This document shows, piece by piece, positions 1-64,000 of a DNA stretch of 64,000 nt; position 1 is the stretch's first letter, and the number at the start of each line of letters is the position of its first letter. The notes beneath the pieces are model-generated. The model had not been told where the DNA came from. It saw only the letters and a program-made list of their open reading frames with translations, and did no database searches. This DNA is from Microbacterium sp. SORGH_AS_0888 (GTDB taxonomy: Bacteria; Actinomycetota; Actinomycetes; Actinomycetales; Microbacteriaceae), in the NCBI RefSeq assembly GCF_030818905.1, contig NZ_JAUTAZ010000001.1, positions 2,852,001 to 2,916,000 of the forward strand. Reading direction: 5' to 3'. The position numbers and the translations under genes were made by a program.

Positions 1-1
1 T

Positions 2-952
2 GCGCGTCTCGAGGCGCTGGCGGTGCCGCCGGATGCCGTCGGTCCTCGCGGTGTCTACCTCTTCGGTCCCGCGGGCCGGGGCAAGTCCTGGCTCGCCGAT
101 GCATGGCTCGACGCCGTGCCCGCGCGCCGCAAGACACGGGTGCACGCGCACGGCATGTTCGATCGGCTGCACCGCGGCATCCACTCCCATCGCCCCGCGC
201 CCGACGCGGTCGACCGGGCGCTCGACGATGTCATCGGCGACGTCGACGCGCTCCTGTTCGACGAGCTCCACGTGCACGATCCGGGTGACGCGGGCCTGCT
301 GACCCGGCTGCTCGAACGGCTCTTCGCGCGCCGCACGACCGTCGTCGCGACCTCCAACTACGCCCCGGCGGAGCTGCTTCCGAGCCCCGTCTGGCACCAC
401 CTGTTCGAGCCCGGGATCCGCCTGATCCGCGAGAACCTCGAGCCGCTGCGCCTCGAGGGTGCCACCGACTACCGCGCGCTGCCGCACGGCAGGGCGTCGG
501 GGTTCGCCGGCGGCGCATGGCGGTCGTCGCTCCCGCCGGGTGCGCCCGCCGGCGACGGCGCCGTCGTCACGGTGCGTGACCGGGAGTTCACGCTCACCGC
601 GACCGCTCCCGGTGTGCTGCGCGCGAGCTTCGCCCAGCTGTGCGAGGCACCGCTGTCGGCGATCGAGTACCTCGCCTGGGCGCGACGCTATCCGCAGTGG
701 ATCGTGACGGACGTGCCGCGGCTCGCGGGCGTGCTCCCGGCCGCGCAGCAGCGGTTCATCACGCTCGTCGACGTGCTCTGCGACGCGGACGTCACCCTCA
801 CCCTCGTCTCCGAGCACGACCGTGACGCCGTCATCGCGGACGCCGAGGACTCCGCGCGCCCGGACGCCTTCCGGCTCGCCAGCCGGCTCCGGCTCCTGCG
901 CGGGTGCGTCGATGCGGACATATTCCCCGTGGCGGATACGATGAGAGGGTGA
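2..952 (+). CDS. zapE: Cell division protein ZapE / AFG1-like ATPase, 5' end outside window
   Basis: The reading frame is open from base 2 and runs to a TGA at 950-952, so the true start lies left of the window. The visible 316 residues begin just before a Walker A (GPAGRGKSW) followed by a Walker B (LLFDELHVHD), the pattern of the AFG1/ZapE family of AAA-type ATPases. ZapE associates with the division ring in proteobacteria; the actinobacterial role is inferred from family only. The C-terminal half has the family's predicted alpha/beta region with a SNY sensor-like motif (TSNYAP). It overlaps the next gene by 4 bp (GTGA), suggesting co-expression. Confidence 0.85.
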   Translation, partial: ARLEALAVPPDAVGPRGVYLFGPAGRGKSWLADAWLDAVPARRKTRVHAHGMFDRLHRGIHSHRPAPDAVDRALDDVIGDVDALLFDELHVHDPGDAGLLTRLLERLFARRTTVVATSNYAPAELLPSPVWHHLFEPGIRLIRENLEPLRLEGATDYRALPHGRASGFAGGAWRSSLPPGAPAGDGAVVTVRDREFTLTATAPGVLRASFAQLCEAPLSAIEYLAWARRYPQWIVTDVPRLAGVLPAAQQRFITLVDVLCDADVTLTLVSEHDRDAVIADAEDSARPDAFRLASRLRLLRGCVDADIFPVADTMRG

Positions 953-1215
953 CGACACTCACCCTCATCGGCAAGGCGGACTGCCACCTCTGCGATGTCG
1001 CGCGCGGTGTCATCGATCAGGTGCTCGCCGAGCTGCCGGAAAAGGACGCCGACCGCATCGAGGTGGTCGAGGCATCCATCGAGACGGATCCCGCGCTCTA
1101 CGAGCTGTGGTGGGAGAAGATCCCCGTGATCCTCATCGACGGCAAGCTGCACTCGCACTGGCGGGTCGCGCCGGAGCGCCTGCGCGAAGCGCTCAGCGCG
1201 CAGGAGGCGGAATGA
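949..1215 (+). CDS. Glutaredoxin family protein (DUF836 type)
   Basis: An 88-residue thioredoxin-fold protein with a redox motif CHLC at residues 12-15 directly after the first beta strand, and the cis-Pro region IPVILIDG further on. Start GTG 949 was chosen over an upstream ATG because the fold begins right after it and because a TACGAT -10-like hexamer sits at 937-942, six bases upstream, as in other leaderless genes here. It is probably a cytosolic thiol-disulfide protein. The next gene overlaps its stop by 4 bp. Confidence 0.85.
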   Translation: MTTLTLIGKADCHLCDVARGVIDQVLAELPEKDADRIEVVEASIETDPALYELWWEKIPVILIDGKLHSHWRVAPERLREALSAQEAE

Positions 1216-1511
1216 CCATCCGGCACGTCGTCGCGTGGCGGCTCGCGACCGAGGACCCGGACGAGCGCGCCGAGCAGGCCGCGCGCATCGCGCGTGAGCT
1301 CAACGCGCTGAAGGGCGTCGTGCCCGCGCTCATCGACATCACGGTCGGCCCGGACGTCGTCGGCGCCGGCAACTGGGATGTCGCGCTCGTCGCCGATGTC
1401 GCCGACGCCGAGGCGCTCGATGCCTATCAGCGTCACCCGGCCCACCAGGCGGTGGTCGGCTACGTCCGCTCGGTCGTCGCCGAGCGCGTCGCGGTCGACT
1501 TCGAGATCTGA
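1212..1511 (+). CDS. Dabb (stress-responsive A/B barrel) domain protein
   Basis: A 99-residue protein that opens with IRHVVAWRL and contains the ITVGPDVV and AYQRHPAHQAVV segments typical of Dabb-domain dimeric alpha-beta barrel proteins. The family is small, cytosolic and mostly of unknown function. ATG 1212 overlaps the stop of the glutaredoxin-like gene (ATGA), so the two are likely translated together. No catalytic residues can be named. Confidence 0.8.
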   Translation: MTIRHVVAWRLATEDPDERAEQAARIARELNALKGVVPALIDITVGPDVVGAGNWDVALVADVADAEALDAYQRHPAHQAVVGYVRSVVAERVAVDFEI

Positions 1512-1515
1512 GCCG

Positions 1516-2349
1516 TCAGGCCCGCAACCGGTCGCGCAGGGTGTCGAGCTCGGCGTCGGTGAGCCCGCCCGACGCGAGATAGGCGGCACTTCCGCCCCGC
1601 TCGTCGACCCAGCTGAGTGCCCTCTCGATCGCCGCCGGCGGCGTGAGCGCCACGAGCGCCTCGAGCCCGGGCGTGCGCGGTGCGCCCATCCGGGCGATCG
1701 TCGCGAACATGCCGTCGGCCCAGGCGCCGGCGAGGTTGTCCTGCGAGGACGCGTAGTCGGCCACGATCGCCCCGCGATCGGCGCCGACGGCATCGAGGAC
1801 GAGAGCGGTCGCCACGCCGGTGCGATCCTTCCCCGCCGTGCAGTGCACGAGCACGGCGGTGGGCGTCGCGGGCGTGGCGGCGGCGACGAGCCGCGCCACC
1901 TCGGCGAACAGCGCGGCGCCGTGGCCCAGCATCCCGAGGTACAGCTCGCTCAGCGTCGGCAACCGCCTCATGGCCTCGGCGATCGCCTGGCGCGCGGTCT
2001 CGGGGTCGCCCTCCTGGAGCCCCGCCTGCATGGCCTGCTGGGCGAGGCCGCCGACCGCCCCTTCGAGCACGGAGAGCTCGACGCGGCGGAAGGCGCGGCT
2101 CGTGGGCAGCCGGTCCGGGGCCATCTGGCGTTCGGAAGGGGTGCGCAGGTCGACGATCACGCCGATGTCGGTCGACGCCAGCTGTTCGAGCCCGCGCGGG
2201 GTGAGGTCCGACAGCGCGTCCGAGCGGTAGAGCACGCCGGGTCGCGTCGCCCCGCCGCCGACCAGCGGCATCCCACCGGTGTCGCGGAAGTTGTGCAGTC
2301 CCTCGATCACGCCGGCGTCCGCCTCAGGGGGCGAGCCGGGTCGGTCCAC
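1516..2349 (-). CDS. Tyrosine-protein phosphatase (Y_phosphatase3 family)
   Basis: A 277-residue protein with the phosphatase P-loop HCTAGKDRTG (Cys170, Arg176) and the N-terminal motif NFRDTGG at about residues 20-26, both typical of the bacterial dual-specificity/lipid phosphatase family. The substrate is unknown; relatives act on phosphotyrosine or phosphoinositides. With the ATG at 2349 the gene overlaps the 3' end of aspS by 26 bp on the same strand, so it is probably downstream in the same transcript. A second member of this family lies at 59755. Confidence 0.88.
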   Translation of the reverse strand: MDRPGSPPEADAGVIEGLHNFRDTGGMPLVGGGATRPGVLYRSDALSDLTPRGLEQLASTDIGVIVDLRTPSERQMAPDRLPTSRAFRRVELSVLEGAVGGLAQQAMQAGLQEGDPETARQAIAEAMRRLPTLSELYLGMLGHGAALFAEVARLVAAATPATPTAVLVHCTAGKDRTGVATALVLDAVGADRGAIVADYASSQDNLAGAWADGMFATIARMGAPRTPGLEALVALTPPAAIERALSWVDERGGSAAYLASGGLTDAELDTLRDRLRA

Positions 2350-3664
2350 GGAAGAGGAACGTCACCTCGCGGATGGAGTCCTGCTCGAGCATGAGCATCA
2401 GAACGCGCGCGAGCCCCATGCCGAAGCCGCCGTGGGGCGGCACGCCGTAGCGGAAGAAGTCGAGGTAGTGCGCGAGGCCCTCGAGGGACAGGCCCTTCTC
2501 GAGCGCCTGCGCCTCGAGCACGTCGATGCGGTGCTCGCGCTGCGCGCCCGTCGTGATCTCGGTGCCGCGGAACAGCAGGTCGTAGCTCTTGGTGAGCCCG
2601 GTCTGCTCGTCGCGCATGTGGTAGAAGGGCCGGATCTCGGCGTGGTAGTCCGTGATGAAGACGAACTGGTGCCCGTAGGTCTCCGCGACGTGCGCCGAGA
2701 TCTGGCGCTCGCCCTCGGGGTCGAGGTCGCCGTCGGTGCGGGGGATGTCGTAGCCGCGGGCCTTGACGATCTCCCGGGCCTCGGCCAGCGGGATGCGGGG
2801 GAAGGGGAGCGTCGGCACCACGACGTCGACGTCGAACAGCTCCTTGATCTCGTCGCCGTGCTTCTCCTTGACGGCCGCGAAGGCCGTGGCCAGGAGCTCC
2901 TCCTGCATCGCGGCGACATCCTCGTAGGAGTCGATCCACGAGATCTCGGTGTCGATGGAGGTGAACTCCGTCGCGTGACGGCTCGTGAAGCTCGGGTCCG
3001 CGCGGAACACGTCGCCGATCTCGAACACCTTGCCGAAGCCGGCTGCCTGCGCCATCTGCTTGAAGTGCTGCGGGCTCTGCGCGAGGTAGGCGGTCTGGTC
3101 GCCGAAGTACTCGAGCGCGAACAGCTCGGCGTTGCCCTCGGCGGGCGCCGACATGAGCTTCGGCGAGTGGATCTCGACGTAGTCCCGCTCGACCCAGTAC
3201 GTGCGCATCGCGTGCTCGAGGGTCGTCTGGATGCGGAAGATGAGGTTGTTGCGACGCTGGCGCAGGTCGATGAAGCGCCAGTCCATGCGCTTGTCGAGCC
3301 CGCTGTCGGCAGCGATCGGCGTCTCCGGGTCGGCGGCCGCGGCGATCTCGAGCGCGGCGATCTTGATCTCGACGCCGCCGAGCTTGACCCGCTCGTCGTG
3401 CTTGAGGTCGCCGGTCACCGTCAGGAAGGTGCCGGTCGACAGGCCCGAGATCGTCTCGGTCAGCGCGAGGGCTCCGGCATCCTGCTCACTGCCGTCGTCG
3501 GCGGGGCGGGTCGCGGGGTTCACCAGCTGCACGGCGCCGGTCTCATCGCGGAGGATGACGAACTGCACCTTCTTCTGATCGCGCACCGTCTCGACCCAGC
3601 CGGAGACCGACACCGGCCCATCGGGAAGGGACTGAAGCTGCTTGACCAGGACGCGTTCGCTCAC
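2324..3664 (-). CDS. aspS: Aspartate--tRNA ligase, short archaeal-type (probably non-discriminating)
   Basis: At 446 residues this is the short AspRS form: an N-terminal OB fold (VSGWVETVRDQKKVQFVILRD) followed directly by a class II catalytic core, without the GAD insertion of the 590-aa bacterial type. Motif 2 reads FRADPSFTSRHATEFTSID and motif 3 GFGMGLARVLMLML. The residues after RHATEF (SIDTE) fit AspRS rather than AsnRS. This type often charges both tRNA-Asp and tRNA-Asn for GatCAB to amidate; whether this one does so cannot be read from sequence alone. Confidence 0.9.
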   Translation of the reverse strand: MSERVLVKQLQSLPDGPVSVSGWVETVRDQKKVQFVILRDETGAVQLVNPATRPADDGSEQDAGALALTETISGLSTGTFLTVTGDLKHDERVKLGGVEIKIAALEIAAAADPETPIAADSGLDKRMDWRFIDLRQRRNNLIFRIQTTLEHAMRTYWVERDYVEIHSPKLMSAPAEGNAELFALEYFGDQTAYLAQSPQHFKQMAQAAGFGKVFEIGDVFRADPSFTSRHATEFTSIDTEISWIDSYEDVAAMQEELLATAFAAVKEKHGDEIKELFDVDVVVPTLPFPRIPLAEAREIVKARGYDIPRTDGDLDPEGERQISAHVAETYGHQFVFITDYHAEIRPFYHMRDEQTGLTKSYDLLFRGTEITTGAQREHRIDVLEAQALEKGLSLEGLAHYLDFFRYGVPPHGGFGMGLARVLMLMLEQDSIREVTFLFRGPTRLAP

Positions 3665-3711
3665 GAGAGATCAGTCTACGGGGGTGCTCGCCGGGCCTTA
3701 CGATGAGCCGC

Positions 3712-4236
3712 GTGAGCGAACCGCGCCCCGATGGCGAACCCGGTGTCTACACCCTCCCCGAGGGGTCCTTCCGGATGAGCGAGGGAGCGGCGGCACCCGT
3801 GGGGCGCTCTGTCGCAGAAGAGGGGCGCACGGCGGCGCACGCCGCGCCCGAGGAACCGGGGCGACCGGTCTCCGACGCGGAGGCGGTGCCCCCGACATCC
3901 GATCCGCCCCGCCGCCGTCGCGTCTGGGACCTCGTGCTCACCCTCCTGCTCCTGCTCGTGGCGACGGGCGCAGCCGGACTGAGCTCCGTCCTGGCGCTGT
4001 ACATCGTCCTGCTGTCGGACGGCTGCAGCACGGTCAACTGCGACTACGGGCAGCTGAACCTCGGACTGTGGATCGCGCTGTCGGGGCCGTGGGCCGTCTG
4101 GGCGGTGGCGGTCGTCGTCTCGATCGCGCTGCTGGTGCGACGCCGGCTCGCGTTCTGGATGCCGATCGTCGGGGTGGCCGCGATCGTCGGGGTCTGGTTC
4201 CTCGGCGCCTGGGTGGCCGCGTCGGGCGTGGGTTGA
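3712..4236 (+). CDS. Small integral membrane protein of unknown function
   Basis: About 174 residues. The first third is hydrophilic and Pro/Glu-rich; the rest holds three to four hydrophobic segments (for example LVLTLLLLLVATGAAG and VWAVAVVVSIALLV) with a Cys pair in the loop between the first two (DGCSTVNCDYG) that may form an extracytoplasmic disulfide. Start GTG 3712 is preferred because a TACGAT hexamer at 3699-3704 ends seven bases upstream; an in-frame ATG lies at 3703 inside that hexamer. I do not recognise the family. Confidence 0.75.
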   Translation: MSEPRPDGEPGVYTLPEGSFRMSEGAAAPVGRSVAEEGRTAAHAAPEEPGRPVSDAEAVPPTSDPPRRRRVWDLVLTLLLLLVATGAAGLSSVLALYIVLLSDGCSTVNCDYGQLNLGLWIALSGPWAVWAVAVVVSIALLVRRRLAFWMPIVGVAAIVGVWFLGAWVAASGVG

Positions 4237-4333
4237 CACGCCCCTCACAGTTTGGGAGCCCTCTTCGCCCGTACCGTGGGAGAGGGCGTCCGAACCGGGC
4301 GACCGATCACCGAGGACCCGAGGGGGACACCCG

Positions 4334-4987
4334 ATGACCGAGACCGGCTCGTGGCTCAGCGCGCTCGCCGACTGGACCGTATCGCTCATGGAGGTCATCG
4401 GGCCGGCGGGCGCAGGCGCGGCGATCGCCCTCGAGAGCGTCTTCCCGCCCTTGCCGAGCGAGGCGATCCTGCCCATGGCGGGCCTCGCCGCCAGCCGCGG
4501 GAGCTTCACGCTCGTCGAGGCGCTCGCGTGGACGACCGCCGGCTCGATCGTCGGAGCCCTCCTGCTCTACGGTCTCGGCGCGTGGCTCGGAGCCGCGCGG
4601 CTGCGCCGCATCGCGGAACGGATGCCGCTCATGCAGGCCGAGGACGTCGACCGCACGATCGCCTGGTTCGAGCGGCACGGCGGCAAGGCGGTGTTCTTCG
4701 GCCGGATGCTGCCCATCTTCCGGAGCCTGATCTCGATCCCCGCGGGCGTCGCGCGGATGCCGTTGTGGCGCTTCGGGCTGCTGACCGCGGCGGGGAGCCT
4801 CCTGTGGAACGCCGTGTTCGTGTTCTCGGGGTACTTCCTGGGCGAGCAGTGGCACATCGTCGAGGAGTATGCCGGCATCCTGCAGATCGTCGTGATCCTC
4901 GCGGTCGTCGGCGCGTTCGTCTGGTTCGTCGCCGCGCGGCTGCGGCGCCTGGCTGCCGCGCGCCGCACCGCCGATTCCCGCGACTGA
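4334..4987 (+). CDS. DedA family membrane protein
   Basis: A 217-residue membrane protein with the DedA/SNARE-associated signature: a re-entrant ESVFPPLPSE segment near residue 36, GLGAWLG, then FFGRMLPIFRSLISIPAG with the conserved Arg residues. DedA proteins are undecaprenyl- or other phospholipid flippase-like transporters in the inner membrane. It has hydrophobic segments at the C terminus ending in an Arg-rich tail. It stands alone between two non-coding stretches of about 100 and 190 bp. Confidence 0.88.
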   Translation: MTETGSWLSALADWTVSLMEVIGPAGAGAAIALESVFPPLPSEAILPMAGLAASRGSFTLVEALAWTTAGSIVGALLLYGLGAWLGAARLRRIAERMPLMQAEDVDRTIAWFERHGGKAVFFGRMLPIFRSLISIPAGVARMPLWRFGLLTAAGSLLWNAVFVFSGYFLGEQWHIVEEYAGILQIVVILAVVGAFVWFVAARLRRLAAARRTADSRD

Positions 4988-5180
4988 CGGCGCTCCGCGG
5001 TCTCGTCGTGCCCGTCGAGCCAACACTCCTCTCACGAATCCGCCTGACCTCCGCGTCGTCGGGGTGTGGATGGGGCGAGGGGATCTCGACTCGGCGAGAC
5101 GGGTGGAGAGGATGAGGTGCGAGGGGGCGTCCAGCGGACGCTCAGCCTCCTCATATCGGGTGTCCACGTAAACTCGTGGG

Positions 5181-5810
5181 GTGCCCGCCGATCGCCTCCA
5201 TCTCGTGCGCCACGGGGAGGTCCACAACCCCTCGCGCGTGCTCTATGGACGGCTGCCGGAGTTCCGGCTCAGCGCCGACGGCCGCCGCATGGCACGCCAG
5301 GCCGCCGACTACGTGCACGGGCTCGCGCGTCCGATCGCCGCTCTCGTGTGCTCTCCGCTCCAGCGCACGCGTGAGTCGGCCGAGCCGTTCACGACGCTCT
5401 TCGGCGTCGACCCCGTCGTCGACGAGCGCGTCATCGAGCCCACCAACGTCTTCGAGGGCACCCGCATGAAGCGGGCCCTGCTCAATCCGCTCAACTGGCG
5501 CCACCTGCGCGACCCGGAGACCCCCAGCTGGGGGGAGCCGTACCGGCAGGTCGAGGAACGGATGCTGCAGGCCATGGCCGCGACCTGGGGCGCCGTCGAC
5601 GCCGGCGACGTCGTGATCGTCAGCCACCAGCTGCCGATCTGGGTCACGCACCTCTCCATCGCGGGACAGCCCTTCCGCCACGACCCGCGCAAGCGCCGCT
5701 GCGCTCTCTCGAGCGTGACTAGCTTCGAGGGCGGGCCGGGCTCCTGGCGCGAGGTCGGCTACGCCGAGCCCGCGACCGTCGACGGCTCGATCGACGTGGG
5801 AGCCGTATGA
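5181..5810 (+). CDS. Histidine phosphatase family protein (first gene of cytochrome c maturation operon)
   Basis: A 209-residue protein with the phosphoglycerate mutase-like motif LVRHGE (catalytic Arg10-His11), a second Arg in VCSPLQRTRES and a downstream SHQLP histidine motif. The substrate is unknown. Start GTG 5181 follows a TAAACT hexamer at 5169-5174. It overlaps the thioredoxin-like lipoprotein gene by 4 bp and so leads a five-gene unit, an arrangement I know from other actinobacteria; its link to cytochrome maturation is by context only. Confidence 0.85.
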   Translation: MPADRLHLVRHGEVHNPSRVLYGRLPEFRLSADGRRMARQAADYVHGLARPIAALVCSPLQRTRESAEPFTTLFGVDPVVDERVIEPTNVFEGTRMKRALLNPLNWRHLRDPETPSWGEPYRQVEERMLQAMAATWGAVDAGDVVIVSHQLPIWVTHLSIAGQPFRHDPRKRRCALSSVTSFEGGPGSWREVGYAEPATVDGSIDVGAV

Positions 5811-6409
5811 GCGCCCTGACCCGCCGGATCACCGCCGCGCTCGCCGTCGCCGCCCTGACGGTGGGCCTCGCCGCATGCTCGAGCGACCCGCTCGCCGACC
5901 AGTACCGTGCGGGCTCCAACAAGGGGTTCATCGAGGGCTCGTTCCAGGTGCAGGAGACCGCCGCGGCCGACAGGGGAGCGCCGATCTCGTTCCAGGGCAC
6001 GACCCAGGACGGCAAGCCCGTGTCGGGCTCCGACTACGCCGGGCAGGTGCTGGTCGTGAACTTCTGGTACGCCGCCTGCGGCCCCTGCCGCGCCGAGGCT
6101 CCCACGCTCGAGAAGGCCGTCTCCGACCTCGCCGGGAAGAACGCCTCGTTCCTCGGCGTCAACATCTACGACCAGCCCGAGACGGCGGCATCCTTCATGT
6201 CGACGTACGACATCACCTACCCCAGCATCATCGCCGTCAACGACGGGGCCGTGAACCTCGCCTTCGCGAGCGCCGTGCCCCTCACGGCCGTCCCGGTCAC
6301 GCTCGTGCTCGACACGCAGGGGCGCGTCGCGGCCCGCATCATCGGACAGCTCACGGATGCGTCCATCCTCACGACGCTCGTGAACGACGCGATCGCCGGC
6401 GCGTCGTGA
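5807..6409 (+). CDS. TlpA/ResA-like thioredoxin-fold lipoprotein
   Basis: A 200-residue secreted lipoprotein: signal peptide with lipobox GLAAC (Cys24 lipidated), then a TlpA-type domain with redox motif WYAACGPC (Cys91, Cys94). By family, it keeps apocytochrome c haem-binding cysteines reduced on the outer face of the membrane and is itself reduced by CcdA, the next gene, which it overlaps by 4 bp. The cis-Pro region (AVPLTAVPVTLVLD) is present. Confidence 0.9.
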   Translation: MSALTRRITAALAVAALTVGLAACSSDPLADQYRAGSNKGFIEGSFQVQETAAADRGAPISFQGTTQDGKPVSGSDYAGQVLVVNFWYAACGPCRAEAPTLEKAVSDLAGKNASFLGVNIYDQPETAASFMSTYDITYPSIIAVNDGAVNLAFASAVPLTAVPVTLVLDTQGRVAARIIGQLTDASILTTLVNDAIAGAS

Positions 6410-7143
6410 CCGGAGTCGTCGCCGACGGCGCGCTGTGGCTCGCGGTGCCGATCGCGATCGCGGCCGGGCTCGTGTCCTTCCTCTCGCCGTGCGTGCTCCC
6501 GCTCGTGCCGGGATACCTCGGATTCGTGGGCGGCGCCGTCGCTCCCCGCAGCGGCGGGCAGGCCGGCCGCGGACGCCTCCTCGGCGGGGTGCTGCTGTTC
6601 ATCGCCGGGTTCACGGTCGTGTTCATGGCCATGAACATCCTGGGCGGCACCTTCGGCGCGTTCTTCTTCACGTACCGCGACGTGATCACCCGCGTCATGG
6701 GCGTCGTGATCATCCTCCTCGGGCTCGTGTTCATCGGGCTCTTCGGGTTCGCCCAGCGCACCCTCAAGCCCACCGTCAAGGGAAACCTCGGTCTCGTGGG
6801 GGCGCCGCTGCTCGGACTCGCGATGGGGCTGGGCTGGGCGCCCTGCATCGGCCCGACCCTCGCCGTCATCCTCGGGCTGTCGTTCGACCAGGCCTCCGCC
6901 GGCCGCGGCGCGGTGCTGGGCCTGGCCTACTCGCTCGGCCTCGGCATCCCGTTCGTGCTCATCACGCTCGGCTTCGGCTGGGCGACCCGGTCGGTCGCCT
7001 TCGTGCGCCGCCACATCCGCGCCGTCAACATCGTCGGCGGTGCCCTGCTGATCGCCCTGGGCCTGGCGATGGTCACGGGACTGTGGGGGATGCTGATGTC
7101 GCAGCTCCAGGGGGTGATCGCCGGTGTCACGCCCGCCCTCTGA
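6406..7143 (+). CDS. ccdA: Cytochrome c biogenesis protein CcdA
   Basis: A 245-residue polytopic membrane protein with the two conserved single-cysteine motifs of CcdA: FLSPCVLPLVPGYLGFVGG in the first transmembrane segment and LGWAPCIGPTLAVIL in the fourth. It passes electrons from cytoplasmic thioredoxin to the ResA/TlpA-type protein outside. The start is GTG 6406, overlapping the previous stop; its 3' end overlaps resB by 20 bp. Confidence 0.93.
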   Translation: MTGVVADGALWLAVPIAIAAGLVSFLSPCVLPLVPGYLGFVGGAVAPRSGGQAGRGRLLGGVLLFIAGFTVVFMAMNILGGTFGAFFFTYRDVITRVMGVVIILLGLVFIGLFGFAQRTLKPTVKGNLGLVGAPLLGLAMGLGWAPCIGPTLAVILGLSFDQASAGRGAVLGLAYSLGLGIPFVLITLGFGWATRSVAFVRRHIRAVNIVGGALLIALGLAMVTGLWGMLMSQLQGVIAGVTPAL

Positions 7144-8827
7144 GGACGTCGAGACGCGCGAGTCGGACCCGCTGCGCCCGACCGACCACGTCGACGGCGA
7201 CGCGCCCGACGACGGCATCACATCGCCGCGTCTGGGTGTCATCGGCTGGCTGCGCTGGGGCTGGCGTCAGCTCACGAGCATGCGCACCGCCCTGGTCCTG
7301 CTGCTCCTGCTCGCCATCGCCGCGGTCCCCGGCTCGATCTTCCCGCAGCGCTCGGCCGACCCCAACGGGGTCACGCAGTACTTCAGCGAGAACCCGAGCC
7401 TCGCGCCGGTCCTGGACCACCTGCAGCTGTTCGACGTCTACAGCTCGGCGTGGTTCTCGGCGATCTACATCCTGCTGTTCATCTCGCTGATCGGCTGCGT
7501 CATCCCCCGCACCCGGCACCACTGGAAGGCGCTGCGTTCGCGGCCGCCGCGCACTCCCGCGCGCCTCTCGCGTCTGGCCGACCACGCCTCGCGCGTCGTC
7601 ATGCTGCAGGCGGGGACGGATGCCGCGGCCGCCGCCGAGCAGGCGGTCGCCGCCGCCGCCACGCTGCTGCGCAAGTCGGGGTACCGCGTCGAGCGGTACG
7701 ACCGCCGCGACGCGCTGTCCGTCTCCGCCGAGCGCGGCTACCTGCGCGAGACCGGCAACCTCGTGTTCCACATCGCGCTCGTCGGCGTGCTCATCGCCGT
7801 CGGCGTCGGCGGCGCCTTCACCTACACCGGGCAGCGCGCGATCATCGAGGGCACCTCGTTCACGAACGCCCTCACGTACTACTCCTCGTTCAACCCCGGC
7901 CGCTTCGTCTCGGGCGACTCGCTCTCGCCCTACTCGCTCACGCTCGACAAGTTCGACATCTCCTACGTGCCCTCCGGCGAGGCCGGCGGCGGCCAGGCGG
8001 GCGACTTCGCCGCGCACGTGACGACGACCCTGCCCGGCGGCGAGACGTCGCAGGGCGTGGTGCGCGTCAACCACCCGATGCGCGTGGGCGGCGACAGCGT
8101 GTACCTCATGGGCAACGGCTACGCTCCCACCATCACGGTCCGCAACGCACAGGGCACCGTCGTCTTCCACGACTCCGTCGCCTTCCTGCCGCAGGACGCG
8201 AAGATGACCTCCCTCGGCGTCGTCAAGGTCACCGACGGGCTCCCCGAGCAGCTCGGCCTCGTCGGCTTCTTCTACCCCACGGCCCAGCCGCTGACGACCG
8301 GCGCCTACACCTCCGTCTATCCCGACCTGATCTACCCCCTGCTGTCGCTGAACGTCTACGCGGGCGATCTCGGGATCAACGACGGCACCGCCCGGTCGGT
8401 GTACACGCTCGACCCGACGGGGATGACGCAGCTCGCCGGGCCCGGGACCGACACCGCCGCGATCCAGCTCGTGCCGGGTCAGACCGCCGACCTCCCGAAC
8501 GGCCTCGGCACCGTCACGTTCGACGACGAGTCGCCGACCGCGGGCGCCGTCGCCACATCCGACTACTCGCAGTCGGTCAAGCGCTACGTCTCGCTCTCGA
8601 TCCATCACGACGTCGCGGCGCCCTGGGTGCTGACGTTCGCGGTGATCGCGGTCGCGGGCCTGCTCCTCGCGCTCTTCGTGCCCCGTCGTCGCATGTGGGT
8701 CAAGGTCGCGTGGCGCGACGACCGCCTGCGCGTCGAGTACGCGGGACTCGCCCGCGGCGAGGATCCGACCCTCGCGGCCGCGGTCGCGCAGCTCGCCGAA
8801 CGACACGCCCGAACACTCCCGACCTAG
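7124..8827 (+). CDS. resB: Cytochrome c biogenesis protein ResB (System II)
   Basis: A 567-residue membrane protein with three N-terminal hydrophobic segments (near residues 50, 115 and 215), a large extracytoplasmic domain with the family's HPMRVGGDSVYLMGNGYAP segment, and a final transmembrane helix (PWVLTFAVIAVAGLLLAL). With CcsB/ResC it forms the System II haem export and ligation complex. A GTG start inside the ccdA 3' end implies translational coupling. Confidence 0.93.
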   Translation: MSRPPSEDVETRESDPLRPTDHVDGDAPDDGITSPRLGVIGWLRWGWRQLTSMRTALVLLLLLAIAAVPGSIFPQRSADPNGVTQYFSENPSLAPVLDHLQLFDVYSSAWFSAIYILLFISLIGCVIPRTRHHWKALRSRPPRTPARLSRLADHASRVVMLQAGTDAAAAAEQAVAAAATLLRKSGYRVERYDRRDALSVSAERGYLRETGNLVFHIALVGVLIAVGVGGAFTYTGQRAIIEGTSFTNALTYYSSFNPGRFVSGDSLSPYSLTLDKFDISYVPSGEAGGGQAGDFAAHVTTTLPGGETSQGVVRVNHPMRVGGDSVYLMGNGYAPTITVRNAQGTVVFHDSVAFLPQDAKMTSLGVVKVTDGLPEQLGLVGFFYPTAQPLTTGAYTSVYPDLIYPLLSLNVYAGDLGINDGTARSVYTLDPTGMTQLAGPGTDTAAIQLVPGQTADLPNGLGTVTFDDESPTAGAVATSDYSQSVKRYVSLSIHHDVAAPWVLTFAVIAVAGLLLALFVPRRRMWVKVAWRDDRLRVEYAGLARGEDPTLAAAVAQLAERHARTLPT

Positions 8828-8837
8828 ACTGAGGCCC

Positions 8838-9872
8838 ATGCTCGACTTCTCCTCGCTCGACTCCGTGTCGGTGCTGCTGCTGTGGACCGCGGTCGCGATC
8901 TACGCGCTCGCCTTCATCGCCTACACGATCGACCTCTCGCGCCGCGGCGCGCAGGCCGTCGAGGCGCAGGATGCGCGTGTCCGCGAGCGCGAGCTCGTGG
9001 GTGCGGGCGCCGCCGATCCGGTCGCACAGGTGCGAGCCGAGGAGCAGGTGGCCGCGGCGTCCCTCACCGCGCGGGGCGGGGCGCGGCCGAGGCCGCTCTG
9101 GGCGCGGATCGGCACCTCGCTGACCTGGCTCGGCTTCCTCTTCCACGTCGGCGCAGATGTCACCCGCGGCATCGCGGCGGGACGCGTGCCGTGGTCCAAC
9201 ATGTACGAGTTCGCGATGACGGGGACGATGCTGATCGTCGCGGTGTACCTCGTGGTGCTGTTCTGGTACGACCTGCGATTCCTCGGGGCGTTCATCACGG
9301 GGATGATCGTGCTGCTGCTCGGCGCCTCGACGCTGTACTTCCACGTCGAGGTCACCCCGCTGGCCGACCCGCTCAAGAGCGTGTGGCTCGTCATCCACGT
9401 GTTCGTCGCGTCGCTGGCGACCGCGTTGTTCGCGCTCGCGTTCGGGCTCTCGGTCGTGCAGCTGCTGCAGTCGCGTCGCGAGCGCAAGGTGCAGGCCGCG
9501 GCGGCGACCGACGTGGCGGCGCGGGGGACGGGGCCGCGATTCCTCCGCATCCTGCCCTCCGCCGAGACCCTCGAGTCGCTCGCCTACCGGTTCGCGATCA
9601 TCGGCTTCATCTTCTGGACCTTCACGCTCATCGCCGGCTCGATCTGGGCCAACGACGCCTGGGGGCGGTACTGGGGCTTCGACACCAAAGAGGTGTGGAC
9701 GTTCGTCATCTGGGTGCTGTATGCGGGGTACATCCACGCGCGTGCGACGCGCGGCTGGCGCGGCACGCGCTCGGCGTGGCTGTCGATCATCGGCTTCACG
9801 GCGGTCATGTTCAACTTCACGATCGTGAACATGTTCTTCAAGGGCCTGCACGTCTACAGCGGCCTGTCCTGA
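8838..9872 (+). CDS. ccsB: c-type cytochrome biogenesis protein CcsB (ResC)
   Basis: A 344-residue polytopic protein with the tryptophan-rich haem-handling motif WGRYWGFDTKEVWTFVIW near residue 275 and conserved periplasmic histidines (for example VIHVF, YIHAR). It partners ResB in covalent haem attachment. A TAGACT hexamer at 8825-8830 lies seven bases before the ATG, so it may also be transcribed from its own leaderless promoter within the operon. A 150-bp gap with no visible gene follows. Confidence 0.93.
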   Translation: MLDFSSLDSVSVLLLWTAVAIYALAFIAYTIDLSRRGAQAVEAQDARVRERELVGAGAADPVAQVRAEEQVAAASLTARGGARPRPLWARIGTSLTWLGFLFHVGADVTRGIAAGRVPWSNMYEFAMTGTMLIVAVYLVVLFWYDLRFLGAFITGMIVLLLGASTLYFHVEVTPLADPLKSVWLVIHVFVASLATALFALAFGLSVVQLLQSRRERKVQAAAATDVAARGTGPRFLRILPSAETLESLAYRFAIIGFIFWTFTLIAGSIWANDAWGRYWGFDTKEVWTFVIWVLYAGYIHARATRGWRGTRSAWLSIIGFTAVMFNFTIVNMFFKGLHVYSGLS

Positions 9873-10025
9873 TCCCGATCGGTCGCCCGGTCGGAGCCGT
9901 GCATCGTGCCGTGCCGTCGTGCGGGGATCGTGGGCGACACGCCGGCCCGAGACATCCCTGCCCGGTGTGTCGTGCAGAATCCCCGCAGTTGCGGATGCGG
10001 GGCCGCGCGGAGGACAGGGCAGGGC

Positions 10026-12068
10026 TCAGGATGCGGCGAGCACGGCGCGGGCGGAGGTGCGCCGCCGCCGCGCCACCACGATCACGGTGGTCACGAGCGC
10101 CAGCACGGTCCACACGGCCAGGCCCACGAGCGCGGCACCGGTCCCGCCCGCGGGGGTGAGCGCGCCGAGCATCGCCGTGTAGGCGGGCCAGGTCGGCGCG
10201 AGCGTCGCCACGCCCGCCAGCGCCCCCGGCACGGTCGAGACCACGCCCGTCGCGACCGCGAGCGCGCCGATGACCGCAGCGATCCAGCGGCCGGCTCCGC
10301 CCAGCAGCGCCACGAGCGCCTGGTTCACGGCCGCGAACGCGATGCCCGCCACGACGCACACGGCGGCGAACAGCGACCAGTCGGCCCAGTCGTAGGATGC
10401 GGCGACCTGCACGACGGCCGCCACCAGGACGCCCTGGACGGCGCCCGCGATCGCGCCGGGGGCGAAGCCGCGCAGGGCGAGCAGCGCCGAGGGCGCCCGG
10501 CTCGTGAGCGCCGCCCCGCTCACCGCGCGGAACACGACGTAGGAGGCGAGGCCGCCGAACCACAGCACGAGCATCGCGAGCAGCGGGATCGCCGACGCCC
10601 CGAAGAGGTTCGTCGTCTCGCCCTGTGCGGCCACCGGGTCCGAGACGACCGTCGCGAGACTCTTCGCCTGCGCATCGCTGTAACGGGGGATCTGGGCGAC
10701 GGCCTGGTCGAGGCCGTCGGCGAGGGAGCTCGTGCCGGATGCCGCCTGCCGCGCCCCCGTCGCCAGCTGCGCGGCGCCGGAGGTGGCCTGCGAGGCGCCG
10801 TCCGCGAGCTGGGAGGCGCCGGCGGACAGCTGCGCCGCCCCCGTGGACAGGCCCGCGGCACCGTCCGCGAGCTGACCCACGCCGGCCGCGGCCTGCGTCG
10901 CGCCGCCCGCGAGCCCCTGCATGCCGGCGGCGATCTGGCGCTGCTGCGCGGCGAGCTCGGACAGCCCCGCCCCCAGCCGGGGGAGCTGGTTGAGGCCTTC
11001 GAGCCCCGTCGCGATGGTCCCCGCCTGATCGACGATCCCGGTCGCGGTGGACAGCGAGGCCTGCGCGTCCTGTGCCGCGCGCGTCAGTGCGGCGCACAGC
11101 TCGGGCGTCGTCGCCGGCTCGCAGTCCGCCGCGAGCGCCGAGAGCGAGTTCGCGGCATCCGTCAGCTGCCGGTTGATCTGCGCACTGTCGGCTGCGACGT
11201 CCTTCGCCGTGTCGATGACCTGCTGCGGAACCTGCGGCATGTCCTGCGGCACCTGGTCGGCGACCTGCTGCAGGGCGTCCGCGATGTCGCTCGACCCGCT
11301 CGCGAGCGTCTGCGCGCCGCCCGCCCACGCGGACAGGCCGCCCGCGGCCTGGGTCGCCCCGGTCGCCAGCCGGGATGCGCCGTCGGAGAGCTGCGACGCC
11401 CCGCCGGCCAGCTGCGAGGCGCCCGTCGAGAGGTCCCCGACGCCGCTCGCGAGCGCATCGGCCCCGGTGCCGAGCTGCGACGTGCCCGCGGCCAGCTCGT
11501 GCGCCCCCGAGGCCGCCTGCCCGAGCTTGTCGCCGAGCGTCGTGAAGCCGAGCAGCACGTTCTCCAGGTACACCTGTGACAGCTGCTGCCCCATGAGGGA
11601 TGCCGCGGCCTGCGTGATCTGGGCGGTGATGGCGTCGTCGACGACCTTCGCGTCGGTGGCCGTCTGCACCTGGATCGTCGCCTGCTGCGGGGAGCTCCCC
11701 GCGGTCGAGGTCGCGGCGGCGGAGAAGTCCTCCGGGATCGTGACGACCGCGCTGTACGTGCCGTCGGCCAGTCCCGACGCCGCATCCGAGCTGTTCGAGA
11801 TGACCCAGGTGAGATTGCTCGGCTGCGTGTCCGAGCCCTTCACGAGCCCGGCGGTCAGCTGGCGGCCGAGCGGGGCGAGCTGCCCGTTCACGGTGACCGG
11901 TGCGTCGTCGTTGACGATGGCGGCCGTCATGTTCTCGAGCCGGTCGGCCGGATTGTAGAGAGCCGTGACCAGCAGCGCCCCGATCACGACGGGAAGCAGC
12001 AGCACCCCGACGATCGTCAGCCACGTGACCGGCCGGCGTGTGCGGGAGCGTTCCACGGGAAGGGTCAT
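10026..12068 (-). CDS. YhgE/Pip domain-containing membrane protein
   Basis: A 680-residue protein starting at MTLPVERSR, with one N-terminal transmembrane helix (VTWLTIVGVLLLPVVIGALL), the Pip-type NPADRLENMTAAIVNDDAPV region split across residues 37-56, a long central run of heptad-like LADGASQ/LATGA repeats, and five to six C-terminal transmembrane segments. It resembles phage infection protein and ABC-2-type membrane proteins. The ATG overlaps the stop of the MMPL gene by 4 bp, so the two form one operon; export of a shared lipid or polymer is possible but unproven. The low-complexity repeats make alignment unreliable there. Confidence 0.88.
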   Translation of the reverse strand: MTLPVERSRTRRPVTWLTIVGVLLLPVVIGALLVTALYNPADRLENMTAAIVNDDAPVTVNGQLAPLGRQLTAGLVKGSDTQPSNLTWVISNSSDAASGLADGTYSAVVTIPEDFSAAATSTAGSSPQQATIQVQTATDAKVVDDAITAQITQAAASLMGQQLSQVYLENVLLGFTTLGDKLGQAASGAHELAAGTSQLGTGADALASGVGDLSTGASQLAGGASQLSDGASRLATGATQAAGGLSAWAGGAQTLASGSSDIADALQQVADQVPQDMPQVPQQVIDTAKDVAADSAQINRQLTDAANSLSALAADCEPATTPELCAALTRAAQDAQASLSTATGIVDQAGTIATGLEGLNQLPRLGAGLSELAAQQRQIAAGMQGLAGGATQAAAGVGQLADGAAGLSTGAAQLSAGASQLADGASQATSGAAQLATGARQAASGTSSLADGLDQAVAQIPRYSDAQAKSLATVVSDPVAAQGETTNLFGASAIPLLAMLVLWFGGLASYVVFRAVSGAALTSRAPSALLALRGFAPGAIAGAVQGVLVAAVVQVAASYDWADWSLFAAVCVVAGIAFAAVNQALVALLGGAGRWIAAVIGALAVATGVVSTVPGALAGVATLAPTWPAYTAMLGALTPAGGTGAALVGLAVWTVLALVTTVIVVARRRRTSARAVLAAS

Positions 12069-14854
12069 GCGAGCACCTCGCTCGGGGTGTGGGCGGGAAG
12101 GGGAGACGGCAGCTCCAGCGTGCCGATCTCGGCGAAGCGGGCATCGGCCAGCAGGGACACGATCGGCTGGGCGCGGCGGCCCGTCGCGACGATCGTGAGC
12201 GACGCGTCGCCGTCCGTACGGCTTCGCAGCAGCGCGGCGTCGCGGAGGGCGACGACGGCCTGCTCGCGCAGATCGTCGTCGAGCAGGTCGAGACCGTCGA
12301 CGACGACCGTGCGAACGCGGCCGCGCAGGGCGCGGCGCAGTCGTCCGATCGAGTCGGGGGTGCCGTCCAGCAGCGCGACGCCGACGTGCGAGCGGACCCA
12401 CGCGGCGCGGCCGGGGAGCAGATGCCCCGCGACCCGCAGGCGGCCGCCGGCCGGGTCGATGCGCCCGGCCGCCATGAGCGCGAACACCCGCGCCGGCCGC
12501 CGCTCGCCCGTCACCACGAGGCTCGCGCCCGGATCCACGCGGAAGGTGACCGGGTCGAACGCGAGGCGGTCGGCATCCGGTCGCAGCCCCGTGGCGCGTA
12601 CCGTGACCTCCTCGCCCACGAGGGCCGCCGGACGCTCCGGCCACGCCCTCAGCGCCAGCTCGCGCTCGACCGCCTCGCCCTCGATGTCGAAGTGGGGCAG
12701 CGTCCGTTCCAGCCAGGCAGGCATCCACCAGGCCTTGTCGCCGAGCAGGGTCATGACGGCCGGCACGAGGGTCATGCGCACGAGGAACGCGTCGATGAGG
12801 ATGCCGCTCGCCAACCCGAGGGCGATGGGTTTGAGGCTCGAGTCGCCCTCCGGGACGAACGCCGCGAACACGGCGAACATGATGACGCCGGCCGCGGTCA
12901 CGACGCGCGCGGACGCCGAGAAGCCGCTGCGGACGGCGGCGACCGCCGTCTCGCGTTCACCGCGGCCGCCGCGCGCGCGGCGCGTGTGCACGAAGTCCTC
13001 GCGCATCCGCGAGACGAGGAACACCTCGTAGTCCATCGCCAGCCCGAAGAGCACGCCCATGAGCACGATGGGCATGAAGCTGATGACCGGGCCCACCCGG
13101 GTGACGTGGAGCGCATCGGCGAACCAGCCCCACTCGAACACGGCGGCGACGACCCCGAACGACGCCAGGACCGAGAGCAGATAGCCGAGGGCCGCTTTGA
13201 CGGGCACCCAGATCGAGCGGAACACGATCATGAGCAGCAGCAGCGAGAGTCCCACGACGAAGACGCCGAACGGCAGGAGCGCCTGGGACAGTCGGTCGGA
13301 GATGTCGATGGCGACGGCGGTGAACCCCGTGACCGTGAGGTCGACGCCGTACTGGGCCAGCAGCCGGTCGTGCTGGGCGCGCAGCTCGCGCACGAGGGCG
13401 GCGGTCGCGGGGTCGTCGGGCGCCGTCGTCGGCACGATCTGCACGATTCCGGTGTCGGCGGTCTCGTTGGGGGTCGCGAGGGCGACCTCCTTCACGCCGG
13501 GCAGGTTTGCGACGTCCGTGCCGATCTCGTCCATGAGGGCGACCGGGTCGGTGGAGGTCACGATCGTGCCGGTCATGATGAGCGGCCCGTTGGCTCCGGG
13601 CCCGAAGTGCTCGGCCGTGAGGTCGTAGGTGATGCGGGCCTGATCGTCCTTCGGCAGCTGCCCCGCGTTCGGGAGCGCCAGGGCCAGGCTTCCGGCGGGG
13701 ATCGCGACGATCCCGAGCAGCGCCACGATCGACACGGTCGTCACGACCGGATGACGGGTCACGAGCATGACCCATCGGTGCGCGAAGCCGCGCCGAGGGG
13801 AGGATGCGGCATCCTTCTTCGCGCGCCGGCGCCAGCCGACGACCCTGCCCTTCACGAACCCGAGGAGGGCGGGTGTGAGGGTGACGGCCACCGCGACCGC
13901 GAGGGCCACCGCGACGGCCGCGGCGACGCCCATCGTGGTGAGGAACGGGATGCCCGCGAACGAGAGCCCGATGAGGGCGATGAGCACCGTGATGCCGGCG
14001 AAGACGACGGCCGAGCCGGCGGTCCCGGTCGCGCGGGCGACCGATTCCTGCGGGTCGACGCCGGATCTGACCTGGTCCTGGTGTCTCGCGATGATGAACA
14101 GCGCGTAGTCGATGCCGACGGCGAGCCCGAGCATGAGCGCGAGCAGCGGCGTCGTCGAGGAGACGTCGGTGAACGCGGTGGCGCAGAAGATGAGCGCCAT
14201 CGAGAGGCCGACTCCGAGCACGGCCGTGGCGAGCGGGAGGCCCGCGACGACGAAGGAGCGGAACGTGACGATCAGCACGACGAGCGCGATGACGAGCCCG
14301 ATCGCCTCGGTGATCGAGACCCCCGGGACCGAGATCGCGAACAGGTCGCCGCCCAGCGCCACCTGGGAGCCGGCGGGAAGCTCGGCCCGCAGGCCGTCCA
14401 CGATCCCGCTCAGCGCGTCCACGGTGGCCTGCGGGACGCTGGTGGACTGTCCGTCGAACTGCAGGCGCACGATCGCCGCGTCGCCGTCGTCGGAGATCCC
14501 GCCCGTGACCTGCGCGCTGTAGGGGCTCGTGACGGCGAGCACTCCGTCGAGCGCCTCGATGCGGCTGATCGTGTCGGCGATCGGGGTCTCGTAGGCGCTG
14601 TCGGTGACCGCGCCGCCCGGTGCGGCGACGACGACGAACTGCGCGCTCGTGCCCGACACCTGCGGGAACGTGCGGTCCAGCTGCTGGAGGCCGGCCTGCG
14701 ACTCGGTGCCGGGGATCGTGAAGGTGTTGTTCGTCCCCTGGCCGAAGACCGCCGCGCCGGCGCCCGCCAGGACGAGGACGATGAGCCAGGAGGCGAGCAC
14801 GCGCCACGGGTGACGGAACGACCACTGGCCGAGCGAGTACAGGAGAGTGGACAC
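12065..14854 (-). CDS. MMPL/RND-type exporter with a C-terminal degenerate ABC ATPase-like domain
   Basis: About 929 residues from GTG 14854 (VSTLLYSLGQWSFRHPW). Two MMPL repeats each have a transmembrane bundle and an extracytoplasmic domain; GIDYALFIIARHQD and AMDYEVFLVSRMRED carry the conserved RND acidic/Tyr motifs. After the last helix about 190 residues resemble an ABC nucleotide-binding domain (FDPVTFRVDPGASLVVTGE, GGRLRVAGHLLPGRAAWVRS) but lack a Walker A lysine (GERRPARVF) and an LSGGQ signature. The open frame extends further upstream, but the MMPL family begins here. It is divergent from a TetR gene. Confidence 0.88.
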   Translation of the reverse strand: MSTLLYSLGQWSFRHPWRVLASWLIVLVLAGAGAAVFGQGTNNTFTIPGTESQAGLQQLDRTFPQVSGTSAQFVVVAAPGGAVTDSAYETPIADTISRIEALDGVLAVTSPYSAQVTGGISDDGDAAIVRLQFDGQSTSVPQATVDALSGIVDGLRAELPAGSQVALGGDLFAISVPGVSITEAIGLVIALVVLIVTFRSFVVAGLPLATAVLGVGLSMALIFCATAFTDVSSTTPLLALMLGLAVGIDYALFIIARHQDQVRSGVDPQESVARATGTAGSAVVFAGITVLIALIGLSFAGIPFLTTMGVAAAVAVALAVAVAVTLTPALLGFVKGRVVGWRRRAKKDAASSPRRGFAHRWVMLVTRHPVVTTVSIVALLGIVAIPAGSLALALPNAGQLPKDDQARITYDLTAEHFGPGANGPLIMTGTIVTSTDPVALMDEIGTDVANLPGVKEVALATPNETADTGIVQIVPTTAPDDPATAALVRELRAQHDRLLAQYGVDLTVTGFTAVAIDISDRLSQALLPFGVFVVGLSLLLLMIVFRSIWVPVKAALGYLLSVLASFGVVAAVFEWGWFADALHVTRVGPVISFMPIVLMGVLFGLAMDYEVFLVSRMREDFVHTRRARGGRGERETAVAAVRSGFSASARVVTAAGVIMFAVFAAFVPEGDSSLKPIALGLASGILIDAFLVRMTLVPAVMTLLGDKAWWMPAWLERTLPHFDIEGEAVERELALRAWPERPAALVGEEVTVRATGLRPDADRLAFDPVTFRVDPGASLVVTGERRPARVFALMAAGRIDPAGGRLRVAGHLLPGRAAWVRSHVGVALLDGTPDSIGRLRRALRGRVRTVVVDGLDLLDDDLREQAVVALRDAALLRSRTDGDASLTIVATGRRAQPIVSLLADARFAEIGTLELPSPLPAHTPSEVLA

Positions 14855-14897
14855 CGGCGGCTCCGAGGGAGGGATGGCGCGGCGAGGCCGCACGACT

Positions 14898-14932
14898 CGA
14901 TACACAACCGTATCGGATACGAGCGTGTATCG
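14898..14932. promoter_or_regulatory. Nested palindromic operator between MMPL exporter and TetR gene
   Basis: Outer arms CGATACAC (14898-14905) and GTGTATCG (14925-14932) and an inner palindrome CGTATC-G-GATACG (14909-14921) share one centre at 14915. This dyad-within-dyad fits binding of TetR-family dimers. It lies 43 bp upstream of the exporter start and 59 bp upstream of the TetR start, so it can repress both. This is inferred from symmetry and position. Confidence 0.75.
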
Positions 14933-14991
14933 TATGGACACGTCGCCCGCCCTTCCTGGGTATCGGGTGGGAGGCGGACCAGGAGGAGCCG

Positions 14992-15621
14992 ATGACGGAG
15001 ACGGCGACGCGAAGCCGCGAGAACACGCGCGCACGGCTGGTAGAGGCGGCATCCCTCGTCTTCGCCGAGTCGGGTGTCGAAGGCGCGTCGGTCGAGGCGA
15101 TCTGCGAGCGCGCGGGCTTCACGCGGGGTGCGTTCTACTCCAACTTCGGCTCGAAGGCCGAGCTCCTGTTCGCACTCGTCCAGCAGCTGGCCGAGGAGAA
15201 GGTCGCCCGCATCGGTGTCCGGGTGCGGGAGATGGATGTCGACGGTCCGGGGCGCCTCGGCCCGGCGGAGGTCGTCGCCCAGGTCCGGGAGATCGCGGCG
15301 GAGAACCGCGCCACGGTGGTGCTGATGAACGAGCTCCGCGTCCAGGCGATGCGCGATGCGGAGCTGGCGCGGGCCTACCTGGCGCTCGAGGACGCGATGA
15401 ACGAGCGGATCGCGGAGATCATCACCGACATCGTCCGCATCCACGGGCTGCGGCTGCGGCTGCCCGCGCTCGAAGCGGCACGACTGCTCCAGATGAACTG
15501 GAACGCGACCGCGGCGCTGGCGGCCATCGCGAGGCTCGACGACGCGGACGCGCAGCGGCTTCTGACCGAGCGCACCGCGACGCTCGCCGCGGCGCTGGCG
15601 GAGGGCGACGCGGACGGCTGA
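14992..15621 (+). CDS. TetR/AcrR family transcriptional regulator
   Basis: A 209-residue regulator with an N-terminal helix-turn-helix (about residues 15-60; VEAICERAGFTRGAFYSNFG) typical of TetR proteins, and an all-helical ligand domain. A good ribosome site (GGAGGAG) stands before the ATG. Being divergent from the MMPL-Pip operon with a strong palindrome in between, it most likely represses that operon and itself, released by an unknown, probably lipophilic, ligand. Confidence 0.9.
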   Translation: MTETATRSRENTRARLVEAASLVFAESGVEGASVEAICERAGFTRGAFYSNFGSKAELLFALVQQLAEEKVARIGVRVREMDVDGPGRLGPAEVVAQVREIAAENRATVVLMNELRVQAMRDAELARAYLALEDAMNERIAEIITDIVRIHGLRLRLPALEAARLLQMNWNATAALAAIARLDDADAQRLLTERTATLAAALAEGDADG

Positions 15622-15631
15622 CGACGCCGGA

Positions 15632-16630
15632 TCAGCGTCCGGACGCCGCCAGCGCCGCGTGGCAGCGTCCGAGCCGCTCGAGCCACCACGCCGTGCGGTC
15701 GGCGGGGGCGGCGAACGCATCGAGCAGATCGGTGTCGGGCGTGCTGCGGCGCACCGCGATCGCACCGTCGACGGCCCGCAGCGGGTCGTGCGCGACATCC
15801 TGTGCGAGCAGCGACGAGGTGCCCAGGCCGCAGTCGTAGTCGAGCTCGGGCAGCGCCGCCGCCAGTGCGAGCCCCATCCCGAGGCCGACCGAGGTGTCGA
15901 GGGCGCTCGAGACCACGGCGGGCAGTCCCGCGCGGGCCACGATGTCGAGCGCACGCCGCACACCGCCGAGCGGTGCCGCCTTCACGACGAGGATGTCGGC
16001 GGCTCCCGAGCGGGCGACGTGCAGCGGGTCCTCGGCCTTGCGCACGCTCTCGTCGGCCGCGATCGGGATGCCGAGGTGCGCGATCCGCTCGCGCAGCTCG
16101 GCGAGCTCGGCGACGCTCGCGCACGGCTGCTCCACGTACTCCAGGTCGAACTCGGCGAGCGCGTGCACCGCGCGGTCGGCCTCGTCGAGGTTCCAGCCGG
16201 CGTTCGCGTCGATCCGGATGCGTCCGGCCGGCCCCAGCTCACGGCGCACCGCGCGCACCCGCGCCACGTCGTCGGCGAGCTCCTGGCCGGACTGCGCGAC
16301 CTTCACCTTGGCGGTTCGGCAGCCGTGGAAGCGTGCGATGACCCCGGGCACGGATGCCGCCGACACCGCGGGGACCGTGGCGTTCACCCGCACGTGCGTG
16401 CGCGCGGCGGCGGGCTGCGGCATCCAGCCGAAATCGATCGCGGCGGCCAGCCAGGCGGCGGCCTCGGCGTCGTCGTACTCGACGAAGGGGGAGAACTCGG
16501 TCCACCCCTCGGGGCCGTCCAGCAGGAGCGCCTCGCGCACGTCGATGCCGCGGAACCGGGTGTGCAGCGGGAGTGCGACCACGCGCGCCGTCTCGCGCAG
16601 CTCCTCGAGCGACGGGATCAGCGCCCTCAT
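15632..16630 (-). CDS. menC: o-Succinylbenzoate synthase
   Basis: A 332-residue enolase-superfamily protein. KVKVAQSG holds the catalytic Lys pair region, IRIDANAGWN the first metal Asp, then EYVEQPC (Glu), AADES (Asp) and VVKAAPLGG (Lys). It dehydrates SHCHC to o-succinylbenzoate in menaquinone synthesis. ATG 16630 fits the family N terminus; upstream sequence in frame is low complexity. It is separated from the other men genes by the iron uptake operon. Confidence 0.9.
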   Translation of the reverse strand: MRALIPSLEELRETARVVALPLHTRFRGIDVREALLLDGPEGWTEFSPFVEYDDAEAAAWLAAAIDFGWMPQPAAARTHVRVNATVPAVSAASVPGVIARFHGCRTAKVKVAQSGQELADDVARVRAVRRELGPAGRIRIDANAGWNLDEADRAVHALAEFDLEYVEQPCASVAELAELRERIAHLGIPIAADESVRKAEDPLHVARSGAADILVVKAAPLGGVRRALDIVARAGLPAVVSSALDTSVGLGMGLALAAALPELDYDCGLGTSSLLAQDVAHDPLRAVDGAIAVRRSTPDTDLLDAFAAPADRTAWWLERLGRCHAALAASGR

Positions 16631-16692
16631 GCGCCCGTCCCCCCTCCTGCATGTCCTAGTTTGCACCGCTTGGGGCGGCCCTGAGCGGTCAC

Positions 16693-16724
16693 AACTGGGA
16701 CACCGACCGTTCGAAAGTGGGACA
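16693..16724 (+). repeat. Short direct repeat in menC / LLM-oxidoreductase intergenic region
   Basis: AACTGGGACA (16693-16702) and AAGTGGGACA (16715-16724) repeat at a 22-bp interval inside the 187-bp gap between menC and the next gene. This might be the relic of a transposable element end or a binding site; no open reading frame accompanies it. Confidence 0.3.
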
Positions 16725-16817
16725 TGGTCATGGAGCCATCCTGCCGCAGGGGCAGGGGCAGGGGATGGCGGGGCGGGGGCAGAGGACGGCGGGGCGGGAG
16801 GGCAATAGGCTGAAGCC

Positions 16818-17612
16818 ATGCCTCTTCTGGACACACCGGTGCGCCTCGGCGTGCAGATCGAACCGCAGCAGGTCGCCTACGCCGACATCCGCGAGGCCGT
16901 CGTCCGGCTGGAGGAGATGGGCGTCGACATCCTCTTCAACTGGGATCACTTCTTCCCGCTCCACGGCGGCCCCGACGGTCCCCACTTCGAGTCCTGGACG
17001 ATGCTCGCGGCCTGGGCCGAGCAGACCGAGCGCGTCGAGTTCGGCGCCCTCGTCAACTGCAACGGCTACCGCAACGCCGATCTGCAGGCCGACATGGCCC
17101 GCACGATCGACCACATCAGCGCGAAGGGCGGCGAGGGGCGCTTCATCTTCGGCACCGGCTCCGGATGGTTCGAGCGCGACTACCAGGAGTACGGCTACGA
17201 GTTCGGCACGGCCGGCTCGCGGCTCGACGAGCTCGCCGTGGGCCTCGGCCGCATCGAGTCCCGGTGGGAGCGCCTCAACCCGCCGCCGACGCGCCGCATC
17301 CCGATCCTCATCGGAGGCGCGGGGGAGAAGAAGACGCTTCGGATCGTCGCCGGTCACGCCGACATCTGGCACAGCTTCGTCGCGCCCGACGCGCTCGCGC
17401 ACAAGCTCGACGTGATCGCCGGCTGGGCGGATGTCGACGGGCACGACGTGTCGCGCCTGATCGTGTCGAGCGAGCTCAAGGGCCGTGACACGGACACCGC
17501 CGACGCGCTCCACGACGCGGGGGCGCGGCTGTTCACGCTCGGCTTCGGCGGCCCCGAGTGGGACTTCGGCCTCGTGCAGCGCTGGCTCGACTGGCGCGAC
17601 CGCAAGAACTGA
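16818..17612 (+). CDS. LLM class (F420-dependent type) oxidoreductase
   Basis: A 264-residue luciferase-like TIM-barrel protein: LGVQIEPQQVAYADIREAV at the N terminus, FNWDHFFPL near residue 40, and the GTGSGWFERDYQEYGYEFG signature of F420-dependent family members, followed by IPILIGGAGEKKTLRI. The substrate is unknown. A TAGGCT hexamer at 16806-16811 precedes the ATG by six bases. It is convergent with the ABC operon, with only 3 bp between stops. Confidence 0.88.
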   Translation: MPLLDTPVRLGVQIEPQQVAYADIREAVVRLEEMGVDILFNWDHFFPLHGGPDGPHFESWTMLAAWAEQTERVEFGALVNCNGYRNADLQADMARTIDHISAKGGEGRFIFGTGSGWFERDYQEYGYEFGTAGSRLDELAVGLGRIESRWERLNPPPTRRIPILIGGAGEKKTLRIVAGHADIWHSFVAPDALAHKLDVIAGWADVDGHDVSRLIVSSELKGRDTDTADALHDAGARLFTLGFGGPEWDFGLVQRWLDWRDRKN

Positions 17613-17615
17613 CGA

Positions 17616-19322
17616 TCAGCCCCGCGACCGCCACAGCCGCGCGTACTCGCCGTCGCGCTCCAACAGCTGGGCGTGCGTGCCCTCCTCCACGACGGCACCG
17701 TCGACGAGCACGACGATCCGGTCGGCGGATGCCGCCTGCTCGAGGCGGTGCGTGACCACGAGCGCCCCGCGACCCGCTGTCACGGCATCCGCCGCCGTGT
17801 CGAGCCGCCCCGCGACCGCGGAGCCGGCCTCCGCGGTCGGCTCGTCGAGGATCACCACGGCGGGGTCGGCGAGCTCGGCGCGAGCCAGCGCCAGCAGCTG
17901 CGCCTGCACGGGCGACAGGGGCATCCCCTCAGCGCCCACCACGGTGTCCAGCCCTTCCGGCAGCTCGTCCAGCAGCGTGGACCCGCCGATGCGGTCCAGC
18001 GCCGCGCGCATCCGTGCATCGTCCGCATCGGCCGCCGCGAGCCGGAGGTTCTCGCGCAGCGTGCCGTCGAAGACGTGCGTCTCCTGCGTGACCAGCACCA
18101 GCCGTCCCGTGGTCCGCCGCACGGCACCGTCGAGCGGATCATGGACGCCTGCGGCGATGCCCGCCACCGTGCTCTTGCCGGCGCCCGACGCGCCGACGAC
18201 GGCGACGGTCTCGCCCGCCGACACGACGAGGTCCACCCCGTGGAGCACGGACGTGCCGGGGGAGTAGCCGAAACGCACCCGATCCAGTCGCAGCACCTCG
18301 GGTGCGGATGTCGGACCCGGTGCCGCGAGGGGCCCCGGGGCGGCGAGGCCCACCCCCGCGATCCGCGAGAGCGAAGCGGTCGCCGACAGCAGGTCGTCGA
18401 CGACGAACAGGAGCATGTTGATCGGGTCGAAGAGGCGAAGGAACAGCAGCATGGCCGCCGTGGTCGCGCCGGCGCTTCCTCCTCCGTGCTCGACGAGGAG
18501 GGATCCCACGACGAGGAGCCCCGCCATCCCGAGGAACTCCGCGAGGTTGAGGCGGGCGAAGAATCGGTTCTGCACGACCACGGCGCGGACGACCCAGCGC
18601 ACGACCGCCCAGGAGGATCGGCCGACCAGCTCGGTCCGCGAGGCCTCGAGCCCGTAGGCGTGGACCGTGCCGATGCCGTGCAGCGTCTCGAGCACGTGAC
18701 CGGCTCGCTCGGCCATCGCGGCCCGTTCGCGGGCGTAGACCGCCGGTGCGGCCCGCGAGAACCGGCGTGCCGCGAAGACGTGCACGGGGGTGATCGCGAG
18801 GAGGACCACGGCGTACCAGGGGTCGATCGCGGCCATTCCGGCCAGGGCCAGCACGATCGTGAACACCGAGCCGGTCACGGCGGGCACCACGGCCGGCGCG
18901 GCCTCCGCGACCCGGGCGACGTCGTCGCCGGCCCGGGACACGACATCCCCCTCCCCGGCCCTTTCGACGCGGGACTGCGGAAGGCGCAGCGCCGCCGCCA
19001 CCATGTCCTCGCGCATCCGGGCGAGCGCCGGTTCGAACAGTGCGGCACCGACCGCGATCCCCAGTCCCGTGAGCGCCGCCGTGCCGATCATGGCGGATGC
19101 CGCCGTGAGCGCCGCCATCCAGATGCTCCCCGTCTCGCCCGCGCCGACCGCATCCACCATCGCGCCGAAGGCGAACGGCGGGACGAGGCCGAGCGCGGCC
19201 GCGACCAGCAGCAGCACGGCGAGCGGGAGCACGAGGAGGCGACGACGGCCGGCGGCGGCGAGGAACGTGCGCCACACGGTGCGCGCGTCGGCGAGCGGCA
19301 GCGGATCCGGTGCGGCACTCAT
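17616..19322 (-). CDS. ABC half-transporter (exporter fold), NBD with intact Walker A but altered signature
   Basis: A 568-residue protein: six transmembrane segments in the first 320 residues, then a nucleotide-binding domain. Walker A VVGASGAGKST and Walker B VVILDEPTAEA are intact, but the signature is LSPVQ instead of LSGGQ. It overlaps the preceding ABC gene by 4 bp and is last in the iron-box operon. Together with its partner it would form a heterodimer with one canonical and one degenerate ATP site, as in IrtAB- or TM287/288-type pairs. A siderophore substrate is inferred from the operon. Confidence 0.85.
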   Translation of the reverse strand: MSAAPDPLPLADARTVWRTFLAAAGRRRLLVLPLAVLLLVAAALGLVPPFAFGAMVDAVGAGETGSIWMAALTAASAMIGTAALTGLGIAVGAALFEPALARMREDMVAAALRLPQSRVERAGEGDVVSRAGDDVARVAEAAPAVVPAVTGSVFTIVLALAGMAAIDPWYAVVLLAITPVHVFAARRFSRAAPAVYARERAAMAERAGHVLETLHGIGTVHAYGLEASRTELVGRSSWAVVRWVVRAVVVQNRFFARLNLAEFLGMAGLLVVGSLLVEHGGGSAGATTAAMLLFLRLFDPINMLLFVVDDLLSATASLSRIAGVGLAAPGPLAAPGPTSAPEVLRLDRVRFGYSPGTSVLHGVDLVVSAGETVAVVGASGAGKSTVAGIAAGVHDPLDGAVRRTTGRLVLVTQETHVFDGTLRENLRLAAADADDARMRAALDRIGGSTLLDELPEGLDTVVGAEGMPLSPVQAQLLALARAELADPAVVILDEPTAEAGSAVAGRLDTAADAVTAGRGALVVTHRLEQAASADRIVVLVDGAVVEEGTHAQLLERDGEYARLWRSRG

Positions 19323-20905
19323 CCGTCGGCTCCGGGAGGCGTCGGCCTCACGATCCGATCCGCGGCGGCCTGCAGCAGGCTGGACCGCGTGACGATGAGC
19401 GTGCGGCCCGTTCCGCGCGCCTCTCGCAGCCGCGCCGCGATGCGCGCCTCGGTCGCGGCGTCGACCGCGGTCGTCGGCTCGTGCAGCAGGAGGGTGCCCG
19501 GCCGGCGTGCCAGGGCCCGCGCGAGGGCGACGCGTTGCCGCTGCCCGCCCGACAGGCGCCGGCCGCGCTCGCCCACCTCGGTCGCGAGCCCGGCGGGCAG
19601 ACCCGATGAGACGTCGGCGGCACGCGCCGCGGCCTCGAGCGCCGCCGTGTCGACGCACGCGAGGGAGATGTTCTCGGCCGCCGTGCCGCGGAACAGGTCG
19701 GCCTCGTGGGGTGCGACGAGCACGTCGCCGCCGTGCCGGGAGAGCCCGAGGGCGAGTCTTCTCGCATACGTCTCGTCCGCGTCGACGGCGACCACCTCGC
19801 CGGAACCGACCCGGATGCCGTCCACCACGAGGTCGTCGCCCTCGACGTGCACCGGCACGACTGCGGGACCCTCCTCGGGCGTCGCGGGCGCGGGGCGCAG
19901 CACGGGCAACAGACGCGCGGCCGAGGAGGCAGCGGTCGCCCACGTCGTCGCGACGTCCTGCGTGAGCGAGCGCAGGGGAGAGGCGAGGAACTGGGTCAGG
20001 CCCACGACGGCGACGAACGCGCCCGCGGGAACCGCGCCGGCGACCGCTGCCAGCGCCGTGGCGAGGGCGACCGCGACCACGAGGACGCCGCTCGCCGACT
20101 GCGCGAGCGTGACCAGGGCGCCTTCTGCGCGCCGGGCGCGGACGGTGCGGGTGAGCGCCCGGCGGCTGGCGGCGGTGTAGCGCGCGGCGGCCTCCGCCTC
20201 GGCGCCGAGTCCGCGGATGACGCGGTAGCCGGCCATGAGGTCGGCGGCTCCCGATGCCGCTTCCGCGGCGGCCTCCTGCTCGAGCGCGCTGCGCCGTCGA
20301 AGCGGGCGCCCGAGGACGTCCGTCGACCAGAGGACGAGCACCGACCCCGCGATGACGGCGACGCCGATGGGCCAGGAGATCGTCACCAGCACGGCGGCCG
20401 CGAACAGGATGCCGGCGGCTTGGCCCACGGGGTAGACCGCGAGCTCGACCGCGGCCGCCAGCCGGGACGCGTCCGAGGTCGCGAGCGCGAGCGCGGCGCC
20501 CGGACGGCGCGTCGTCTCGTCCGCCCGCGCCGGGTCCATCGCCCGTTCAGACACCCGCATCCGCAGGTGATGCTCGACGCTCTGCGCTGCGATCGTGGCC
20601 AGCCGCGATCCGAAGCGGTACGAGAACGACAGCATCGCGAAGTCGGCGGCCAGGGCGGCAAGCCAGAACACGAGCTGGCGCACGTCGCCGGTCGTGACGG
20701 CGCGGTCGATCGCCAGACCCATGAGCACCGGCACGAGAGCCTCGCCGATCTGGTGCAGGACGCTCAGCGCCGCCGCGGGGACGCTCCATCTCGGCGCGGC
20801 GGTCATGGCGCGGGCGACGAGCGCCCGTGGCCCGCGCGCCCGTGCCAGGTCGCGCACGGCAACGGGAGCCGCCGGGCCTGCCGGGGCGGGCGCCGCGCGG
20901 ATCAC
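19319..20905 (-). CDS. ABC half-transporter (exporter fold), NBD with degenerate Walker A
   Basis: A 528-residue partner of the next gene. The membrane domain begins with QIGEALVPVLMGLAIDRAV. In the NBD the Walker A GxxGxGK(S/T) is lost (VDADETYARRLALGLS occupies its place) and Walker B has His for Asp (LLLHEPTTAVD), while LSGGQRQRVALARAL is intact. This mirrors the defect in its partner, so the pair should have a single competent ATP site. GTG 20905 overlaps the upstream ATPase stop by 4 bp. Confidence 0.85.
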   Translation of the reverse strand: MIRAAPAPAGPAAPVAVRDLARARGPRALVARAMTAAPRWSVPAAALSVLHQIGEALVPVLMGLAIDRAVTTGDVRQLVFWLAALAADFAMLSFSYRFGSRLATIAAQSVEHHLRMRVSERAMDPARADETTRRPGAALALATSDASRLAAAVELAVYPVGQAAGILFAAAVLVTISWPIGVAVIAGSVLVLWSTDVLGRPLRRRSALEQEAAAEAASGAADLMAGYRVIRGLGAEAEAAARYTAASRRALTRTVRARRAEGALVTLAQSASGVLVVAVALATALAAVAGAVPAGAFVAVVGLTQFLASPLRSLTQDVATTWATAASSAARLLPVLRPAPATPEEGPAVVPVHVEGDDLVVDGIRVGSGEVVAVDADETYARRLALGLSRHGGDVLVAPHEADLFRGTAAENISLACVDTAALEAAARAADVSSGLPAGLATEVGERGRRLSGGQRQRVALARALARRPGTLLLHEPTTAVDAATEARIAARLREARGTGRTLIVTRSSLLQAAADRIVRPTPPGADG

Positions 20906-21699
20906 GGCGCGCTCCGAGCCCGCCGCCCCAGGGGGAACACGGCGGGCGTGCCGCTGACCGGGTCGGCCGCGACGACGCACGAGAGACCGAAGACCTGCTC
21001 GACGAGCTCGGCCGTCACGATCTCGCGGGGGTCGCCCGCGGCGGCCACGGCGCCGTCCTTCATCGCGATCAGGTGGGTGCCGTAGCGGGCGGCGTGGCCG
21101 AGGTCGTGCAGGACCGCGACGATCGTCGTCCCCCTCTCGTGCAGCTCCGAGAACAGCTCCATGAGCTCGATCTGGTGGGCGATGTCGAGGAACGTGGTCG
21201 GCTCGTCCAGGAGCAGGATGCCGGTCTGCTGCGCGAGCGCCATGGCCACCCAGACGCGCTGACGCTGACCGCCGGACAGCTCGTCGACGCGTCGGCCCGA
21301 CACGTCGGTCACCCCCGTGGCCGCCATGGCCTCCGCGACGGCGTGCTCGTCGAGCGCCGACCAGCGCCGGAGCGGGCCCTGGTGCGGGTGACGGCCCCGG
21401 GCGACCAGCTCGGCGACCGTGATGCCGTCGGGCGCGAGGGAGGTCTGGGGGAGGAGGCCGATGCGCCGTGCCACCTCGCGGGTGGGCAGGCCGTCGATGG
21501 CGGCGCCGTCGAGCAGCACCCTGCCGCGGGCGGGGCGCAGCAGACGCGAGAGCGTGCGCAGCAGTGTCGACTTTCCGCACGCGTTCGGCCCGACGATGAC
21601 GGTGAACGCGCCATCCGGGATCGCGACGGTCAGGTGATCGATGATCGGGCGCGCGCCATATCCGACCGTGATGGCCTCGGTGCGCAGTCGTTCGGTCAT
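20902..21699 (-). CDS. Iron-siderophore ABC transporter ATP-binding protein (FecE/FepC type)
   Basis: A 265-residue ATPase: Walker A VGPNACGKSTL, signature ELSGGQRQRVWVAMALAQ, Walker B ILLLDEPTTFLD, H-loop VLHDL. The RHPHQGPL segment and TTFLDIAHQIELMEL are characteristic of ferric-siderophore importers. The ATG overlaps the stop of the second FecCD permease by 4 bp. It is expected to drive the permease pair encoded next to it. Confidence 0.92.
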   Translation of the reverse strand: MTERLRTEAITVGYGARPIIDHLTVAIPDGAFTVIVGPNACGKSTLLRTLSRLLRPARGRVLLDGAAIDGLPTREVARRIGLLPQTSLAPDGITVAELVARGRHPHQGPLRRWSALDEHAVAEAMAATGVTDVSGRRVDELSGGQRQRVWVAMALAQQTGILLLDEPTTFLDIAHQIELMELFSELHERGTTIVAVLHDLGHAARYGTHLIAMKDGAVAAAGDPREIVTAELVEQVFGLSCVVAADPVSGTPAVFPLGRRARSAP

Positions 21700-22751
21700 G
21701 CTCTCCTCCGGGTCTGTCGGATCAGGATGCCGCAGAGGTAGGCGCCGCCGACGACCACCGTCACCACGCCGACGGGGAGCGGAACGGGCAGCGCGTGCTG
21801 CGCGACCACGTCCGAGACCGAGAGCAGGAGCGCGCCCATGGCGGCTGCGCTCGCGAGGCCGACGCCGGCCGTGTCCGCGATCCGGCGGGCGAGTTGCGGG
21901 GCCGCGAGCGCGATGAACGCGATGGGGCCGGCGACCGCGACGACCGACGCGGTCAGCGCGACCGCGCAGACGATGAGCCCCGCGCTCGCCGCCTGCGGCC
22001 GGACGCCGAGGCTCCGCGCCGCGTCGTCGCCGAGCTCCAGCATCCGCAGCGGCGTCGCGAGGGCGCACAGCAGCGCGGCGACGACGCCGATGACGACCGC
22101 CGCCGGCACGAGGGTCGCCCACGTGACGTCGCTGAGCGACCCGGCTCCCCATACGGCGGCGTTCATGGCGACCTCCCGCCGCGCCCGCAGCAGCAGGTAG
22201 GTGCTGAGCGCGGTGAGCATCGCGCTCATGCCGATGCCGACGACGATGAGGCGGAGGCCGTGGACCCCGTTGCGCCACGCGAGAAGGTACACGGCCGCCG
22301 TCGTGGCGAGGCCGCCCAGGAGCGACCCCGAGGCCGTCGCGACGAAGCCGCCGCCGAAGAGGATGATCGCCCCGATCCCCCCGGCGTACGCGCCGCTGGT
22401 GAGACCGATCACGTCGGGGCTTGCGAGCGCGTTCCGGGTGAGCGACTGGAACACGGCGCCGGCGGCGCCCAGAGCCGCACCGAACAGCAGGGCGGCGAGC
22501 ACGCGCGGCAGCCGCCAGTCGCGCACGACGGTGGTCGCCGTCCCCGTCTCCGTGCCGAGCAGGGCCGACAGCACGCGATCGGGCCCGAGCATCAGATCGC
22601 CCAGGCACAGGCCGAGCAGGGACACCGCGGCGGCGAGCACGAGGAACGTGCAGCCGGCCGCGAGGGGCCGGCTGCGGGCGATCGCCGAGAGCACGCCCAC
22701 CCGGACGGTGAGGATGCCGACGCCGAAGTCGATCCTGCTCGGCGTGCTCAT
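21696..22751 (-). CDS. FecCD family siderophore permease (second subunit)
   Basis: A 351-residue permease with about nine to ten transmembrane segments and FecCD motifs: RVLAALLFGAALGAAGAVFQ, NALASPDVIGLTSGA, GPIAFIALAAPQLAR. Relatives form heterodimers in the membrane that move Fe-siderophores. It overlaps the ATPase gene and the first permease gene by 4 bp each. Confidence 0.92.
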   Translation of the reverse strand: MSTPSRIDFGVGILTVRVGVLSAIARSRPLAAGCTFLVLAAAVSLLGLCLGDLMLGPDRVLSALLGTETGTATTVVRDWRLPRVLAALLFGAALGAAGAVFQSLTRNALASPDVIGLTSGAYAGGIGAIILFGGGFVATASGSLLGGLATTAAVYLLAWRNGVHGLRLIVVGIGMSAMLTALSTYLLLRARREVAMNAAVWGAGSLSDVTWATLVPAAVVIGVVAALLCALATPLRMLELGDDAARSLGVRPQAASAGLIVCAVALTASVVAVAGPIAFIALAAPQLARRIADTAGVGLASAAAMGALLLSVSDVVAQHALPVPLPVGVVTVVVGGAYLCGILIRQTRRRA

Positions 22752-23785
22752 GATGTCCCCGTCCGCATCCGCCGGGCCACCGCGATGAGCGCGGGCCCGC
22801 CGATGAAGGCGCACATGACCCCCACGGGGACCTCGGACGGGAAGAGCGCGACGCGGCCCACGATGTCGGAGCCGAGGACCACGAGCGGCCCGAGCAGGGC
22901 ACTGACCGCCAGGATCCCGCGCTGATCGGGGCCGACGAGCCGGCGTGCGGCGTGGGGCACCATGAGCCCGATGAAGCCGAGTGGGCCGGCGAGCGCCGTC
23001 GCTCCGCCGGCGAGGAGCGTGACGGCCAGGACCGACAGGGCTCGGGTGCGTCCCACCCGTGCGCCGAGGGCGACGGCCAGATCGTCGCCCATCCCGAGGG
23101 CGTTGAGGGACCGGCCGATCGACCAGGCGAGCACGGCGCCGGCGACGACGACCGGCGCCGTCGGGGCGATCACCTCCCACCCCCGTTCGACGAGCGTGCC
23201 CGCGTTCCAGCTCCGCAGCCGGTCGAAGCCGCGGGGGCTCCACAGTGTGAGGCCCGTCATGACGCCGGTGAGCACCGCGGCGGTCGCGGCTCCGGCGAGG
23301 GTGAGGCGGACCGGATCGACCCGTCCCGAGGCGCCGATCGCGAACACCGCGACCGTGACCAGGAGCGCACCGACCGCGGCGAACCCGGTGTCCTGCAGCG
23401 TCGTGGTCGTGCCGAACAGCACGACGCCCACCGCGACGGCGACGCTCGCTCCGGCGTTCACCCCGAGCAGGCCGGGGTCGCCCAGCGGGTTGCGGGTGAG
23501 GGCCTGGATGACGGCGCCGGCGACGCCGAGCCCGACGCCGACGACGAGGGCGGCGACCGTGCGAGGCACACGCATCCCGACCACGATGCGGCCGATGTCG
23601 TCGGTGACGGGGGAGACGAGGGCGTGCGCGACATCCGTGGGCGGGATCCAGCGTGAGCCCACCGCCAGGCTGAGGGCGCACATCGCGACCAGCAGCGCCG
23701 CCGCGCCGGTCATGCCGAGGGCGCGGCGCCGCGGTCCCCTGCCCGCCGCCGGGCGGCGTGCAGGGGACACGAGAGGTGTCGCCAC
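22748..23785 (-). CDS. FecCD family siderophore permease (first subunit)
   Basis: A 345-residue permease paralogous to the next gene: RVPRTVAALVVGVGLGVAGA, TRNPLGDPGLLGVNAGAS, GPLGFIGLMVPHAAR. ATG 23785 follows the binding-protein stop by 6 bp. It forms the translocation channel with the second permease. Confidence 0.92.
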   Translation of the reverse strand: MATPLVSPARRPAAGRGPRRRALGMTGAAALLVAMCALSLAVGSRWIPPTDVAHALVSPVTDDIGRIVVGMRVPRTVAALVVGVGLGVAGAVIQALTRNPLGDPGLLGVNAGASVAVAVGVVLFGTTTTLQDTGFAAVGALLVTVAVFAIGASGRVDPVRLTLAGAATAAVLTGVMTGLTLWSPRGFDRLRSWNAGTLVERGWEVIAPTAPVVVAGAVLAWSIGRSLNALGMGDDLAVALGARVGRTRALSVLAVTLLAGGATALAGPLGFIGLMVPHAARRLVGPDQRGILAVSALLGPLVVLGSDIVGRVALFPSEVPVGVMCAFIGGPALIAVARRMRTGTS

Positions 23786-23791
23786 GGGGCG

Positions 23792-24856
23792 TCAGCCCTC
23801 GATGCTCTGCGGTGCGGTGCCGGCGACGGCGTCGGCCAGCCGGGGCACGAGCTTCTCGACGACGTACTTCTGGCTCAGCGGAGTCAGGAAGTAGATGGCG
23901 CCCGCGAGGGTCCCGTCCGTGAACACCGCGTGGCGCCCGGTCACGGCGCGCAGGCTCGAGACGGTGCCGAAGTCGAGCACCTGCTTCACGCCCGACTCCT
24001 CCTCCGTCGCGAAGACGATGACGTCGGCATCCATGAGGTTCGTGTTCTCGGCCGAGAGCTGAGCCTGCTGGCCCGCTTCGGCGGCGTACTTCTCCAGGCC
24101 GGGCGTCATCCGGAACCCGAGATCGGTCAGGAAGTCGGTGTTCAGACCGTCGGGGTAGACGTAGAGCTGGCCGTCGTAGGGCGCGCCCTGGGAGAAGGTC
24201 GCGGTGAGACCGGCGAACTCGGGGTGCGCCGTCGCTGCGTCGCGATAGGCGTCCGCGACGTCCTGGATGAGCCTCTCGCCCTCGGCTGTCCGGCCGACGG
24301 CCTTCGCGATCTGGCGGGTCTGGTCCTGCCAGCTCGAGAAGAACCTCTCCGCGCCGGCCACGCTCGCGACGGTGGGAGCCAGGGCCGAGAGCTTCGTGTA
24401 GTCCTCCTCGGTCAGTCCCGCGTTGGTGCCGACGATGAGATCGGGATCGAGCGAGGCGATCTTCTCGTATTCGAAGCCGTCCGTCGTGTGGAGCACGACG
24501 GGGTCCGCGCCGTTCAGCAGGTCCGTCGCCCACGGCCACACGGCGTGGGGCTGCTCGCCGTACCATTCCGTCGTCGCGATCGGCGGGGTGCCGAGCTCGA
24601 GCAGGACGTCCTGCTCGGTGAGGCCCACGACGACGATGCGCTGCGGCTCGGCGGGGATCGTGGTGCTGCCGAACTGGTGCGTCACGGTCACGGGGAACGA
24701 GTCGCTGGGAGTGGTGCTATAGGTCGCGTTCCGGGCGGCGGCTGCCGGCGTGCCGCCGCCGCTGCACGCGGCGAGGCCGGTCGTCGCGATCGCGAGCGCG
24801 GTGAGGGCGGCGGCGATGCGCGAGCGCGCGCGAGGAACTCGGGAGATGCGGGTCAT
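23792..24856 (-). CDS. Iron-siderophore ABC transporter substrate-binding lipoprotein
   Basis: A 354-residue lipoprotein with lipobox GLAAC (Cys31) and a FecB/FepB periplasmic-binding fold: IPAEPQRIVVVGLTEQDVLLELG, IASLDPDLIVGTNAGLTEEDYTKLSALAPTV, and a C-terminal VSSLRAVTGRHAVF region. It captures ferric siderophore outside the cell. It is the first gene of the six-gene operon, and a DtxR/IdeR-like box lies 45 bp upstream of the start. Confidence 0.92.
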   Translation of the reverse strand: MTRISRVPRARSRIAAALTALAIATTGLAACSGGGTPAAAARNATYSTTPSDSFPVTVTHQFGSTTIPAEPQRIVVVGLTEQDVLLELGTPPIATTEWYGEQPHAVWPWATDLLNGADPVVLHTTDGFEYEKIASLDPDLIVGTNAGLTEEDYTKLSALAPTVASVAGAERFFSSWQDQTRQIAKAVGRTAEGERLIQDVADAYRDAATAHPEFAGLTATFSQGAPYDGQLYVYPDGLNTDFLTDLGFRMTPGLEKYAAEAGQQAQLSAENTNLMDADVIVFATEEESGVKQVLDFGTVSSLRAVTGRHAVFTDGTLAGAIYFLTPLSQKYVVEKLVPRLADAVAGTAPQSIEG

Positions 24857-24900
24857 GGCGGTCTTTCGTCGGAGGTCGGTGATGGCGCGCCGGGGCGGTG

Positions 24901-24919
24901 ACAGGTTAGCCTCGCCTAA
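24901..24919. promoter_or_regulatory. DtxR/IdeR-type iron box
   Basis: The sequence AGGTTAGCCTcgCCTAA (24903-24919) matches 15 of 17 positions of the same part of the 19-bp DtxR/IdeR consensus (TTAGGTTAGCCTAACCTAA); the two leftmost consensus bases differ. It sits between the siderophore operon and the divergent AraC gene, where iron-loaded DtxR-family repressor would block transcription. Counted by eye against the known consensus. Confidence 0.85.
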
Positions 24920-24955
24920 CCGCTCACCGCGATCGTTCCGAAAGGACAGCAATCC

Positions 24956-25778
24956 ATGCCGGCGAACACCGTGTTGACCGATTCCCTGGATTCGAGGTCC
25001 GAGAGCAGGGTTCTCGCGGCGGAGGATGTCGTGCAACCGACATCCGAGAATTTCGAGATCGAGAGCCTCATCGTGCCCGCCGGGCAGGGCTACGGCACGC
25101 ACTTCCACTCGAAGGACCAGCTCTCGTGGATGGCCGGCGGCGCCATGACGGTCTCGGTGGGCGCGGCGCGCTGGCACCTGCGTCGGGAGCACTTCGTCTG
25201 GATCCCGGCGGGCATGCTGCACGAGATGGTGTTCACCGAGCCGGGCGAGGTCATCAACGTCTACACGGACGTGGGGCTGCGTCCCGAGGGCGGGCGCTGG
25301 GACCGCCCCGGCACCCTGGGGGTGGACGCCCTCTCCGCCGCGATCCTCTGGCACCTGGTCGGCGAGTCGCGCGGTCTCGCGCGCAATCGGCTGTGCCTCC
25401 TGCTGCTGCGCGATCTGCTGCGCACGGCGGAGCAGCAGCACGACGCGCTCGCGCTGCCCTCCGATCCCCGCGCCCGCGCGGTCGCGGAGCGACTGGTGGC
25501 CGACCCGGGCGATCCGCGGGAGCTCGCTCAGTGGGCGACCGAGCTCGGCGTCAGCGCGCGCACGCTCTCTCGCGCCTTCCTCGCCGAGACCGGCTCGAGC
25601 TTCCGGCGCCTGGCGGCAGCTGGTGCGGATGAACGCCGCCGCGGAGGACATCCTGCGGGGCGCGTCCGTCTCCCTGGCGGCCGAGCGCGTCGGCTACGGG
25701 AGCGCGAGCGCGTTCATCGCGGCCTTCCGCGACCGCTTCGGCACGACACCCGTCCGCTACGCGCGCGCCCAGGCCTAG
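24956..25778 (+). pseudogene. AraC family transcriptional regulator, frameshifted in the HTH domain
   Basis: An N-terminal cupin-type sensor (FHSKDQLSWMAGGAMTVSVG, about residues 50-70) and the first AraC helix-turn-helix (LAQWATELGVSARTLSRAFL) read normally. At CGGCGCC (25604-25610) one extra C shifts the frame. Dropping one C restores RRWRQLVRMNAAAEDIL and ERVGYGSASAFIAAFRDRFG, ending at TAG 25776-25778. Without the fix the frame runs into a nonsense Arg-rich tail to 25783. Either a true inactivating indel or a sequencing error in a GC run. Divergent from the siderophore operon, so it probably co-regulated it. Confidence 0.8.
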
Positions 25779-25787
25779 GCTGACAGG

Positions 25788-26690
25788 GTGACCGTTTCGG
25801 AGATCTTCGACGCCGACCAGTGGATCCTCGCCCCCGGGGCGGAGGGCTACACCGACATCACCGCCCACGTCACGCACGACGGTCGCGTCGCGCGCATCGC
25901 CTTCGACCGGCCCGAGGTGCGCAACGCCTTCCGGCCGCACACGGTCGACGAGCTCTACCGCGCGCTCGACATCGCGCGCCAGGATCCGCGGATCGGGGCG
26001 GTCCTGCTGACCGGGAACGGCCCGAGCCCGAAGGACGGCGGCTGGGCGTTCTGCTCCGGCGGCGACCAGCGCATCCGTGGCCGCGACGGCTACAAGTACT
26101 CCGAGGACGAGACGACGGTGCACGACCCGGCGCGCGCCGGGCGGCTCCACATCCTCGAGGTGCAGCGTCTCATCCGGTTCATGCCGAAGGTCGTCATCGC
26201 GGTCATCCCCGGCTGGGCGGCGGGCGGCGGCCACTCGCTGCACGTGGTCTGCGACCTCTCGATCGCGTCGCGCGAGCACGGCCGGTTCAAGCAGACGGAT
26301 GCGGATGTCGGCTCTTTCGACGCCGGCTACGGCTCGGCCTACATGGCCCGTCAGGTCGGGCAGAAATTCGCCCGTGAGGTGTTCTTCCTCGCCGAGGAGT
26401 ACTCGGCCGACCGGGCGTATGAGATGGGCGCCGTCAACCGCGTCGTGCCTCACATCGACCTCGAGCGCGAGGCGCTGGCGATGGCCCGCACGATCCTCAC
26501 CAAGAGCCCGACCGCGATCCGCATGCTGAAGTACGCCTTCAACGCGGTCGACGACGGACTCGTCGGCCAGCAGGTGTTCGCGGGCGAGGCGACGCGCCTC
26601 GCGTACGGCACCGACGAGGCGGTCGAGGGTCGTGACGCGTTCCTGGAGAAGCGCGACCCGGACTGGTCGCCGCATCCGTGGCACTTCTGA
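25788..26690 (+). CDS. menB: 1,4-Dihydroxy-2-naphthoyl-CoA synthase
   Basis: A 300-residue crotonase-fold enzyme that closes the naphthoate ring from o-succinylbenzoyl-CoA. MenB-specific signatures are visible: FDRPEVRNAFRPHTVDEL, FCSGGDQRIRGRDGY, VIPGWAAGGGHSLHVVCDL, QTDADVGSFDAGYGSAYMA. GTG 25788 is preceded by TAGGCT at 25776-25781, overlapping the stop of the AraC gene, so it probably has its own leaderless promoter. Confidence 0.95.
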   Translation: MTVSEIFDADQWILAPGAEGYTDITAHVTHDGRVARIAFDRPEVRNAFRPHTVDELYRALDIARQDPRIGAVLLTGNGPSPKDGGWAFCSGGDQRIRGRDGYKYSEDETTVHDPARAGRLHILEVQRLIRFMPKVVIAVIPGWAAGGGHSLHVVCDLSIASREHGRFKQTDADVGSFDAGYGSAYMARQVGQKFAREVFFLAEEYSADRAYEMGAVNRVVPHIDLEREALAMARTILTKSPTAIRMLKYAFNAVDDGLVGQQVFAGEATRLAYGTDEAVEGRDAFLEKRDPDWSPHPWHF

Positions 26691-26712
26691 TGCGCGGCCG
26701 GCGGGGGAGGCG

Positions 26713-27834
26713 GTGAAGGCGCAGCCGCCCGAGGGTCCGGAGGCGCGGGCGGTGCTGCGGGCGCTGCGCCGCGCGCTCGAGGGACCGGGGCCCGCCGTCC
26801 TGCTCGGCGGCGACGGGTCCGCCGCCGAGGTGCCCGCCGGCACGGCCGCCGTCGTGACGACGTCCGGGTCCACGGGATACCCCAAGAGCGTCGTCCTCAG
26901 CCGCAGCGCGCTGATCTCGAGCGCTGATGCCACCGCGGACCGGCTCGGCGCGGGGTCGTGGCTCCTCGCCCTTCCGCCGACGTACGTGGCGGGCCTCCAG
27001 GTGCTCGTGCGCTCGCTCATGGCCGGCCGTGAGCCGGCCGTGCTCGAGGGGCGCTTCAGCGCGCGGGCCTTCGCCGCGGCGGCGCGGGGGATGGCGTCCA
27101 GCGTCGGCGGCGAACGCGTCCCGGCGTTCACCTCGCTCGTGCCGGCGCAGCTCGCGCGTCTGGTCGCGGCGGCCGATGACACGGATGTCGCCTCCTCCCT
27201 CCGGGCGTTCGACGCGATCCTGGTGGGGGGCCAGGCGCTGCCTGCGCCGCTCGAGGAACAGGCCACCGCGCTCGGCGCACGCATCGTGCGCACCTACGGG
27301 TCGAGCGAGACCAGCGGTGGCTGCGTGTACGACGGCGTGCCGCTGCGCGGTGTGGACGTGCGGATCGAGGACGGCGAGGTTCAGGTGAGCGGGCCGACCC
27401 TCGCCGACGGCTATCTCGGCGAGCCGGAGCGCACGGCCGCGGCTTTCGTGCGCGACGCCGGGGGCGTGCGCTGGTACCGCACGGGCGATGCCGGCGAGCA
27501 CGAGGACGGCCGGGTGCGCGTGACCGGACGCCTGGACAACGTCATCATCTCCGGCGGGGTCAACGTCTCGCTCGACCGGGTCGAGCAGGTCGTCCGCGGC
27601 CTGCCGGGACTCGCCGGCGCCGTTGTCGTCGGGGTCGAGGACCCCCGCTGGGGCGAGGCTCCCGCCGTGGTCGTCACGGAGGACACCGCCGCCGAGCTCG
27701 CCGACATCCGGGTCGCGGTGCGCGCGGCTCTCGGGGCGCCGGCGCGTCCTGCGCGGCTCGTGCGGGTGCCCGCGCTGCCGGTGCTCGCCAGCGGCAAACC
27801 CGACCGTGTCGCGCTGCGGCGGCTGCTGGGCTGA
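26713..27834 (+). CDS. menE: o-Succinylbenzoate--CoA ligase, short form
   Basis: A 373-residue AMP-binding (ANL) enzyme, shorter than the usual 450-500, as in other actinobacterial MenE. The P-loop TTSGSTGYPKSVVLS lies near residue 50; YGSSETSGG and YRTGDAGEHEDGRVRVTGR follow, with the catalytic Lys in LASGKPDRVALRRLL at the end. GTG 26713 follows a GGGGGAGG ribosome site 22 bp after the menB stop. Confidence 0.92.
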   Translation: MKAQPPEGPEARAVLRALRRALEGPGPAVLLGGDGSAAEVPAGTAAVVTTSGSTGYPKSVVLSRSALISSADATADRLGAGSWLLALPPTYVAGLQVLVRSLMAGREPAVLEGRFSARAFAAAARGMASSVGGERVPAFTSLVPAQLARLVAAADDTDVASSLRAFDAILVGGQALPAPLEEQATALGARIVRTYGSSETSGGCVYDGVPLRGVDVRIEDGEVQVSGPTLADGYLGEPERTAAAFVRDAGGVRWYRTGDAGEHEDGRVRVTGRLDNVIISGGVNVSLDRVEQVVRGLPGLAGAVVVGVEDPRWGEAPAVVVTEDTAAELADIRVAVRAALGAPARPARLVRVPALPVLASGKPDRVALRRLLG

Positions 27835-27872
27835 CCGCGGCCGGCGCGGCGGACCATCTAAAATGTCCCCTC

Positions 27873-28850
27873 GTGGCCTCCCGCACGCGCAAGCACTCCT
27901 CGACCCGTCACCGCTCCGGCAACCCGCAGAAGCGGCACGCGGCTCCCGACCCCCGGACGCAGCGTCGTCTGGGCGTCGGCGACTGGATCGGGGCGGCCCG
28001 GCTGCGCACGCTCCCGCTCGCCGTGACCCCCGTGCTGATCGGCACCGGTGCGGCCCATCTCGCGGACGTGCGGTTCCACTGGGTGCTCGCTCTCGGCTGC
28101 CTCGCGGTCGCGGTGCTGCTGCAGATCGGCGTCAACTTCGCGAACGACTACAGCGACGGCGTGCGGGGCACCGACGCCTACCGCGTGGGTCCCGCGCGCC
28201 TGGTGGGCTCGGGACGCGCGCGTCCGCGCACCGTTCTCATCACGGCGCTCGTCTTCTTCGGGCTCTCGGCGCTCGTCGGCCTGGCGCTCGTCATCCGCAC
28301 GCAGCTGTGGTGGATGGTGCTGGTCGGGGCCGCGGCGGTCGCCGCCGCCTGGTTCTACACCGGCGGCAGACGTCCCTACGGCTACTCGGGTCTGGGCGAG
28401 CTGTTCGTCTTCGTGTTCTTCGGGCTCGTCGCCACGGTCGGGACGACCTGGATCCAGTCGGGGGTCCCCTTCTCGGCGCTGCCGCAGGAGGCCTGGTTCG
28501 GTGCGATCGCGGCGGGCCTGCTGGCCTGCGCCGTGCTGCTCGCGAACAACCTGCGCGACATCGTCCCCGACAAGGCGGCGGGCAAGCGCACGCTCAGCGT
28601 CCGCATCGGCAAGCGGGGCACCCAGGCGCTGTTCACGGTCTTCGTGCTGGTGCCGTTCGTCATCGCGGCCTTCCTCGCGCTCTTCTACCCGATCGCGTGG
28701 CTCACGATGCTGGCGCTGCTGGGGGCGGGGCCGGCCATCCTCATCGTGTGGACCTACCGGGAGCCGCGGGAGCTGGTCGTCGCGCTGAGCGTGACGTCGC
28801 TGACCTCGCTCGCGTACGGCGCGCTGCTGGCCTGGGCCTTCGTCGGCTGA
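27873..28850 (+). CDS. menA: 1,4-Dihydroxy-2-naphthoate polyprenyltransferase
   Basis: A 325-residue UbiA-superfamily membrane enzyme that joins DHNA to a polyprenyl chain. The first Asp-rich motif is NFANDYSDGVRGTD, the second NNLRDIVPDKAAGKRTL. About eight transmembrane segments follow a basic N-terminal extension of roughly 40 residues. GTG 27873 is preceded by TAAAAT at 27859-27864. Confidence 0.93.
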   Translation: MASRTRKHSSTRHRSGNPQKRHAAPDPRTQRRLGVGDWIGAARLRTLPLAVTPVLIGTGAAHLADVRFHWVLALGCLAVAVLLQIGVNFANDYSDGVRGTDAYRVGPARLVGSGRARPRTVLITALVFFGLSALVGLALVIRTQLWWMVLVGAAAVAAAWFYTGGRRPYGYSGLGELFVFVFFGLVATVGTTWIQSGVPFSALPQEAWFGAIAAGLLACAVLLANNLRDIVPDKAAGKRTLSVRIGKRGTQALFTVFVLVPFVIAAFLALFYPIAWLTMLALLGAGPAILIVWTYREPRELVVALSVTSLTSLAYGALLAWAFVG

Positions 28851-28876
28851 GCCGCGGCCGGATCAGGACATCTCGC

Positions 28877-28932
28877 CGGATCAGGCGGCCTGGCCTGGCA
28901 ACCTGCCTGCCGAGGCCGAATGGCCTGATCCG
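28877..28932. terminator. Possible bidirectional hairpin between convergent menA and DUF4229 gene
   Basis: CGGATCAGGC (28877-28886) and GCCTGATCCG (28923-28932) form a 10-bp perfect stem around a 36-nt loop in the 90-bp gap between convergent genes. No T-tract follows, so termination is a guess from position. Confidence 0.4.
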
Positions 28933-28940
28933 AGCGCGGG

Positions 28941-29246
28941 CTACGCCTGCTCGCGGGGCGCGGCGGGCCGGTCGTCGGCCGACGCGTCGACGATGGCGTC
29001 CTCGGATGCCGCGTCCTCGGCTCCGTGGGCGGCGCCGCGAGGACCCGAGGCGGGCAGGCCCGCGGTCGCCTCGGCGAGCGGCCGACGCAGGAAGATGACG
29101 GACAGGCTCAGTCCGATGAGCGCCGCGAAGATGGCGGCGAGCCAGATGAACTGGTGGAAGATCGGCAGCAGCATCATCAGCCCGAACGGGACGAGGAAGG
29201 CGAGCAGCCGCAGCACCGAGTAGACGATCGCGGGGCGGGCTTTCAC
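28941..29246 (-). CDS. DUF4229 domain-containing small membrane protein
   Basis: A 101-residue protein with two transmembrane segments (IVYSVLRLLAFLVPFGLMML and FIWLAAIFAALIGLSLSVIFL) and an acidic, Ala-rich cytoplasmic tail. The pattern matches actinobacterial DUF4229 proteins, which often sit among men genes. Function is unknown. The start is GTG. Confidence 0.8.
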   Translation of the reverse strand: MKARPAIVYSVLRLLAFLVPFGLMMLLPIFHQFIWLAAIFAALIGLSLSVIFLRRPLAEATAGLPASGPRGAAHGAEDAASEDAIVDASADDRPAAPREQA

Positions 29247-29318
29247 TCGCCCATCCTACGTCGCGGACCCCGGGCACGCCCCCGGCCGACGCCCAGCGTG
29301 GCGGCTTAGGATGGCCTC

Positions 29319-29711
29319 GTGGCACGGCTCTGGTTCATCCTCGTGCTGGCGGCTCTCGTGTTCTGGGTCTACAGCGTCGTCGACTGCGCACTGCAGCCGC
29401 CGACCCGTCACCGCGGTGTCGGCAAGGTCTGGTGGATGCTCATCGTGCTGCTGATCCCGGTGCTCGGCGGCGTGCTGTGGTTCGCCGTGGGCCGCGTCAG
29501 CGGCCGGGCGATCGCTGCGCGTCGGGCGCCCGACGACGATCCCGAGTTCCTGCGCACGCTGCGCCTGACCGACGACCAGGACGAGCGCATCCGTCGCCTC
29601 GAGGCCGAGCTCGCCGAGCTCGACGCCGAGGACGACGATTCCGCGCCGCCGACCGACCCCGCGGCCGATCCGCGGGCTCGTCGTCGCGACGGCGACGACG
29701 ACCGCGCATGA
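29319..29711 (+). CDS. PLDc_N domain small membrane protein
   Basis: A 130-residue protein with two transmembrane helices in the cardiolipin-synthase N-terminal (PLDc_N) arrangement: FILVLAALVFWVYSVVDC, then KVWWMLIVLLIPVLGGVLWF, and a charged helical tail rich in Asp and Glu. It has no PLD catalytic HKD motif, so it is not a synthase. Its stop overlaps menD (ATGA). TAGGAT at 29307-29312 precedes GTG 29319. Confidence 0.85.
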   Translation: MARLWFILVLAALVFWVYSVVDCALQPPTRHRGVGKVWWMLIVLLIPVLGGVLWFAVGRVSGRAIAARRAPDDDPEFLRTLRLTDDQDERIRRLEAELAELDAEDDDSAPPTDPAADPRARRRDGDDDRA

Positions 29712-31501
29712 CGCGCGAGAGCGAGGTCCGCTCGCCCGCGACGGATGCGGCGGCGGCGCTCCTGTGCGCACTGGTCGACGAGGGCGTCTCGCACATCGTG
29801 GTGAGCCCCGGCTCCCGTTCCCAGGCGCTGGCGCTGGTCGCGGCGGCCCTCGAGGGCGGCCGCGTGGGGCTGCACGTGCGGATCGACGAGCGCGTCGCGG
29901 GCTTCACGGCGCTCGGCATCGGGCGCGAGAGCGGGATGCCGGCGGTCGTGATCTGCACCTCGGGCACCGCGGTCGCGAACCTCCTGCCGGCCGTGCTGGA
30001 GGCGCACCACGCCGGGGTCCCGCTGATCCTGCTCACGGCGGACCGCCCGCCCGAGCTGCGCGGGGTCGGCGCCAACCAGACCACCCGACAGCCGGGCCTG
30101 TTCGCCGTCGGGGCTCGCCTCGAGACCGACCTCCCGGTTCCGGAGGCGCTCGACGAGGACGGAACGGGCGAGCAGACGATCATGCTGCGGCGGCTCGCCA
30201 CGGAGGCCGTGGCGGCCGCGCTGGGCGCGGGCGCACGGTCCGCCGGTCCCGTGCACATCAACATGCCGCTCCGGGAGCCCCTCGCGGGAGCCTTCCCCCG
30301 GTGGTTCGCCGAGCGCACCCCCACGCCCGCGATCGTCGCGAGCACGCCGATGTCGACGGCGGCGTCCGTCGACGAGACCCCCTCGGGCGCGCTCTACCAG
30401 GGCGGCGGGGGCATCGGCGAGGCCGATCAGCCGGCCGAGTGCGGCGAGCCCGTGCGTCTCGAGCCGGGTCCGCGCACGGTCGTGCTCGCGGGCGCGGATG
30501 CGGGAGCCGAGGCCGAACGCATCGCACACGAGGGGGGCTGGCCGCTCGTCGCCGAGATCGTGTCGGGAGCGCGCTTCGGCCGGCACCTCGTGCACGGCTA
30601 CCGGGAGCTGCTGCGCGATCCGGCGCTCGGCGGACGCATCGAGCGCGTCGTGGTGCTGGGACATCCGACGCTCAGCCGCGAGGCGGCGGCGCTGCTGGCG
30701 CGCGCCGACCTCGAGGTGATCGCCGTCCGGGGCCCGGGGGAGCCGATCAACCTCAACGGCACGACGACGCCGGTGGATCGCGTCGTCGTGGCCGAGGGGT
30801 CTGCCGACCGAGCGTGGCTGGGCGAGTGGATGCGCGCCTCGCAGGCGGCCGCGGTCGATCTCTCGCCGCCGGCGCCGGACGCGGCGGGCCTCGCGTCCGC
30901 CGAGCCGGAGCGCCGGCTGGGGGCGATCTCGGCCGAGCTCGGCGTCATCCGCGCGCCCGTCGACCGCGAGACGCTCGTCGACGCCGTCTGGCGTGCCACC
31001 TGGCCGCACGACCGGCTCGTGTTCGGCTCCTCGCGGCTCGTGCGGGTCGCCGACCGGGTGCTGCCCGGGAAGAGGGTCCCGGTGCACGCCAACCGGGGCC
31101 TGGCGGGGATCGACGGGACCGTGGCGACGGCGGTCGGAGTCGCGCTCGCGAGCCAGGCCGACGGCCGGCCCGGTCTCACCCGTGTGCTGCTCGGAGACCT
31201 CGCCTTCCTCCACGACGTGGGAGCGCTGCTGCTGCCCCCCGACGAGGCCGATCCCCGCGTCCAGGTGATCGTCGGCAACGACGGCGGGGGCACGATCTTC
31301 GACGACCTCGAGGTCGCCCGACGCGCCGACCCCGAGGTCCTGCGGCGCGTGCTCTACACGCCGCACGACGTCCGGCTCGAGCAGGTGGCCGCCGCCTACG
31401 GCTGGGAGTACGTGCGGGTCGCCGACCGCGCCGCGCTCGACCAGGCGCTGACGACCCCGCGGCCGGGCCGTCAGCTGATCGAGGTCCCGCTCGCGCGCTG
31501 A
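29708..31501 (+). CDS. menD: 2-Succinyl-5-enolpyruvyl-6-hydroxy-3-cyclohexene-1-carboxylate synthase
   Basis: A 597-residue thiamine-diphosphate enzyme. The N-terminal domain shows VSPGSRSQALALVAAA and the catalytic Glu region DERVAGFTALGIGRES. The C-terminal diphosphate-binding part shows LGDLAFLHDVGALL and VGNDGGGTIFDDLEV with the GDG-like and NDGG motifs. It joins isochorismate with 2-oxoglutarate. ATG 29708 overlaps the previous stop by 4 bp. Confidence 0.94.
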   Translation: MTRESEVRSPATDAAAALLCALVDEGVSHIVVSPGSRSQALALVAAALEGGRVGLHVRIDERVAGFTALGIGRESGMPAVVICTSGTAVANLLPAVLEAHHAGVPLILLTADRPPELRGVGANQTTRQPGLFAVGARLETDLPVPEALDEDGTGEQTIMLRRLATEAVAAALGAGARSAGPVHINMPLREPLAGAFPRWFAERTPTPAIVASTPMSTAASVDETPSGALYQGGGGIGEADQPAECGEPVRLEPGPRTVVLAGADAGAEAERIAHEGGWPLVAEIVSGARFGRHLVHGYRELLRDPALGGRIERVVVLGHPTLSREAAALLARADLEVIAVRGPGEPINLNGTTTPVDRVVVAEGSADRAWLGEWMRASQAAAVDLSPPAPDAAGLASAEPERRLGAISAELGVIRAPVDRETLVDAVWRATWPHDRLVFGSSRLVRVADRVLPGKRVPVHANRGLAGIDGTVATAVGVALASQADGRPGLTRVLLGDLAFLHDVGALLLPPDEADPRVQVIVGNDGGGTIFDDLEVARRADPEVLRRVLYTPHDVRLEQVAAAYGWEYVRVADRAALDQALTTPRPGRQLIEVPLAR

Positions 31502-31517
31502 CCCGCCGCGCGGGCGC

Positions 31518-32798
31518 TCAGGCGAGCGCGTCGATGACCGGACGGAACTTCACGCGGGTCTCCAGCAGCTCCGCCTCCGGGTCGCTGCCGGCGACGATCC
31601 CCGCGCCCCCCGCGTACGCCGTGAGCGGGGTCTCCGCCGTGTACGCGGCGTATCGGCGGCTCGGCGGTGCACCGAACTGCGCGCAGCGCAGCGCGATCGC
31701 CCACTCGCCGTCGCCCGCGCCGTCGATCCACCCGACGGGGCCCGCGTAGCGACCGCGGTCGAAGGGCTCGAGCGCGCGGATCAGCTCGGTCGCCGCCGCC
31801 GTCGGGGTACCGGCGACCGCAGCGGTCGGGTGCAGCGCCGCGACGAGGTCCAGCGCGGAGGCGTCGTCGGCGAGCTCGCCCTCGATGTCCGTCGCGAGGT
31901 GCCAGACGTTGGGCAGCTTGAGCGTGAACGGCTGCTCGCCGGCCGCGAGGGCGCGGGCGTGCGGACCCAACGCCGCCAGCACGCTCCGAACGGCGAACTG
32001 GTGCTCGTCCTGGTCCTTCGTGCTCGTCGCCAACGCGGCGGATGCCGCGACGTCCGCGTCCGGATCTGCGCCGCGCGCCGCGGTCCCGGCCAGGACGCGG
32101 GCGGTCACGGTGCCGGCGGACACGGTCACGAGGGTCTCGGGGCTCGCCCCGATCAGACCGTCCACCGCGAACGCCCACGTGTCGGGGTAGTCCGAGGCGA
32201 GCGCACGCACGAAACGGCGCAGGTCGGCGCCGACGGGGACGCTGCCGACGAGGTCGCGGGCGACGACGACCTTGCTCGCCCGGCCCGCGGCGATCGCCTC
32301 GATCGCCCGGCGCACGGCGTCCTGGTATCGGTCCGCGGTCTGGGCGCCGGGGCCGAGCGCGGCCGACCAGTGCGGCCCGTAGCCGGTCGCGCGCGGTGTC
32401 TCCGGCCACGGCTCGTCGGCGCGGCGGATGCGGGTGACCCAGCCGCGGCCGCCGCGCCGTCCGATGATCGTGCGGGGCACGGTGAGCACACCGGGGCGGG
32501 CGGAGGCGGGATCGAAGGGGAAGCTCCCGAGCGCGAGGAGCCCGGTGCCGGGGAGGGCGACCGGGTCGTCGATCTCGGCGGCCGCCGACAGTGCGCGCCA
32601 GAGCTCCGCGACGTCGACGGCGGGTGCGGGCAGCGATCCGCCGCGTTCGACCCGCAGCGTCTCGCCGATCCCGACGAAACCCTCTCCGCGCCGCTGCCAG
32701 ACGAGCGGGTCGGAGGGATCGGCGAACGCGAGCAGATCGGGCTCGGGCGCGGTCTCCCGGGTCTCGACGACGAGTCGAGGCAGGGCGGGTCCGGGCAC
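31518..32798 (-). CDS. menF: Isochorismate synthase
   Basis: A 426-residue chorismate-binding enzyme. Typical residues appear in KVVVARDLVGSVP, AFAVDGLIGASPETLVTV, the GTAARG motif, STKDQDEHQFAVRSV, HLATDIEGEL and LHPTAAVAGTPTAAATELI, ending with GAGIVAGSDPEAELLETRVKF split by the family's last strand. It commits chorismate to menaquinone. It is convergent with menD, 16 bp apart. The start is GTG 32798. Confidence 0.92.
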   Translation of the reverse strand: MPGPALPRLVVETRETAPEPDLLAFADPSDPLVWQRRGEGFVGIGETLRVERGGSLPAPAVDVAELWRALSAAAEIDDPVALPGTGLLALGSFPFDPASARPGVLTVPRTIIGRRGGRGWVTRIRRADEPWPETPRATGYGPHWSAALGPGAQTADRYQDAVRRAIEAIAAGRASKVVVARDLVGSVPVGADLRRFVRALASDYPDTWAFAVDGLIGASPETLVTVSAGTVTARVLAGTAARGADPDADVAASAALATSTKDQDEHQFAVRSVLAALGPHARALAAGEQPFTLKLPNVWHLATDIEGELADDASALDLVAALHPTAAVAGTPTAAATELIRALEPFDRGRYAGPVGWIDGAGDGEWAIALRCAQFGAPPSRRYAAYTAETPLTAYAGGAGIVAGSDPEAELLETRVKFRPVIDALA

Positions 32799-32864
32799 CC
32801 CTCCAGCCTAGATCCGTCGCGGCCTCCGCGGCCGCGCCCGGGCGCCGGCGCATAGACTCGCCCC

Positions 32865-33401
32865 GTGTCCGACGCATCCCGCCCCGAGCCGGGCAGCCCC
32901 GTGGCCTTCCGCTGGCGCAAGTGGGACGGTGCGACCCACTGGGTCCACGAGTGCGTCTACCTCGGTCGCGACGAGCACGGCGACTGGGTGGGGCAGAAGG
33001 CCGGCTGGCGCAGCGTGCGGCCGGGGCGCGACGTCGTCGCCGAGCTCCCCAACGTCACGCTCATCCCGCCGAGCGCCGACTTCGCGTGCACCGTCAACCA
33101 GGCGGGTCACCGCGTCCGCATCTACATCGACCTCGGATGGGACGTGCGCTGGTCGGATGCGGGTGAGCCGACGGGGATCGACATGGACCTGGACGTCGTC
33201 AAGGCGACCGACGGCCGCGGCCTGTGGATCGACGACCGCGACGAGTGGGAGGAGCACCGCGTGCGGTACGGCTACCCGGTCGAGGTGCAACGGCACCTCG
33301 AGTCGCTGGCCGAGGATCTCGAGCGTCGCGTGGGCGCAGCCGAGCCGCCCTTCGACGACGCGACCGCCGACGCCTGGCTCGACCGGCTCGCGGCCCTCTA
33401 G
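32865..33401 (+). CDS. DUF402 domain-containing protein
   Basis: A 178-residue cytosolic protein: the DUF402 beta-barrel core appears as VYIDLGWDVRW-like strands (here IYIDLGWDVRW), IDMDLDVVKATDGRGLWIDDRDEWEEH and a helical tail. Members of this fold hydrolyse nucleoside di- or triphosphates or act on RNA ends (FAU-1 and Ntdp families), but the substrate here is unknown. TAGACT at 32853-32858 precedes GTG 32865. Confidence 0.85.
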   Translation: MSDASRPEPGSPVAFRWRKWDGATHWVHECVYLGRDEHGDWVGQKAGWRSVRPGRDVVAELPNVTLIPPSADFACTVNQAGHRVRIYIDLGWDVRWSDAGEPTGIDMDLDVVKATDGRGLWIDDRDEWEEHRVRYGYPVEVQRHLESLAEDLERRVGAAEPPFDDATADAWLDRLAAL

Positions 33402-33484
33402 AGACCCACGTGCCGGAAAGGCGCGGGCGCGGTCGCCTCGCCGACCGCGCCGTGGACCCCCGATCCGCCGCCTAGGCTGGAGCC

Positions 33485-34192
33485 GTGAACCGCGCAGACC
33501 TCGGCAAGGATCCCGCCCGCGTCTCGGGCATGTTCGACCAGGTCGCCGCCGGCTACGACCGCACGAACACGGTGCTGAGCCTCGGCAACGACCGGCTGTG
33601 GCGCATCGCCACGACCCGCGCCGTCGCCCCGCGCCCGGGCCAGCGCATCCTCGACCTGGCGGCGGGCACGGGGGCCAGCTCCGTCTCCCTGGCACGAAGC
33701 GGCGCCGAGGTCGTCGCCGCCGACTTCTCGCCCGGAATGATCGCCGAGGGGGCGCGTCGCCACGGCGACGTGCCCAACCTGACCTTCCAGCAGGCGGACG
33801 CGACGGCGCTGCCCTTCGACGACGACGCGTTCGACACCGTGACGATCTCGTTCGGGCTGCGCAACGTCAGCGACCCGCAGCTCGCGCTCGCCGAGATGCG
33901 CCGGGTCGCCAAGCCCGGCGGGCGGCTCGTCGTGTGCGAGTTCTCGCACCCGCAGCAGCCCGTCTTCGCCGGTCTGTACCGGTTCTACAACGACCGGATC
34001 CTGCCGGTCGTGGCGAAGAGCGTCAGCTCCAACGCCGAGGCCTACGACTATCTCAACGAGTCGATCCGAGACTGGCCCGATCAGCGCGCCCTGTGCGCGC
34101 GCATCCGGGAGGCCGGCTGGACGGATGTCGCCTACCGCGACCTCACGTTCGGGATCGTGGCGCTGCACCGCGCGCGCAAGCCGGTCGCCTGA
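33485..34192 (+). CDS. menG: Demethylmenaquinone methyltransferase
   Basis: A 235-residue UbiE/MenG-type SAM methyltransferase: motif [16 protein letters not shown], post-[12 protein letters not shown], the UbiE signatures [16 protein letters not shown] and [14 protein letters not shown], and [18 protein letters not shown]. It makes menaquinone from demethylmenaquinone. TAGGCT at 33473-33478 precedes GTG 33485. Confidence 0.94.
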
Positions 34193-34219
34193 TCCTCCGC
34201 CCCGGGTAGGCTGGAAGAC

Positions 34220-35281
34220 GTGTCTCGGACCCCCTCCGCGCCTGGCGCGCACCTGGCGAGCCGGCTCGGTCTGACCGAGCGCGTGTTCGCCGGTCCCGCC
34301 TCGCGTCGCCTCACTCGCACGGTCGAGGAGGGAATGGCCCGTGTCGAGGCGTACCTGGCCGGACAGCTGCGCGTCGCGGATGCGCTCGCCGACGCCACCG
34401 GCCGGTACCTGTTCGAAGCGGGCGGCAAACGCGTGCGTCCCATGCTCAGCCTGCTCACGGCGCAGCTCGGCGACGGCGCGACCGACGAGGTCATCGCCGG
34501 CGCCGGTGCCCTCGAGCTCACGCACCTCGGCTCGCTCTACCACGACGACGTCATGGACGGCGCGGACGTGCGCCGCGGGGTCCCCGCCGCCCATTCCGTG
34601 TGGGGCAACAACGTCGCGATCCTCACGGGGGATCTGCTGTTCTCCCGGGCGAGCCAGATCATGTCGAGCCTCGGCGAGGGCGCGATGCGGCTGCAGGCCG
34701 ACACGTTCGAACGGCTCGTGCTGGGTCAGATGCACGAGACGGTGGGGCCCGCCGAGGGAGAGGACCGCGTCGCGTTCTACCTGCAGGTGCTCGCCGACAA
34801 GACCGGCTCGCTGATCGCCGCGGCGGCCGAGGCCGGCATCATCTTCTCCAACGCCCCCGTCGCCTACCGCGAGCCGGTCCTCGTGTTCGGCGAGAAGGCG
34901 GGTGTCGCCTTCCAGCTGCTCGACGACGTGATCGACCTGTCCGCGGACGCCGACGAGACCGGCAAGGTCCCCGGCACCGATCTGCGCGCGGGCGTGCCGA
35001 CCATGCCGTACCTGCTGCTCGCGGAGCGGGAGGACGCGACATCCGTCGACCTGCGTGCCCGGATCGACGACGGTGTCGCCCGGATCGCCGACGGGGCCGA
35101 TCCCGCCCTCCTGGACGGCCCGCTGGCCGAGCTGCGCACGCACCCCTCGACCGCGCAGACCCTGGAGCTGGCCAACGACTGGTCCCGCCAGGCCGTCGAC
35201 GCCCTCGAACCCCTGCCGCGAGGCGCGGTCCGCGAAGCGCTCACCCGCTTCGCGGAGGCCGTCGCCGATCGCAGCAGCTGA
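34220..35281 (+). CDS. Polyprenyl diphosphate synthase (menaquinone side chain)
   Basis: A 353-residue all-helical trans-prenyltransferase with the first Asp-rich motif LYHDDVMDGADVRRG and the second FQLLDDVIDLSAD. The residues before the first motif are small or aromatic (LGSLYHDDVMD), in keeping with a medium- to long-chain product, but chain length cannot be fixed. It is next to menG, as is common. TAGGCT at 34207-34212 precedes GTG 34220. Confidence 0.92.
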   Translation: MSRTPSAPGAHLASRLGLTERVFAGPASRRLTRTVEEGMARVEAYLAGQLRVADALADATGRYLFEAGGKRVRPMLSLLTAQLGDGATDEVIAGAGALELTHLGSLYHDDVMDGADVRRGVPAAHSVWGNNVAILTGDLLFSRASQIMSSLGEGAMRLQADTFERLVLGQMHETVGPAEGEDRVAFYLQVLADKTGSLIAAAAEAGIIFSNAPVAYREPVLVFGEKAGVAFQLLDDVIDLSADADETGKVPGTDLRAGVPTMPYLLLAEREDATSVDLRARIDDGVARIADGADPALLDGPLAELRTHPSTAQTLELANDWSRQAVDALEPLPRGAVREALTRFAEAVADRSS

Positions 35282-35347
35282 CCGACCCTCGCTCGTCCCG
35301 CGACCCCGCTCGCCGGGGTGCGCGCAGGCCCCGAAAGGATCACACGC

Positions 35348-36721
35348 ATGACCAAGCTCCGGCTGGCCGTCGTCGGCGCAGGCCCGGCGGGCATCTACGC
35401 CTCCGACATCCTGCTCAAGACCGAACGCGCCTTCGACGTCTCGATCGACCTCTTCGAGCAGCTGCCCGCCCCCTACGGGCTCGTGCGGTACGGGGTCGCC
35501 CCCGACCACCCGCGCATCAAGGGCGTCGTCACGGCGCTGCGGGAGGTGCTCGACCGCGGCGGCATCCGCATCTTCGGCAACGTGCGCTTCGGCACCGACA
35601 TCACCCTCGACGACCTGAAGCGGCACTACAACGCCGTGATCTTCGCCACGGGCGCGATCCGCGACGCGGACCTTGCGATCCCGGGGATCGACGCGGTCGG
35701 CTCGTTCGGCGCGGCGGACTTCGTCAGCTGGTTCGACGGGCACCCGGACGTCCCGCGCGAGTGGACTCTGGATGCCGCCTCCGTCGCCGTGGTCGGCAAC
35801 GGCAACGTGGCGCTCGACATCTCCCGCATCCTCGCCAAGCATGCGATCGACCTGCTGCCCACCGAGATCCCCGAGAACGTCTACGAGGGACTCCGCGCCT
35901 CCCAGGTCACGGATGTGCACGTGTTCGGCCGGCGCGGCCCGGCGCAGGTGAAGTTCACCCCCCTCGAGCTGCGTGAGCTCGGCGAGCTGCGCGATGTCGA
36001 CATGGTCGTCTACGACGAGGACTTCGACTACGACGAGGCGTCGCTCGCGGCGATCGCGAGCAACAAGCAGGTCAAGGTCATCGACCGGGTGCTGCAGGAG
36101 TGGCGCACCCGACCCGGTGCCAACGGCGCCGGGGGAGAGGCGTCGCGGCGCCTGCACCTGCACTTCTGGGCCAACCCCGTCGAGGTGCGTACGGACGCCG
36201 AGGGCCGCGTCGCCGCCCTCGTGTACGAGCGCACGCGCCCCGACGGCCAGGGGGGCGTGGTCGGCACGGGCGAGCTGCGCGAGGTCGAGATCGGCCAGCT
36301 GTACCGCGCCGTCGGCTACTTCGGCTCGCAGCTCGACGGGGTCCCCTTCGACGATCGGCACGGCGTGATCCCCAATCACGAGGGACAGGTGCTGCACCCC
36401 GATTCGAACGAGCTCGTCCCCGGCCTCTATGCGACCGGCTGGATCAAGCGCGGGCCCGTGGGCCTGATCGGCCACACGAAGTCGGACGCCATGGAGACCG
36501 TCCAGCATCTCGTGAACGACCAGGCGTCGTGGTGGCAGCCGGAGGACCCCTCCGAGGAGGCGATCCCGGCGCTTCTCGCCGCCCGCGGCGTCGCCTGGAC
36601 CGACCTCGACGGCTGGCACCGGCTCGACGAGCACGAGATCGCGCTCGGTGCCCCGCACGAGCGGGCGCGGATCAAGGTCGTCCCGCGGGACGAGATGATC
36701 CGCATCTCCCGCGGCGAGTAG
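35348..36721 (+). CDS. Ferredoxin/adrenodoxin-type NADP reductase (FprA-like)
   Basis: A 457-residue FAD flavoprotein: FAD site AVVGAGPAGIYASDILL, the adrenodoxin-reductase motif PAPYGLVRYGVAPDHPRIKGV, NADP site VVGNGNVALDISRIL, and a C-terminal ATGWIKRGPVGLIGHTKSDA. It passes electrons between NADPH and ferredoxin. ATG 35348 follows a GAAAGGA ribosome site. Confidence 0.93.
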   Translation: MTKLRLAVVGAGPAGIYASDILLKTERAFDVSIDLFEQLPAPYGLVRYGVAPDHPRIKGVVTALREVLDRGGIRIFGNVRFGTDITLDDLKRHYNAVIFATGAIRDADLAIPGIDAVGSFGAADFVSWFDGHPDVPREWTLDAASVAVVGNGNVALDISRILAKHAIDLLPTEIPENVYEGLRASQVTDVHVFGRRGPAQVKFTPLELRELGELRDVDMVVYDEDFDYDEASLAAIASNKQVKVIDRVLQEWRTRPGANGAGGEASRRLHLHFWANPVEVRTDAEGRVAALVYERTRPDGQGGVVGTGELREVEIGQLYRAVGYFGSQLDGVPFDDRHGVIPNHEGQVLHPDSNELVPGLYATGWIKRGPVGLIGHTKSDAMETVQHLVNDQASWWQPEDPSEEAIPALLAARGVAWTDLDGWHRLDEHEIALGAPHERARIKVVPRDEMIRISRGE

Positions 36722-36787
36722 CGGCGGGACCCGTTCGCGGGCGGAGGCGACCAGTCGTTCGTGAGGCTCGGCTCCTATGATGGCGCC

Positions 36788-37753
36788 ATGCGCCCGGATT
36801 GGAGACCCGACGTCCTCGGCGCCGGGTTCGCGCAGTGCACGCTGACCGTGGGCGAGGCTGCTCCCGCGCCGACCGTGGCGACGCTCGTGCGCCGCCTCCC
36901 CTCGCCGCCCGCCATGTGGGCGGGCCCGCTGCGCGGCGTCGACGTGCTCTACGTGCACGGCTGGTCCGACTACTTCTTCCAGCGTGATCTCGCGACCGCC
37001 TTCACGCGGATGGGGGCGCGGTTCTTCGCGCTCGATCTGCACGGCTACGGGCGCAGCCTGCGTCCGGGGGACGTCCCGGGCTACGCGGTGTCGCTCGACG
37101 AGTACGACGCGGACATCGACGCGGCGCTGGAGGCCATGGGCACGCGCAGAGGCCGCCGGCTCGTCCTCGTCGGGCACTCGACGGGCGGGCTCGTGCTCAC
37201 GCTGTGGGCGGCTCGCCATCCGGGTCTTGCGAGCGCGCTCGTGCTCAACAGCCCGTGGCTGGAGCTGCAGCTCGGCTCGTGGGGCCGCCAGGCGATCGCC
37301 CCGCTGATCGCGGCTCGGGCGCGCGTGCAGCCGCAGGGCTCTCAGCCGGTCGTCGACCTCGGCTTCTACACGCGTGCCCAGCGCGAGCTCGGGACGCTCC
37401 CCGACGCACCGGCGGGCTGGCGACCCGAGCGGGGCTTCCCCACGCATCCGGGCTGGTTCTCCGCGATCCTCGCCGGGCACGCGACGGTCGCGGCGGGGGT
37501 GGATGTCGGCTGCCCCGCCCTCGTCCTGCTGTCGGCGCGGTCGACGCCTCCGCTGCGCTGGTCGCCCGCGATGACCTCGACGGACTCGGTGCTGGTGGTC
37601 GACGACATCGCGAGGGCCGCGCTGCGGATCGGCTCGGTCGTGACGATCGCTCGCATCGACGGGGCGATCCACGACGTGTTCCTGTCGGCGCCGGAGCCGC
37701 GGGACCGCGCCTACGCCCTGCTGCGCCGCTGGGTCCCCGCCGCCCTGTCCTGA
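36788..37753 (+). CDS. Alpha/beta hydrolase (serine esterase/lysophospholipase type)
   Basis: A 321-residue alpha/beta hydrolase: YVHGWSDYF supplies the oxyanion region, GHSTGG the nucleophile serine near residue 135, and GAIHDVFLS the likely catalytic His. The sequence resembles monoacylglycerol lipase-like proteins. ATG 36788 was chosen over GTG 36761 because TATGAT at 36776-36781 ends six bases upstream. Last host gene before the integrated element. Confidence 0.85.
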   Translation: MRPDWRPDVLGAGFAQCTLTVGEAAPAPTVATLVRRLPSPPAMWAGPLRGVDVLYVHGWSDYFFQRDLATAFTRMGARFFALDLHGYGRSLRPGDVPGYAVSLDEYDADIDAALEAMGTRRGRRLVLVGHSTGGLVLTLWAARHPGLASALVLNSPWLELQLGSWGRQAIAPLIAARARVQPQGSQPVVDLGFYTRAQRELGTLPDAPAGWRPERGFPTHPGWFSAILAGHATVAAGVDVGCPALVLLSARSTPPLRWSPAMTSTDSVLVVDDIARAALRIGSVVTIARIDGAIHDVFLSAPEPRDRAYALLRRWVPAALS

Positions 37754-37767
37754 GGCGGCCGAGCGGG

Positions 37768-37784
37768 GTTAGCGGTAGTTGGTG
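37768..37784. repeat. attL core
   Basis: GTTAGCGGTAGTTGGTG, identical to 47344-47360. The following seven bases (TATTGCA versus AACTGCA) differ only at two positions, so the element carries an imperfect copy of more of the yajQ end. Confidence 0.9.
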
Positions 37785-37892
37785 TATTGCATCCCGGGGA
37801 TTGCTCGGAGTTGGGGGCGATAGTGATTGGCGTCTCTACCTGGGATTTATTGACGGTTGGTGATTGGCCGTATTGGTGCTGGATTGAGGATA

Positions 37893-37913
37893 TTGCGGAC
37901 TCTTTGCGGACTC
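37893..37913 (+). promoter_or_regulatory. Putative integrase arm-type sites, left
   Basis: TTGCGGACTC occurs at 37893-37902 and again at 37904-37913, 11 bp apart and about 110 bp inside attL. The same decamer occurs once on the other side of the core at 47293-47302. Paired direct repeats flanking attP fit arm-type binding by a tyrosine integrase. Confidence 0.65.
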
Positions 37914-37955
37914 GTCCCTAGTTTCAACGACTGTGGCGCGGCTACAGTCACCCGC

Positions 37956-38156
37956 ATGGGGGAAGTGACCGGAACTGTGATCTTCGTTGCACTGATTGTG
38001 TACGTAGCGCTTGTGGGCCTTGGCCTTTGGGTGACTTACCTAATCATCAGAATGGCCGTTGTTGACGCGCTCCGCGAGCACGAGATCCGTCTAGCGAATG
38101 GCAGCATCGATGCTGAAATCGAGCGGCGACGACAGCGAGATGCGCGCAACCACTGA
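37956..38156 (+). CDS. Small membrane protein of unknown function
   Basis: A 66-residue protein with one long hydrophobic helix (VTGTVIFVALIVYVALVGLG and onward), then a basic amphipathic tail (EIERRRQRDARNH). It could be holin-like or a simple membrane anchor, but a lone one-helix protein proves neither. ATG 37956 is likelier than upstream starts, which would add an unlikely Arg/Cys-rich leader; TACAGT at 37944-37949 may be its -10. Confidence 0.55.
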   Translation: MGEVTGTVIFVALIVYVALVGLGLWVTYLIIRMAVVDALREHEIRLANGSIDAEIERRRQRDARNH

Positions 38157-38165
38157 CAAGCGGAC

Positions 38166-38471
38166 TTAGCTAGTTCCGTGGATACCCCGCCCGCGCATCT
38201 CGGCCCCATCCGTGACGTACCGGGCAGCCGCGGGAAATGCATTTAGCAACGCCTCACACAACACACGCGTCTCCGCTTCGCCGTAGTACCCAACCCACGA
38301 TCCCACCGTCCGGTCAAGCAACTCAGCGCGACCACCGGCACGCGACCGCAAATCAGCGATCACCGGACCAGGATCAACTGTGAACCGCTCGCGACAGCAC
38401 ACAGCCGACAGCTGAATCTCAAGCAACGTTTCAGGGCTCACGCGCCAGAGACTACGCCGCTCCCACGACAT
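38166..38471 (-). CDS. Hypothetical protein of the integrated element
   Basis: About 101 residues from ATG 38471 (MSWERRSLWRVSPETLLEIQ). The sequence is well-mixed and likely helical, with a central GSWVGYYGEAETRVLCEALL. I do not recognise it. The frame is open further upstream but overlaps a better-supported plus-strand gene start region. It faces the terminase genes' 3' side. Confidence 0.5.
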   Translation of the reverse strand: MSWERRSLWRVSPETLLEIQLSAVCCRERFTVDPGPVIADLRSRAGGRAELLDRTVGSWVGYYGEAETRVLCEALLNAFPAAARYVTDGAEMRGRGIHGTS

Positions 38472-38547
38472 CCCCGTAGGGTTTCTGTCCCGGTTGTCCG
38501 ACCCCCGTGGCAGGGTAGCGGTCACCGAAACCTTTGGAGGGGGACCA

Positions 38548-38757
38548 ATGTCCGAGACCACTGATTCCGAGTCGGCCCGCGAGGCTCGCGCGAAGGCGCA
38601 GACTGCGATCTTCGACGCCGTGACGGATGCCATCGCCGCAACACGTACGAGCGGCGTGCCGCTGTACAACCACGCCGGGACGATCCGCGAACTTGCATAC
38701 GCCTACCGGCTGGCGGCCGGTGGGACGCAGCCCGGATCGATCGACGTCAGGAAGTAG
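38548..38757 (+). CDS. Small hypothetical protein of the integrated element
   Basis: A 69-residue acidic, probably helical protein (MSETTDSESAREARAKAQTA). A strong ribosome site GGAGGGGG ends 4 bases before ATG 38548, supporting translation. It stops 22 bp before the convergent terminase stop. No family recognised. Confidence 0.6.
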   Translation: MSETTDSESAREARAKAQTAIFDAVTDAIAATRTSGVPLYNHAGTIRELAYAYRLAAGGTQPGSIDVRK

Positions 38758-38778
38758 CGGCAGCAGGTGCAGCGCCGG

Positions 38779-40248
38779 TTACAGGAGCACTTGCCGGCGC
38801 TGCACCTTCCGTCGCGTGTGCTCACGGAGGGCACGCACACCGAGCGCCGCGCCGATGAGCGGGGAAACGTCAGCACCGTTGACGCCGACAAGCTTCCAAC
38901 CCTTCCCGTCGTCGAACGTGGAACGGGTCGCGGCGGCAGCAGCAGCATCCAAACGCGGGTCGTAATGCAGCACCCGGCCTTCGCGGACATGTCGCACCAG
39001 CGCCTCGCACGCGAGCGTCAGATCACGGCCAGAAGCCGCCACAACGCGTTTCCGGCGCTCCACGTCACGGATACCGGCATCGCGGAGATCGCCCGTCAGG
39101 TCACCCGTACGGATCGGGTCGAACGTGACCACAACGTGCGGTGACGCGGCACGCACCCGAGCGAGCGTGTCAGCAACCCACTCAAGGCCCGGCGCAGCAG
39201 CCAGGACACGCAACCCGATACGGTTCCCCTCGAGCGGCACAACCTCAGTGAGCGTCGTCATCTCCGTGTTGTAGGTGCAGTCGACACCGATCACGCGCAC
39301 GTCACCATGAGTGAACGTGTACGCCTCATCACGGGCCGGCCACGACTCCCGAGGCACGCGCCCCGCAGCCCATCTGTGCTCATCCAACGCCAGGGCTGTG
39401 TCACCCGAGCGGCCCCACTCTCCGAGACGTTCACGACGGAACACGTCAGGGCGTGCCTGCATCGCCTGCCACTCGTCCACGATCTTGTCCTCCCGAATCA
39501 CAACGCCCAGTGACGGGTTCGTGCGTCGCCACACCGCCCGGTCGGTGGGATCGTCCCCAGGGGCAGCAGCCCACTCCGACCAGGTGAGCCGGTCGTCCCC
39601 GCCCGCATACGCGGCAGCTCGCATGTCCGCGAAGAACTCACCCTTCGCCGAATACGGTGGCGTGCCGGTGAGGATCAGTTGCGTCCTGGCGTCACCCTGC
39701 CCGGAAAGCGTGGGCATCATCGCACCCATCGTCAGGTAGTCCAGTTCCTGCGCCTCATCAGCGATGATCGTGCGGAACCCGAGGCCACGGGTCGCGGACT
39801 TCGACCGGGCGGTGAACTTCACCTCAGCACCGTTCGTGAACACGATCTTCTCCTGGCCGTTCGCGGTCCGAACCGTGTCGACAAACGCGGACAGCTCCGC
39901 GGACGCGTCGAGGATCGCCCGGAACCGTTGAAACGACTCCTGCATGGTCCGCACCTCATGCGCAGTCCACAGCACCCGCTCACGCAACAGCAGCGCCTTC
40001 GCGAGCGTCACCACCTCAAGCACCACACCCTTACCCGACTGACGCGCCACAGCCAGGCCGTAGCGGGTCGCAGCCCACTCACCATCAACCCGAAGCCCAA
40101 GAATGCGGCGCACCTGTTCCGCCTGCCACGGCAACAACGTCACACCCGCCGTCGCAGCGAGCTCCACAGCATCGTCCGCAGTCGACGCATCAGCGATCAC
40201 CGGGACCACCTCAAACGTCGGCGTCTGCACCCCCAGAAGCCCATTCAC
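38779..40248 (-). CDS. Phage terminase large subunit
   Basis: A 489-residue packaging motor: WQAEQVRRIL adenine-binding region, a Walker A variant ARQSGKG at residues 68-74, Walker B TIIADEAQE (Asp164, Glu165), coupling motif LILTGTP, and a C-terminal nuclease domain with VIGVDCTYN and VVTFDP acidic motifs. It matches the Terminase_1-type large subunits of tailed phages. It overlaps the small subunit gene by 4 bp. In a normal prophage a portal gene would follow; here the element ends within 1 kb. Confidence 0.9.
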   Translation of the reverse strand: MNGLLGVQTPTFEVVPVIADASTADDAVELAATAGVTLLPWQAEQVRRILGLRVDGEWAATRYGLAVARQSGKGVVLEVVTLAKALLLRERVLWTAHEVRTMQESFQRFRAILDASAELSAFVDTVRTANGQEKIVFTNGAEVKFTARSKSATRGLGFRTIIADEAQELDYLTMGAMMPTLSGQGDARTQLILTGTPPYSAKGEFFADMRAAAYAGGDDRLTWSEWAAAPGDDPTDRAVWRRTNPSLGVVIREDKIVDEWQAMQARPDVFRRERLGEWGRSGDTALALDEHRWAAGRVPRESWPARDEAYTFTHGDVRVIGVDCTYNTEMTTLTEVVPLEGNRIGLRVLAAAPGLEWVADTLARVRAASPHVVVTFDPIRTGDLTGDLRDAGIRDVERRKRVVAASGRDLTLACEALVRHVREGRVLHYDPRLDAAAAAATRSTFDDGKGWKLVGVNGADVSPLIGAALGVRALREHTRRKVQRRQVLL

Positions 40249-40502
40249 TTCGCACCTCGAGCCGCTCGCCGCTTCAACAACTCATCCACCGACGACACCG
40301 CAGCACCAGCCCCGTCGAGCGAACGCAACGCCGCCTCGATGTCGAGCATCACACGGGCAAGAGTCCCCGTCTCCCGAGCCGAGTCCGTCGCGTCAAGACG
40401 GGCCGCGACGATCTCCCGCAGCGCCCGCAACCGTGCCGTTGCATCGTCAGGATGGTCCGTGATGGCCCGCAGCATCGACCGAATCTGTGTCGTGTCTTCC
40501 AT
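40245..40502 (-). CDS. Probable terminase small subunit
   Basis: An 85-residue, mostly helical, charged protein just upstream of the large subunit and overlapping it by 4 bp. The position and size fit a short TerS of HNH-associated phages; the sequence alone (LRALREIVAARLDATDSARE) is not diagnostic. It would select the DNA to package. Confidence 0.6.
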   Translation of the reverse strand: MEDTTQIRSMLRAITDHPDDATARLRALREIVAARLDATDSARETGTLARVMLDIEAALRSLDGAGAAVSSVDELLKRRAARGAK

Positions 40503-40619
40503 GTGGTTACTCCTTCTGAAAGGGCCGCAGAACGGCTCACAGCGCCCCGCTTGGTGGTGGGAAGCCCTTGGAGGTATCTCCTGGGCCTGCGGGTGTGCGC
40601 TGGGGTGGGGGCGGGAGGG

Positions 40620-41063
40620 TCAGCCCCCTGGGGTGGTGAAGATGTGGGTGGGTGTCTCGGTGCCTGGTACCGCGTAGCCTGCGAGTGTTTCGCCTTCGTT
40701 TGTCTTGGGCACCCATAGTCCGGCGGTTGCTTTCTGTCGTGGCTGTCGTGTTGTCCGCGGTGCCTGTTTCGCGCCGGCGCGTTCGTTGCATACGGCGTGG
40801 GATTGCACGGCGTTCTCGCGGCTGTCGGTTCCGCCTGCCGCGTGGGCGATGATGTGGTCTGCGTGGAATGCGAGCGGTCGTGGTTGACCGATTTCCCACC
40901 ACCGCCCGTCTGCGCGTGCGTCTCGGTCTGCTTCTGCCTGGGTTCGGTAGTCGATGGGTCCGAGGGCTCCCCGGCATAGGTGGCAGGGGAGGTTGTGTTT
41001 CCGGCCTTCTTCTCGGATGGCGCGTGCGATCTGCCGCCATGTTCGGGTTGCTGTGCGTGACAT
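40620..41063 (-). CDS. HNH endonuclease
   Basis: A 147-residue protein with an HNH core: CHLC zinc ligands at 27-30, FHADHIIAHAAGG (His67, Asp69, His70) and SHAVCNERAG (Cys92, Asn93). HNH proteins beside terminase are needed for packaging-terminase cleavage in cos-type phages. The 117-bp gap to the small terminase gene holds no visible gene. Confidence 0.87.
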   Translation of the reverse strand: MSRTATRTWRQIARAIREEGRKHNLPCHLCRGALGPIDYRTQAEADRDARADGRWWEIGQPRPLAFHADHIIAHAAGGTDSRENAVQSHAVCNERAGAKQAPRTTRQPRQKATAGLWVPKTNEGETLAGYAVPGTETPTHIFTTPGG

Positions 41064-41136
41064 CGCGTGGGCCTCCGGTGAGTGTGTGGCTGGGTCGGGG
41101 TGGGGCCGGCACGTCGGCCAGCCCCACCGGGGGTGG

Positions 41137-41970
41137 TCAGAGGATGACGGCTTGTTCTTCGGCGAGGATGGTGACCCTGTTTGCCATCTGCGCGGACCGT
41201 GTACGCCGTTCGAGGGCTTCCGGGGTGGCGAGGCTGAAGGTCACCCCCTGGTATTCGCCTCGTGCGATGCGGATGAGGGTGCGGTCGATGTCGCGGTCAG
41301 CGTCGACCAACAGCCACTTGATCGTGTTGCGGCGTCCGGTGTCGGCGTCTTTCACCGGGCGGGGGCCGTTCAGCGCGCCCCTGACAGCGGATGCGGGGGT
41401 GTCCACGACCGGCACGTCGACGATGGCGAGGATGCGGGACGCGCGCGCGTTCACGTAGTCGATGTGGTTCGGGGCAGCGAACGTGAACGCGGCCAGGGCT
41501 GCAAGCGCGGCCTGTGCCTCCTTGAACGCCTCGGTCGTGTCCTGGTCGAACGCGATCTCCCTGTTGAGGGGGTCCTTGTGGTCGAGCTTCTTCGCTGCGT
41601 CCGTGAGTCGCTTCGTCACGGTATTGAACGGGCGGGTGAGGTCCTTCGTGGCCTTCTCACGGAGCGTGTCGATGCGCTCAAGCGCGATCGCGTCGATGGT
41701 GCGGTTGACGATGTCGCGGAGACTGTCAGCAGCGGTCGCGCGGGCGGTGTCACGGATCGCGTCCTCGAGGAGCTTCTTCGCGTCGCGTTCCCCGTCGACG
41801 GCGAGGGTGGCGTACTTCACGGCGACGTCGTGCGCGGTCGGTTCTTCACGGAGCAGGGCGGAGAACGCCGATACCCGGTTCGGGGCGGTGAGTCCTGCCG
41901 CCTGGTAGGCCCGGTCGATCAGGTCGCGGGCGTTGAGGTGGTTGAGGGTCTCGGGGTTGTAGATGCTCAT
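41137..41970 (-). CDS. Hypothetical protein with MSIYN start, element-specific
   Basis: A 277-residue, largely alpha-helical protein (ARDLIDRAYQAAGLTAPNR near the start; long Ala/Glu/Lys/Arg helices mid-way; NTIKWLLVDADRDIDRTLIR near the end). No family recognised. Its first five residues and the surrounding bases equal those of the three 66-residue repeat genes upstream, and its ATG overlaps the stop of the third copy (ATGA), so it is the last member of a coupled series. Confidence 0.7.
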   Translation of the reverse strand: MSIYNPETLNHLNARDLIDRAYQAAGLTAPNRVSAFSALLREEPTAHDVAVKYATLAVDGERDAKKLLEDAIRDTARATAADSLRDIVNRTIDAIALERIDTLREKATKDLTRPFNTVTKRLTDAAKKLDHKDPLNREIAFDQDTTEAFKEAQAALAALAAFTFAAPNHIDYVNARASRILAIVDVPVVDTPASAVRGALNGPRPVKDADTGRRNTIKWLLVDADRDIDRTLIRIARGEYQGVTFSLATPEALERRTRSAQMANRVTILAEEQAVIL

Positions 41971-42167
41971 TCGTTCGTTCCGTTCTGGTTGAGGAGCTGG
42001 GTGAAGATGTCCGCGCCGGCCTGCTGGATAGCGGCTTTGCGGTCGTGTTCGGCTTGGATGAGTGCGGCGGCGTGCCGTTTCCGTTCCGCGGCGGCATCGG
42101 CGGCCCGCTGGAATACCTGCGCGCCGGTTTCCGGGTCCTCGAATCCGAGGGTGTTGTAGATGCTCAT
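41967..42167 (-). CDS. 66-residue repeat gene, copy nearest the terminase
   Basis: A 66-residue protein (MSIYNTLGFEDPETGAQVFQ, then an Ala/Lys/Arg-rich helix and IFTQLLNQNGTNE). It likely forms a short coiled coil. The stop overlaps the start of the 277-residue gene, and its own ATG overlaps the stop of the identical upstream copy. Function unknown. Confidence 0.75.
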   Translation of the reverse strand: MSIYNTLGFEDPETGAQVFQRAADAAAERKRHAAALIQAEHDRKAAIQQAGADIFTQLLNQNGTNE

Positions 42168-42364
42168 TCGTTCGTTCCGTTCTGGTTGAGGAGCTGGGTG
42201 AAGATGTCCGCGCCGGCCTGCTGGATAGCGGCTTTGCGGTCGTGTTCGGCTTGGATGAGTGCGGCGGCGTGCCGTTTCCGTTCCGCGGCGGCATCGGCGG
42301 CCCGCTGGAATACCTGCGCGCCGGTTTCCGGGTCCTCGAATCCGAGGGTGTTGTAGATGCTCAT
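42164..42364 (-). CDS. 66-residue repeat gene, middle copy
   Basis: Encodes the same 66 residues as the flanking copies; no base difference is visible over the 197-bp unit. Because 197 is not a multiple of three, each copy sits in a different frame, yet each restarts through ATGA overlap. Confidence 0.75.
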   Translation of the reverse strand: MSIYNTLGFEDPETGAQVFQRAADAAAERKRHAAALIQAEHDRKAAIQQAGADIFTQLLNQNGTNE

Positions 42365-42561
42365 TCGTTCGTTCCGTTCTGGTTGAGGAGCTGGGTGAAG
42401 ATGTCCGCGCCGGCCTGCTGGATAGCGGCTTTGCGGTCGTGTTCGGCTTGGATGAGTGCGGCGGCGTGCCGTTTCCGTTCCGCGGCGGCATCGGCGGCCC
42501 GCTGGAATACCTGCGCGCCGGTTTCCGGGTCCTCGAATCCGAGGGTGTTGTAGATGCTCAT
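42361..42561 (-). CDS. 66-residue repeat gene, first copy in the transcript
   Basis: Same protein as the next two genes. It is preceded by a 52-residue gene whose stop overlaps this ATG. The in-frame sequence further upstream is open but belongs to other frames. Confidence 0.75.
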   Translation of the reverse strand: MSIYNTLGFEDPETGAQVFQRAADAAAERKRHAAALIQAEHDRKAAIQQAGADIFTQLLNQNGTNE

Positions 42562-42716
42562 TCGGTGTCCTTTCGGATGATCGAGATACGTACTGAGTGC
42601 GGCCACCCGTCGATACGGATCCGCCAGTCGTCGGTGGTGAGCAGGTGTGCCACGGCGAGCAGGTCGCGGTTGCCGAGGAAGTTCGATTTGTAGTGCCAGC
42701 GGGTCCGCACCGTCAT
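42558..42716 (-). CDS. Small basic hypothetical protein
   Basis: A 52-residue protein (MTVRTRWHYKSNFLGNRDLL...IRIDGWPHSVRISI). The stop overlaps the start of the first 66-residue repeat gene (ATGA), which supports it. However, its N-terminal third is antisense to the start of a Bro-N-like sequence (42682 onward), so part of it may be created by that insertion. Confidence 0.45.
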   Translation of the reverse strand: MTVRTRWHYKSNFLGNRDLLAVAHLLTTDDWRIRIDGWPHSVRISIIRKDTE

Positions 42717-42990
42717 GGTCGATGGTGAGCCGTGGTTTGTTGCGAAGGACGCCTGCGACGTGCTGGGAATCAGCAAGTACCGTGACGCGGTTGCACAGCT
42801 CGCCGCCGATGAAAGGGCATCCACGGCGGTGGACACCCTTGGTGGGCGTCAACGGATGGCTGTCGTCAACGAACCAGGGCTGTACGCGCTCATGTTCATC
42901 AGTCGCTCGCCGAAGGTTCGTCCGTTCCAGCGTTGGGTGACGCATGAGGTGTTGCCGCAGATTCGTCGTACGGGCGAGTTCCATCCATCG
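42682..42990 (+). pseudogene. Bro-N (antirepressor N-terminal domain) remnant
   Basis: Plus-strand translation gives VRTVMVDGEPWFVAKDACDV, RMAVVNEPGLYALMFISRS and FQRWVTHEVLPQIRRTGEF, a clear Bro-N DNA-binding domain of phage antirepressors. An in-frame TAG at 42691-42693 follows FDL at the position where family members read FDF/FEF-x-G, so the N-terminal strand is cut off. Homology stops after IRRTGEF, with no C-terminal domain. It is antisense to the surrounding operon. A short product from ATG 42715 is conceivable. Confidence 0.75.
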
Positions 42991-43088
42991 CGGTGTGCAA
43001 GACGGCTGAGTTGGCGGAGTGCGGGCCGAGCGCCCTCGGGGACGTAGATCGCATCGCAGCGGTCGCAGAGCATCACGGAGCGGATCAT
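42849..43088 (-). pseudogene. Truncated small phage protein, 3' part replaced by antisense Bro-N sequence
   Basis: Starts MIRSVMLCDRCDAIYVPEGA, with a CxxC zinc-like pair, and overlaps the stop of the upstream gene (ATGA), so the start is genuine. From about 42985 downward the frame is simply the reverse complement of the Bro-N fragment (RRICGNTSCVTQRWNG), so the original C terminus has been lost. Confidence 0.6.
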
Positions 43089-43267
43089 CGGGGGTGCCTT
43101 TCTGCCTGTTGTGTGTCGATGCGCTGAAGGCGCGGGAACACGTCGCATGTGTCTTCGTGGAGTGCCTGAACAATGGGTTCTCGACTGGTCGGGTGCTCCA
43201 CGACTCGGGTCCACGGGATGCACCCGCCGCAGGTCTCGAGCCAGACACGGTGGGGTCCGATGCTCAT
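43085..43267 (-). CDS. Small hypothetical protein
   Basis: A 60-residue protein (MSIGPHRVWLETCGGCIPWT...) with a CGGC motif that may bind metal. ATG 43267 overlaps the stop of the replication protein gene and its stop overlaps the next start, so it is part of the coupled leftward operon. No family recognised. Confidence 0.6.
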   Translation of the reverse strand: MSIGPHRVWLETCGGCIPWTRVVEHPTSREPIVQALHEDTCDVFPRLQRIDTQQAERHPR

Positions 43268-44088
43268 GCGGCTGCATCCCATTCGAGATGCGCGGGTACC
43301 GCGCCGTTGAAGTACCAGTCCTTCGTGGCCTGGCTGAGTTCATCGAAGAGTGGTGTGCCTTCGTCGGGTCCGTCCCAGTTGCCTGCCATGCCGACGTTCT
43401 TCAGGTACTGGCGGATCTGTTCGGACGCCTGCTTCTTCGTGAGCTTTCGCCAGCGGGCGATCATCTCGTCGTTTGGGATGTGCCAGGTGATGCAGATAGC
43501 GAGGTCGCGGAGAAGCGTGACCTGCTTCTCGGTTGCTGAATCGTCCGGAAGATCGAAAGAGACATCCTCGGGTCCGCTTTTCAAAGCGGACGTTAAATCT
43601 GATGTATTGATCTTCTGAAGAGTGGTCTTCTTAGTGGCACTCGGAGTGCCTACCCCTGGGGTCTGGGAGTGCCTACCCGGTGTCTCGGAGTGCCTACTAT
43701 TTGTTTCTGCATCCGCAGGTAGGCACTCGGAGTGCCTACTTTTCCGCTTGGGGATCCGCTGTCCGCGGGCCGTTCGAGCCCACATGTCTTCGGGCGCTGT
43801 GCGTGACGGAACGGCCACGGTGTACTCGTTGACCTCGTTGCGTCCCTCGTGCTTCGCGCGGCGAACGCTGATGAATCCGCGCTGCTCGAGTTTGGGGATC
43901 GTGCGCTTGACCGTCTCCCGGGAGACTCGTGCGCGATCCGCAATGGTCGTCATGCCGACGGTCCACTTCCCTGTCTGCGGGTTACGGAACCGCAGCAGGA
44001 CGATGTAGATCGCCAGTTCGTGCAGCGTGAGGTCGCTGTCGTCGATGAGCCAGTTGGGCAGCATCACGAATCCGTCGGTGCTCTTCAC
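43264..44088 (-). CDS. Replication initiator-like protein with N-terminal helix-turn-helix
   Basis: A 274-residue protein. Residues about 18-80 form a winged helix-turn-helix (LTLHELAIYIVLLRF, MTTIADRARVSRETVKRTIP, LEQRGFISVRR), as in phage and plasmid replication initiators. A flexible middle has repeated RHSE/RHSQ-TP motifs, coded by iterons. The C-terminal part (KQVTLLRDLAICITWHIPND, KLTKKQASEQIRQYLKN) resembles actinophage proteins of this type. Lambda O-like initiation is inferred from the embedded repeats, not shown. Confidence 0.75.
   Translation of the reverse strand: MKSTDGFVMLPNWLIDDSDLTLHELAIYIVLLRFRNPQTGKWTVGMTTIADRARVSRETVKRTIPKLEQRGFISVRRAKHEGRNEVNEYTVAVPSRTAPEDMWARTARGQRIPKRKSRHSECLPADAETNSRHSETPGRHSQTPGVGTPSATKKTTLQKINTSDLTSALKSGPEDVSFDLPDDSATEKQVTLLRDLAICITWHIPNDEMIARWRKLTKKQASEQIRQYLKNVGMAGNWDGPDEGTPLFDELSQATKDWYFNGAVPAHLEWDAAA
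43636..43739. repeat. Iteron-like repeats inside the replication gene (putative origin)
   Basis: GGAGTGCCTAC occurs at 43643, 43666, 43687 and 43729 (starts), spaced 23, 21 and 42 bp, close to whole helical turns. The first is part of the palindrome GGCACTC-G-GAGTGCC (43636-43650), and the last of a perfect 10-1-10 palindrome with arm GTAGGCACTC (43719-43739). An AT-richer stretch (about 43578-43635) adjoins and could serve as the unwinding element. Confidence 0.7.
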
Positions 44089-44166
44089 TGGTCACCTCCA
44101 TTCGGTATGTGACGGGCCAGGCTCCGTGGAGGAACCCGGCCCGTGTTTATTGGGTTTGTGTGTGCG

Positions 44167-44240
44167 AGCGCGCGGCCGGAGTCGAACCGGCGACGCCCGG
44201 GATAGAAGGCCCGGCGCTCTGTCCGCTGAGCTACGCGCGC
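44167..44240 (-). tRNA. tRNA-Arg(UCU)-like gene with 8-nt anticodon loop
   Basis: Reverse-strand cloverleaf: acceptor GCGCGCG/CGCGCGC, D arm GCTC-AGCGGACA-GAGC, T arm GCCGG-TTCGACT-CCGGC, all paired. The anticodon stem CCGGG/CCCGG encloses CCTTCTAT, eight bases rather than seven; ordinary tRNA-Arg(UCU) has CTTCTAN there. The discriminator would be T and CCA is not encoded. It may be functional, a +1-type decoder, or decayed. Confidence 0.75.
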
Positions 44241-44284
44241 GGGGACGAGGTGCCGCGATATACGCGGCACCTCACAGGGAGGGG

Positions 44285-44614
44285 TCAATGATGAACTGGC
44301 TCGCCCTGGTGTTCGCGGGCTTTGAGGATCTCGTCGACCCGCTCGCGGTAACGCTTCTTCGCGGCGTAGAGGTCGCGGTTGGCGGCGTTCCTGCGTTTCT
44401 TGGCTTCCCAGGCCTCACGGGTGATGTCGTAGAGGTCTTGGCATTCCGGGCAGTCGGGTGCCGTGGGATCGGTCGCGAGACCGGAAGTGCCTACCTGCAC
44501 GGTGGGGACGAATGATATGGCGCAGAGTGATCGCACTTCGGTGCCTTCGATCATCGCGAGGGTGACGTCGTAGCCCGGCCGGATGCGGTGGTTGACGGTG
44601 CCCATGTCGGTCAC
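44285..44614 (-). CDS. Hypothetical protein of the integrated element
   Basis: A 109-residue protein; a CPEC pair sits mid-way (DCPECQDLYDITREAWEAKK) ahead of a long basic helix (ANRDLYAAKKRYRERVDEIL). ATG 44614 overlaps the stop of the upstream gene by 4 bp. No family recognised. Confidence 0.65.
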   Translation of the reverse strand: MTDMGTVNHRIRPGYDVTLAMIEGTEVRSLCAISFVPTVQVGTSGLATDPTAPDCPECQDLYDITREAWEAKKRRNAANRDLYAAKKRYRERVDEILKAREHQGEPVHH

Positions 44615-44991
44615 TCCTCGTCCAGCGTGCGGAGGTGGTCGTCAACGCCGGCAGCGCGGGTGACGGTTCGTGCCGTCGTCGCTCTCTCGTACGCGCGGAG
44701 GAGTACTGCCGCGACCTCGGGGAGATCTTCGATGAACACGGTCATCTCTTCGACGGCAACGCATTCACCGGGCCACAGGTTCGCCCATGAGATGAACGCG
44801 TGCTCCTTGTGTGCTCGTACGCCGTGGGACGTGAAGCTGTGCGTGACGCTCAGGGTGACGGAGACGTTGTTGTCTTCGTATTCGTGCTGGTCGACCATGG
44901 CGTGGCCGTCGTCTTCGAGGTGACGGTCGGTAGCCCAGGCCGGCGCGGCGATCTCGGGGTGAATGTCCGAGGTGTGTGCTTGGATAGACAT
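44611..44991 (-). CDS. Hypothetical protein of the integrated element
   Basis: A 126-residue acidic protein (start MSIQAHTSDIHPEIAAPAWA), with alternating beta-like stretches (NNVSVTLSVTHSFTSHG) and a helical C terminus. A ribosome site (GGAGAA) stands upstream. It overlaps the next gene by 4 bp. No family recognised. Confidence 0.65.
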   Translation of the reverse strand: MSIQAHTSDIHPEIAAPAWATDRHLEDDGHAMVDQHEYEDNNVSVTLSVTHSFTSHGVRAHKEHAFISWANLWPGECVAVEEMTVFIEDLPEVAAVLLRAYERATTARTVTRAAGVDDHLRTLDEE

Positions 44992-45022
44992 GCTGGTTCT
45001 CCTTACTTAGCGGTTCGGTGTT

Positions 45023-45283
45023 CTAGCTCTGGACCCCTGTTGGCGCAGGGGTCTTTTTCTTGTGTCCCCAGACGTGTGCCTTGCGGGACATTCGGAACTC
45101 GAGTTGATCGAGGTACGGCTGGATGTCGTCGGTGCTGACGTAGAGGGTGAAGCCGTTCTCCCAGGTGATCTGCACGGTGCGTCCCATGAGGTTCCGCACG
45201 GCCGTCTCTCCGGTGGGGTCGCGGTATGTCAGGCGGTAGTACTCGTCGCGCGATGCTTCAGCGCCACGGTTGGGGCGGTGCAT
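45023..45283 (-). CDS. Hypothetical protein of the integrated element
   Basis: An 86-residue protein with a beta-rich core (YYRLTYRDPTGETAVRNLMG, TVQITWENGFTLYV) and a basic tail. ATG 45283 is 3 bp after the stop of the excisionase-like gene, so the two are co-transcribed. No family recognised. Confidence 0.65.
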   Translation of the reverse strand: MHRPNRGAEASRDEYYRLTYRDPTGETAVRNLMGRTVQITWENGFTLYVSTDDIQPYLDQLEFRMSRKAHVWGHKKKTPAPTGVQS

Positions 45284-45285
45284 CT

Positions 45286-45477
45286 CTAGTCCGCGAACGC
45301 CTCGCTGATGATGCGTTCGATCTCTGAGGCGGCGATGACGGTGCGCCCGCCGATCTTGCCGGACTTGATCTGGCCGGTGTGGAGCATCCAGCGCAGGGAA
45401 GCGGGGCTCCTCCGCAGCTCGGCCGCGGCCTCGTCCACGAAGTAGAAGCGCGGTCTGGTCGTGAGCGTGTCAGTCAT
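45286..45477 (-). CDS. Helix-turn-helix excisionase-like protein
   Basis: A 63-residue MerR/excisionase-type winged helix (FVDEAAAELRRSPASLRWML, then GKIGGRTVIAASEIERII). It is the first gene of the leftward operon, divergent from the repressor and integrase, the usual place for Xis. It could instead be a DNA-binding activator of that operon. Confidence 0.8.
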   Translation of the reverse strand: MTDTLTTRPRFYFVDEAAAELRRSPASLRWMLHTGQIKSGKIGGRTVIAASEIERIISEAFAD

Positions 45478-45508
45478 GGTGACCTCCCAATCAGGATTGA
45501 TGAGTCCC

Positions 45509-45556
45509 ACAGTAATGCATCTCCACAAAATGTGCAACCGTCCACGAGAATGTGGA
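45509..45556 (-). promoter_or_regulatory. Leftward early promoter with two repressor-operator candidates
   Basis: On the minus strand, -35 TTGCAC (45537-45532) and -10 TACTGT (45514-45509) are 17 bp apart. CACA-AAA-TGTG (45524-45534) overlaps the -35 and spacer. A second dyad TCCAC-6-GTGGA lies at 45541-45556. The two related dyads between divergent repressor and excisionase genes fit a lysis-lysogeny style switch. Confidence 0.7.
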
Positions 45557-45568
45557 AGAATGATTCTT

Positions 45569-46174
45569 ATGAGTGAGCGCGACGACGAGGCCAACTTCGC
45601 CCGAAACATGGCCGTCCTGCGCGAGCGGCGGGGTATGAGTCAGAGCGAGCTCGCAAGGCGGATGACCGAGCGCGGCTTCGACAACTACTCGCAGATGACG
45701 GTCAGTCGTACCGAGAAGGGACAGCGACCGATCCGCCTTGGAGAGGCTCGTGTCTTGGCGGAGGTGCTGGGGAGCCGGCTGGAGGAGATGACGCGCGGTT
45801 CCGGGATCGAAGAGATGGTGCGCCAGCTCACTTCGGTCGCTGACGGGCTGGCTCAAGCCATGACCGACACGGTGCACTCGCTCAGCACTTATGGTTCAGG
45901 CGTTGAGGTCGCGCGTGAACTCGAAGCCCGGCCTACTGCCGATGACCCCGCAGTCGCCGAGTCGCTGGAGAACATGCGGGTTTACTGCTACCCGGTGGAG
46001 GCTGTCGCTAGATGGGCTGCCGAGGTCGCGACCGATCCTCAGCGCGATCCATACCCCACTGAGGTGACGCTGAGCGATCTGGACCGCATCGCTGAGCTGG
46101 CGGGCACGACCCAGCCCAAGCGGTATTGGTTCACGCTCGACGGGTTAGCGAATGGGGAGGCTGATGCCGAGTAG
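45569..46174 (+). CDS. XRE family repressor-like protein
   Basis: A 201-residue protein. Residues about 10-70 form an XRE helix-turn-helix (MAVLRERRGMSQSELARRM, MTVSRTEKGQRPIRLGEARV). The C-terminal 100 residues are helical with no protease motif, so it is not a LexA/CI-type self-cleaving repressor. It likely binds the dyads at 45524-45556 and maintains the integrated state. Its 3' end overlaps the integrase start by 11 bp. Confidence 0.8.
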   Translation: MSERDDEANFARNMAVLRERRGMSQSELARRMTERGFDNYSQMTVSRTEKGQRPIRLGEARVLAEVLGSRLEEMTRGSGIEEMVRQLTSVADGLAQAMTDTVHSLSTYGSGVEVARELEARPTADDPAVAESLENMRVYCYPVEAVARWAAEVATDPQRDPYPTEVTLSDLDRIAELAGTTQPKRYWFTLDGLANGEADAE

Positions 46175-47348
46175 CTACATTGAAGATCGCTGGCATGTGC
46201 GCAGCGACGACGGCCGGCGTGAACGCAGCAGCCGTTACGGGGTCGGGAAGCAGTGGCGCGCCCGGTACCGTGACGCGGAAGGCAAGGAGCACGCACGTCA
46301 CTTCGAGCTGAAGCGCGACGCTCAGCGATGGCTGGATGAGGTCACCGCGTCCGTTGTGACAGGGCAGTACGTGGATCCGCGTGCAGGTTCGCTCACCTGG
46401 GATGAATGGGTCGAGCTGTGGGCGACTCGGCAGACGTGGGTGGATGGGACGGTCGAGGCTGCGCAGACGGCTACGCGAAGCGTGCCGTGGCGGTCGACGC
46501 CGTTGTCGAAGATCCTGCCCGCGCATGTGCAGAAGTGGGTCACGGCTGAGGTGAAGCGTGGTCTCGCGCCGACCACGGTGCGGACCAGGCTCAACTACGT
46601 GCAGATGGCCTTCCGTGCCGCTGTGCAGGACAAGCTCATTGCGTCGAACCCTGCCGCGAATGTGAAGCCTCCGCGAGCACGGCGGGCTGAGGTCGCGATG
46701 CGGATTCTCACCCCGGAGCAGATCGTGCAGGTTCTCGAGGCGGCGGGGGAGTTCCGCCCGTTCGTCGAGGTGTGCCTGTTCGCGGGGCTGCGGCTCGGTG
46801 AGGCCGCGGGCCTTCAGGTTGGCGACGTGAATTTCCTTGGGCGGTCCATCGATGTGCGACGGCAGGTGCAAGGTGCCACGAACGAGGGCGCGAAGCTCGT
46901 GCCCCCGAAGTACGGCAGTGAGCGGACGGTCTACGTGCCGGGTGACCTCACGGCGTCCCTATCTGCACACGTCTCGCAACAGGGGCTGACCGACCCCGGC
47001 ATGATGCTGTTCTTGACGCCGCTCGGTCGTCTTTGGCATCGCAACAACGCGGGGGATGAGTGGCGGCGGATCCGTAAGGCCGTTGGGTTGCCGGAAGAAG
47101 TCACGTTGCACACGCTGCGGCACACGTACGCCTCCAACCTCATCGCCGCCGGCTGCGATGTTGTGACGGTGCAGCGCGCGCTTGGGCACTCTCAGCCGTC
47201 GATCACGCTCAACACGTACAGCCACCTGTGGCCGTCCGCTGAAGACAAGACAAGAGCCGCCACCGCGGACTTCATGTCCTCAGTGGCGGCTCTTGCGGAC
47301 TCTGGGCGGACTGGGCCGGGAAAACCCCAGGTCAGAGGCTTGCGTTAG
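46164..47348 (+). CDS. int: Tyrosine recombinase / phage integrase
   Basis: A 394-residue integrase: N-terminal arm-binding region ([20 protein letters not shown]), core-binding SAM-like domain, and a catalytic domain with the residues Arg210 ([11 protein letters not shown]), His316-Arg319 ([10 protein letters not shown]), His342 (LGHSQP) and Tyr352 (NTYSHLW). ATG 46164 was chosen for its GGGGAGG ribosome site; ATG 46152 is an alternative. The stop codon lies inside the attR core. Confidence 0.93.
47252..47294. repeat. 12-bp inverted repeat in the integrase 3' end
   Basis: AAGAGCCGCCAC (47252-47263) and GTGGCGGCTCTT (47283-47294) are exact complements, with a 19-nt loop, immediately before the right arm-type sites. 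It may be part of the att architecture or an RNA hairpin limiting integrase mRNA. Confidence 0.6.
47293..47313 (+). promoter_or_regulatory. Putative integrase arm-type sites, right
   Basis: TTGCGGACTC at 47293-47302, and a second, weaker copy sharing GCGGACT at 47306-47312, in the same orientation and 11-bp spacing as the pair at 37893-37913. Confidence 0.6.
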
Positions 47349-47360
47349 CGGTAGTTGGTG
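47344..47360. repeat. attR core, within yajQ 3' end
   Basis: GTTAGCGGTAGTTGGTG, identical to the left core. On the minus strand it encodes the last residues (TNYR) and stop of yajQ, so integration leaves that gene intact. Confidence 0.9.
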
Positions 47361-47833
47361 AACTGCAGGTCGACGTCGAGGTCGGCGGCCTTCAGCAGGC
47401 GCTGCACCTCCTGCAGGTCGTCGCGGGACTTCGAGCTCACGCGCAGCTCATCGCCCTGGATCTGGCTCTTGACCGACTTAGGGCCCTCGTCGCGGATGAT
47501 CTTGCCGATCTTCTTCGCGTTCTCCTGCGAGATGCCCTCTTTGAGGGTGGAGACGATGCGGAACTCCTTGCCGGATGCCGTCGGCTCGCCCGAGTCGAGG
47601 CTCTTCAGCGAGATGCCGCGCTTGATGAGTTTGGACTGGAACACGTCGAGGACCGCTGCTGCGCGCTCCTCGGTGTTCGCGGTGATGAGGATCGACTCGC
47701 CGCTCCAGGCGATGGAGGCACCGGTGCCCTTGAAGTCGTAGCGCTGCTCGACCTCTTTCCGCGCCTGGTTCAGCGCGTTGTCGGCCTCCTGGCGGTCGAT
47801 CTTGGAGACGATGTCGAACGAGGAGTCTGCCAT
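47345..47833 (-). CDS. yajQ: YajQ family nucleotide-binding protein (DUF520)
   Basis: A 162-residue protein with the family's two ferredoxin-like domains: [20 protein letters not shown] at the start, [12 protein letters not shown], and [20 protein letters not shown] near the end. Family members bind cyclic di-GMP or nucleic acid. Full length despite serving as the attachment site of the adjacent element. Convergent with the integrase gene, overlapping by 4 bp. Confidence 0.93.
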
Positions 47834-47881
47834 GGCCCGAGTCTACCGGCGCGCCCGTCGCCGACTTCATAGACTTGGCGG

Positions 47882-48370
47882 ATGCGTCCCCTCACCGAGC
47901 AGCAGATCCGGGACTGTCTCGTGGGGCTCGACGACGACGATCGTCGCCAGATCGGCCTGCCGCACGACTTCCTCCTGCTCGATTGGGACCACCTCGACTT
48001 CCTCGCGTGGCGGGACCCGCGCATGCGGGGGCGCGGGTATCTCATCGTCGAGCTCGACGGCCGCGCCGTGGGGGTCGCGCTGCGGGCCGCGGACGCGTCG
48101 GGTCGGGCGAGGTCGGCGATGTGCAACGTGTGTCATACGATGCAGCCGGGGAACCAGGTCTCCCTGTTCACGGCGCAGCGTCCGGACGCATCCGGATCGG
48201 GCATCGGCACATACATGTGCGCCGACCTGTCCTGTCATGAGAATGTGAGACTTGCGGCGCCGCTGGCGCCGGGCGAGATCCGAGCCAGCGTGGACCGTCG
48301 CATCGACGGCACACGATCGCGTGCCGAGCGTTTCGTCGCACGCGTGACGACCACAGAGGGAGACCAGTGA
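47882..48370 (+). CDS. FBP/FusB-like treble-clef protein (EF-G-binding family)
   Basis: A 162-residue protein with a C-terminal treble-clef zinc finger (MCNVCHTMQPGNQVSLF, then GTYMCADLSCHENVR) of the FBP_C/FusB fold. FusB proteins bind EF-G and can rescue it from fusidic acid; whether this chromosomal homologue does is unknown. TAGACT at 47870-47875 precedes ATG 47882 by six bases. It overlaps the kinase gene by 4 bp. Confidence 0.83.
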   Translation: MRPLTEQQIRDCLVGLDDDDRRQIGLPHDFLLLDWDHLDFLAWRDPRMRGRGYLIVELDGRAVGVALRAADASGRARSAMCNVCHTMQPGNQVSLFTAQRPDASGSGIGTYMCADLSCHENVRLAAPLAPGEIRASVDRRIDGTRSRAERFVARVTTTEGDQ

Positions 48371-49287
48371 CCGAGACCGGGCGAGTTGTCGTGATCGGCG
48401 ATGCGTTGATCGACGAGCTGCGTGATGAGAGCGGAGTGCGCGAGTTCGTCGGCGGGGCGGCGCTGAACGTCGCCGTCGGCCTGTCGCGTCTGGGGCTGCC
48501 CACGACGCTCATCGCCATGGTCGGCGAGGACGAGGCGGGGGATCGCATCCGCTCCTACCTCGACGACTACGGCGTCGACCTCGTGGCGACGCCGTCCCCG
48601 CTCGGCTCGTCCCGCGCGGTCAGCACGCGCGTCGACGGCGAGCCCGTCTACGAGTTCAACGCGGCGGCGCAGGCGCGCCGCATCCACTTCGGCGAGGCCG
48701 AGCGGTCGGTCGTCTCCGGCGCCGCGGTCACCGTCATCAGCTGCTTCCCGTTCGACGACGAGGAGCAGACGGCCGAGCTCGTGTCGGTCATCGAGCACGC
48801 GCCCGCCCTCGTCGCCCTCGACCCGAACCCGCGCGCGGGCATGATGCGCGACCGCGCCGCCTTCGTGCGCGGCTTCGAGCGCGCGGCGGCCTCCTGCGAC
48901 CTCGTGAAGGTCGGCGACGACGACGCGGAGCTGCTCTACGGCGAGCCTCTCGACGATCTCGCCCGCGCGCTCCTCGATGTGGGCGCGACGGCCGTCCTCG
49001 CCACGCGGGGCGCACAGGGCGCGAGCGTGTTCGCGCCGGGCGTCGAGGTGTCGATGCCGATCGCGGAGGCGCCGGGGCCCGTCATCGACACGATGGGTGC
49101 CGGGGATGCGGTCCTCTCGTCGGCCGTCGCCTCGTTGCAGTCGGGAATGCCCGGTTCGTCCGAGGAGTGGACGACCGTGCTCGCGACCGCCATGCAGGTC
49201 GCCGCCGCGACCTGCCGGTTCGAGGGTGCGCTGCTGCGGCTGCCCTCCGCGCTCAGCGGCCTGGCCGCGGAGGACGCCGTCTGCTGA
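48367..49287 (+). CDS. PfkB family carbohydrate kinase
   Basis: A 306-residue ribokinase-fold protein: EFVGGAALNVAVGLSRLG near the N terminus and the anion-hole motif DTMGAGDAVLSSAVA with the catalytic Asp. It would phosphorylate a sugar or nucleoside; the substrate cannot be named. Translationally coupled to the FusB-like gene. Confidence 0.88.
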   Translation: MTETGRVVVIGDALIDELRDESGVREFVGGAALNVAVGLSRLGLPTTLIAMVGEDEAGDRIRSYLDDYGVDLVATPSPLGSSRAVSTRVDGEPVYEFNAAAQARRIHFGEAERSVVSGAAVTVISCFPFDDEEQTAELVSVIEHAPALVALDPNPRAGMMRDRAAFVRGFERAAASCDLVKVGDDDAELLYGEPLDDLARALLDVGATAVLATRGAQGASVFAPGVEVSMPIAEAPGPVIDTMGAGDAVLSSAVASLQSGMPGSSEEWTTVLATAMQVAAATCRFEGALLRLPSALSGLAAEDAVC

Positions 49288-49370
49288 CCCGATTTCCATG
49301 GACGAGGATCGGCGGCTAACATTGAAAATCGCGCCTCCGGTCGACTGGATAAGCCGGGCGGGTGCGCCTT

Positions 49371-49452
49371 GGCAGGTTACCCAAGCGGCCAAAGGGATCT
49401 GACTGTAAATCAGCCGTCTTAGACTTCGGGGGTTCGAATCCCTCACCTGCCA
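49371..49452 (+). tRNA. tRNA-Tyr(GUA)
   Basis: Acceptor GGCAGGT/ACCTGCC with discriminator A, followed by an encoded CCA. The anticodon arm reads CTGACT-GTA-AATCAG, and a long variable arm (CCGTCTTAGACTTCGGG) follows, as in bacterial tRNA-Tyr; T arm GGGGG-TTCGAAT-CCCTC. Confidence 0.95.
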
Positions 49453-49460
49453 CCACCGCG

Positions 49461-49486
49461 AAAAGCCCCCTTAACCGGGGGCTTTT
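49461..49486 (+). terminator. Rho-independent terminator after tRNA-Tyr
   Basis: AAAAGCCCCC and GGGGGCTTTT form a perfect 10-bp stem with loop TTAACC; the right arm supplies the T run. It lies 9 bases after the tRNA. Confidence 0.9.
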
Positions 49487-49649
49487 CCGTTTCCCCTCGC
49501 CGGCGTCGCGTGGTCGCCGGGCGTGCTCGCCCGCATGCCCGGCGGGGGTCACGCCGGGGCGTGGATGTGGACAGATCTTCTGCCCCCGCGGCACCCCGTG
49601 ACAGGATGGGCGGAGCGGGTCAGATGCCCCGCAGGGGAGGACGATCGAC

Positions 49650-50699
49650 GTGACGACCGCACCACAGCCGCCGACGACATCCGAAGAGCTGGGCTCGTCG
49701 AAGCTCTTCCGGGCCGCGATCTGGGTGGCCATCGGTGCGCTCATCGCCGCCGCGCTCGTGAGCGTCGTCTGGGTCATCATCGGCACGCAGAACGGGATCA
49801 TCGGCCGTGCGTTCCTGACGATCCTCCTGCTGGCGGCGTTCGGCGGGGTCGCGATCCTCGAGGCGCACCTCGCCCCCCGGCGACCCGTGTGGTTCGCACT
49901 GGTCAGCATGTCCAGCTGGGTGCTCGCGCTGCTCATCGGCGCCTTCATGACGTGGATGCCGGAGTCCGCGCGGTCGTACGGATACTCGGGCGCGCTGCGA
50001 TTCTTCTCCTTCCTCGTCATCGTGCTCGTGCTGCAGCTGGCGCTCCTGCACGTGCGGCTCTACGTGAAGGCGATCGACCGCTATCCGACGACGTTCACCC
50101 GCGTCGTCGGCTACATCACGATCGGCCTGGTCGGGCTTCTCGCGATCATGCTCGTGCTGCCGCTCATGCTCAACGAGTGGCTCCGCTTCCACGAGATCTA
50201 CTGGCGTCTCGTCGTGGCGGTGACGATCCTGGCCGCGCTCGGGACCGCCCTCGTCCCGCTCGTCAACGTCCTGTTCGCGCCCAAGAAGCCGCGGCCGGAA
50301 GCGTCGCGTGCCTGGCCGACGTATGCGGACGGCGTGACGCCGCTGCCGATCCTCCCGGACGGCAACCCCGACTGGAACGCCTACTACACCGGCTACCCCA
50401 CCGCCTACGCGACGACGGCCGTGCAGATCGCGGCGCCGACGGCGTCGCCCATGGCTGATGCCGCCTACGCGGCGCAGCCGCAGCATCAGCCCGGCATCGT
50501 CCCGTCCGAGCCGTCGGCGTGGAACCCGCCGGCCGAGTCTCCCGTCGTCGAGCAGACGGCGCCGACCGCGCACCCGCGCCCTCAGACCCCCGAGGAGACG
50601 GTCGTGCCGCAGGCGCCCGTGCCGCCGCCCATCGACCCGGCCGCGGGCGCGCCCGGTCATCAGGGATACCCGCCGCCCCCGCCGCTGCCGCCGCGCTGA
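49650..50699 (+). CDS. Membrane protein with proline-rich tail, unknown function
   Basis: A 349-residue protein: six hydrophobic segments in the first 210 residues (for example AIWVAIGALIAAALVSVVWV, FFSFLVIVLVLQLALLHV, LVVAVTILAALGTALVPLV), then a cytoplasmic or exposed Pro/Ala-rich tail (QAPVPPPIDPAAG). GTG 49650 follows a GGGGAGGA ribosome site. No family recognised. Confidence 0.75.
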   Translation: MTTAPQPPTTSEELGSSKLFRAAIWVAIGALIAAALVSVVWVIIGTQNGIIGRAFLTILLLAAFGGVAILEAHLAPRRPVWFALVSMSSWVLALLIGAFMTWMPESARSYGYSGALRFFSFLVIVLVLQLALLHVRLYVKAIDRYPTTFTRVVGYITIGLVGLLAIMLVLPLMLNEWLRFHEIYWRLVVAVTILAALGTALVPLVNVLFAPKKPRPEASRAWPTYADGVTPLPILPDGNPDWNAYYTGYPTAYATTAVQIAAPTASPMADAAYAAQPQHQPGIVPSEPSAWNPPAESPVVEQTAPTAHPRPQTPEETVVPQAPVPPPIDPAAGAPGHQGYPPPPPLPPR

Positions 50700-50717
50700 T
50701 CCCGTAGCGTGGGTGGG

Positions 50718-51512
50718 GTGACCGCATCCCCCGCGCTGTTGGAGTTGGCCGTCGACATCGCTCGGGAGGCCGGGGAGCTCGCCGCCCGGCGGCGCCGCGA
50801 GGGGGTGTCGATCGCGGCCACGAAGTCCGCGCTGGCCGACATCGTGACCGAGGCCGACCGCGAGGTCGAGTCGCTCATCCGCGATCGCATCGCGGCCGAG
50901 CGTCCCGACGACGGGTTCCTCGGCGAGGAGTCCGGTGCCGGCGAGTCGCGCAGCGGTCTGACCTGGGTCGTCGACCCGATCGACGGAACCGTCAACTACG
51001 CCTATGGGATCCCCGCCTACGCCGTGAGCATCGGCATCGTGTCGGGCCGGCCCGATCCCGCCGCGTGGACGGCGCTGGCCGGGGTGGTCTTCAACCCGGC
51101 CGTGGGCGATCTGTTCCGAGCCGCCCAGGGCGAGGGGGCGTGGCTCGGAGATCGCCGCCTGGCGGTGAACGACCCCGTCTCGGACGCCGGCGCGCTTCTC
51201 GCGACAGGCTTCGGCTACGACCCCGCGACCCACGCGGGCGACCTCGCGCGGCTGACGAAGGTCATGCCCTTGGCGCGCGACATCCGTCGTATCGGCGCGG
51301 CATCGCTCGACCTGGCGGGCGTCGCCGCGGGGCGGCTCGACGGCTACTTCGAGCGGGGGCTGCACCCGTGGGACATGGCGGCGGGCGCATTGATGGTCAC
51401 CGAGGCGGGCGGTCGGGTCGGCGGGATCGGCGGCGCGGCGGCGGGCCGGTCGATGACGATCGCGGCGGGTCCCGACCTGTTCGCACGACTCACCGAGATC
51501 ATCGTCGAGTGA
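50718..51512 (+). CDS. Inositol monophosphatase family protein
   Basis: A 264-residue Li-sensitive phosphatase fold: DIVTEADREVE, GEESG, the metal-binding WVVDPIDGTVNYAYG, and the second motif HPWDMAAGALMVTEAGG. It dephosphorylates inositol-1-phosphate, histidinol phosphate or a similar substrate. GTG 50718 is chosen over GTG 50709 because TAGCGT at 50705-50710 ends seven bases upstream. Confidence 0.88.
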   Translation: MTASPALLELAVDIAREAGELAARRRREGVSIAATKSALADIVTEADREVESLIRDRIAAERPDDGFLGEESGAGESRSGLTWVVDPIDGTVNYAYGIPAYAVSIGIVSGRPDPAAWTALAGVVFNPAVGDLFRAAQGEGAWLGDRRLAVNDPVSDAGALLATGFGYDPATHAGDLARLTKVMPLARDIRRIGAASLDLAGVAAGRLDGYFERGLHPWDMAAGALMVTEAGGRVGGIGGAAAGRSMTIAAGPDLFARLTEIIVE

Positions 51513-51650
51513 GAATCGCGGATGGCGTTCTCAGCCTCGGGGGAGTAGGGTTTATCCATTCGTTACCATCGGTGCCCGACCGATAACGACGGATCACCCG
51601 AATCGTGACATCTGTCGCGCCATGCGACACGAACTGAGGCGAACTGCGTT

Positions 51651-52886
51651 TTGACTTCCGAGAACATGGTGGCCGCGAGTGCGCCGTCGCGCCGTAGCCG
51701 CCGTATCGCTCCTCTGAGTGAGGTCTCGGAACGACACGATTCCGCGGATGTCGTCGTGCCCGCTGCCGTGCAGCCGCCCGCTGTCCCGCTGACCCGTCGT
51801 CAGCTGCGCGAGATGGCGGCACGCGAGGCGGAGCGCACGGAAGCACATCCGGTCATCGCGGCCGACACGCTCGTCGCGCCGGTGGTCGCCACGGCGCCGA
51901 TCGCGCTTCCCGGAGCCGCCGCTGCGGCCGTCGCGGACCCCGAGCCGGTCACGGTGCCCGAGTCCGAGTTCGTCGACGCGGTGACCGCCGACGGCAGCGC
52001 CGTGACGGATGCGTTCGAGGCGGCGGCGAAGCTGTTCGCCTTCACGGGTGAGACGCCGGTGCAGGTCGCGGCGGCGGCGGCCGCCGCCGAAGAGCCGGTC
52101 GCGGCGCCGATCGCCCCCGAGGCTCCGCGTCGGCGCCTTCTCGGTCGCGGCTCGTCGTTCCGGCGTGCGACCGCCGCGTCGGCGACGATCGGAGCGATGG
52201 GGATCATCGGTCTGCTGGCCGTCGGGATGACGACTCCCGCCGAAGCGGTGGCGGCGGCATCCGGGGCCAACTCCGGCGGCTCGATCCGGCTCGCCTCCGA
52301 TGTGCGTGGCGCTGCGTCCGGCGACATCCAGGCGTACGTCGCCCCGGCCGACGCGCAGAGCGTCGCCCTCGACCGCAGCGACTACTCCACGGCGTCCGTC
52401 GCGTCGATCGCCGCTCAGGACGGCATCACCTACTTCTCGAACTTCTACACCAACAACCCGAACGCGGCGATCCAATGGCCCTTCGCGGTGGGTGTCTCGA
52501 TCAGCTACGGCTTCGGCATGCGCGACGGCGGCTTCCACGAGGGGGCCGACTTCACCCCGGGCGAGGGTGCGCATGTGCAGGCCATCGCGGCGGGAACCGT
52601 GCGCATCGCCACGGAGAGCGGCGGCGCCTACGGCGTGACGGTGCTGATCGACCATGTCATCGACGGCAAGCTGGTCTCGACCCGCTACGCGCACATGCTC
52701 TACGGCTCGCTGCAGGTCAAGGTCGGCGACACCGTCGTGGCCGGTCAGTACCTCGGCCGCACGGGGGACACGGGCCGTTCGTTCGGTGCGCACACCCACG
52801 TCGAGGTCCTCGAGGGAGGCACCACGCCGATCGACCCGATCGCCTGGCTGCGCGCCAACGCGGGTCGGATGAGCCTCGGCGACTGA
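51651..52886 (+). CDS. M23 family metallopeptidase (LytM/peptidoglycan endopeptidase-like)
   Basis: About 411 residues. An Ala/Arg-rich N-terminal region of about 180 residues precedes a single membrane segment (ATIGAMGIIGLLAVGMT). The C-terminal M23 domain shows FHEGADFTPGEG (zinc His and Asp) and GAHTHVEV (HxH). It acts on cell wall outside the membrane. TTG 51651 is the longest start; ATG 51666 is an alternative and either leaves the domains intact. Confidence 0.87.
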   Translation: MTSENMVAASAPSRRSRRIAPLSEVSERHDSADVVVPAAVQPPAVPLTRRQLREMAAREAERTEAHPVIAADTLVAPVVATAPIALPGAAAAAVADPEPVTVPESEFVDAVTADGSAVTDAFEAAAKLFAFTGETPVQVAAAAAAAEEPVAAPIAPEAPRRRLLGRGSSFRRATAASATIGAMGIIGLLAVGMTTPAEAVAAASGANSGGSIRLASDVRGAASGDIQAYVAPADAQSVALDRSDYSTASVASIAAQDGITYFSNFYTNNPNAAIQWPFAVGVSISYGFGMRDGGFHEGADFTPGEGAHVQAIAAGTVRIATESGGAYGVTVLIDHVIDGKLVSTRYAHMLYGSLQVKVGDTVVAGQYLGRTGDTGRSFGAHTHVEVLEGGTTPIDPIAWLRANAGRMSLGD

Positions 52887-52955
52887 GCCGATCCGAGTTC
52901 GGCGCCCGCTCGCGGCTCTGGTATTCTTTTCTGGTTGCCCGCGTGCGGGCAGCAC

Positions 52956-53027
52956 GCCCCGATAGCTCAGTGGCAGAGCACTTCCATGGTAAGGAAGGGG
53001 TCGTCAGTTCAATCCTGACTCGGGGCT
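52956..53027 (+). tRNA. tRNA-Thr(GGU)
   Basis: Acceptor GCCCCGA/TCGGGGC, D arm GCTC-AGTGGCA-GAGC, anticodon arm CTTCC-ATGGTAA-GGAAG (anticodon GGT), T arm GTCAG-TTCAATC-CTGAC. CCA is not encoded. Confidence 0.95.
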
Positions 53028-53062
53028 CGCAGCATCCACATCTCGCCGTGTGGATGTGGCGC

Positions 53063-53136
53063 GGCGGGGTAGCTCAGTTGGTGAGAGCGCACGACTCATA
53101 ATCGTGAGGTCGCGGGTTCAAGCCCCGCTCCCGCTA
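53063..53136 (+). tRNA. tRNA-Met(CAU)
   Basis: Acceptor GGCGGGG/TCCCGCT (two G-U pairs), D arm GCTC-AGTTGGTGA-GAGC, anticodon arm CACGA-CTCATAA-TCGTG, T arm GCGGG-TTCAAGC-CCCGC. The three G-C pairs typical of initiator anticodon stems are absent, so it is elongator Met or an Ile2 precursor. Accessory DNA starts just after it. Confidence 0.93.
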
Positions 53137-53201
53137 CTTTGGGGACAGGTTAGCTGTCTTACTCGAACAATCCCGATGTCTCGCCGATCGCATCGTGTCG
53201 T

Positions 53202-53780
53202 CTAAGGCGGCGATTCGCTTTGGCTCGTGCCTTTGCGGGCTCGGTATGCGCGCATCTTGGCGCGGGAGCCGCACACGCTCATGGTGCACCAGCGGCTCCG
53301 ACCGCTGGGGCTGTTGTCGTAGTAGACCCACCGGCACGTCTCGGATTCGCATGCCTTGAGGCGCGTCCAGCTGTCTTGGACCTGGGCTCGGTAGATCGCA
53401 TCCTGAACACGCGCGACGAGGGCGTCGAGATGAGTGCCCGGAGTAGCTGCTTCGAGGGTCGGCTCAGCGTCCGGGGCGACCCGGACGTTCATCGGGACCC
53501 GCGCCAGTACGTCATTCAGGAAGGAGAGCTGGGCTGGGTCTGGGGTGTGTCCGGCGTGAGCGATGCAGCATTCGCGGAGTGCATCCCGGAACTGGCGGAC
53601 ATCGTGCAGCTCGGCGGATGAGAAGCGGGTGCCGTGCATCCCGTGGGCGCGGGCGAAGGCGTCCATGTCTCTCGGCGAGACGAGGCTTTCTCGTCCGCTT
53701 TCGAGGTCGAAGCTGTTCGCGAGGTCCTGAATGAGGTCCAGTGGTGGGGGTGCGGGCTGACGACTCCCGGGTTGCTCCAT
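53202..53780 (-). CDS. CGNR zinc-finger (ABATE domain) regulator, with CGSR in place of CGNR
   Basis: A 192-residue protein. The N-terminal ABATE-type helical sensor region is about 120 residues, then the zinc finger CESETCRWVYYDNSPSGRSR leads into WCTMSVCGSRAKMRAYRAR. The eponymous Asn is replaced by Ser. CGNR proteins are DNA-binding repressors of stress and transporter genes. Divergent from an EamA exporter across a dyad, so it probably regulates that gene. Confidence 0.88.
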   Translation of the reverse strand: MEQPGSRQPAPPPLDLIQDLANSFDLESGRESLVSPRDMDAFARAHGMHGTRFSSAELHDVRQFRDALRECCIAHAGHTPDPAQLSFLNDVLARVPMNVRVAPDAEPTLEAATPGTHLDALVARVQDAIYRAQVQDSWTRLKACESETCRWVYYDNSPSGRSRWCTMSVCGSRAKMRAYRARKGTSQSESPP

Positions 53781-53787
53781 AGTGCGA

Positions 53788-53818
53788 TGTTACCTGTTAG
53801 AAACGATATGAGGTAACA
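53788..53818. promoter_or_regulatory. Dyad operator between CGNR regulator and EamA exporter
   Basis: TGTTACCT (53788-53795) and AGGTAACA (53811-53818) are exact inverted repeats with a 15-bp spacer, and a further CTGTTAC follows at 53828-53834. The position overlaps the regulator's start region, fitting autoregulation. Confidence 0.65.
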
Positions 53819-53874
53819 GTCACTGTCCTGTTACTACTAAATTGCGGGTACCGGTAACCGATGCAGGAGGTCCC

Positions 53875-54717
53875 GTGTCTACGCTTCTCGCCCTTCTCAG
53901 TGCCCTTCTTTACGGAGCGGCTGACTATGGTGGTGGCAAGGCGAGCCGGGTGCTCCCCAGTGCGCTGGTCACTCTCGTCGCTCAGGTGGTGAGCCTGGCT
54001 CTGGTCGCTGCGGCCGTTCTCGTGCTGGGGAGTCCGGTGCCCTCGATCGGCAGTCTTGTCTGGGGTGGGGTCGGAGGTCTTGGGGCGGCGGTCGCGTTGA
54101 CGACTCTTTACTACGCCTTCGCACACGGTCCCGCCGCCGTCGTCGCTCCGGTCTCCGCCGTCGCCGCTGCATCGTTGCCGGTCGTGGTCGGCTTCGTCAC
54201 GGGCGAGCGTCCCAGCGCTCTCGCTGTCGGCGGGATCATCCTGGCGGTGGTCGCCGTGGGTCTCATCAGCTCGGGTGCAACCACGACCGGGCTGGCGGTG
54301 CCGCGCGTGATCCTCGGAGTCGCAGTCTTGGCGGGGTTTGCGGGCGGAGTGATGTTCATCGGGCTGCACCAGGCCGACCACGACTCCGGATTGTGGCCGC
54401 TCCTGTCCGCGCGGGTCGTCTCCGTGGCCCTCCTTACGGGCTTCTGCTTGGCGATCCGCACGCGTCCCGGCCCGGGGCGCGGACTTCTCTGGCTCGCCGC
54501 GCTCATCGGCATCCTGGATGTCGTCGCGAACGCGCTCTACCTCGAAGCGGTCCGCAACGGGATGCTGTCGATCGTCGCCGTGATCAGCTCGCTGTATCCG
54601 GCCAGTACTGTCGCCCTGGCCTTCGTGATCGACCGTGAGCGACCCACCCGCCGCCGCATCGTGGGGTTCGTTGTCGCCATTGTCGCTCTCGGCATCATCA
54701 CGTGGGCTCGAAGCTGA
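53875..54717 (+). CDS. EamA family (DMT) transporter
   Basis: A 280-residue protein with ten hydrophobic segments in two EamA repeats (LLALLSALLYGAADYGGG first; second repeat ends ITWARS). DMT transporters export metabolites or drugs. GTG 53875 sits 4 bases after a perfect AGGAGG. Gene pairing with the CGNR regulator suggests inducible export. Confidence 0.9.
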   Translation: MSTLLALLSALLYGAADYGGGKASRVLPSALVTLVAQVVSLALVAAAVLVLGSPVPSIGSLVWGGVGGLGAAVALTTLYYAFAHGPAAVVAPVSAVAAASLPVVVGFVTGERPSALAVGGIILAVVAVGLISSGATTTGLAVPRVILGVAVLAGFAGGVMFIGLHQADHDSGLWPLLSARVVSVALLTGFCLAIRTRPGPGRGLLWLAALIGILDVVANALYLEAVRNGMLSIVAVISSLYPASTVALAFVIDRERPTRRRIVGFVVAIVALGIITWARS

Positions 54718-54757
54718 CCGCTCTCGGCGCCGAGGAGAGGCGACGAACCGGGGCCGC

Positions 54758-55159
54758 TCAGCGTCGGCTTCCTCCGCGCGGTCGACGCTCGATTCCTGCT
54801 CGCACGAATGCTTGGCGGATGCCGTTGTAGCTGACGTCAAAGTGATCGGCGATGGCCGTCATCGACTCCCCGCCCATGTAGAGCCCCGCAGCTTCATAGA
54901 CCTGTTCATCACTGAGCGGCTGGCGACGGAGCTGAACCCCCGCGTCGCGGAGCAACGTGAGCAGGCCACCCTTCGAGATTGAATACTCAGCGCAAAGAGT
55001 TGGCGTCGTCGCCCCGGACTCATATTTCCCGACGATCTCAGCGACGAGGGTGCTGGGTGTGGCAGACGTCTTGCCTCGGTAACGGGCGCCGCCGCGCGTC
55101 ACCGGATGCGGTGATCGTCTGGCATGGAACACCCCCGTCCAGAGCGCTGCAGGTCGCAT
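54758..55159 (-). CDS. Double HTH protein resembling the C-terminal part of a serine recombinase
   Basis: From about residue 35 the protein has two similar helix-turn-helix units (VAEIVGKYESGATTPTLCAE with YSISKGGLLTLLRDAGV; then VYEAAGLYMGGESMTAIADH with FDVSYNGIRQAFVRAGI), as in DNA-binding tails of actinobacterial resolvase-like recombinases. No catalytic serine domain is present. ATG 55159 lies inside the spacer of an inverted repeat and the first 25 residues are coded by that repeat, so the real start is uncertain and the gene may be a remnant. Confidence 0.6.
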   Translation of the reverse strand: MRPAALWTGVFHARRSPHPVTRGGARYRGKTSATPSTLVAEIVGKYESGATTPTLCAEYSISKGGLLTLLRDAGVQLRRQPLSDEQVYEAAGLYMGGESMTAIADHFDVSYNGIRQAFVRAGIERRPRGGSRR

Positions 55160-55201
55160 CGCGACGACGCTTCGCTCACTCTGGACCGGGGTGTTCCATG
55201 C
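55122..55201. repeat. 23-bp inverted repeat with 34-bp spacer
   Basis: Arms 55122-55144 (begins GCATGGAACACCCCC) and 55179-55201 (ends GGGGTGTTCCATGC) match at 22 of 23 positions. It could be a recombination site for the adjacent HTH protein, a pair of abutting element ends, or a hairpin. Confidence 0.85.
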
Positions 55202-55260
55202 GCAGGACCGCTGGGTATCCGGTTCCAGCGAAGGGGTGTGGGTGAATGCGGAGATGCTGT

Positions 55261-56631
55261 CTACACGTCGATGCGTTCGGTGGCGTGGCTGGTGTCATCG
55301 GCCGCGATGAGGTGGGCTTCGTTGACGGCGTCAAGGGCGGCATCCAGCGTGCTGATGAGAAGGTCTGCGTGCTCGCGAGTGCACACGAGAGGTGGACGCA
55401 TCTTCAGGACGTTGTCGTGGCGGCCAATCCTGCTGATGAGGATGCCGCGTTCGCGCATCTCTTCGACGAGAGCGCGAGTGAAGGCGGGGTCGGGCGTGCG
55501 GCGATCGTCTGGGTGAACGATTTCGAGTCCGAAGAAGAGCCCTCGGCCGCGCACGCTCTTGATGCGTGGATTTGTAGCGGTGATGAGGGTGAGCTGTGCG
55601 GCGATGTGGTCACCGAGCTCCGCAGTCTTGCGGAGGAGGTCTTGATCCTCCATCACCTGCAGAACGGCCATGCCTGCGGCCGAGGAGACAGGGCTCCCTG
55701 CAAAGGTGTTGAAGTAGACGTTGCGGCTGCCGAACTCTTCCAAGAGGGCTTGTGTGGTGATGGCGGCGCCGATGGGCTGGCCGTTGCCCATCGGCTTTCC
55801 CAGGACGACCAGGTCGGGTTCGATGTCGAACATCTGGTATCCCCACATGGACGTGCCGACACGACCGAAGCCGGACTGTACTTCGTCGGCGATGACCAGC
55901 CCGCCAGCGGCGTGGACACGATTTACGACGCCTTCGACGTAGCCGGCGGGGGGGACGACGAGTCCTTCGGTGGAGAAGAGGGAATCGAACAAGAAGGCCG
56001 AAACGCCGTACCCCGCGGCCCGGAGCGAGGCGATAGCCGCGTCCACCTCCGCCAACGCGGTGTCGAGCAGCTTCCCCTCGTCGGTGTCGGCTCCGAGGAC
56101 GTCGGGGATGCGGATGGGGCGCACGTGCGCGCCGATCGGCTCTGCCACGTGGATACCGGTGGTGAGTTCGGCGAGGCTCGTTGTGTTGCCGTGGTAGCTG
56201 AAATCCGAGATGAGGATGCCGGTGTTGCCGGTGTGCTGTCGAGCGACGCGGAGGGCGAGCTCGTTGGCTTCGGAACCGCTGTTGGTGAAGAAGACGCGGT
56301 CTAGGCGGTCTTCGAAAGTGGAGAGCAGCTTCTCCGCGTAGTCCACGACGCGGTTGTTGAGGTACCGCGTGTGCAAGTTGAGGGTGCGCAGCTGCTCGTT
56401 CATGGCGTCCGCGACCACAGGGTTGGCGTGTCCGACGTGCGGCACGTTGTTGTACCCGTCGAGATACGTCTTGCCGTCGACGTCGGTGAGCCACACTCCC
56501 TCGCCGGAGACCAGCTCGAGCGGGGTGGTGTAAAACGTGGGCGAGTATGGGCCGAGGACTGCTTTACGTCGTGCCAGCAGTTCGGTATCGGGCTGGACGT
56601 CAGGGGTGCTGTCGACGGGGGGCGTAGTCAT
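55261..56631 (-). CDS. Class III PLP enzyme, phospho-lyase/aminotransferase (AGXT2-like)
   Basis: A 456-residue fold-type I enzyme: NNVPHVGHANPVVADAM near residue 61, TNSGSEANELALRVAR (PLP phosphate), SYHGNT, IADEVQSGFGR (Asp249), and the PLP lysine at 279 in VVLGKPMGNG. YLNNRVVDYAEKL and the GHANP segment resemble the ethanolamine-phosphate and phosphohydroxylysine phospho-lyase branch rather than plain transaminases. A small-molecule kinase is encoded next, supporting a phospho-lyase role. The exact substrate is inferred. Confidence 0.85.
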   Translation of the reverse strand: MTTPPVDSTPDVQPDTELLARRKAVLGPYSPTFYTTPLELVSGEGVWLTDVDGKTYLDGYNNVPHVGHANPVVADAMNEQLRTLNLHTRYLNNRVVDYAEKLLSTFEDRLDRVFFTNSGSEANELALRVARQHTGNTGILISDFSYHGNTTSLAELTTGIHVAEPIGAHVRPIRIPDVLGADTDEGKLLDTALAEVDAAIASLRAAGYGVSAFLFDSLFSTEGLVVPPAGYVEGVVNRVHAAGGLVIADEVQSGFGRVGTSMWGYQMFDIEPDLVVLGKPMGNGQPIGAAITTQALLEEFGSRNVYFNTFAGSPVSSAAGMAVLQVMEDQDLLRKTAELGDHIAAQLTLITATNPRIKSVRGRGLFFGLEIVHPDDRRTPDPAFTRALVEEMRERGILISRIGRHDNVLKMRPPLVCTREHADLLISTLDAALDAVNEAHLIAADDTSHATERIDV

Positions 56632-56713
56632 GTCAATGTCCTTTGCGTGGTGCCGAGGTAGGGAGGAGCTTCACAGCCCGGAGGGCGCGGGCCCGCGGAG
56701 GGGTCGGTCCGGA

Positions 56714-57676
56714 CTATGCCGCTACGTGGGTTCTGCGGGGCGCGTGTCGGGCCGTGTCCAGGAGGGTGCGGAAATTGGGCGCGAGGAGCTCGCGCAGCAG
56801 GCCGTTCCAGCTGTCTTGCAGGGCAGCCTCGTAGTCGAAGTCGTCGGCGGGTCGGAGGTTGCCTTGGGCGGTGACCCAGAGGGCGGTGTTCGACCAATGT
56901 GCGACAGCCATGAACAGGCGCACGCGTGCGTGAACTTGCGGGTCGCTGGACCCGAAGTACTCCGCGATCAGTTGATTGGTGCGTTCGAGGTCGAAGCAGT
57001 TTTGGGCGGCGAGGAAGCCGACTTCATAGGAGGGGTCGGTGTTGCCGGCGAGATCCCAGTCGATGAGACGGTAATTGCCCGTCGGATCGGTGATGACGTT
57101 CGCGTCCCACAGATCGTTGTGGCACGGCACGAAATCCTCGCTGTGGAGGTCGAGGGCTTCTTCGATCTCAGCCATCGCGGATTCGACTTCGCTGATGCCC
57201 GCGGGCAGCGAGAAACCCTGCGCGCGGGCAGCGGCGAACAGGGTGCGTGCGTGCTCGAACGGGTTGATGTCGTTGGCGAATCGGGTGCCGGAGCGGTGCA
57301 GCTGGTGGAGGGCGGGAATGAGCTTGGTGACGGCATCATCGTCGGCGGCAAGTGTGGGGCTTTTCCCGAGGAGGAACTCCAGAGCGACTCCCGGCGGCTC
57401 GGCGCAGACGGCGATGAGGGGCGCCCCGATGCCAAGAGCGGCGGCGGTTGCGGTGTTTGCAAGGACGACGTCTGCCGGGGGCAGCACTCCGACGGACTCC
57501 CAGTAGTTGTTCCAGATCTTCACCACGCATTTCGCGTCGCCGGCGGTGACGAGGAAGTTCCGGTGCGCGGCACCGCCCGACAGGTGCTGAACGGTGATGT
57601 CGGCGGTAGACCAGAACGGGGAGGATGCGAGGATGGTACGGACGTCGTCGATGTCGACGTTGGAGATCTCAGTCAT
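56714..57676 (-). CDS. Choline/ethanolamine/hydroxylysine kinase-like phosphotransferase (APH fold)
   Basis: A 320-residue small-molecule kinase: SGGAAHRNFLVTAGDAKCVV with the ATP Lys, the Brenner motif PCHNDLWDANVI (catalytic Asp188), and LIDWDLAGNTDPSYEVG (metal Asp206). This is the choline kinase/LicA branch. It is transcribed with the class III PLP enzyme (82-bp gap), which suggests it phosphorylates the amino alcohol that the PLP enzyme then splits. Confidence 0.85.
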   Translation of the reverse strand: MTEISNVDIDDVRTILASSPFWSTADITVQHLSGGAAHRNFLVTAGDAKCVVKIWNNYWESVGVLPPADVVLANTATAAALGIGAPLIAVCAEPPGVALEFLLGKSPTLAADDDAVTKLIPALHQLHRSGTRFANDINPFEHARTLFAAARAQGFSLPAGISEVESAMAEIEEALDLHSEDFVPCHNDLWDANVITDPTGNYRLIDWDLAGNTDPSYEVGFLAAQNCFDLERTNQLIAEYFGSSDPQVHARVRLFMAVAHWSNTALWVTAQGNLRPADDFDYEAALQDSWNGLLRELLAPNFRTLLDTARHAPRRTHVAA

Positions 57677-57728
57677 GGCTTTGACTGTCCTTTGCTAGTC
57701 GCGGGGGTCACGGAAGTGGATCGCCGGC

Positions 57729-57776
57729 GCTGGCGGGGTGGTTGAGGAGTGCCTTCCTCGTCCACACCCCGCCAGC
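57729..57776 (-). terminator. Large hairpin between amine oxidase and kinase genes
   Basis: GCTGGCGGGGTG (57729-57740) pairs perfectly with CACCCCGCCAGC (57765-57776), with an inner GAGGA/TCCTC stem in the loop. No T run follows. It may attenuate read-through or stabilise the oxidase mRNA 3' end. Confidence 0.5.
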
Positions 57777-57791
57777 TCCAACAGGGGTTCT

Positions 57792-58919
57792 TCAGGCGGT
57801 CGCGGACGCGAACCGTCCGGGGCGGAACAGTGCCGCGTCGGCACGGGATTTGCCGTCGACATAGTCGGCCAGGATTTCTCCGACGACGGCGGCGTATCGG
57901 AAGCCGCGCCCCATGTCGCCGGTGCCGATGATCACCCGGTCCGAGTCGGGGTGCTCCCCGATGACCCAGTGCCCGTCCTCCACCTCCGACCACATGCAGA
58001 CGGTGGTGGACAGAGGAGTGAGGTCGATGCTCGGCAGTCGATCGGCGAGCACCTCCTGGATCTTCTCGATGTCGCCGGGCAAAAGCGCTTGGTTCAGGCT
58101 CTCCGGGTCGATCCACTGCGGAGACCCGGGGACCGAGAACTTCCAGTCGCCATTGGGTTCGGTGCATCCGTACGCAGGTGCTTCGACGGAGCCGATGGGC
58201 TTGGCGAAGTAGACGGCGGGAAGCGGCTCACCGGTGTTGCGGAAGTTGGCCAGGACCTGGCGTGCCACCTTGTAGGGCAGGTCGAGCTGGAGCAGGTCAT
58301 TGGCACGCGCACCGACAGCGACGATGAGACGGTCAGCGGTGTAGGTGTCGAGAGTCGTGGTGACAGAAACACCAAACGCGGTTTCCTCCCACCCGAGGAC
58401 GGCTTCATCCGTGCGCAGGAGTGCTCCGAGACGCTGTGCTTCGGCCTGCAGGGCAGTGATTCCGTTGTTCACGAGCCCGACGGTGCCGTTGGGTTCCCAT
58501 ACGGTCACCTCGTTCTCTCCCACGCGCATCCAGGGGAAACGGCGACGGGCATCGGCGGCGTCGAGGAACTCGTACTCAAAGTTGCTGCCACCCAGCGACG
58601 CGGTGGTCTTGTCGAACCACAGCGATCCGGGCTGGCCGACGAAGATGCTGCCGGTTCGCTGGAGGATCGGGGTTCCGGTCTGCGCGGAGAGGGTGTTCCA
58701 GAGATCGAAGGTCTGCTCCGTCAGGGTCGTGTAGGCGACGCCGGCGCTGCTGGACTGTCGCGCGAGGCGGGTCGCGCCTCCGTGCGATCCCATGCCGTGC
58801 GGCGGGGTGAAGCGGTCGAGGCCGAGGACGCGCTTGCCTCGACGGGCGAGGTGCCAGGATGCCGAGGAGCCCCAGGGGCCGAGTCCTACGACGATGACGT
58901 CAAAGTGCTTTTCAGACAT
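57792..58919 (-). CDS. FAD-dependent amine oxidase, monomeric sarcosine oxidase / SolA type
   Basis: A 375-residue DAO-fold flavoprotein: VIVVGLGPWGSSASWHLARR (GxGxxG), then SHGGATRLARQSS, the ADRLIVAVGARANDLL region and IGTGDMGRGFRYAAVVGEIL at the C terminus. The usual flavin-linking cysteine region reads CMWSEVEDGHW and MGRGF; whether FAD is covalent is unclear. It would oxidise a secondary or N-methyl amine, in keeping with the amine cluster. Confidence 0.88.
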   Translation of the reverse strand: MSEKHFDVIVVGLGPWGSSASWHLARRGKRVLGLDRFTPPHGMGSHGGATRLARQSSSAGVAYTTLTEQTFDLWNTLSAQTGTPILQRTGSIFVGQPGSLWFDKTTASLGGSNFEYEFLDAADARRRFPWMRVGENEVTVWEPNGTVGLVNNGITALQAEAQRLGALLRTDEAVLGWEETAFGVSVTTTLDTYTADRLIVAVGARANDLLQLDLPYKVARQVLANFRNTGEPLPAVYFAKPIGSVEAPAYGCTEPNGDWKFSVPGSPQWIDPESLNQALLPGDIEKIQEVLADRLPSIDLTPLSTTVCMWSEVEDGHWVIGEHPDSDRVIIGTGDMGRGFRYAAVVGEILADYVDGKSRADAALFRPGRFASATA

Positions 58920-58948
58920 GTTTCTCCTTAGCGGGGTTGGGTGCGCGC

Positions 58949-59566
58949 TCAGACGGGCGCGGCGGCAAGGAGGCCGCGGGCGATGTATCGCACGGCCTCG
59001 ATGTGGTTCTCGGCGGTTGCTGGGTCCAGGGCCGCCGCGGCACCGCTGGCGCGGATGGCTCCGGTCAATGCGGTGGCGACGGCGTCGACGGGCGCAGAGG
59101 GCGGCAGTAGGCCGGCGTCCTGGGCCTCGTGGAGGTCCTGCTTCATCAGGGCCTCGAACGAGCGGGACGTCCCTCCCATGACCCTGGACAGGATGGGGAC
59201 GATGTCGGCGCCCATGATGCCGTAGAAGCGACCGTCGGGTCGGCTCGTGGCTTCGACCAGGGCTCGGGCCAGGGCGGTGATCCGGTCGATGATGTTGGTG
59301 CTGTCGTCACGCAGGGTGACACCGTGCAGGTACACCCCGTCTGCGATGCGTAGATAGACCTCCTGGACGATCTCGTCGCGTCCTTGCGGGAAGTGCGCGT
59401 ACAGCGTGCCGCGGGACAATCCCGCGCGCTGACTGAGTTCCTCCAGGGTGGTCTCCGCGTAGCCCTTCTCGCTGAGGAGGTGCGCTGCCGCATCGAGGAT
59501 GTCGTTGCGGGTTCGCAGACGGTTGCGCTCCCTCAGCGGAAGCTGGCCATTGTTCGCTGCGTTCAT
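58949..59566 (-). CDS. TetR family regulator of the amine cluster
   Basis: A 205-residue regulator with helix-turn-helix NDILDAAAHLLSEKGYAETT and LEELSQRAGLSRGTLYAHFP. It is first in the leftward transcript and divergent from the phosphatase-permease pair, so it likely controls both directions. ATG 59566 is the family-consistent start. ACG-A-CGT (59667) and ACG-C-CGT (59687), 20 bp apart in the divergent region, are candidate operator parts. Confidence 0.9.
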   Translation of the reverse strand: MNAANNGQLPLRERNRLRTRNDILDAAAHLLSEKGYAETTLEELSQRAGLSRGTLYAHFPQGRDEIVQEVYLRIADGVYLHGVTLRDDSTNIIDRITALARALVEATSRPDGRFYGIMGADIVPILSRVMGGTSRSFEALMKQDLHEAQDAGLLPPSAPVDAVATALTGAIRASGAAAALDPATAENHIEAVRYIARGLLAAAPV

Positions 59567-59754
59567 GCGCGTGGTCCCTTCGTCCTTATCCGGTGCTGAG
59601 CGTGTGCTCGGCGGCTCGACGTTAGATCGCGGGCCGCAAATTTGGGAGTCGATAAGTTCACTAAACACGACGTACAGTTTCTGCACACGCCGTTTAACAA
59701 AGTTGTAACGCATGACGTGGTGATTGGAAACCACATGCTCGTTGACTTCCCGTC

Positions 59755-60558
59755 ATGACCTCCCAATCGGACACCGACGCGCGCCACGGCAACGTGACGC
59801 CTCCCCCTGAGGTGCGCAACTTCCGCGATCTGGGTGGCATCGAGAACCGTGAGGGGCGCACCCTGCGCTTTGGCCGGATCTTTCGCAGCGGGCACTTCGG
59901 CGCAACGACTCGCGAGTACCGCACGTCCCTGAACACCCGCGGTGTCCGAAGAATCGACCTTCGCGGGGCCGATGAGATCGCCTTGGAGGACGCCGAGCTC
60001 CCGGACGCTGCCGAAGCTCTTCGTGGGCCGAGCTACGTGGCCGAGGACGACGCCGTGTGGTCGGCCCTGCGCTCGGGCCGACTCGACAAGCTTGCCCCGA
60101 CCTTCACCGCCACGCGCGCGGCCGAGGTGATGATGCGCCTATACGGCAGCACGATCGCCTCCCACGTTCCGCTTTACCGAGACTGCTTCGCTGAGCTGCT
60201 CGCAGACGAGCATCCCGTTGTCATCCATTGCTCAGCCGGGAAAGACCGAACCGGTTGGGCCGTCGCGATTCTTCTCACTGTGCTCGACGTGCCCGAGGAG
60301 CGGATCATCGCCGACTACCTCGAAAGCTCACACCCCGACCGGCAGTACGTCATCCGTGATGAATCTGGCGCCCCCGTACCCACGGACGATGAGACGCGCC
60401 TAGTCCTCGCCCCTCTCCTCGAGGCCCGCCCGGAGTACCTCGCTCACGCCTGGGACGCAGTCACACGTTCGTGGGGCTCCCGCACCGCGTACATAGAAGA
60501 CGGGCTCGGCATCACCGCCGACCGTCGAGCCGCGTTCCAGGCCCAACTTCTTCAGTAA
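59755..60558 (+). CDS. Tyrosine-protein phosphatase (Y_phosphatase3 family) in the amine cluster
   Basis: A 267-residue protein with P-loop HCSAGKDRTG (Cys159, Arg165) and NFRDLGG near residue 22. It may remove phosphate from a pathway intermediate or a protein; the family is promiscuous. It starts the rightward half of the divergent cluster, 45 bp before the permease. A distant relative is at 1516-2349. Confidence 0.85.
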   Translation: MTSQSDTDARHGNVTPPPEVRNFRDLGGIENREGRTLRFGRIFRSGHFGATTREYRTSLNTRGVRRIDLRGADEIALEDAELPDAAEALRGPSYVAEDDAVWSALRSGRLDKLAPTFTATRAAEVMMRLYGSTIASHVPLYRDCFAELLADEHPVVIHCSAGKDRTGWAVAILLTVLDVPEERIIADYLESSHPDRQYVIRDESGAPVPTDDETRLVLAPLLEARPEYLAHAWDAVTRSWGSRTAYIEDGLGITADRRAAFQAQLLQ

Positions 60559-60603
60559 ATCCGGCTCCACATCACCCGCACCCACCGACAAGAGAGCTCG
60601 CTC

Positions 60604-62049
60604 ATGACTCAGGACATCAACCCCACCGTTGACGCGGCCCCGTCTCCCGACGACGGCGGCAGCACGAACCAACTGCGCCGAGGCCGTCTCGGCGTCATTG
60701 CGATCGCGTTCTTCGTGATCGCCGCCGCCGCGCCCATGGCCGCGGTCGTCGCCGCCGGTCCCATCCTGTTCTCCCTGGTCGGAGGTGCCACCCCCCTGGT
60801 ATTCGTCATCGCCGCGCTACTGATCGCCCTGTTCTCGGTGGGCTACCTCCGGATGAGCCGTCAGATCACCAACGCTGGCGGGTTCGTGGCCTACATCGAT
60901 CGCGGTCTCGGCAAGAAATGGGCAACCGGAGGCGCCGGTATCGCCGTATTCACCTACGTCACGCTGCAGGTGGGTCTCTGGGCGTCCTACGGCGTATTCA
61001 CCCAGCAGCTGGTGGTCGCCTTCACCGGTGTCGACCTGCCGCCGCTGCTCTGGATCCTCGTCACGCTCGCCCTGGTCACCGCACTCACCATCCGCGGCGT
61101 CGACGCGAGCCTGAAAGTGCTCGGCGTCCTCATCGTCGCCGAAACGGTGATCATCGCGATCCTCCTGGGAACCCTCATCATCAAGAACGGCCTCGGCGTG
61201 TTCAGCTTCGCCGGGTTCACTGCTGAGAACATATTCAGCCCCGCGCTGGGCATCGCCTTCCTGTTCGCCTTCCTCTGCTTCACCAGCTTCGAGGCGACCG
61301 TCGTGTTCAGCGAAGAAGCCATCAACCCCCGACGTACCATCCCGCGCGCCCTGTACGCCGTCATCGCGTTCGTCGGGCTCTTCTATTCGCTCTCCACCTG
61401 GGTGATCTCCGGCGCAATCGGTGTCGACACAGTCCAGGAAGCAGCCACCGCTGACCCCGCCGGTATCGTCTTCGCCCTCGCTGCGGACAACGCTGGGGTA
61501 TGGCTGAGCAACACCATGCAGGTCCTCGTCGTCACCAGCTACATCGCGATGATGCTCGGCCTGAACAACATGTTCTCCCGCTACCTGTTCGCACTCGGCC
61601 GCGCGGGCGTCCTGCACCGCTCCATCAGCCGCGTCTCGCGCCGCGGGGCACCCGCCACCGCAAGCCTGGTCAACGCCGCCGTGGTTGCCATCATCCTCGC
61701 CGCGTTCCTGCTCACCGGGGCCGACGCGTTCACCGTCGTGTACTACTGGTTCAGCGCGCTCGGCACGGCCGGATTCGTATCCATCCTGGTCCTGACTTCC
61801 GCTGCGATCGTGGTCTACTTCCGGCGCAACAAGAGCGAGGGAAACCTCCTGGTCACTTTCGTCGCGCCCACGATCTCGTTCCTCGTCTTCCTCTACATCG
61901 GCTACACCACTCTGATCAACTACGACGTCCTTTCCGGAGGAGCGCCGGCGGCGAGCTGGCTGCTGCTCGGATTGCCCGTCCTGTTCGTCCTCGGAGTCGT
62001 CCGAGCGCTCGCAAAGAAGAACATCGACTACTCCACTGAGCGGGTCTGA
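60604..62049 (+). CDS. APC family amino acid/amine permease
   Basis: A 481-residue transporter with twelve hydrophobic segments: AAAAPMAAVVAAGPILFSLV in the first, INPRRTIPRALYAVI (the conserved loop before TM7), and GLNNMFSRYLFALGRAGVL. APC permeases import amino acids and amines by proton symport. It presumably brings in the substrate of the kinase and PLP enzyme. Confidence 0.9.
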   Translation: MTQDINPTVDAAPSPDDGGSTNQLRRGRLGVIAIAFFVIAAAAPMAAVVAAGPILFSLVGGATPLVFVIAALLIALFSVGYLRMSRQITNAGGFVAYIDRGLGKKWATGGAGIAVFTYVTLQVGLWASYGVFTQQLVVAFTGVDLPPLLWILVTLALVTALTIRGVDASLKVLGVLIVAETVIIAILLGTLIIKNGLGVFSFAGFTAENIFSPALGIAFLFAFLCFTSFEATVVFSEEAINPRRTIPRALYAVIAFVGLFYSLSTWVISGAIGVDTVQEAATADPAGIVFALAADNAGVWLSNTMQVLVVTSYIAMMLGLNNMFSRYLFALGRAGVLHRSISRVSRRGAPATASLVNAAVVAIILAAFLLTGADAFTVVYYWFSALGTAGFVSILVLTSAAIVVYFRRNKSEGNLLVTFVAPTISFLVFLYIGYTTLINYDVLSGGAPAASWLLLGLPVLFVLGVVRALAKKNIDYSTERV

Positions 62050-62081
62050 TCACTCGCCCATCACCATGCTCGGCTCCGCCG

Positions 62082-62124
62082 ACGTCAGCGCCCGCCGAAG
62101 CCCCGTTTCGGCGGGCGCTGACGT
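62082..62124 (+). terminator. Rho-independent-like terminator after the APC permease
   Basis: An 18-bp perfect stem, left arm 62082-62099 (begins ACGTCAGCGCCC) and right arm 62107-62124, with a 7-nt loop, followed by TTCGTC. Confidence 0.8.
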
Positions 62125-62254
62125 TTCGTCATCAACCCCGGGGTGTGCTGGGCGCGCACGATGCCATGCCGCACACGCACATCTCTCCTCACCCCACCAA
62201 GTGGCTGAAGAGCCCGCCTACCATCGCGAGTGGATCTGACATAGGTGTCAATCC

Positions 62255-62300
62255 GAGGTGATCAGCTGCCCCGGTCGAGTAGCCACTGGAGGATCACCTC
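62255..62300. promoter_or_regulatory. Inverted repeat upstream of the truncated aldehyde dehydrogenase
   Basis: GAGGTGATC (62255-62263) and GATCACCTC (62292-62300) are exact inverted repeats 28 bp apart, 36 bp before the start codon. Either an operator or a leader hairpin. Confidence 0.5.
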
Positions 62301-62335
62301 ACACCGCGCACCGGAGCGTGAGCAAGGAGGCCACA

Positions 62336-62761
62336 ATGAGCACGACAGCCACCATCCTGGACAACGTATCTGTCCCGGAGACACAAGGCCGCGCCATCCC
62401 CGACGCCGCCACACGAGAGACCATCGGCTATGCGCCGGTGCACACCGCCGCCGACCTCGACGCCACAATCGCGGCAGCACGTAAAGCCCAGCCGGTCTGG
62501 AACGCGCTCGGCCACACGGAGCGATCCCGGCTCCTGAACGCCATCGCAGATGACATCGACGCGAACGCGGAAGAACTGGCGCAGCTGCTCTCCCGAGAAC
62601 AGGGCAAGCCCCTGGACGGCCCCAACGCCTGTTTCGAAGTGACCGCCGCCGCCATCTGGACACGCAACGCCGCCGACACAGTGCTCGAGCCGGAGGTCGT
62701 CTTCGAAGCCGGAGCGTCGAAGGCCGAGGTGCACTACGACGCACTCGACGGACATTCTTAG
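62336..62761 (+). pseudogene. Aldehyde dehydrogenase, N-terminal fragment
   Basis: The first 141 residues of a roughly 460-residue ALDH (YAPVHTAADLDATIAAARKA, ERSRLLNAIADDIDANAEEL, LLSREQGKPLDGPNACFEVT), with a good AAGGAGG ribosome site. Homology stops at KAEVHYDAL, where intact enzymes go on to the NAD-binding GPVGVV-type segment, and a stop follows four codons later. The catalytic Cys and Glu are missing. It was probably the oxidation step of the adjacent amine pathway. Confidence 0.85.
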
Positions 62762-63093
62762 GATTGTGCGGGGAAAGGATACGTCAACACGTTCTTCGAC
62801 GACCTCGTAGAGCCGAACAAGGGTGCCGAATTCGTTCGGCAGAAGTTCTTCGAGGAGAATCCGTGGGTTCTTGGGATTGGGTTGGGTTCGCAGCTGCTGA
62901 CTTCATGGTCAACGTCGAAACTGGAACAGGTGGTCAAGGGGCACAGCATTGCGGGCGAAGGTAAGCGTGTCGACGCGCTCCTTCGCATCAGCGGCCTCAT
63001 TCAGTCCATGGTTTTCGCGGAGATCAAGCACCATCGGACGGAGCTTTCGAGGGCCTCGGACTACGGCCCGGGGGTTTTGCAGATGTCGAAGGA
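62762..63093 (+). pseudogene. Shedu-type (DUF4263, SduA) anti-phage protein, internal fragment
   Basis: Frame 2 from 62762 reads VNTFFDDLVEPNKGAEFVRQ, KFFEENPWVLGIGLGSQLLT, KLEQVVKGHSIAGEGKRVDA, then LLRISGLIQSMVFAEIKHHRTEL and PGVLQMSKEL. This is the nuclease-core pattern of Shedu proteins (RxDALL...FAEIKxHxTxL...PGxxxxSKEL). The N-terminal part and the end of the nuclease domain are missing, and the ends join foreign gene fragments. Assigned by motif memory only. Confidence 0.75.
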
Positions 63094-63309
63094 GCTGGCC
63101 TTCAAGAGGTGCTCCAGGTGGTGCGATCGCTCGCCGCTGACGGCATGACCATGGTCGTCGTCACACACGAGATGGCCTTCGCCCGCGACGTCGACACGCG
63201 CCTGCGGTTCACCGAGAAGGGGCACATCATCGTCGACGACAACGCGCGGAAAGTCCTTGCCAACCCCGAGCACCCCCGCCTGCGGGAGTTCCTCGCCCAC
63301 GTTGCCTGA
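63094..63309 (+). pseudogene. Polar amino-acid ABC transporter ATPase (GlnQ type), C-terminal fragment
   Basis: Reads VLQVVRSLAADGMTMVVVTH, EMAFARDVDTRLRFTEKGHI and NPEHPRLREFLAHVA, the H-loop and end of GlnQ-like ATPases. Walker A, signature and Walker B are absent, so it cannot work. The upstream part is the Shedu fragment in another frame. Confidence 0.85.
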
Positions 63310-63700
63310 ACTGCCTGGTGGGAGTCCGCACAAATCACCCCGCGAGCGACAGTGAGACGACGACCGCGGGTGGATGGTCGTAGCCTCGCCTCTCTCCTCC
63401 AACGCCCCTAGAGAGTTTTTCGCGGCGTGCCACCGTCGGGGCGACTCCGATCCACTGCGAAGGCCCCCGGAGTGAGATATCCGGGGTCCTTCGTTGAGAT
63501 GTGACGCGAACTTCCCCTTCCGCGTCAGCCAATTTCCGCAGTTCCACCGGGGGTGGCGGCGGGAGCGCCGATTTATTCGAGTAGTGGTGTACTGGATCTA
63601 CTTCTCGGAGGGAACTCCGGCCTTCTCGGACAGTTCCGCTCCCCGCACGCGAACGGACCCTTCTCGCGCGTGTTGAAGGGGTGGGCTCCTCCGTCCGCCG
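63310..63700. other. Non-coding stretch at the end of the accessory region
   Basis: No convincing gene on either strand. It holds one hairpin, GAAGG-C-CCCCGGA (63459-63471) with TCCGGGG-T-CCTTC (63480-63492), 12 of 13 pairs, which could terminate transcription. Base use is less GC-biased than the host genes. Confidence 0.5.
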
Positions 63701-64000
63701 TCACGATCGTCCGGGGTGATATCGCGTGGCGGTCAGGACTGCGGACACGGCGCAGGTCTTCGTGTCACGCATCCCCTCTCTGCGCAGCGCGTCTCGGATC
63801 GCGCTATCACCGAAGGCGACGTTTCTACCCTTCGGATAGACCGCCCACATCGGCACCGGTGGACCCGAAGCCAGTATGGCGAGCGCGTCGACCACGTCAT
63901 CCGGCCGGTGGATGCAGGCGATGATCATGCCAGCGGTGCGGCGGTCGCTCGTGAGCGAGTCCTGCGTCGCGGCCAGGAGGGCGGGATCGTCCGTCTCGCC
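63701..64000 (-). CDS. Hypothetical protein, N terminus beyond the right edge
   Basis: The minus-strand frame is open from the window edge to the stop at 63701, giving 99 residues that include MIIACIHRPDDVVDALAILA, PPVPMWAVYPKGRNVAFGDS and IRDALRREGMRDTKTCAVSA. The even composition and the GKGRN/FGDSAIRDALR helix suggest a real host protein. I recall similar uncharacterised actinobacterial proteins but no function. An internal ATG at 63928 would give 75 residues. Confidence 0.7.
   Translation of the reverse strand, partial: GETDDPALLAATQDSLTSDRRTAGMIIACIHRPDDVVDALAILASGPPVPMWAVYPKGRNVAFGDSAIRDALRREGMRDTKTCAVSAVLTATRYHPGRS

What the first reader, a model, noticed from the sequence alone, without database searches (positions are those of the whole stretch)
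37768..47360. A 9.6-kb phage-like element with its own replication and terminase but no structural genes
Seen: integrase, XRE repressor, excisionase-like gene, replication protein, HNH, small and large terminase, and many ATGA-coupled small genes between perfect att repeats. Just after the large terminase, where portal and capsid genes should lie, there are only three tiny genes and attL. Established: phage satellites (PICI, cf-PICI, P4-like) keep integration, control, replication and packaging genes and borrow virions. Inference: this may be an actinobacterial satellite that brings its own terminase, or a prophage that lost its late genes.
Basis: partly seen in the sequence, partly recalled or inferred. 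Interest (0 to 1): 0.7.

Follow-up and report, generated by a model that had tools for sequence, protein, structure and literature searches.

The report
Satellite carrying only a packaging motor
A 9.6-kb mobile element in an actinobacterium carries the DNA-packaging motor of a phage but no shell or tail, at a chromosomal site where related small elements carry a shell protein or a tail-length ruler instead, so it most likely travels by lending one part to another phage's particles.

Summary
Between a 17-bp perfect repeat at the 3' end of yajQ (37768 and 47344) lie integrase, XRE repressor, excisionase, Rep, HNH and an intact large terminase (TerL); only three small genes follow TerL, no portal, capsid or tail gene.

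The would-refute test was run in the genus. Integrases at least 61% identical occur in 25 of 365 other genomes; of 21 loci examined 20 lie beside yajQ. Cargo: tape-measure protein (TMP) in 7, major capsid protein (MCP) without terminase in 2, compact prophage with TerL and MCP in 2, no virion gene found in 3, unresolved in 7. Of 26 elements compared, 17 carry TMP, 2 MCP, 1 (the window) TerL; none of these 20 matches two of the three, though 5 TMP elements also match TerS. The window's own genome holds two further TMP elements.

TerL has 37 relatives at 60-79% identity, none found in 2.9 million viral contigs and none above 60% in 50,697 phage records. Catalytic residues are conserved; dN/dS against a relic is about 0.18.

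Best reading: a phage satellite bringing its own packaging motor. Only one intact TerL-type copy has context, so a reduced prophage remains possible.

The parts
37768..37791 (.). attL copy (17 bp perfect, 22/24 overall)
37857..38156 (+). tm99, small protein that looks membrane-bound (my reading); homologues in G453 (48%) and G416 (37%)
38166..38471 (-). o68m, small end gene (start uncertain); homologues in both further elements of the own genome and in G402, G489, G462
38548..38757 (+). o69, unknown 69-aa protein beside terL
   Evidence: no PHROG/Pfam hit for the 87-aa form (11, 12)
38779..40248 (-). TerL, large terminase, 489 aa, ATPase and nuclease residues present
   Evidence: (phrog_9 3e-49)
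40245..40502 (-). 85-aa protein overlapping terL by 4 bp; putative small terminase by position only
40620..41063 (-). HNH endonuclease
   Evidence: PF01844 1.2e-5; phrog_338 5e-14
41137..41970 (-). o277, helical protein with 4 distant relatives found; function unknown
41953..42564 (-). 197-bp unit in three copies (two identical, the third with 1 mismatch), each a 66-aa ORF overlapping the next by 4 bp
42558..42716 (-). o52, small gene (not scanned)
42715..43047 (+). BRO-N antirepressor fragment, opposite strand, no C-terminal domain; the only PF02498 match in the genome
42975..43088 (-). 5' part of a 55-57-aa CxxC gene found whole in G629 and G351, cut off by the BRO-N fragment
43264..44088 (-). 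Rep, HTH_36 / DnaD-like replication initiator
44167..44240 (-). tRNA gene with 8-nt anticodon loop (anticodon read as UCU by me)
44285..44605 (-). o106, small early gene
44611..44991 (-). o126, small early gene
45023..45283 (-). o86, small early gene (60% in G456, 67% in G489; 31-34% in G428, G620)
45286..45477 (-). excisionase-like HTH_17 protein
45569..46174 (+). XRE repressor, divergent from xis
46164..47348 (+). tyrosine integrase; kin at least 61% identical mark the yajQ site
47344..47367 (.). attR copy = 3' end of yajQ
47345..47833 (-). yajQ, host gene carrying the attachment site (not cargo)

Best explanation
The element is an integrated phage satellite. Integrase and excisionase move it in and out of the 3' end of yajQ; the XRE repressor keeps the divergent early operon off; Rep copies the excised circle. 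On helper infection its HNH, 85-aa protein and TerL act as a self-specific cut-and-package motor that docks on the helper's portal and fills helper-made heads with satellite DNA.

Related elements on the same chassis supply a different part instead: a tape-measure protein (with a tail-assembly chaperone match in some) or a major capsid protein.

Shown: gene content, borders, recurrence at the site, the alternation of TerL, TMP and MCP, and conservation of TerL. Inferred: excision, replication, helper dependence, docking on a foreign portal, packaging, and the role of the 85-aa protein as TerS.
For: Borders and intact integration, control, Rep and packaging genes. Same site, neighbours and int-xre-xis chassis in relatives without a full head/tail set. 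Of 26 elements compared 17 match TMP, 2 MCP, 1 TerL, 3 TerL plus MCP, 3 none; none of the first 20 matches two of TerL, MCP and TMP (HMM support). Two TMP elements in the same genome, and no PF04860 portal or PF05065 capsid there. TerL: 37 relatives at 60-79%; none confirmed by tblastn in viral contigs; all 1,808 phage matches below 60%; K73, D164, E165, D323, D377 and D430 invariant in 23 of 23 aligned, D434 in 22; dN 0.21, dS 1.16 (NG86, 209 codons) against the relic G527 (the second method, YN00, failed). Rep: 2 weak matches in 50,697 phage records.
Against: Only one intact TerL-type element has known context; the other copy seen (G527) is a truncated relic. Compact prophages share the chassis and part of the gene order. 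A BRO-N fragment has cut a small gene, a sign of wear. The one-part pattern has blurs: 5 of 17 TMP elements match TerS too; three TMP elements (G522, G460, the own-genome L143) carry a 214-229-aa protein of a PHROG labelled terminase large subunit, 6e-19 to 3e-17, a label I doubt at half TerL length; G396 has an M23-peptidase protein beside its MCP. No helper, excision or packaging was observed.
Confidence: 0.68

Rival explanations
1. Reduced prophage. A complete compact phage with this TerL integrated at yajQ and lost everything from portal to tail by deletion; the remaining genes are on their way out.
For: Compact prophages G614 and G372 sit at the same site with the same int-xre-xis, and G453 shares int, xis, rep and tm99 in the same order. 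The BRO-N scar and the relic G527 show decay in this group.
Against: att sites, integrase and TerL are intact. The TerL family has 37 relatives yet was not found in viral contigs, while the compact prophages' TerL is another family (22%; profile only). 12 of 21 relatives examined at the site lack a full head/tail set, 2 have TerL and MCP, 7 are unresolved.
Confidence: 0.22
2. Interference element. TerL (like the TMP or MCP of its relatives) is kept not to build particles for the element but as a decoy that jams packaging or assembly of incoming phages, so the element is a phage-defence island.
For: Lone virion genes recur on one chassis. Tail assembly is a known target of satellite and chromosomal defences (PMC12987554 passages; PMC11364771 title and start of abstract in a listing).
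Against: A motor with its catalytic residues, beside HNH, Rep and att sites, fits packaging better than a decoy. PADLOC models gave only two weak hits in 10 element proteins: Control_protein 0.0012 for the repressor and Cas8f 0.0031 for o126.
Confidence: 0.08

Closest known systems
PICI / SaPI satellites
   Same: Size, integrase, divergent repressor/excisionase, own Rep, packaging redirection, no head or tail set. Some SaPIs encode TerS (passage of PMC10690885).
   Different: There the helper's TerL is redirected (partly recalled); here the element brings TerL and HNH itself. PICI genes were not compared one by one.
Capsid-forming PICI (cf-PICI)
   Same: Own small and large terminase and HNH (passage of PMC10690885).
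   Different: cf-PICIs also carry portal, protease and capsid; the window has none found.
Vibrio cholerae PLEs
   Same: PLEs carry their own TMP and a tail-assembly chaperone and make chimeric tails (passages of PMC12987554); the window's TMP-type relatives carry TMP and, in 3 of 17, a chaperone match.
   Different: Different host phylum; the window has TerL instead of TMP.
MulchRoom / MiniFlayer Streptomyces satellites
   Same: Actinobacterial satellites with terminase and HNH (passages of PMC10690885).
   Different: They carry portal and capsid, lack an obvious replicase and depend on virulent helpers; the window is integrated, has Rep and lacks the head.
16-17-kb actinophages (PensacolaC28, Coeur) and the compact prophages G453, G614, G372
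   Same: The prophages share the integrase/excisionase chassis and, for G453, Rep and tm99; the capsid protein of G453 is 26-30% identical to those phages.
   Different: They carry capsid and tail-like genes and a different TerL.

Membership tests
PICI-type phage satellite | integrase with att borders, about 8-16 kb (size recalled) | tested here: met
   9.6 kb
PICI-type phage satellite | divergent repressor and excisionase/activator, Rep on the excisionase side | tested here: met
   xre 45569 + / xis 45477 -, rep on -
PICI-type phage satellite | no portal, capsid, tail or lysis set | tested here: met
   18 element proteins or ORFs scanned with PHROGs, 10 of them also with Pfam, and tblastn with a limited set without lysis genes
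PICI-type phage satellite | uses the helper's TerL | tested here: not met
   own TerL; whether a helper TerL is also used is unknown
PICI-type phage satellite | induced and packaged by a helper phage | not testable with these tools
   needs bench work
capsid-forming PICI | own terminases and HNH | tested here: inconclusive
   TerL and HNH met; TerS by position only
capsid-forming PICI | own portal, protease and major capsid protein | tested here: not met
complete prophage | TerL followed by portal and capsid genes | tested here: not met
   in G453, G614, G372 TerL is followed by a protein in the portal position (label mine; no PHROG hit in G453 or G614) and an MCP
Vibrio PLE | own TMP and chaperone replacing the helper's | tested here: not met
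   absent from the window, matches in relatives
P4-like satellite | P4 alpha, sid, delta, psu genes (recalled) | not tested
   no P4 models were run

The most novel reading that the evidence does not exclude
A family of actinobacterial satellites on one integrase/repressor/excisionase chassis in which each element brings one interchangeable core part of the virion factory, either the packaging motor (window), the capsid shell protein, or the tail ruler with its helpers, and takes the rest from a helper phage; several types coexist in one genome.
Probability: 0.45. Interest if true: 0.87.

Novelty: new variant of a known kind. Interest (0 to 1): 0.74.

Why it matters
Known satellites bend packaging with a small terminase, remake the whole head, or, as shown recently in Vibrio, replace the tail ruler. 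A satellite that brings only the motor would have to dock its TerL on a portal it does not encode, which makes terminase-portal compatibility directly testable. The wider family, in which motor, shell or ruler alternate on one chassis at one site, would show that virion assembly can be hijacked at different single steps. It would also make such elements easy to mistake for dead prophages.

Tried and rejected
Rejected: (a) unique deletion of the compact prophages seen: their TerL is another family. (b) Ordinary family TerL: the 28 other genomes matched in the 299-genome family sample are at most 38% identical, and the seven of those loci whose gene calls I read (L031-L036, L039) look like ordinary prophages. 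(c) tRNA hit as noise: Rfam scores it 55.1 against a cut-off of 29. (d) tRNA as an answer to AGA codons: 6 AGA of 233 arginine codons in 12 element genes against 2 of 103 in four flanking genes, not supported.

Led nowhere: TerL and Rep scans of viral contigs; TerL scan of genome contigs (106 stretches, no relative); further TerL-type genomes in 398 family genomes (own plus three distant ones) and 197 order genomes (own only); o277 hits share no contig length with TerL hits other than the window's own; the o277 model is poor (pLDDT 66) with no viral fold match at E <= 0.001; solved structures gave only T4 gp17 at 0.008. Contig lengths near 9 kb among TerL and Rep hits were considered as a sign of circular forms and dropped (no clear cluster, by eye).

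Counting limits: one search scored only the 7,995 candidates sharing most words, so the gap between 60% and 30% identity may be sharpened by that; its partial hit P0038 has the contig length of G527 and is probably that relic. 4 of 16 Rep loci (L120, L125, L126, L128) were left out of the 26 by judgement (weak Rep match or contig start); a later tblastn finds no TMP, TerL or MCP in them and a TerS match in L125, so TMP is in 11 of 16 Rep loci fetched, not only 11 of the 12 mapped; L128 (a second locus of G502) has a tail-fibre-type protein (phrog_15641 5e-78). 7 of 21 yajQ loci (G617, G454, G602, G439, G599, G443, G481) have no attL in the stretch fetched and were not classed; tblastn finds no virion part in them. 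4 of 25 (G528, G622, G403, G567) were not fetched; G534 and G391 (50-52%) were fetched, show no yajQ hit and were dropped. G488 runs off its contig; no integrase was recognised in G421; Rep is broken in G402 and G453. The 26 spans are att-bounded only where searches found a repeat, otherwise cut by judgement. The reference set is limited and holds TMPs and MCPs taken from some of the compared elements themselves (six TMPs, three MCPs); its portal and some capsid labels are mine, by size and place.
Full report
WHAT IS THERE. The window lies at 2,852,001-2,916,000 of a single-contig 3.64-Mb genome. A 24-bp repeat with two mismatches, 17 bp of it perfect, bounds 37768-47367. The right copy is the last codons of yajQ. 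From yajQ inward: integrase and XRE repressor on +, then on - excisionase, three small genes, a tRNA gene, Rep, small genes, a 197-bp unit in three copies, o277, HNH, an 85-aa protein and TerL. TerL overlaps the 85-aa gene by 4 bp. After TerL come three small genes and attL. Of 18 element proteins or ORFs scanned against PHROGs none matches a portal, capsid or tail family, and tblastn with a set of portals, capsids, tape measures and tail proteins finds only its own packaging block.

TERL IS A CONSERVED FAMILY. In 5.8 billion proteins 40 passed: the window's own, 35 at 60-79% over at least 86% of the query, two partial ones at 62% and 73%, and two at 27-30%. Only the candidates sharing most words were scored, a caveat to the gap. 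Of 1,808 phage records and 7 plasmid records with a match none reaches 60%. Patterns from conserved stretches gave no confirmed relative in 2.9 million viral contigs or in the GTDB genome contigs. In 23 aligned members K73, D164, E165, D323, D377 and D430 are invariant; D434 and the C-motif proline each have one exception (motif names recalled). Against the truncated copy in G527, NG86 gives dN 0.21 and dS 1.16 over 209 codons: the gene has been kept by selection. After the G527 piece only small genes are called until chromosomal genes resume, and tblastn finds no portal, capsid or TMP match in that 18-kb stretch.

THE SAME CHASSIS CARRIES OTHER PARTS. Rep has 74 relatives; those with a name are Microbacterium, apart from one actinomycete MAG and one record named after a fungus. 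There are 2 weak matches in 50,697 phage records. Of 366 genomes of the genus 17, the window's included, have it. I fetched the 16 other loci and mapped 12. Eleven carry a tape-measure protein and no TerL, portal or capsid match; the twelfth, G453, is a compact prophage with TerL and MCP. The four not mapped show no TMP match. The Pfam summary shows 25 of 36 families, so ten unclear proteins were rescanned singly. One of them, L114:16831-17475, and its kin in L143 and L182 match a 218-aa PHROG labelled terminase large subunit at 6e-19 to 3e-17. They are half the length of a TerL and I doubt the label, but it stands against a strict rule.

THE SITE CENSUS. The window's integrase has relatives at 61-74% in 25 of 365 other genomes (three matches are partial). 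I examined 21 of the 25: three already in hand and 18 fetched. Twenty lie beside yajQ; G614 starts at a contig end but has the same hydrolase and fpr genes on its far side. Cargo: TMP in 7 (G456, G402, G620, G563, G462, G488, G460), MCP without terminase or portal match in 2 (G502, G396; PF05065 2e-17 and 1e-20), compact prophage with TerL and MCP in 2 (G614, G372), no virion gene found in 3 (G416, G360, G413), unresolved in 7. G396 also has an M23-peptidase protein that weakly matches tape-measure families and may be a tail part. In G563, G462, G488, G460, G502 and G396 only some proteins were HMM-scanned; the others were judged from gene calls and tblastn.

THE PATTERN. Over 26 elements (the window, two more in its own genome, 23 others) TMP matches in 17, MCP in 2, TerL in 1, TerL plus MCP in 3, none in 3. 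None of the 20 with TMP, MCP or TerL alone matches a second of the three. Five of the 17 TMP elements also match TerS and three a tail chaperone at 1e-5; G456 also has a beta-helix protein. So 'one part' means one core part, with exceptions.

THE HOST. The window's genome carries two further elements, at 2.436-2.450 Mb (integrase next to tRNA-Ser; TerS, phrog_1496 3e-11, and TMP) and 0.425-0.435 Mb (integrase next to tRNA-Lys; TMP), each with a homologue of the window's end gene o68m. It has no PF04860 portal and no PF05065 capsid; other capsid or portal families were not searched, so a helper prophage of another kind is not excluded.

HOW IT MOST LIKELY WORKS. Satellite lifestyle with its own motor: integrase/excisionase for movement, XRE/excisionase switch, Rep for copying, HNH plus TerL (and probably the 85-aa protein) for cutting and packaging into a helper's heads. 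Gene presence and conservation are shown; every dynamic step is inferred. HNH working with terminase at cos sites is recalled knowledge. The TMP-type relatives have a tested parallel: Vibrio PLEs put their own TMP into chimeric tails (PMC12987554, passages), and that paper notes predicted tmp genes in PLE-like elements and cf-PICIs. The nearest phage TMP to that of the own-genome element L143 is in Microbacterium phage Footloose, 47% over 88%, a hint at the kind of helper for that element, not for the window's.

NOVELTY. In the held library, searches on satellites with actinobacteria, terminase, capsid, tape measure or Microbacterium (listings, plus passages of PMC10690885, PMC11389934 and PMC12987554) showed me no satellite described as carrying TerL without a head, no lone capsid proteins, and no Microbacterium family. 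Most subscription papers and all bioRxiv preprints were not searchable.

WHAT SPEAKS AGAINST. One intact TerL-type copy with context; decay marks (BRO-N fragment cutting a CxxC gene); compact prophages on the same chassis; the exceptions to the pattern; no helper. I therefore keep 0.22 for a reduced prophage.

Noticed in passing
window 44167-44240 (-): A tRNA gene (Rfam 55 bits) inside the element with an 8-nt anticodon loop; ARAGORN cannot assign it, I read UCU. Such a loop could read a shifted codon.
   Followed up: partly
window 41953-42564: A 197-bp unit in three near-identical copies, each a complete 66-aa ORF overlapping the next by 4 bp: a recently amplified gene.
   Followed up: partly
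window 42715-43088: A BRO-N antirepressor fragment on the opposite strand has replaced the end of a small CxxC gene; it is the only BRO-N match in the genome.
   Followed up: yes
L171:6499-7761 and L179:9947-11143: Two elements of about 8.6 and 9.5 kb at the yajQ site with an HK97-type major capsid protein and no portal or terminase match.
   Followed up: partly
L128:13289-14692: A second element-like locus of G502 (weak Rep match) carries a tail-fibre-type protein (phrog_15641, 5e-78) and no TMP, TerL or MCP match: perhaps yet another part.
   Followed up: no
L143 and L144 (window's own genome): Two more satellite-like elements with a tape-measure protein in the same chromosome as the window element.
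   Followed up: partly
L124/L129, L167, L183: Compact prophages of about 16-19 kb; the capsid protein of G453 is distantly related to that of 16-kb actinophages such as PensacolaC28, and G453 is broken by insertion sequences.
   Followed up: partly
L169, L170, L172, L173, L175, L176: yajQ-site integrases of the same family beside other large genes (up to 876-923 aa) with no virion-part match: the site may also take other islands.
   Followed up: no
L114:16831-17475, L143:14330-14992, L182:12676-13365: A 214-229-aa protein after the TMP that matches a PHROG labelled terminase large subunit; the label looks wrong for its length.
   Followed up: partly
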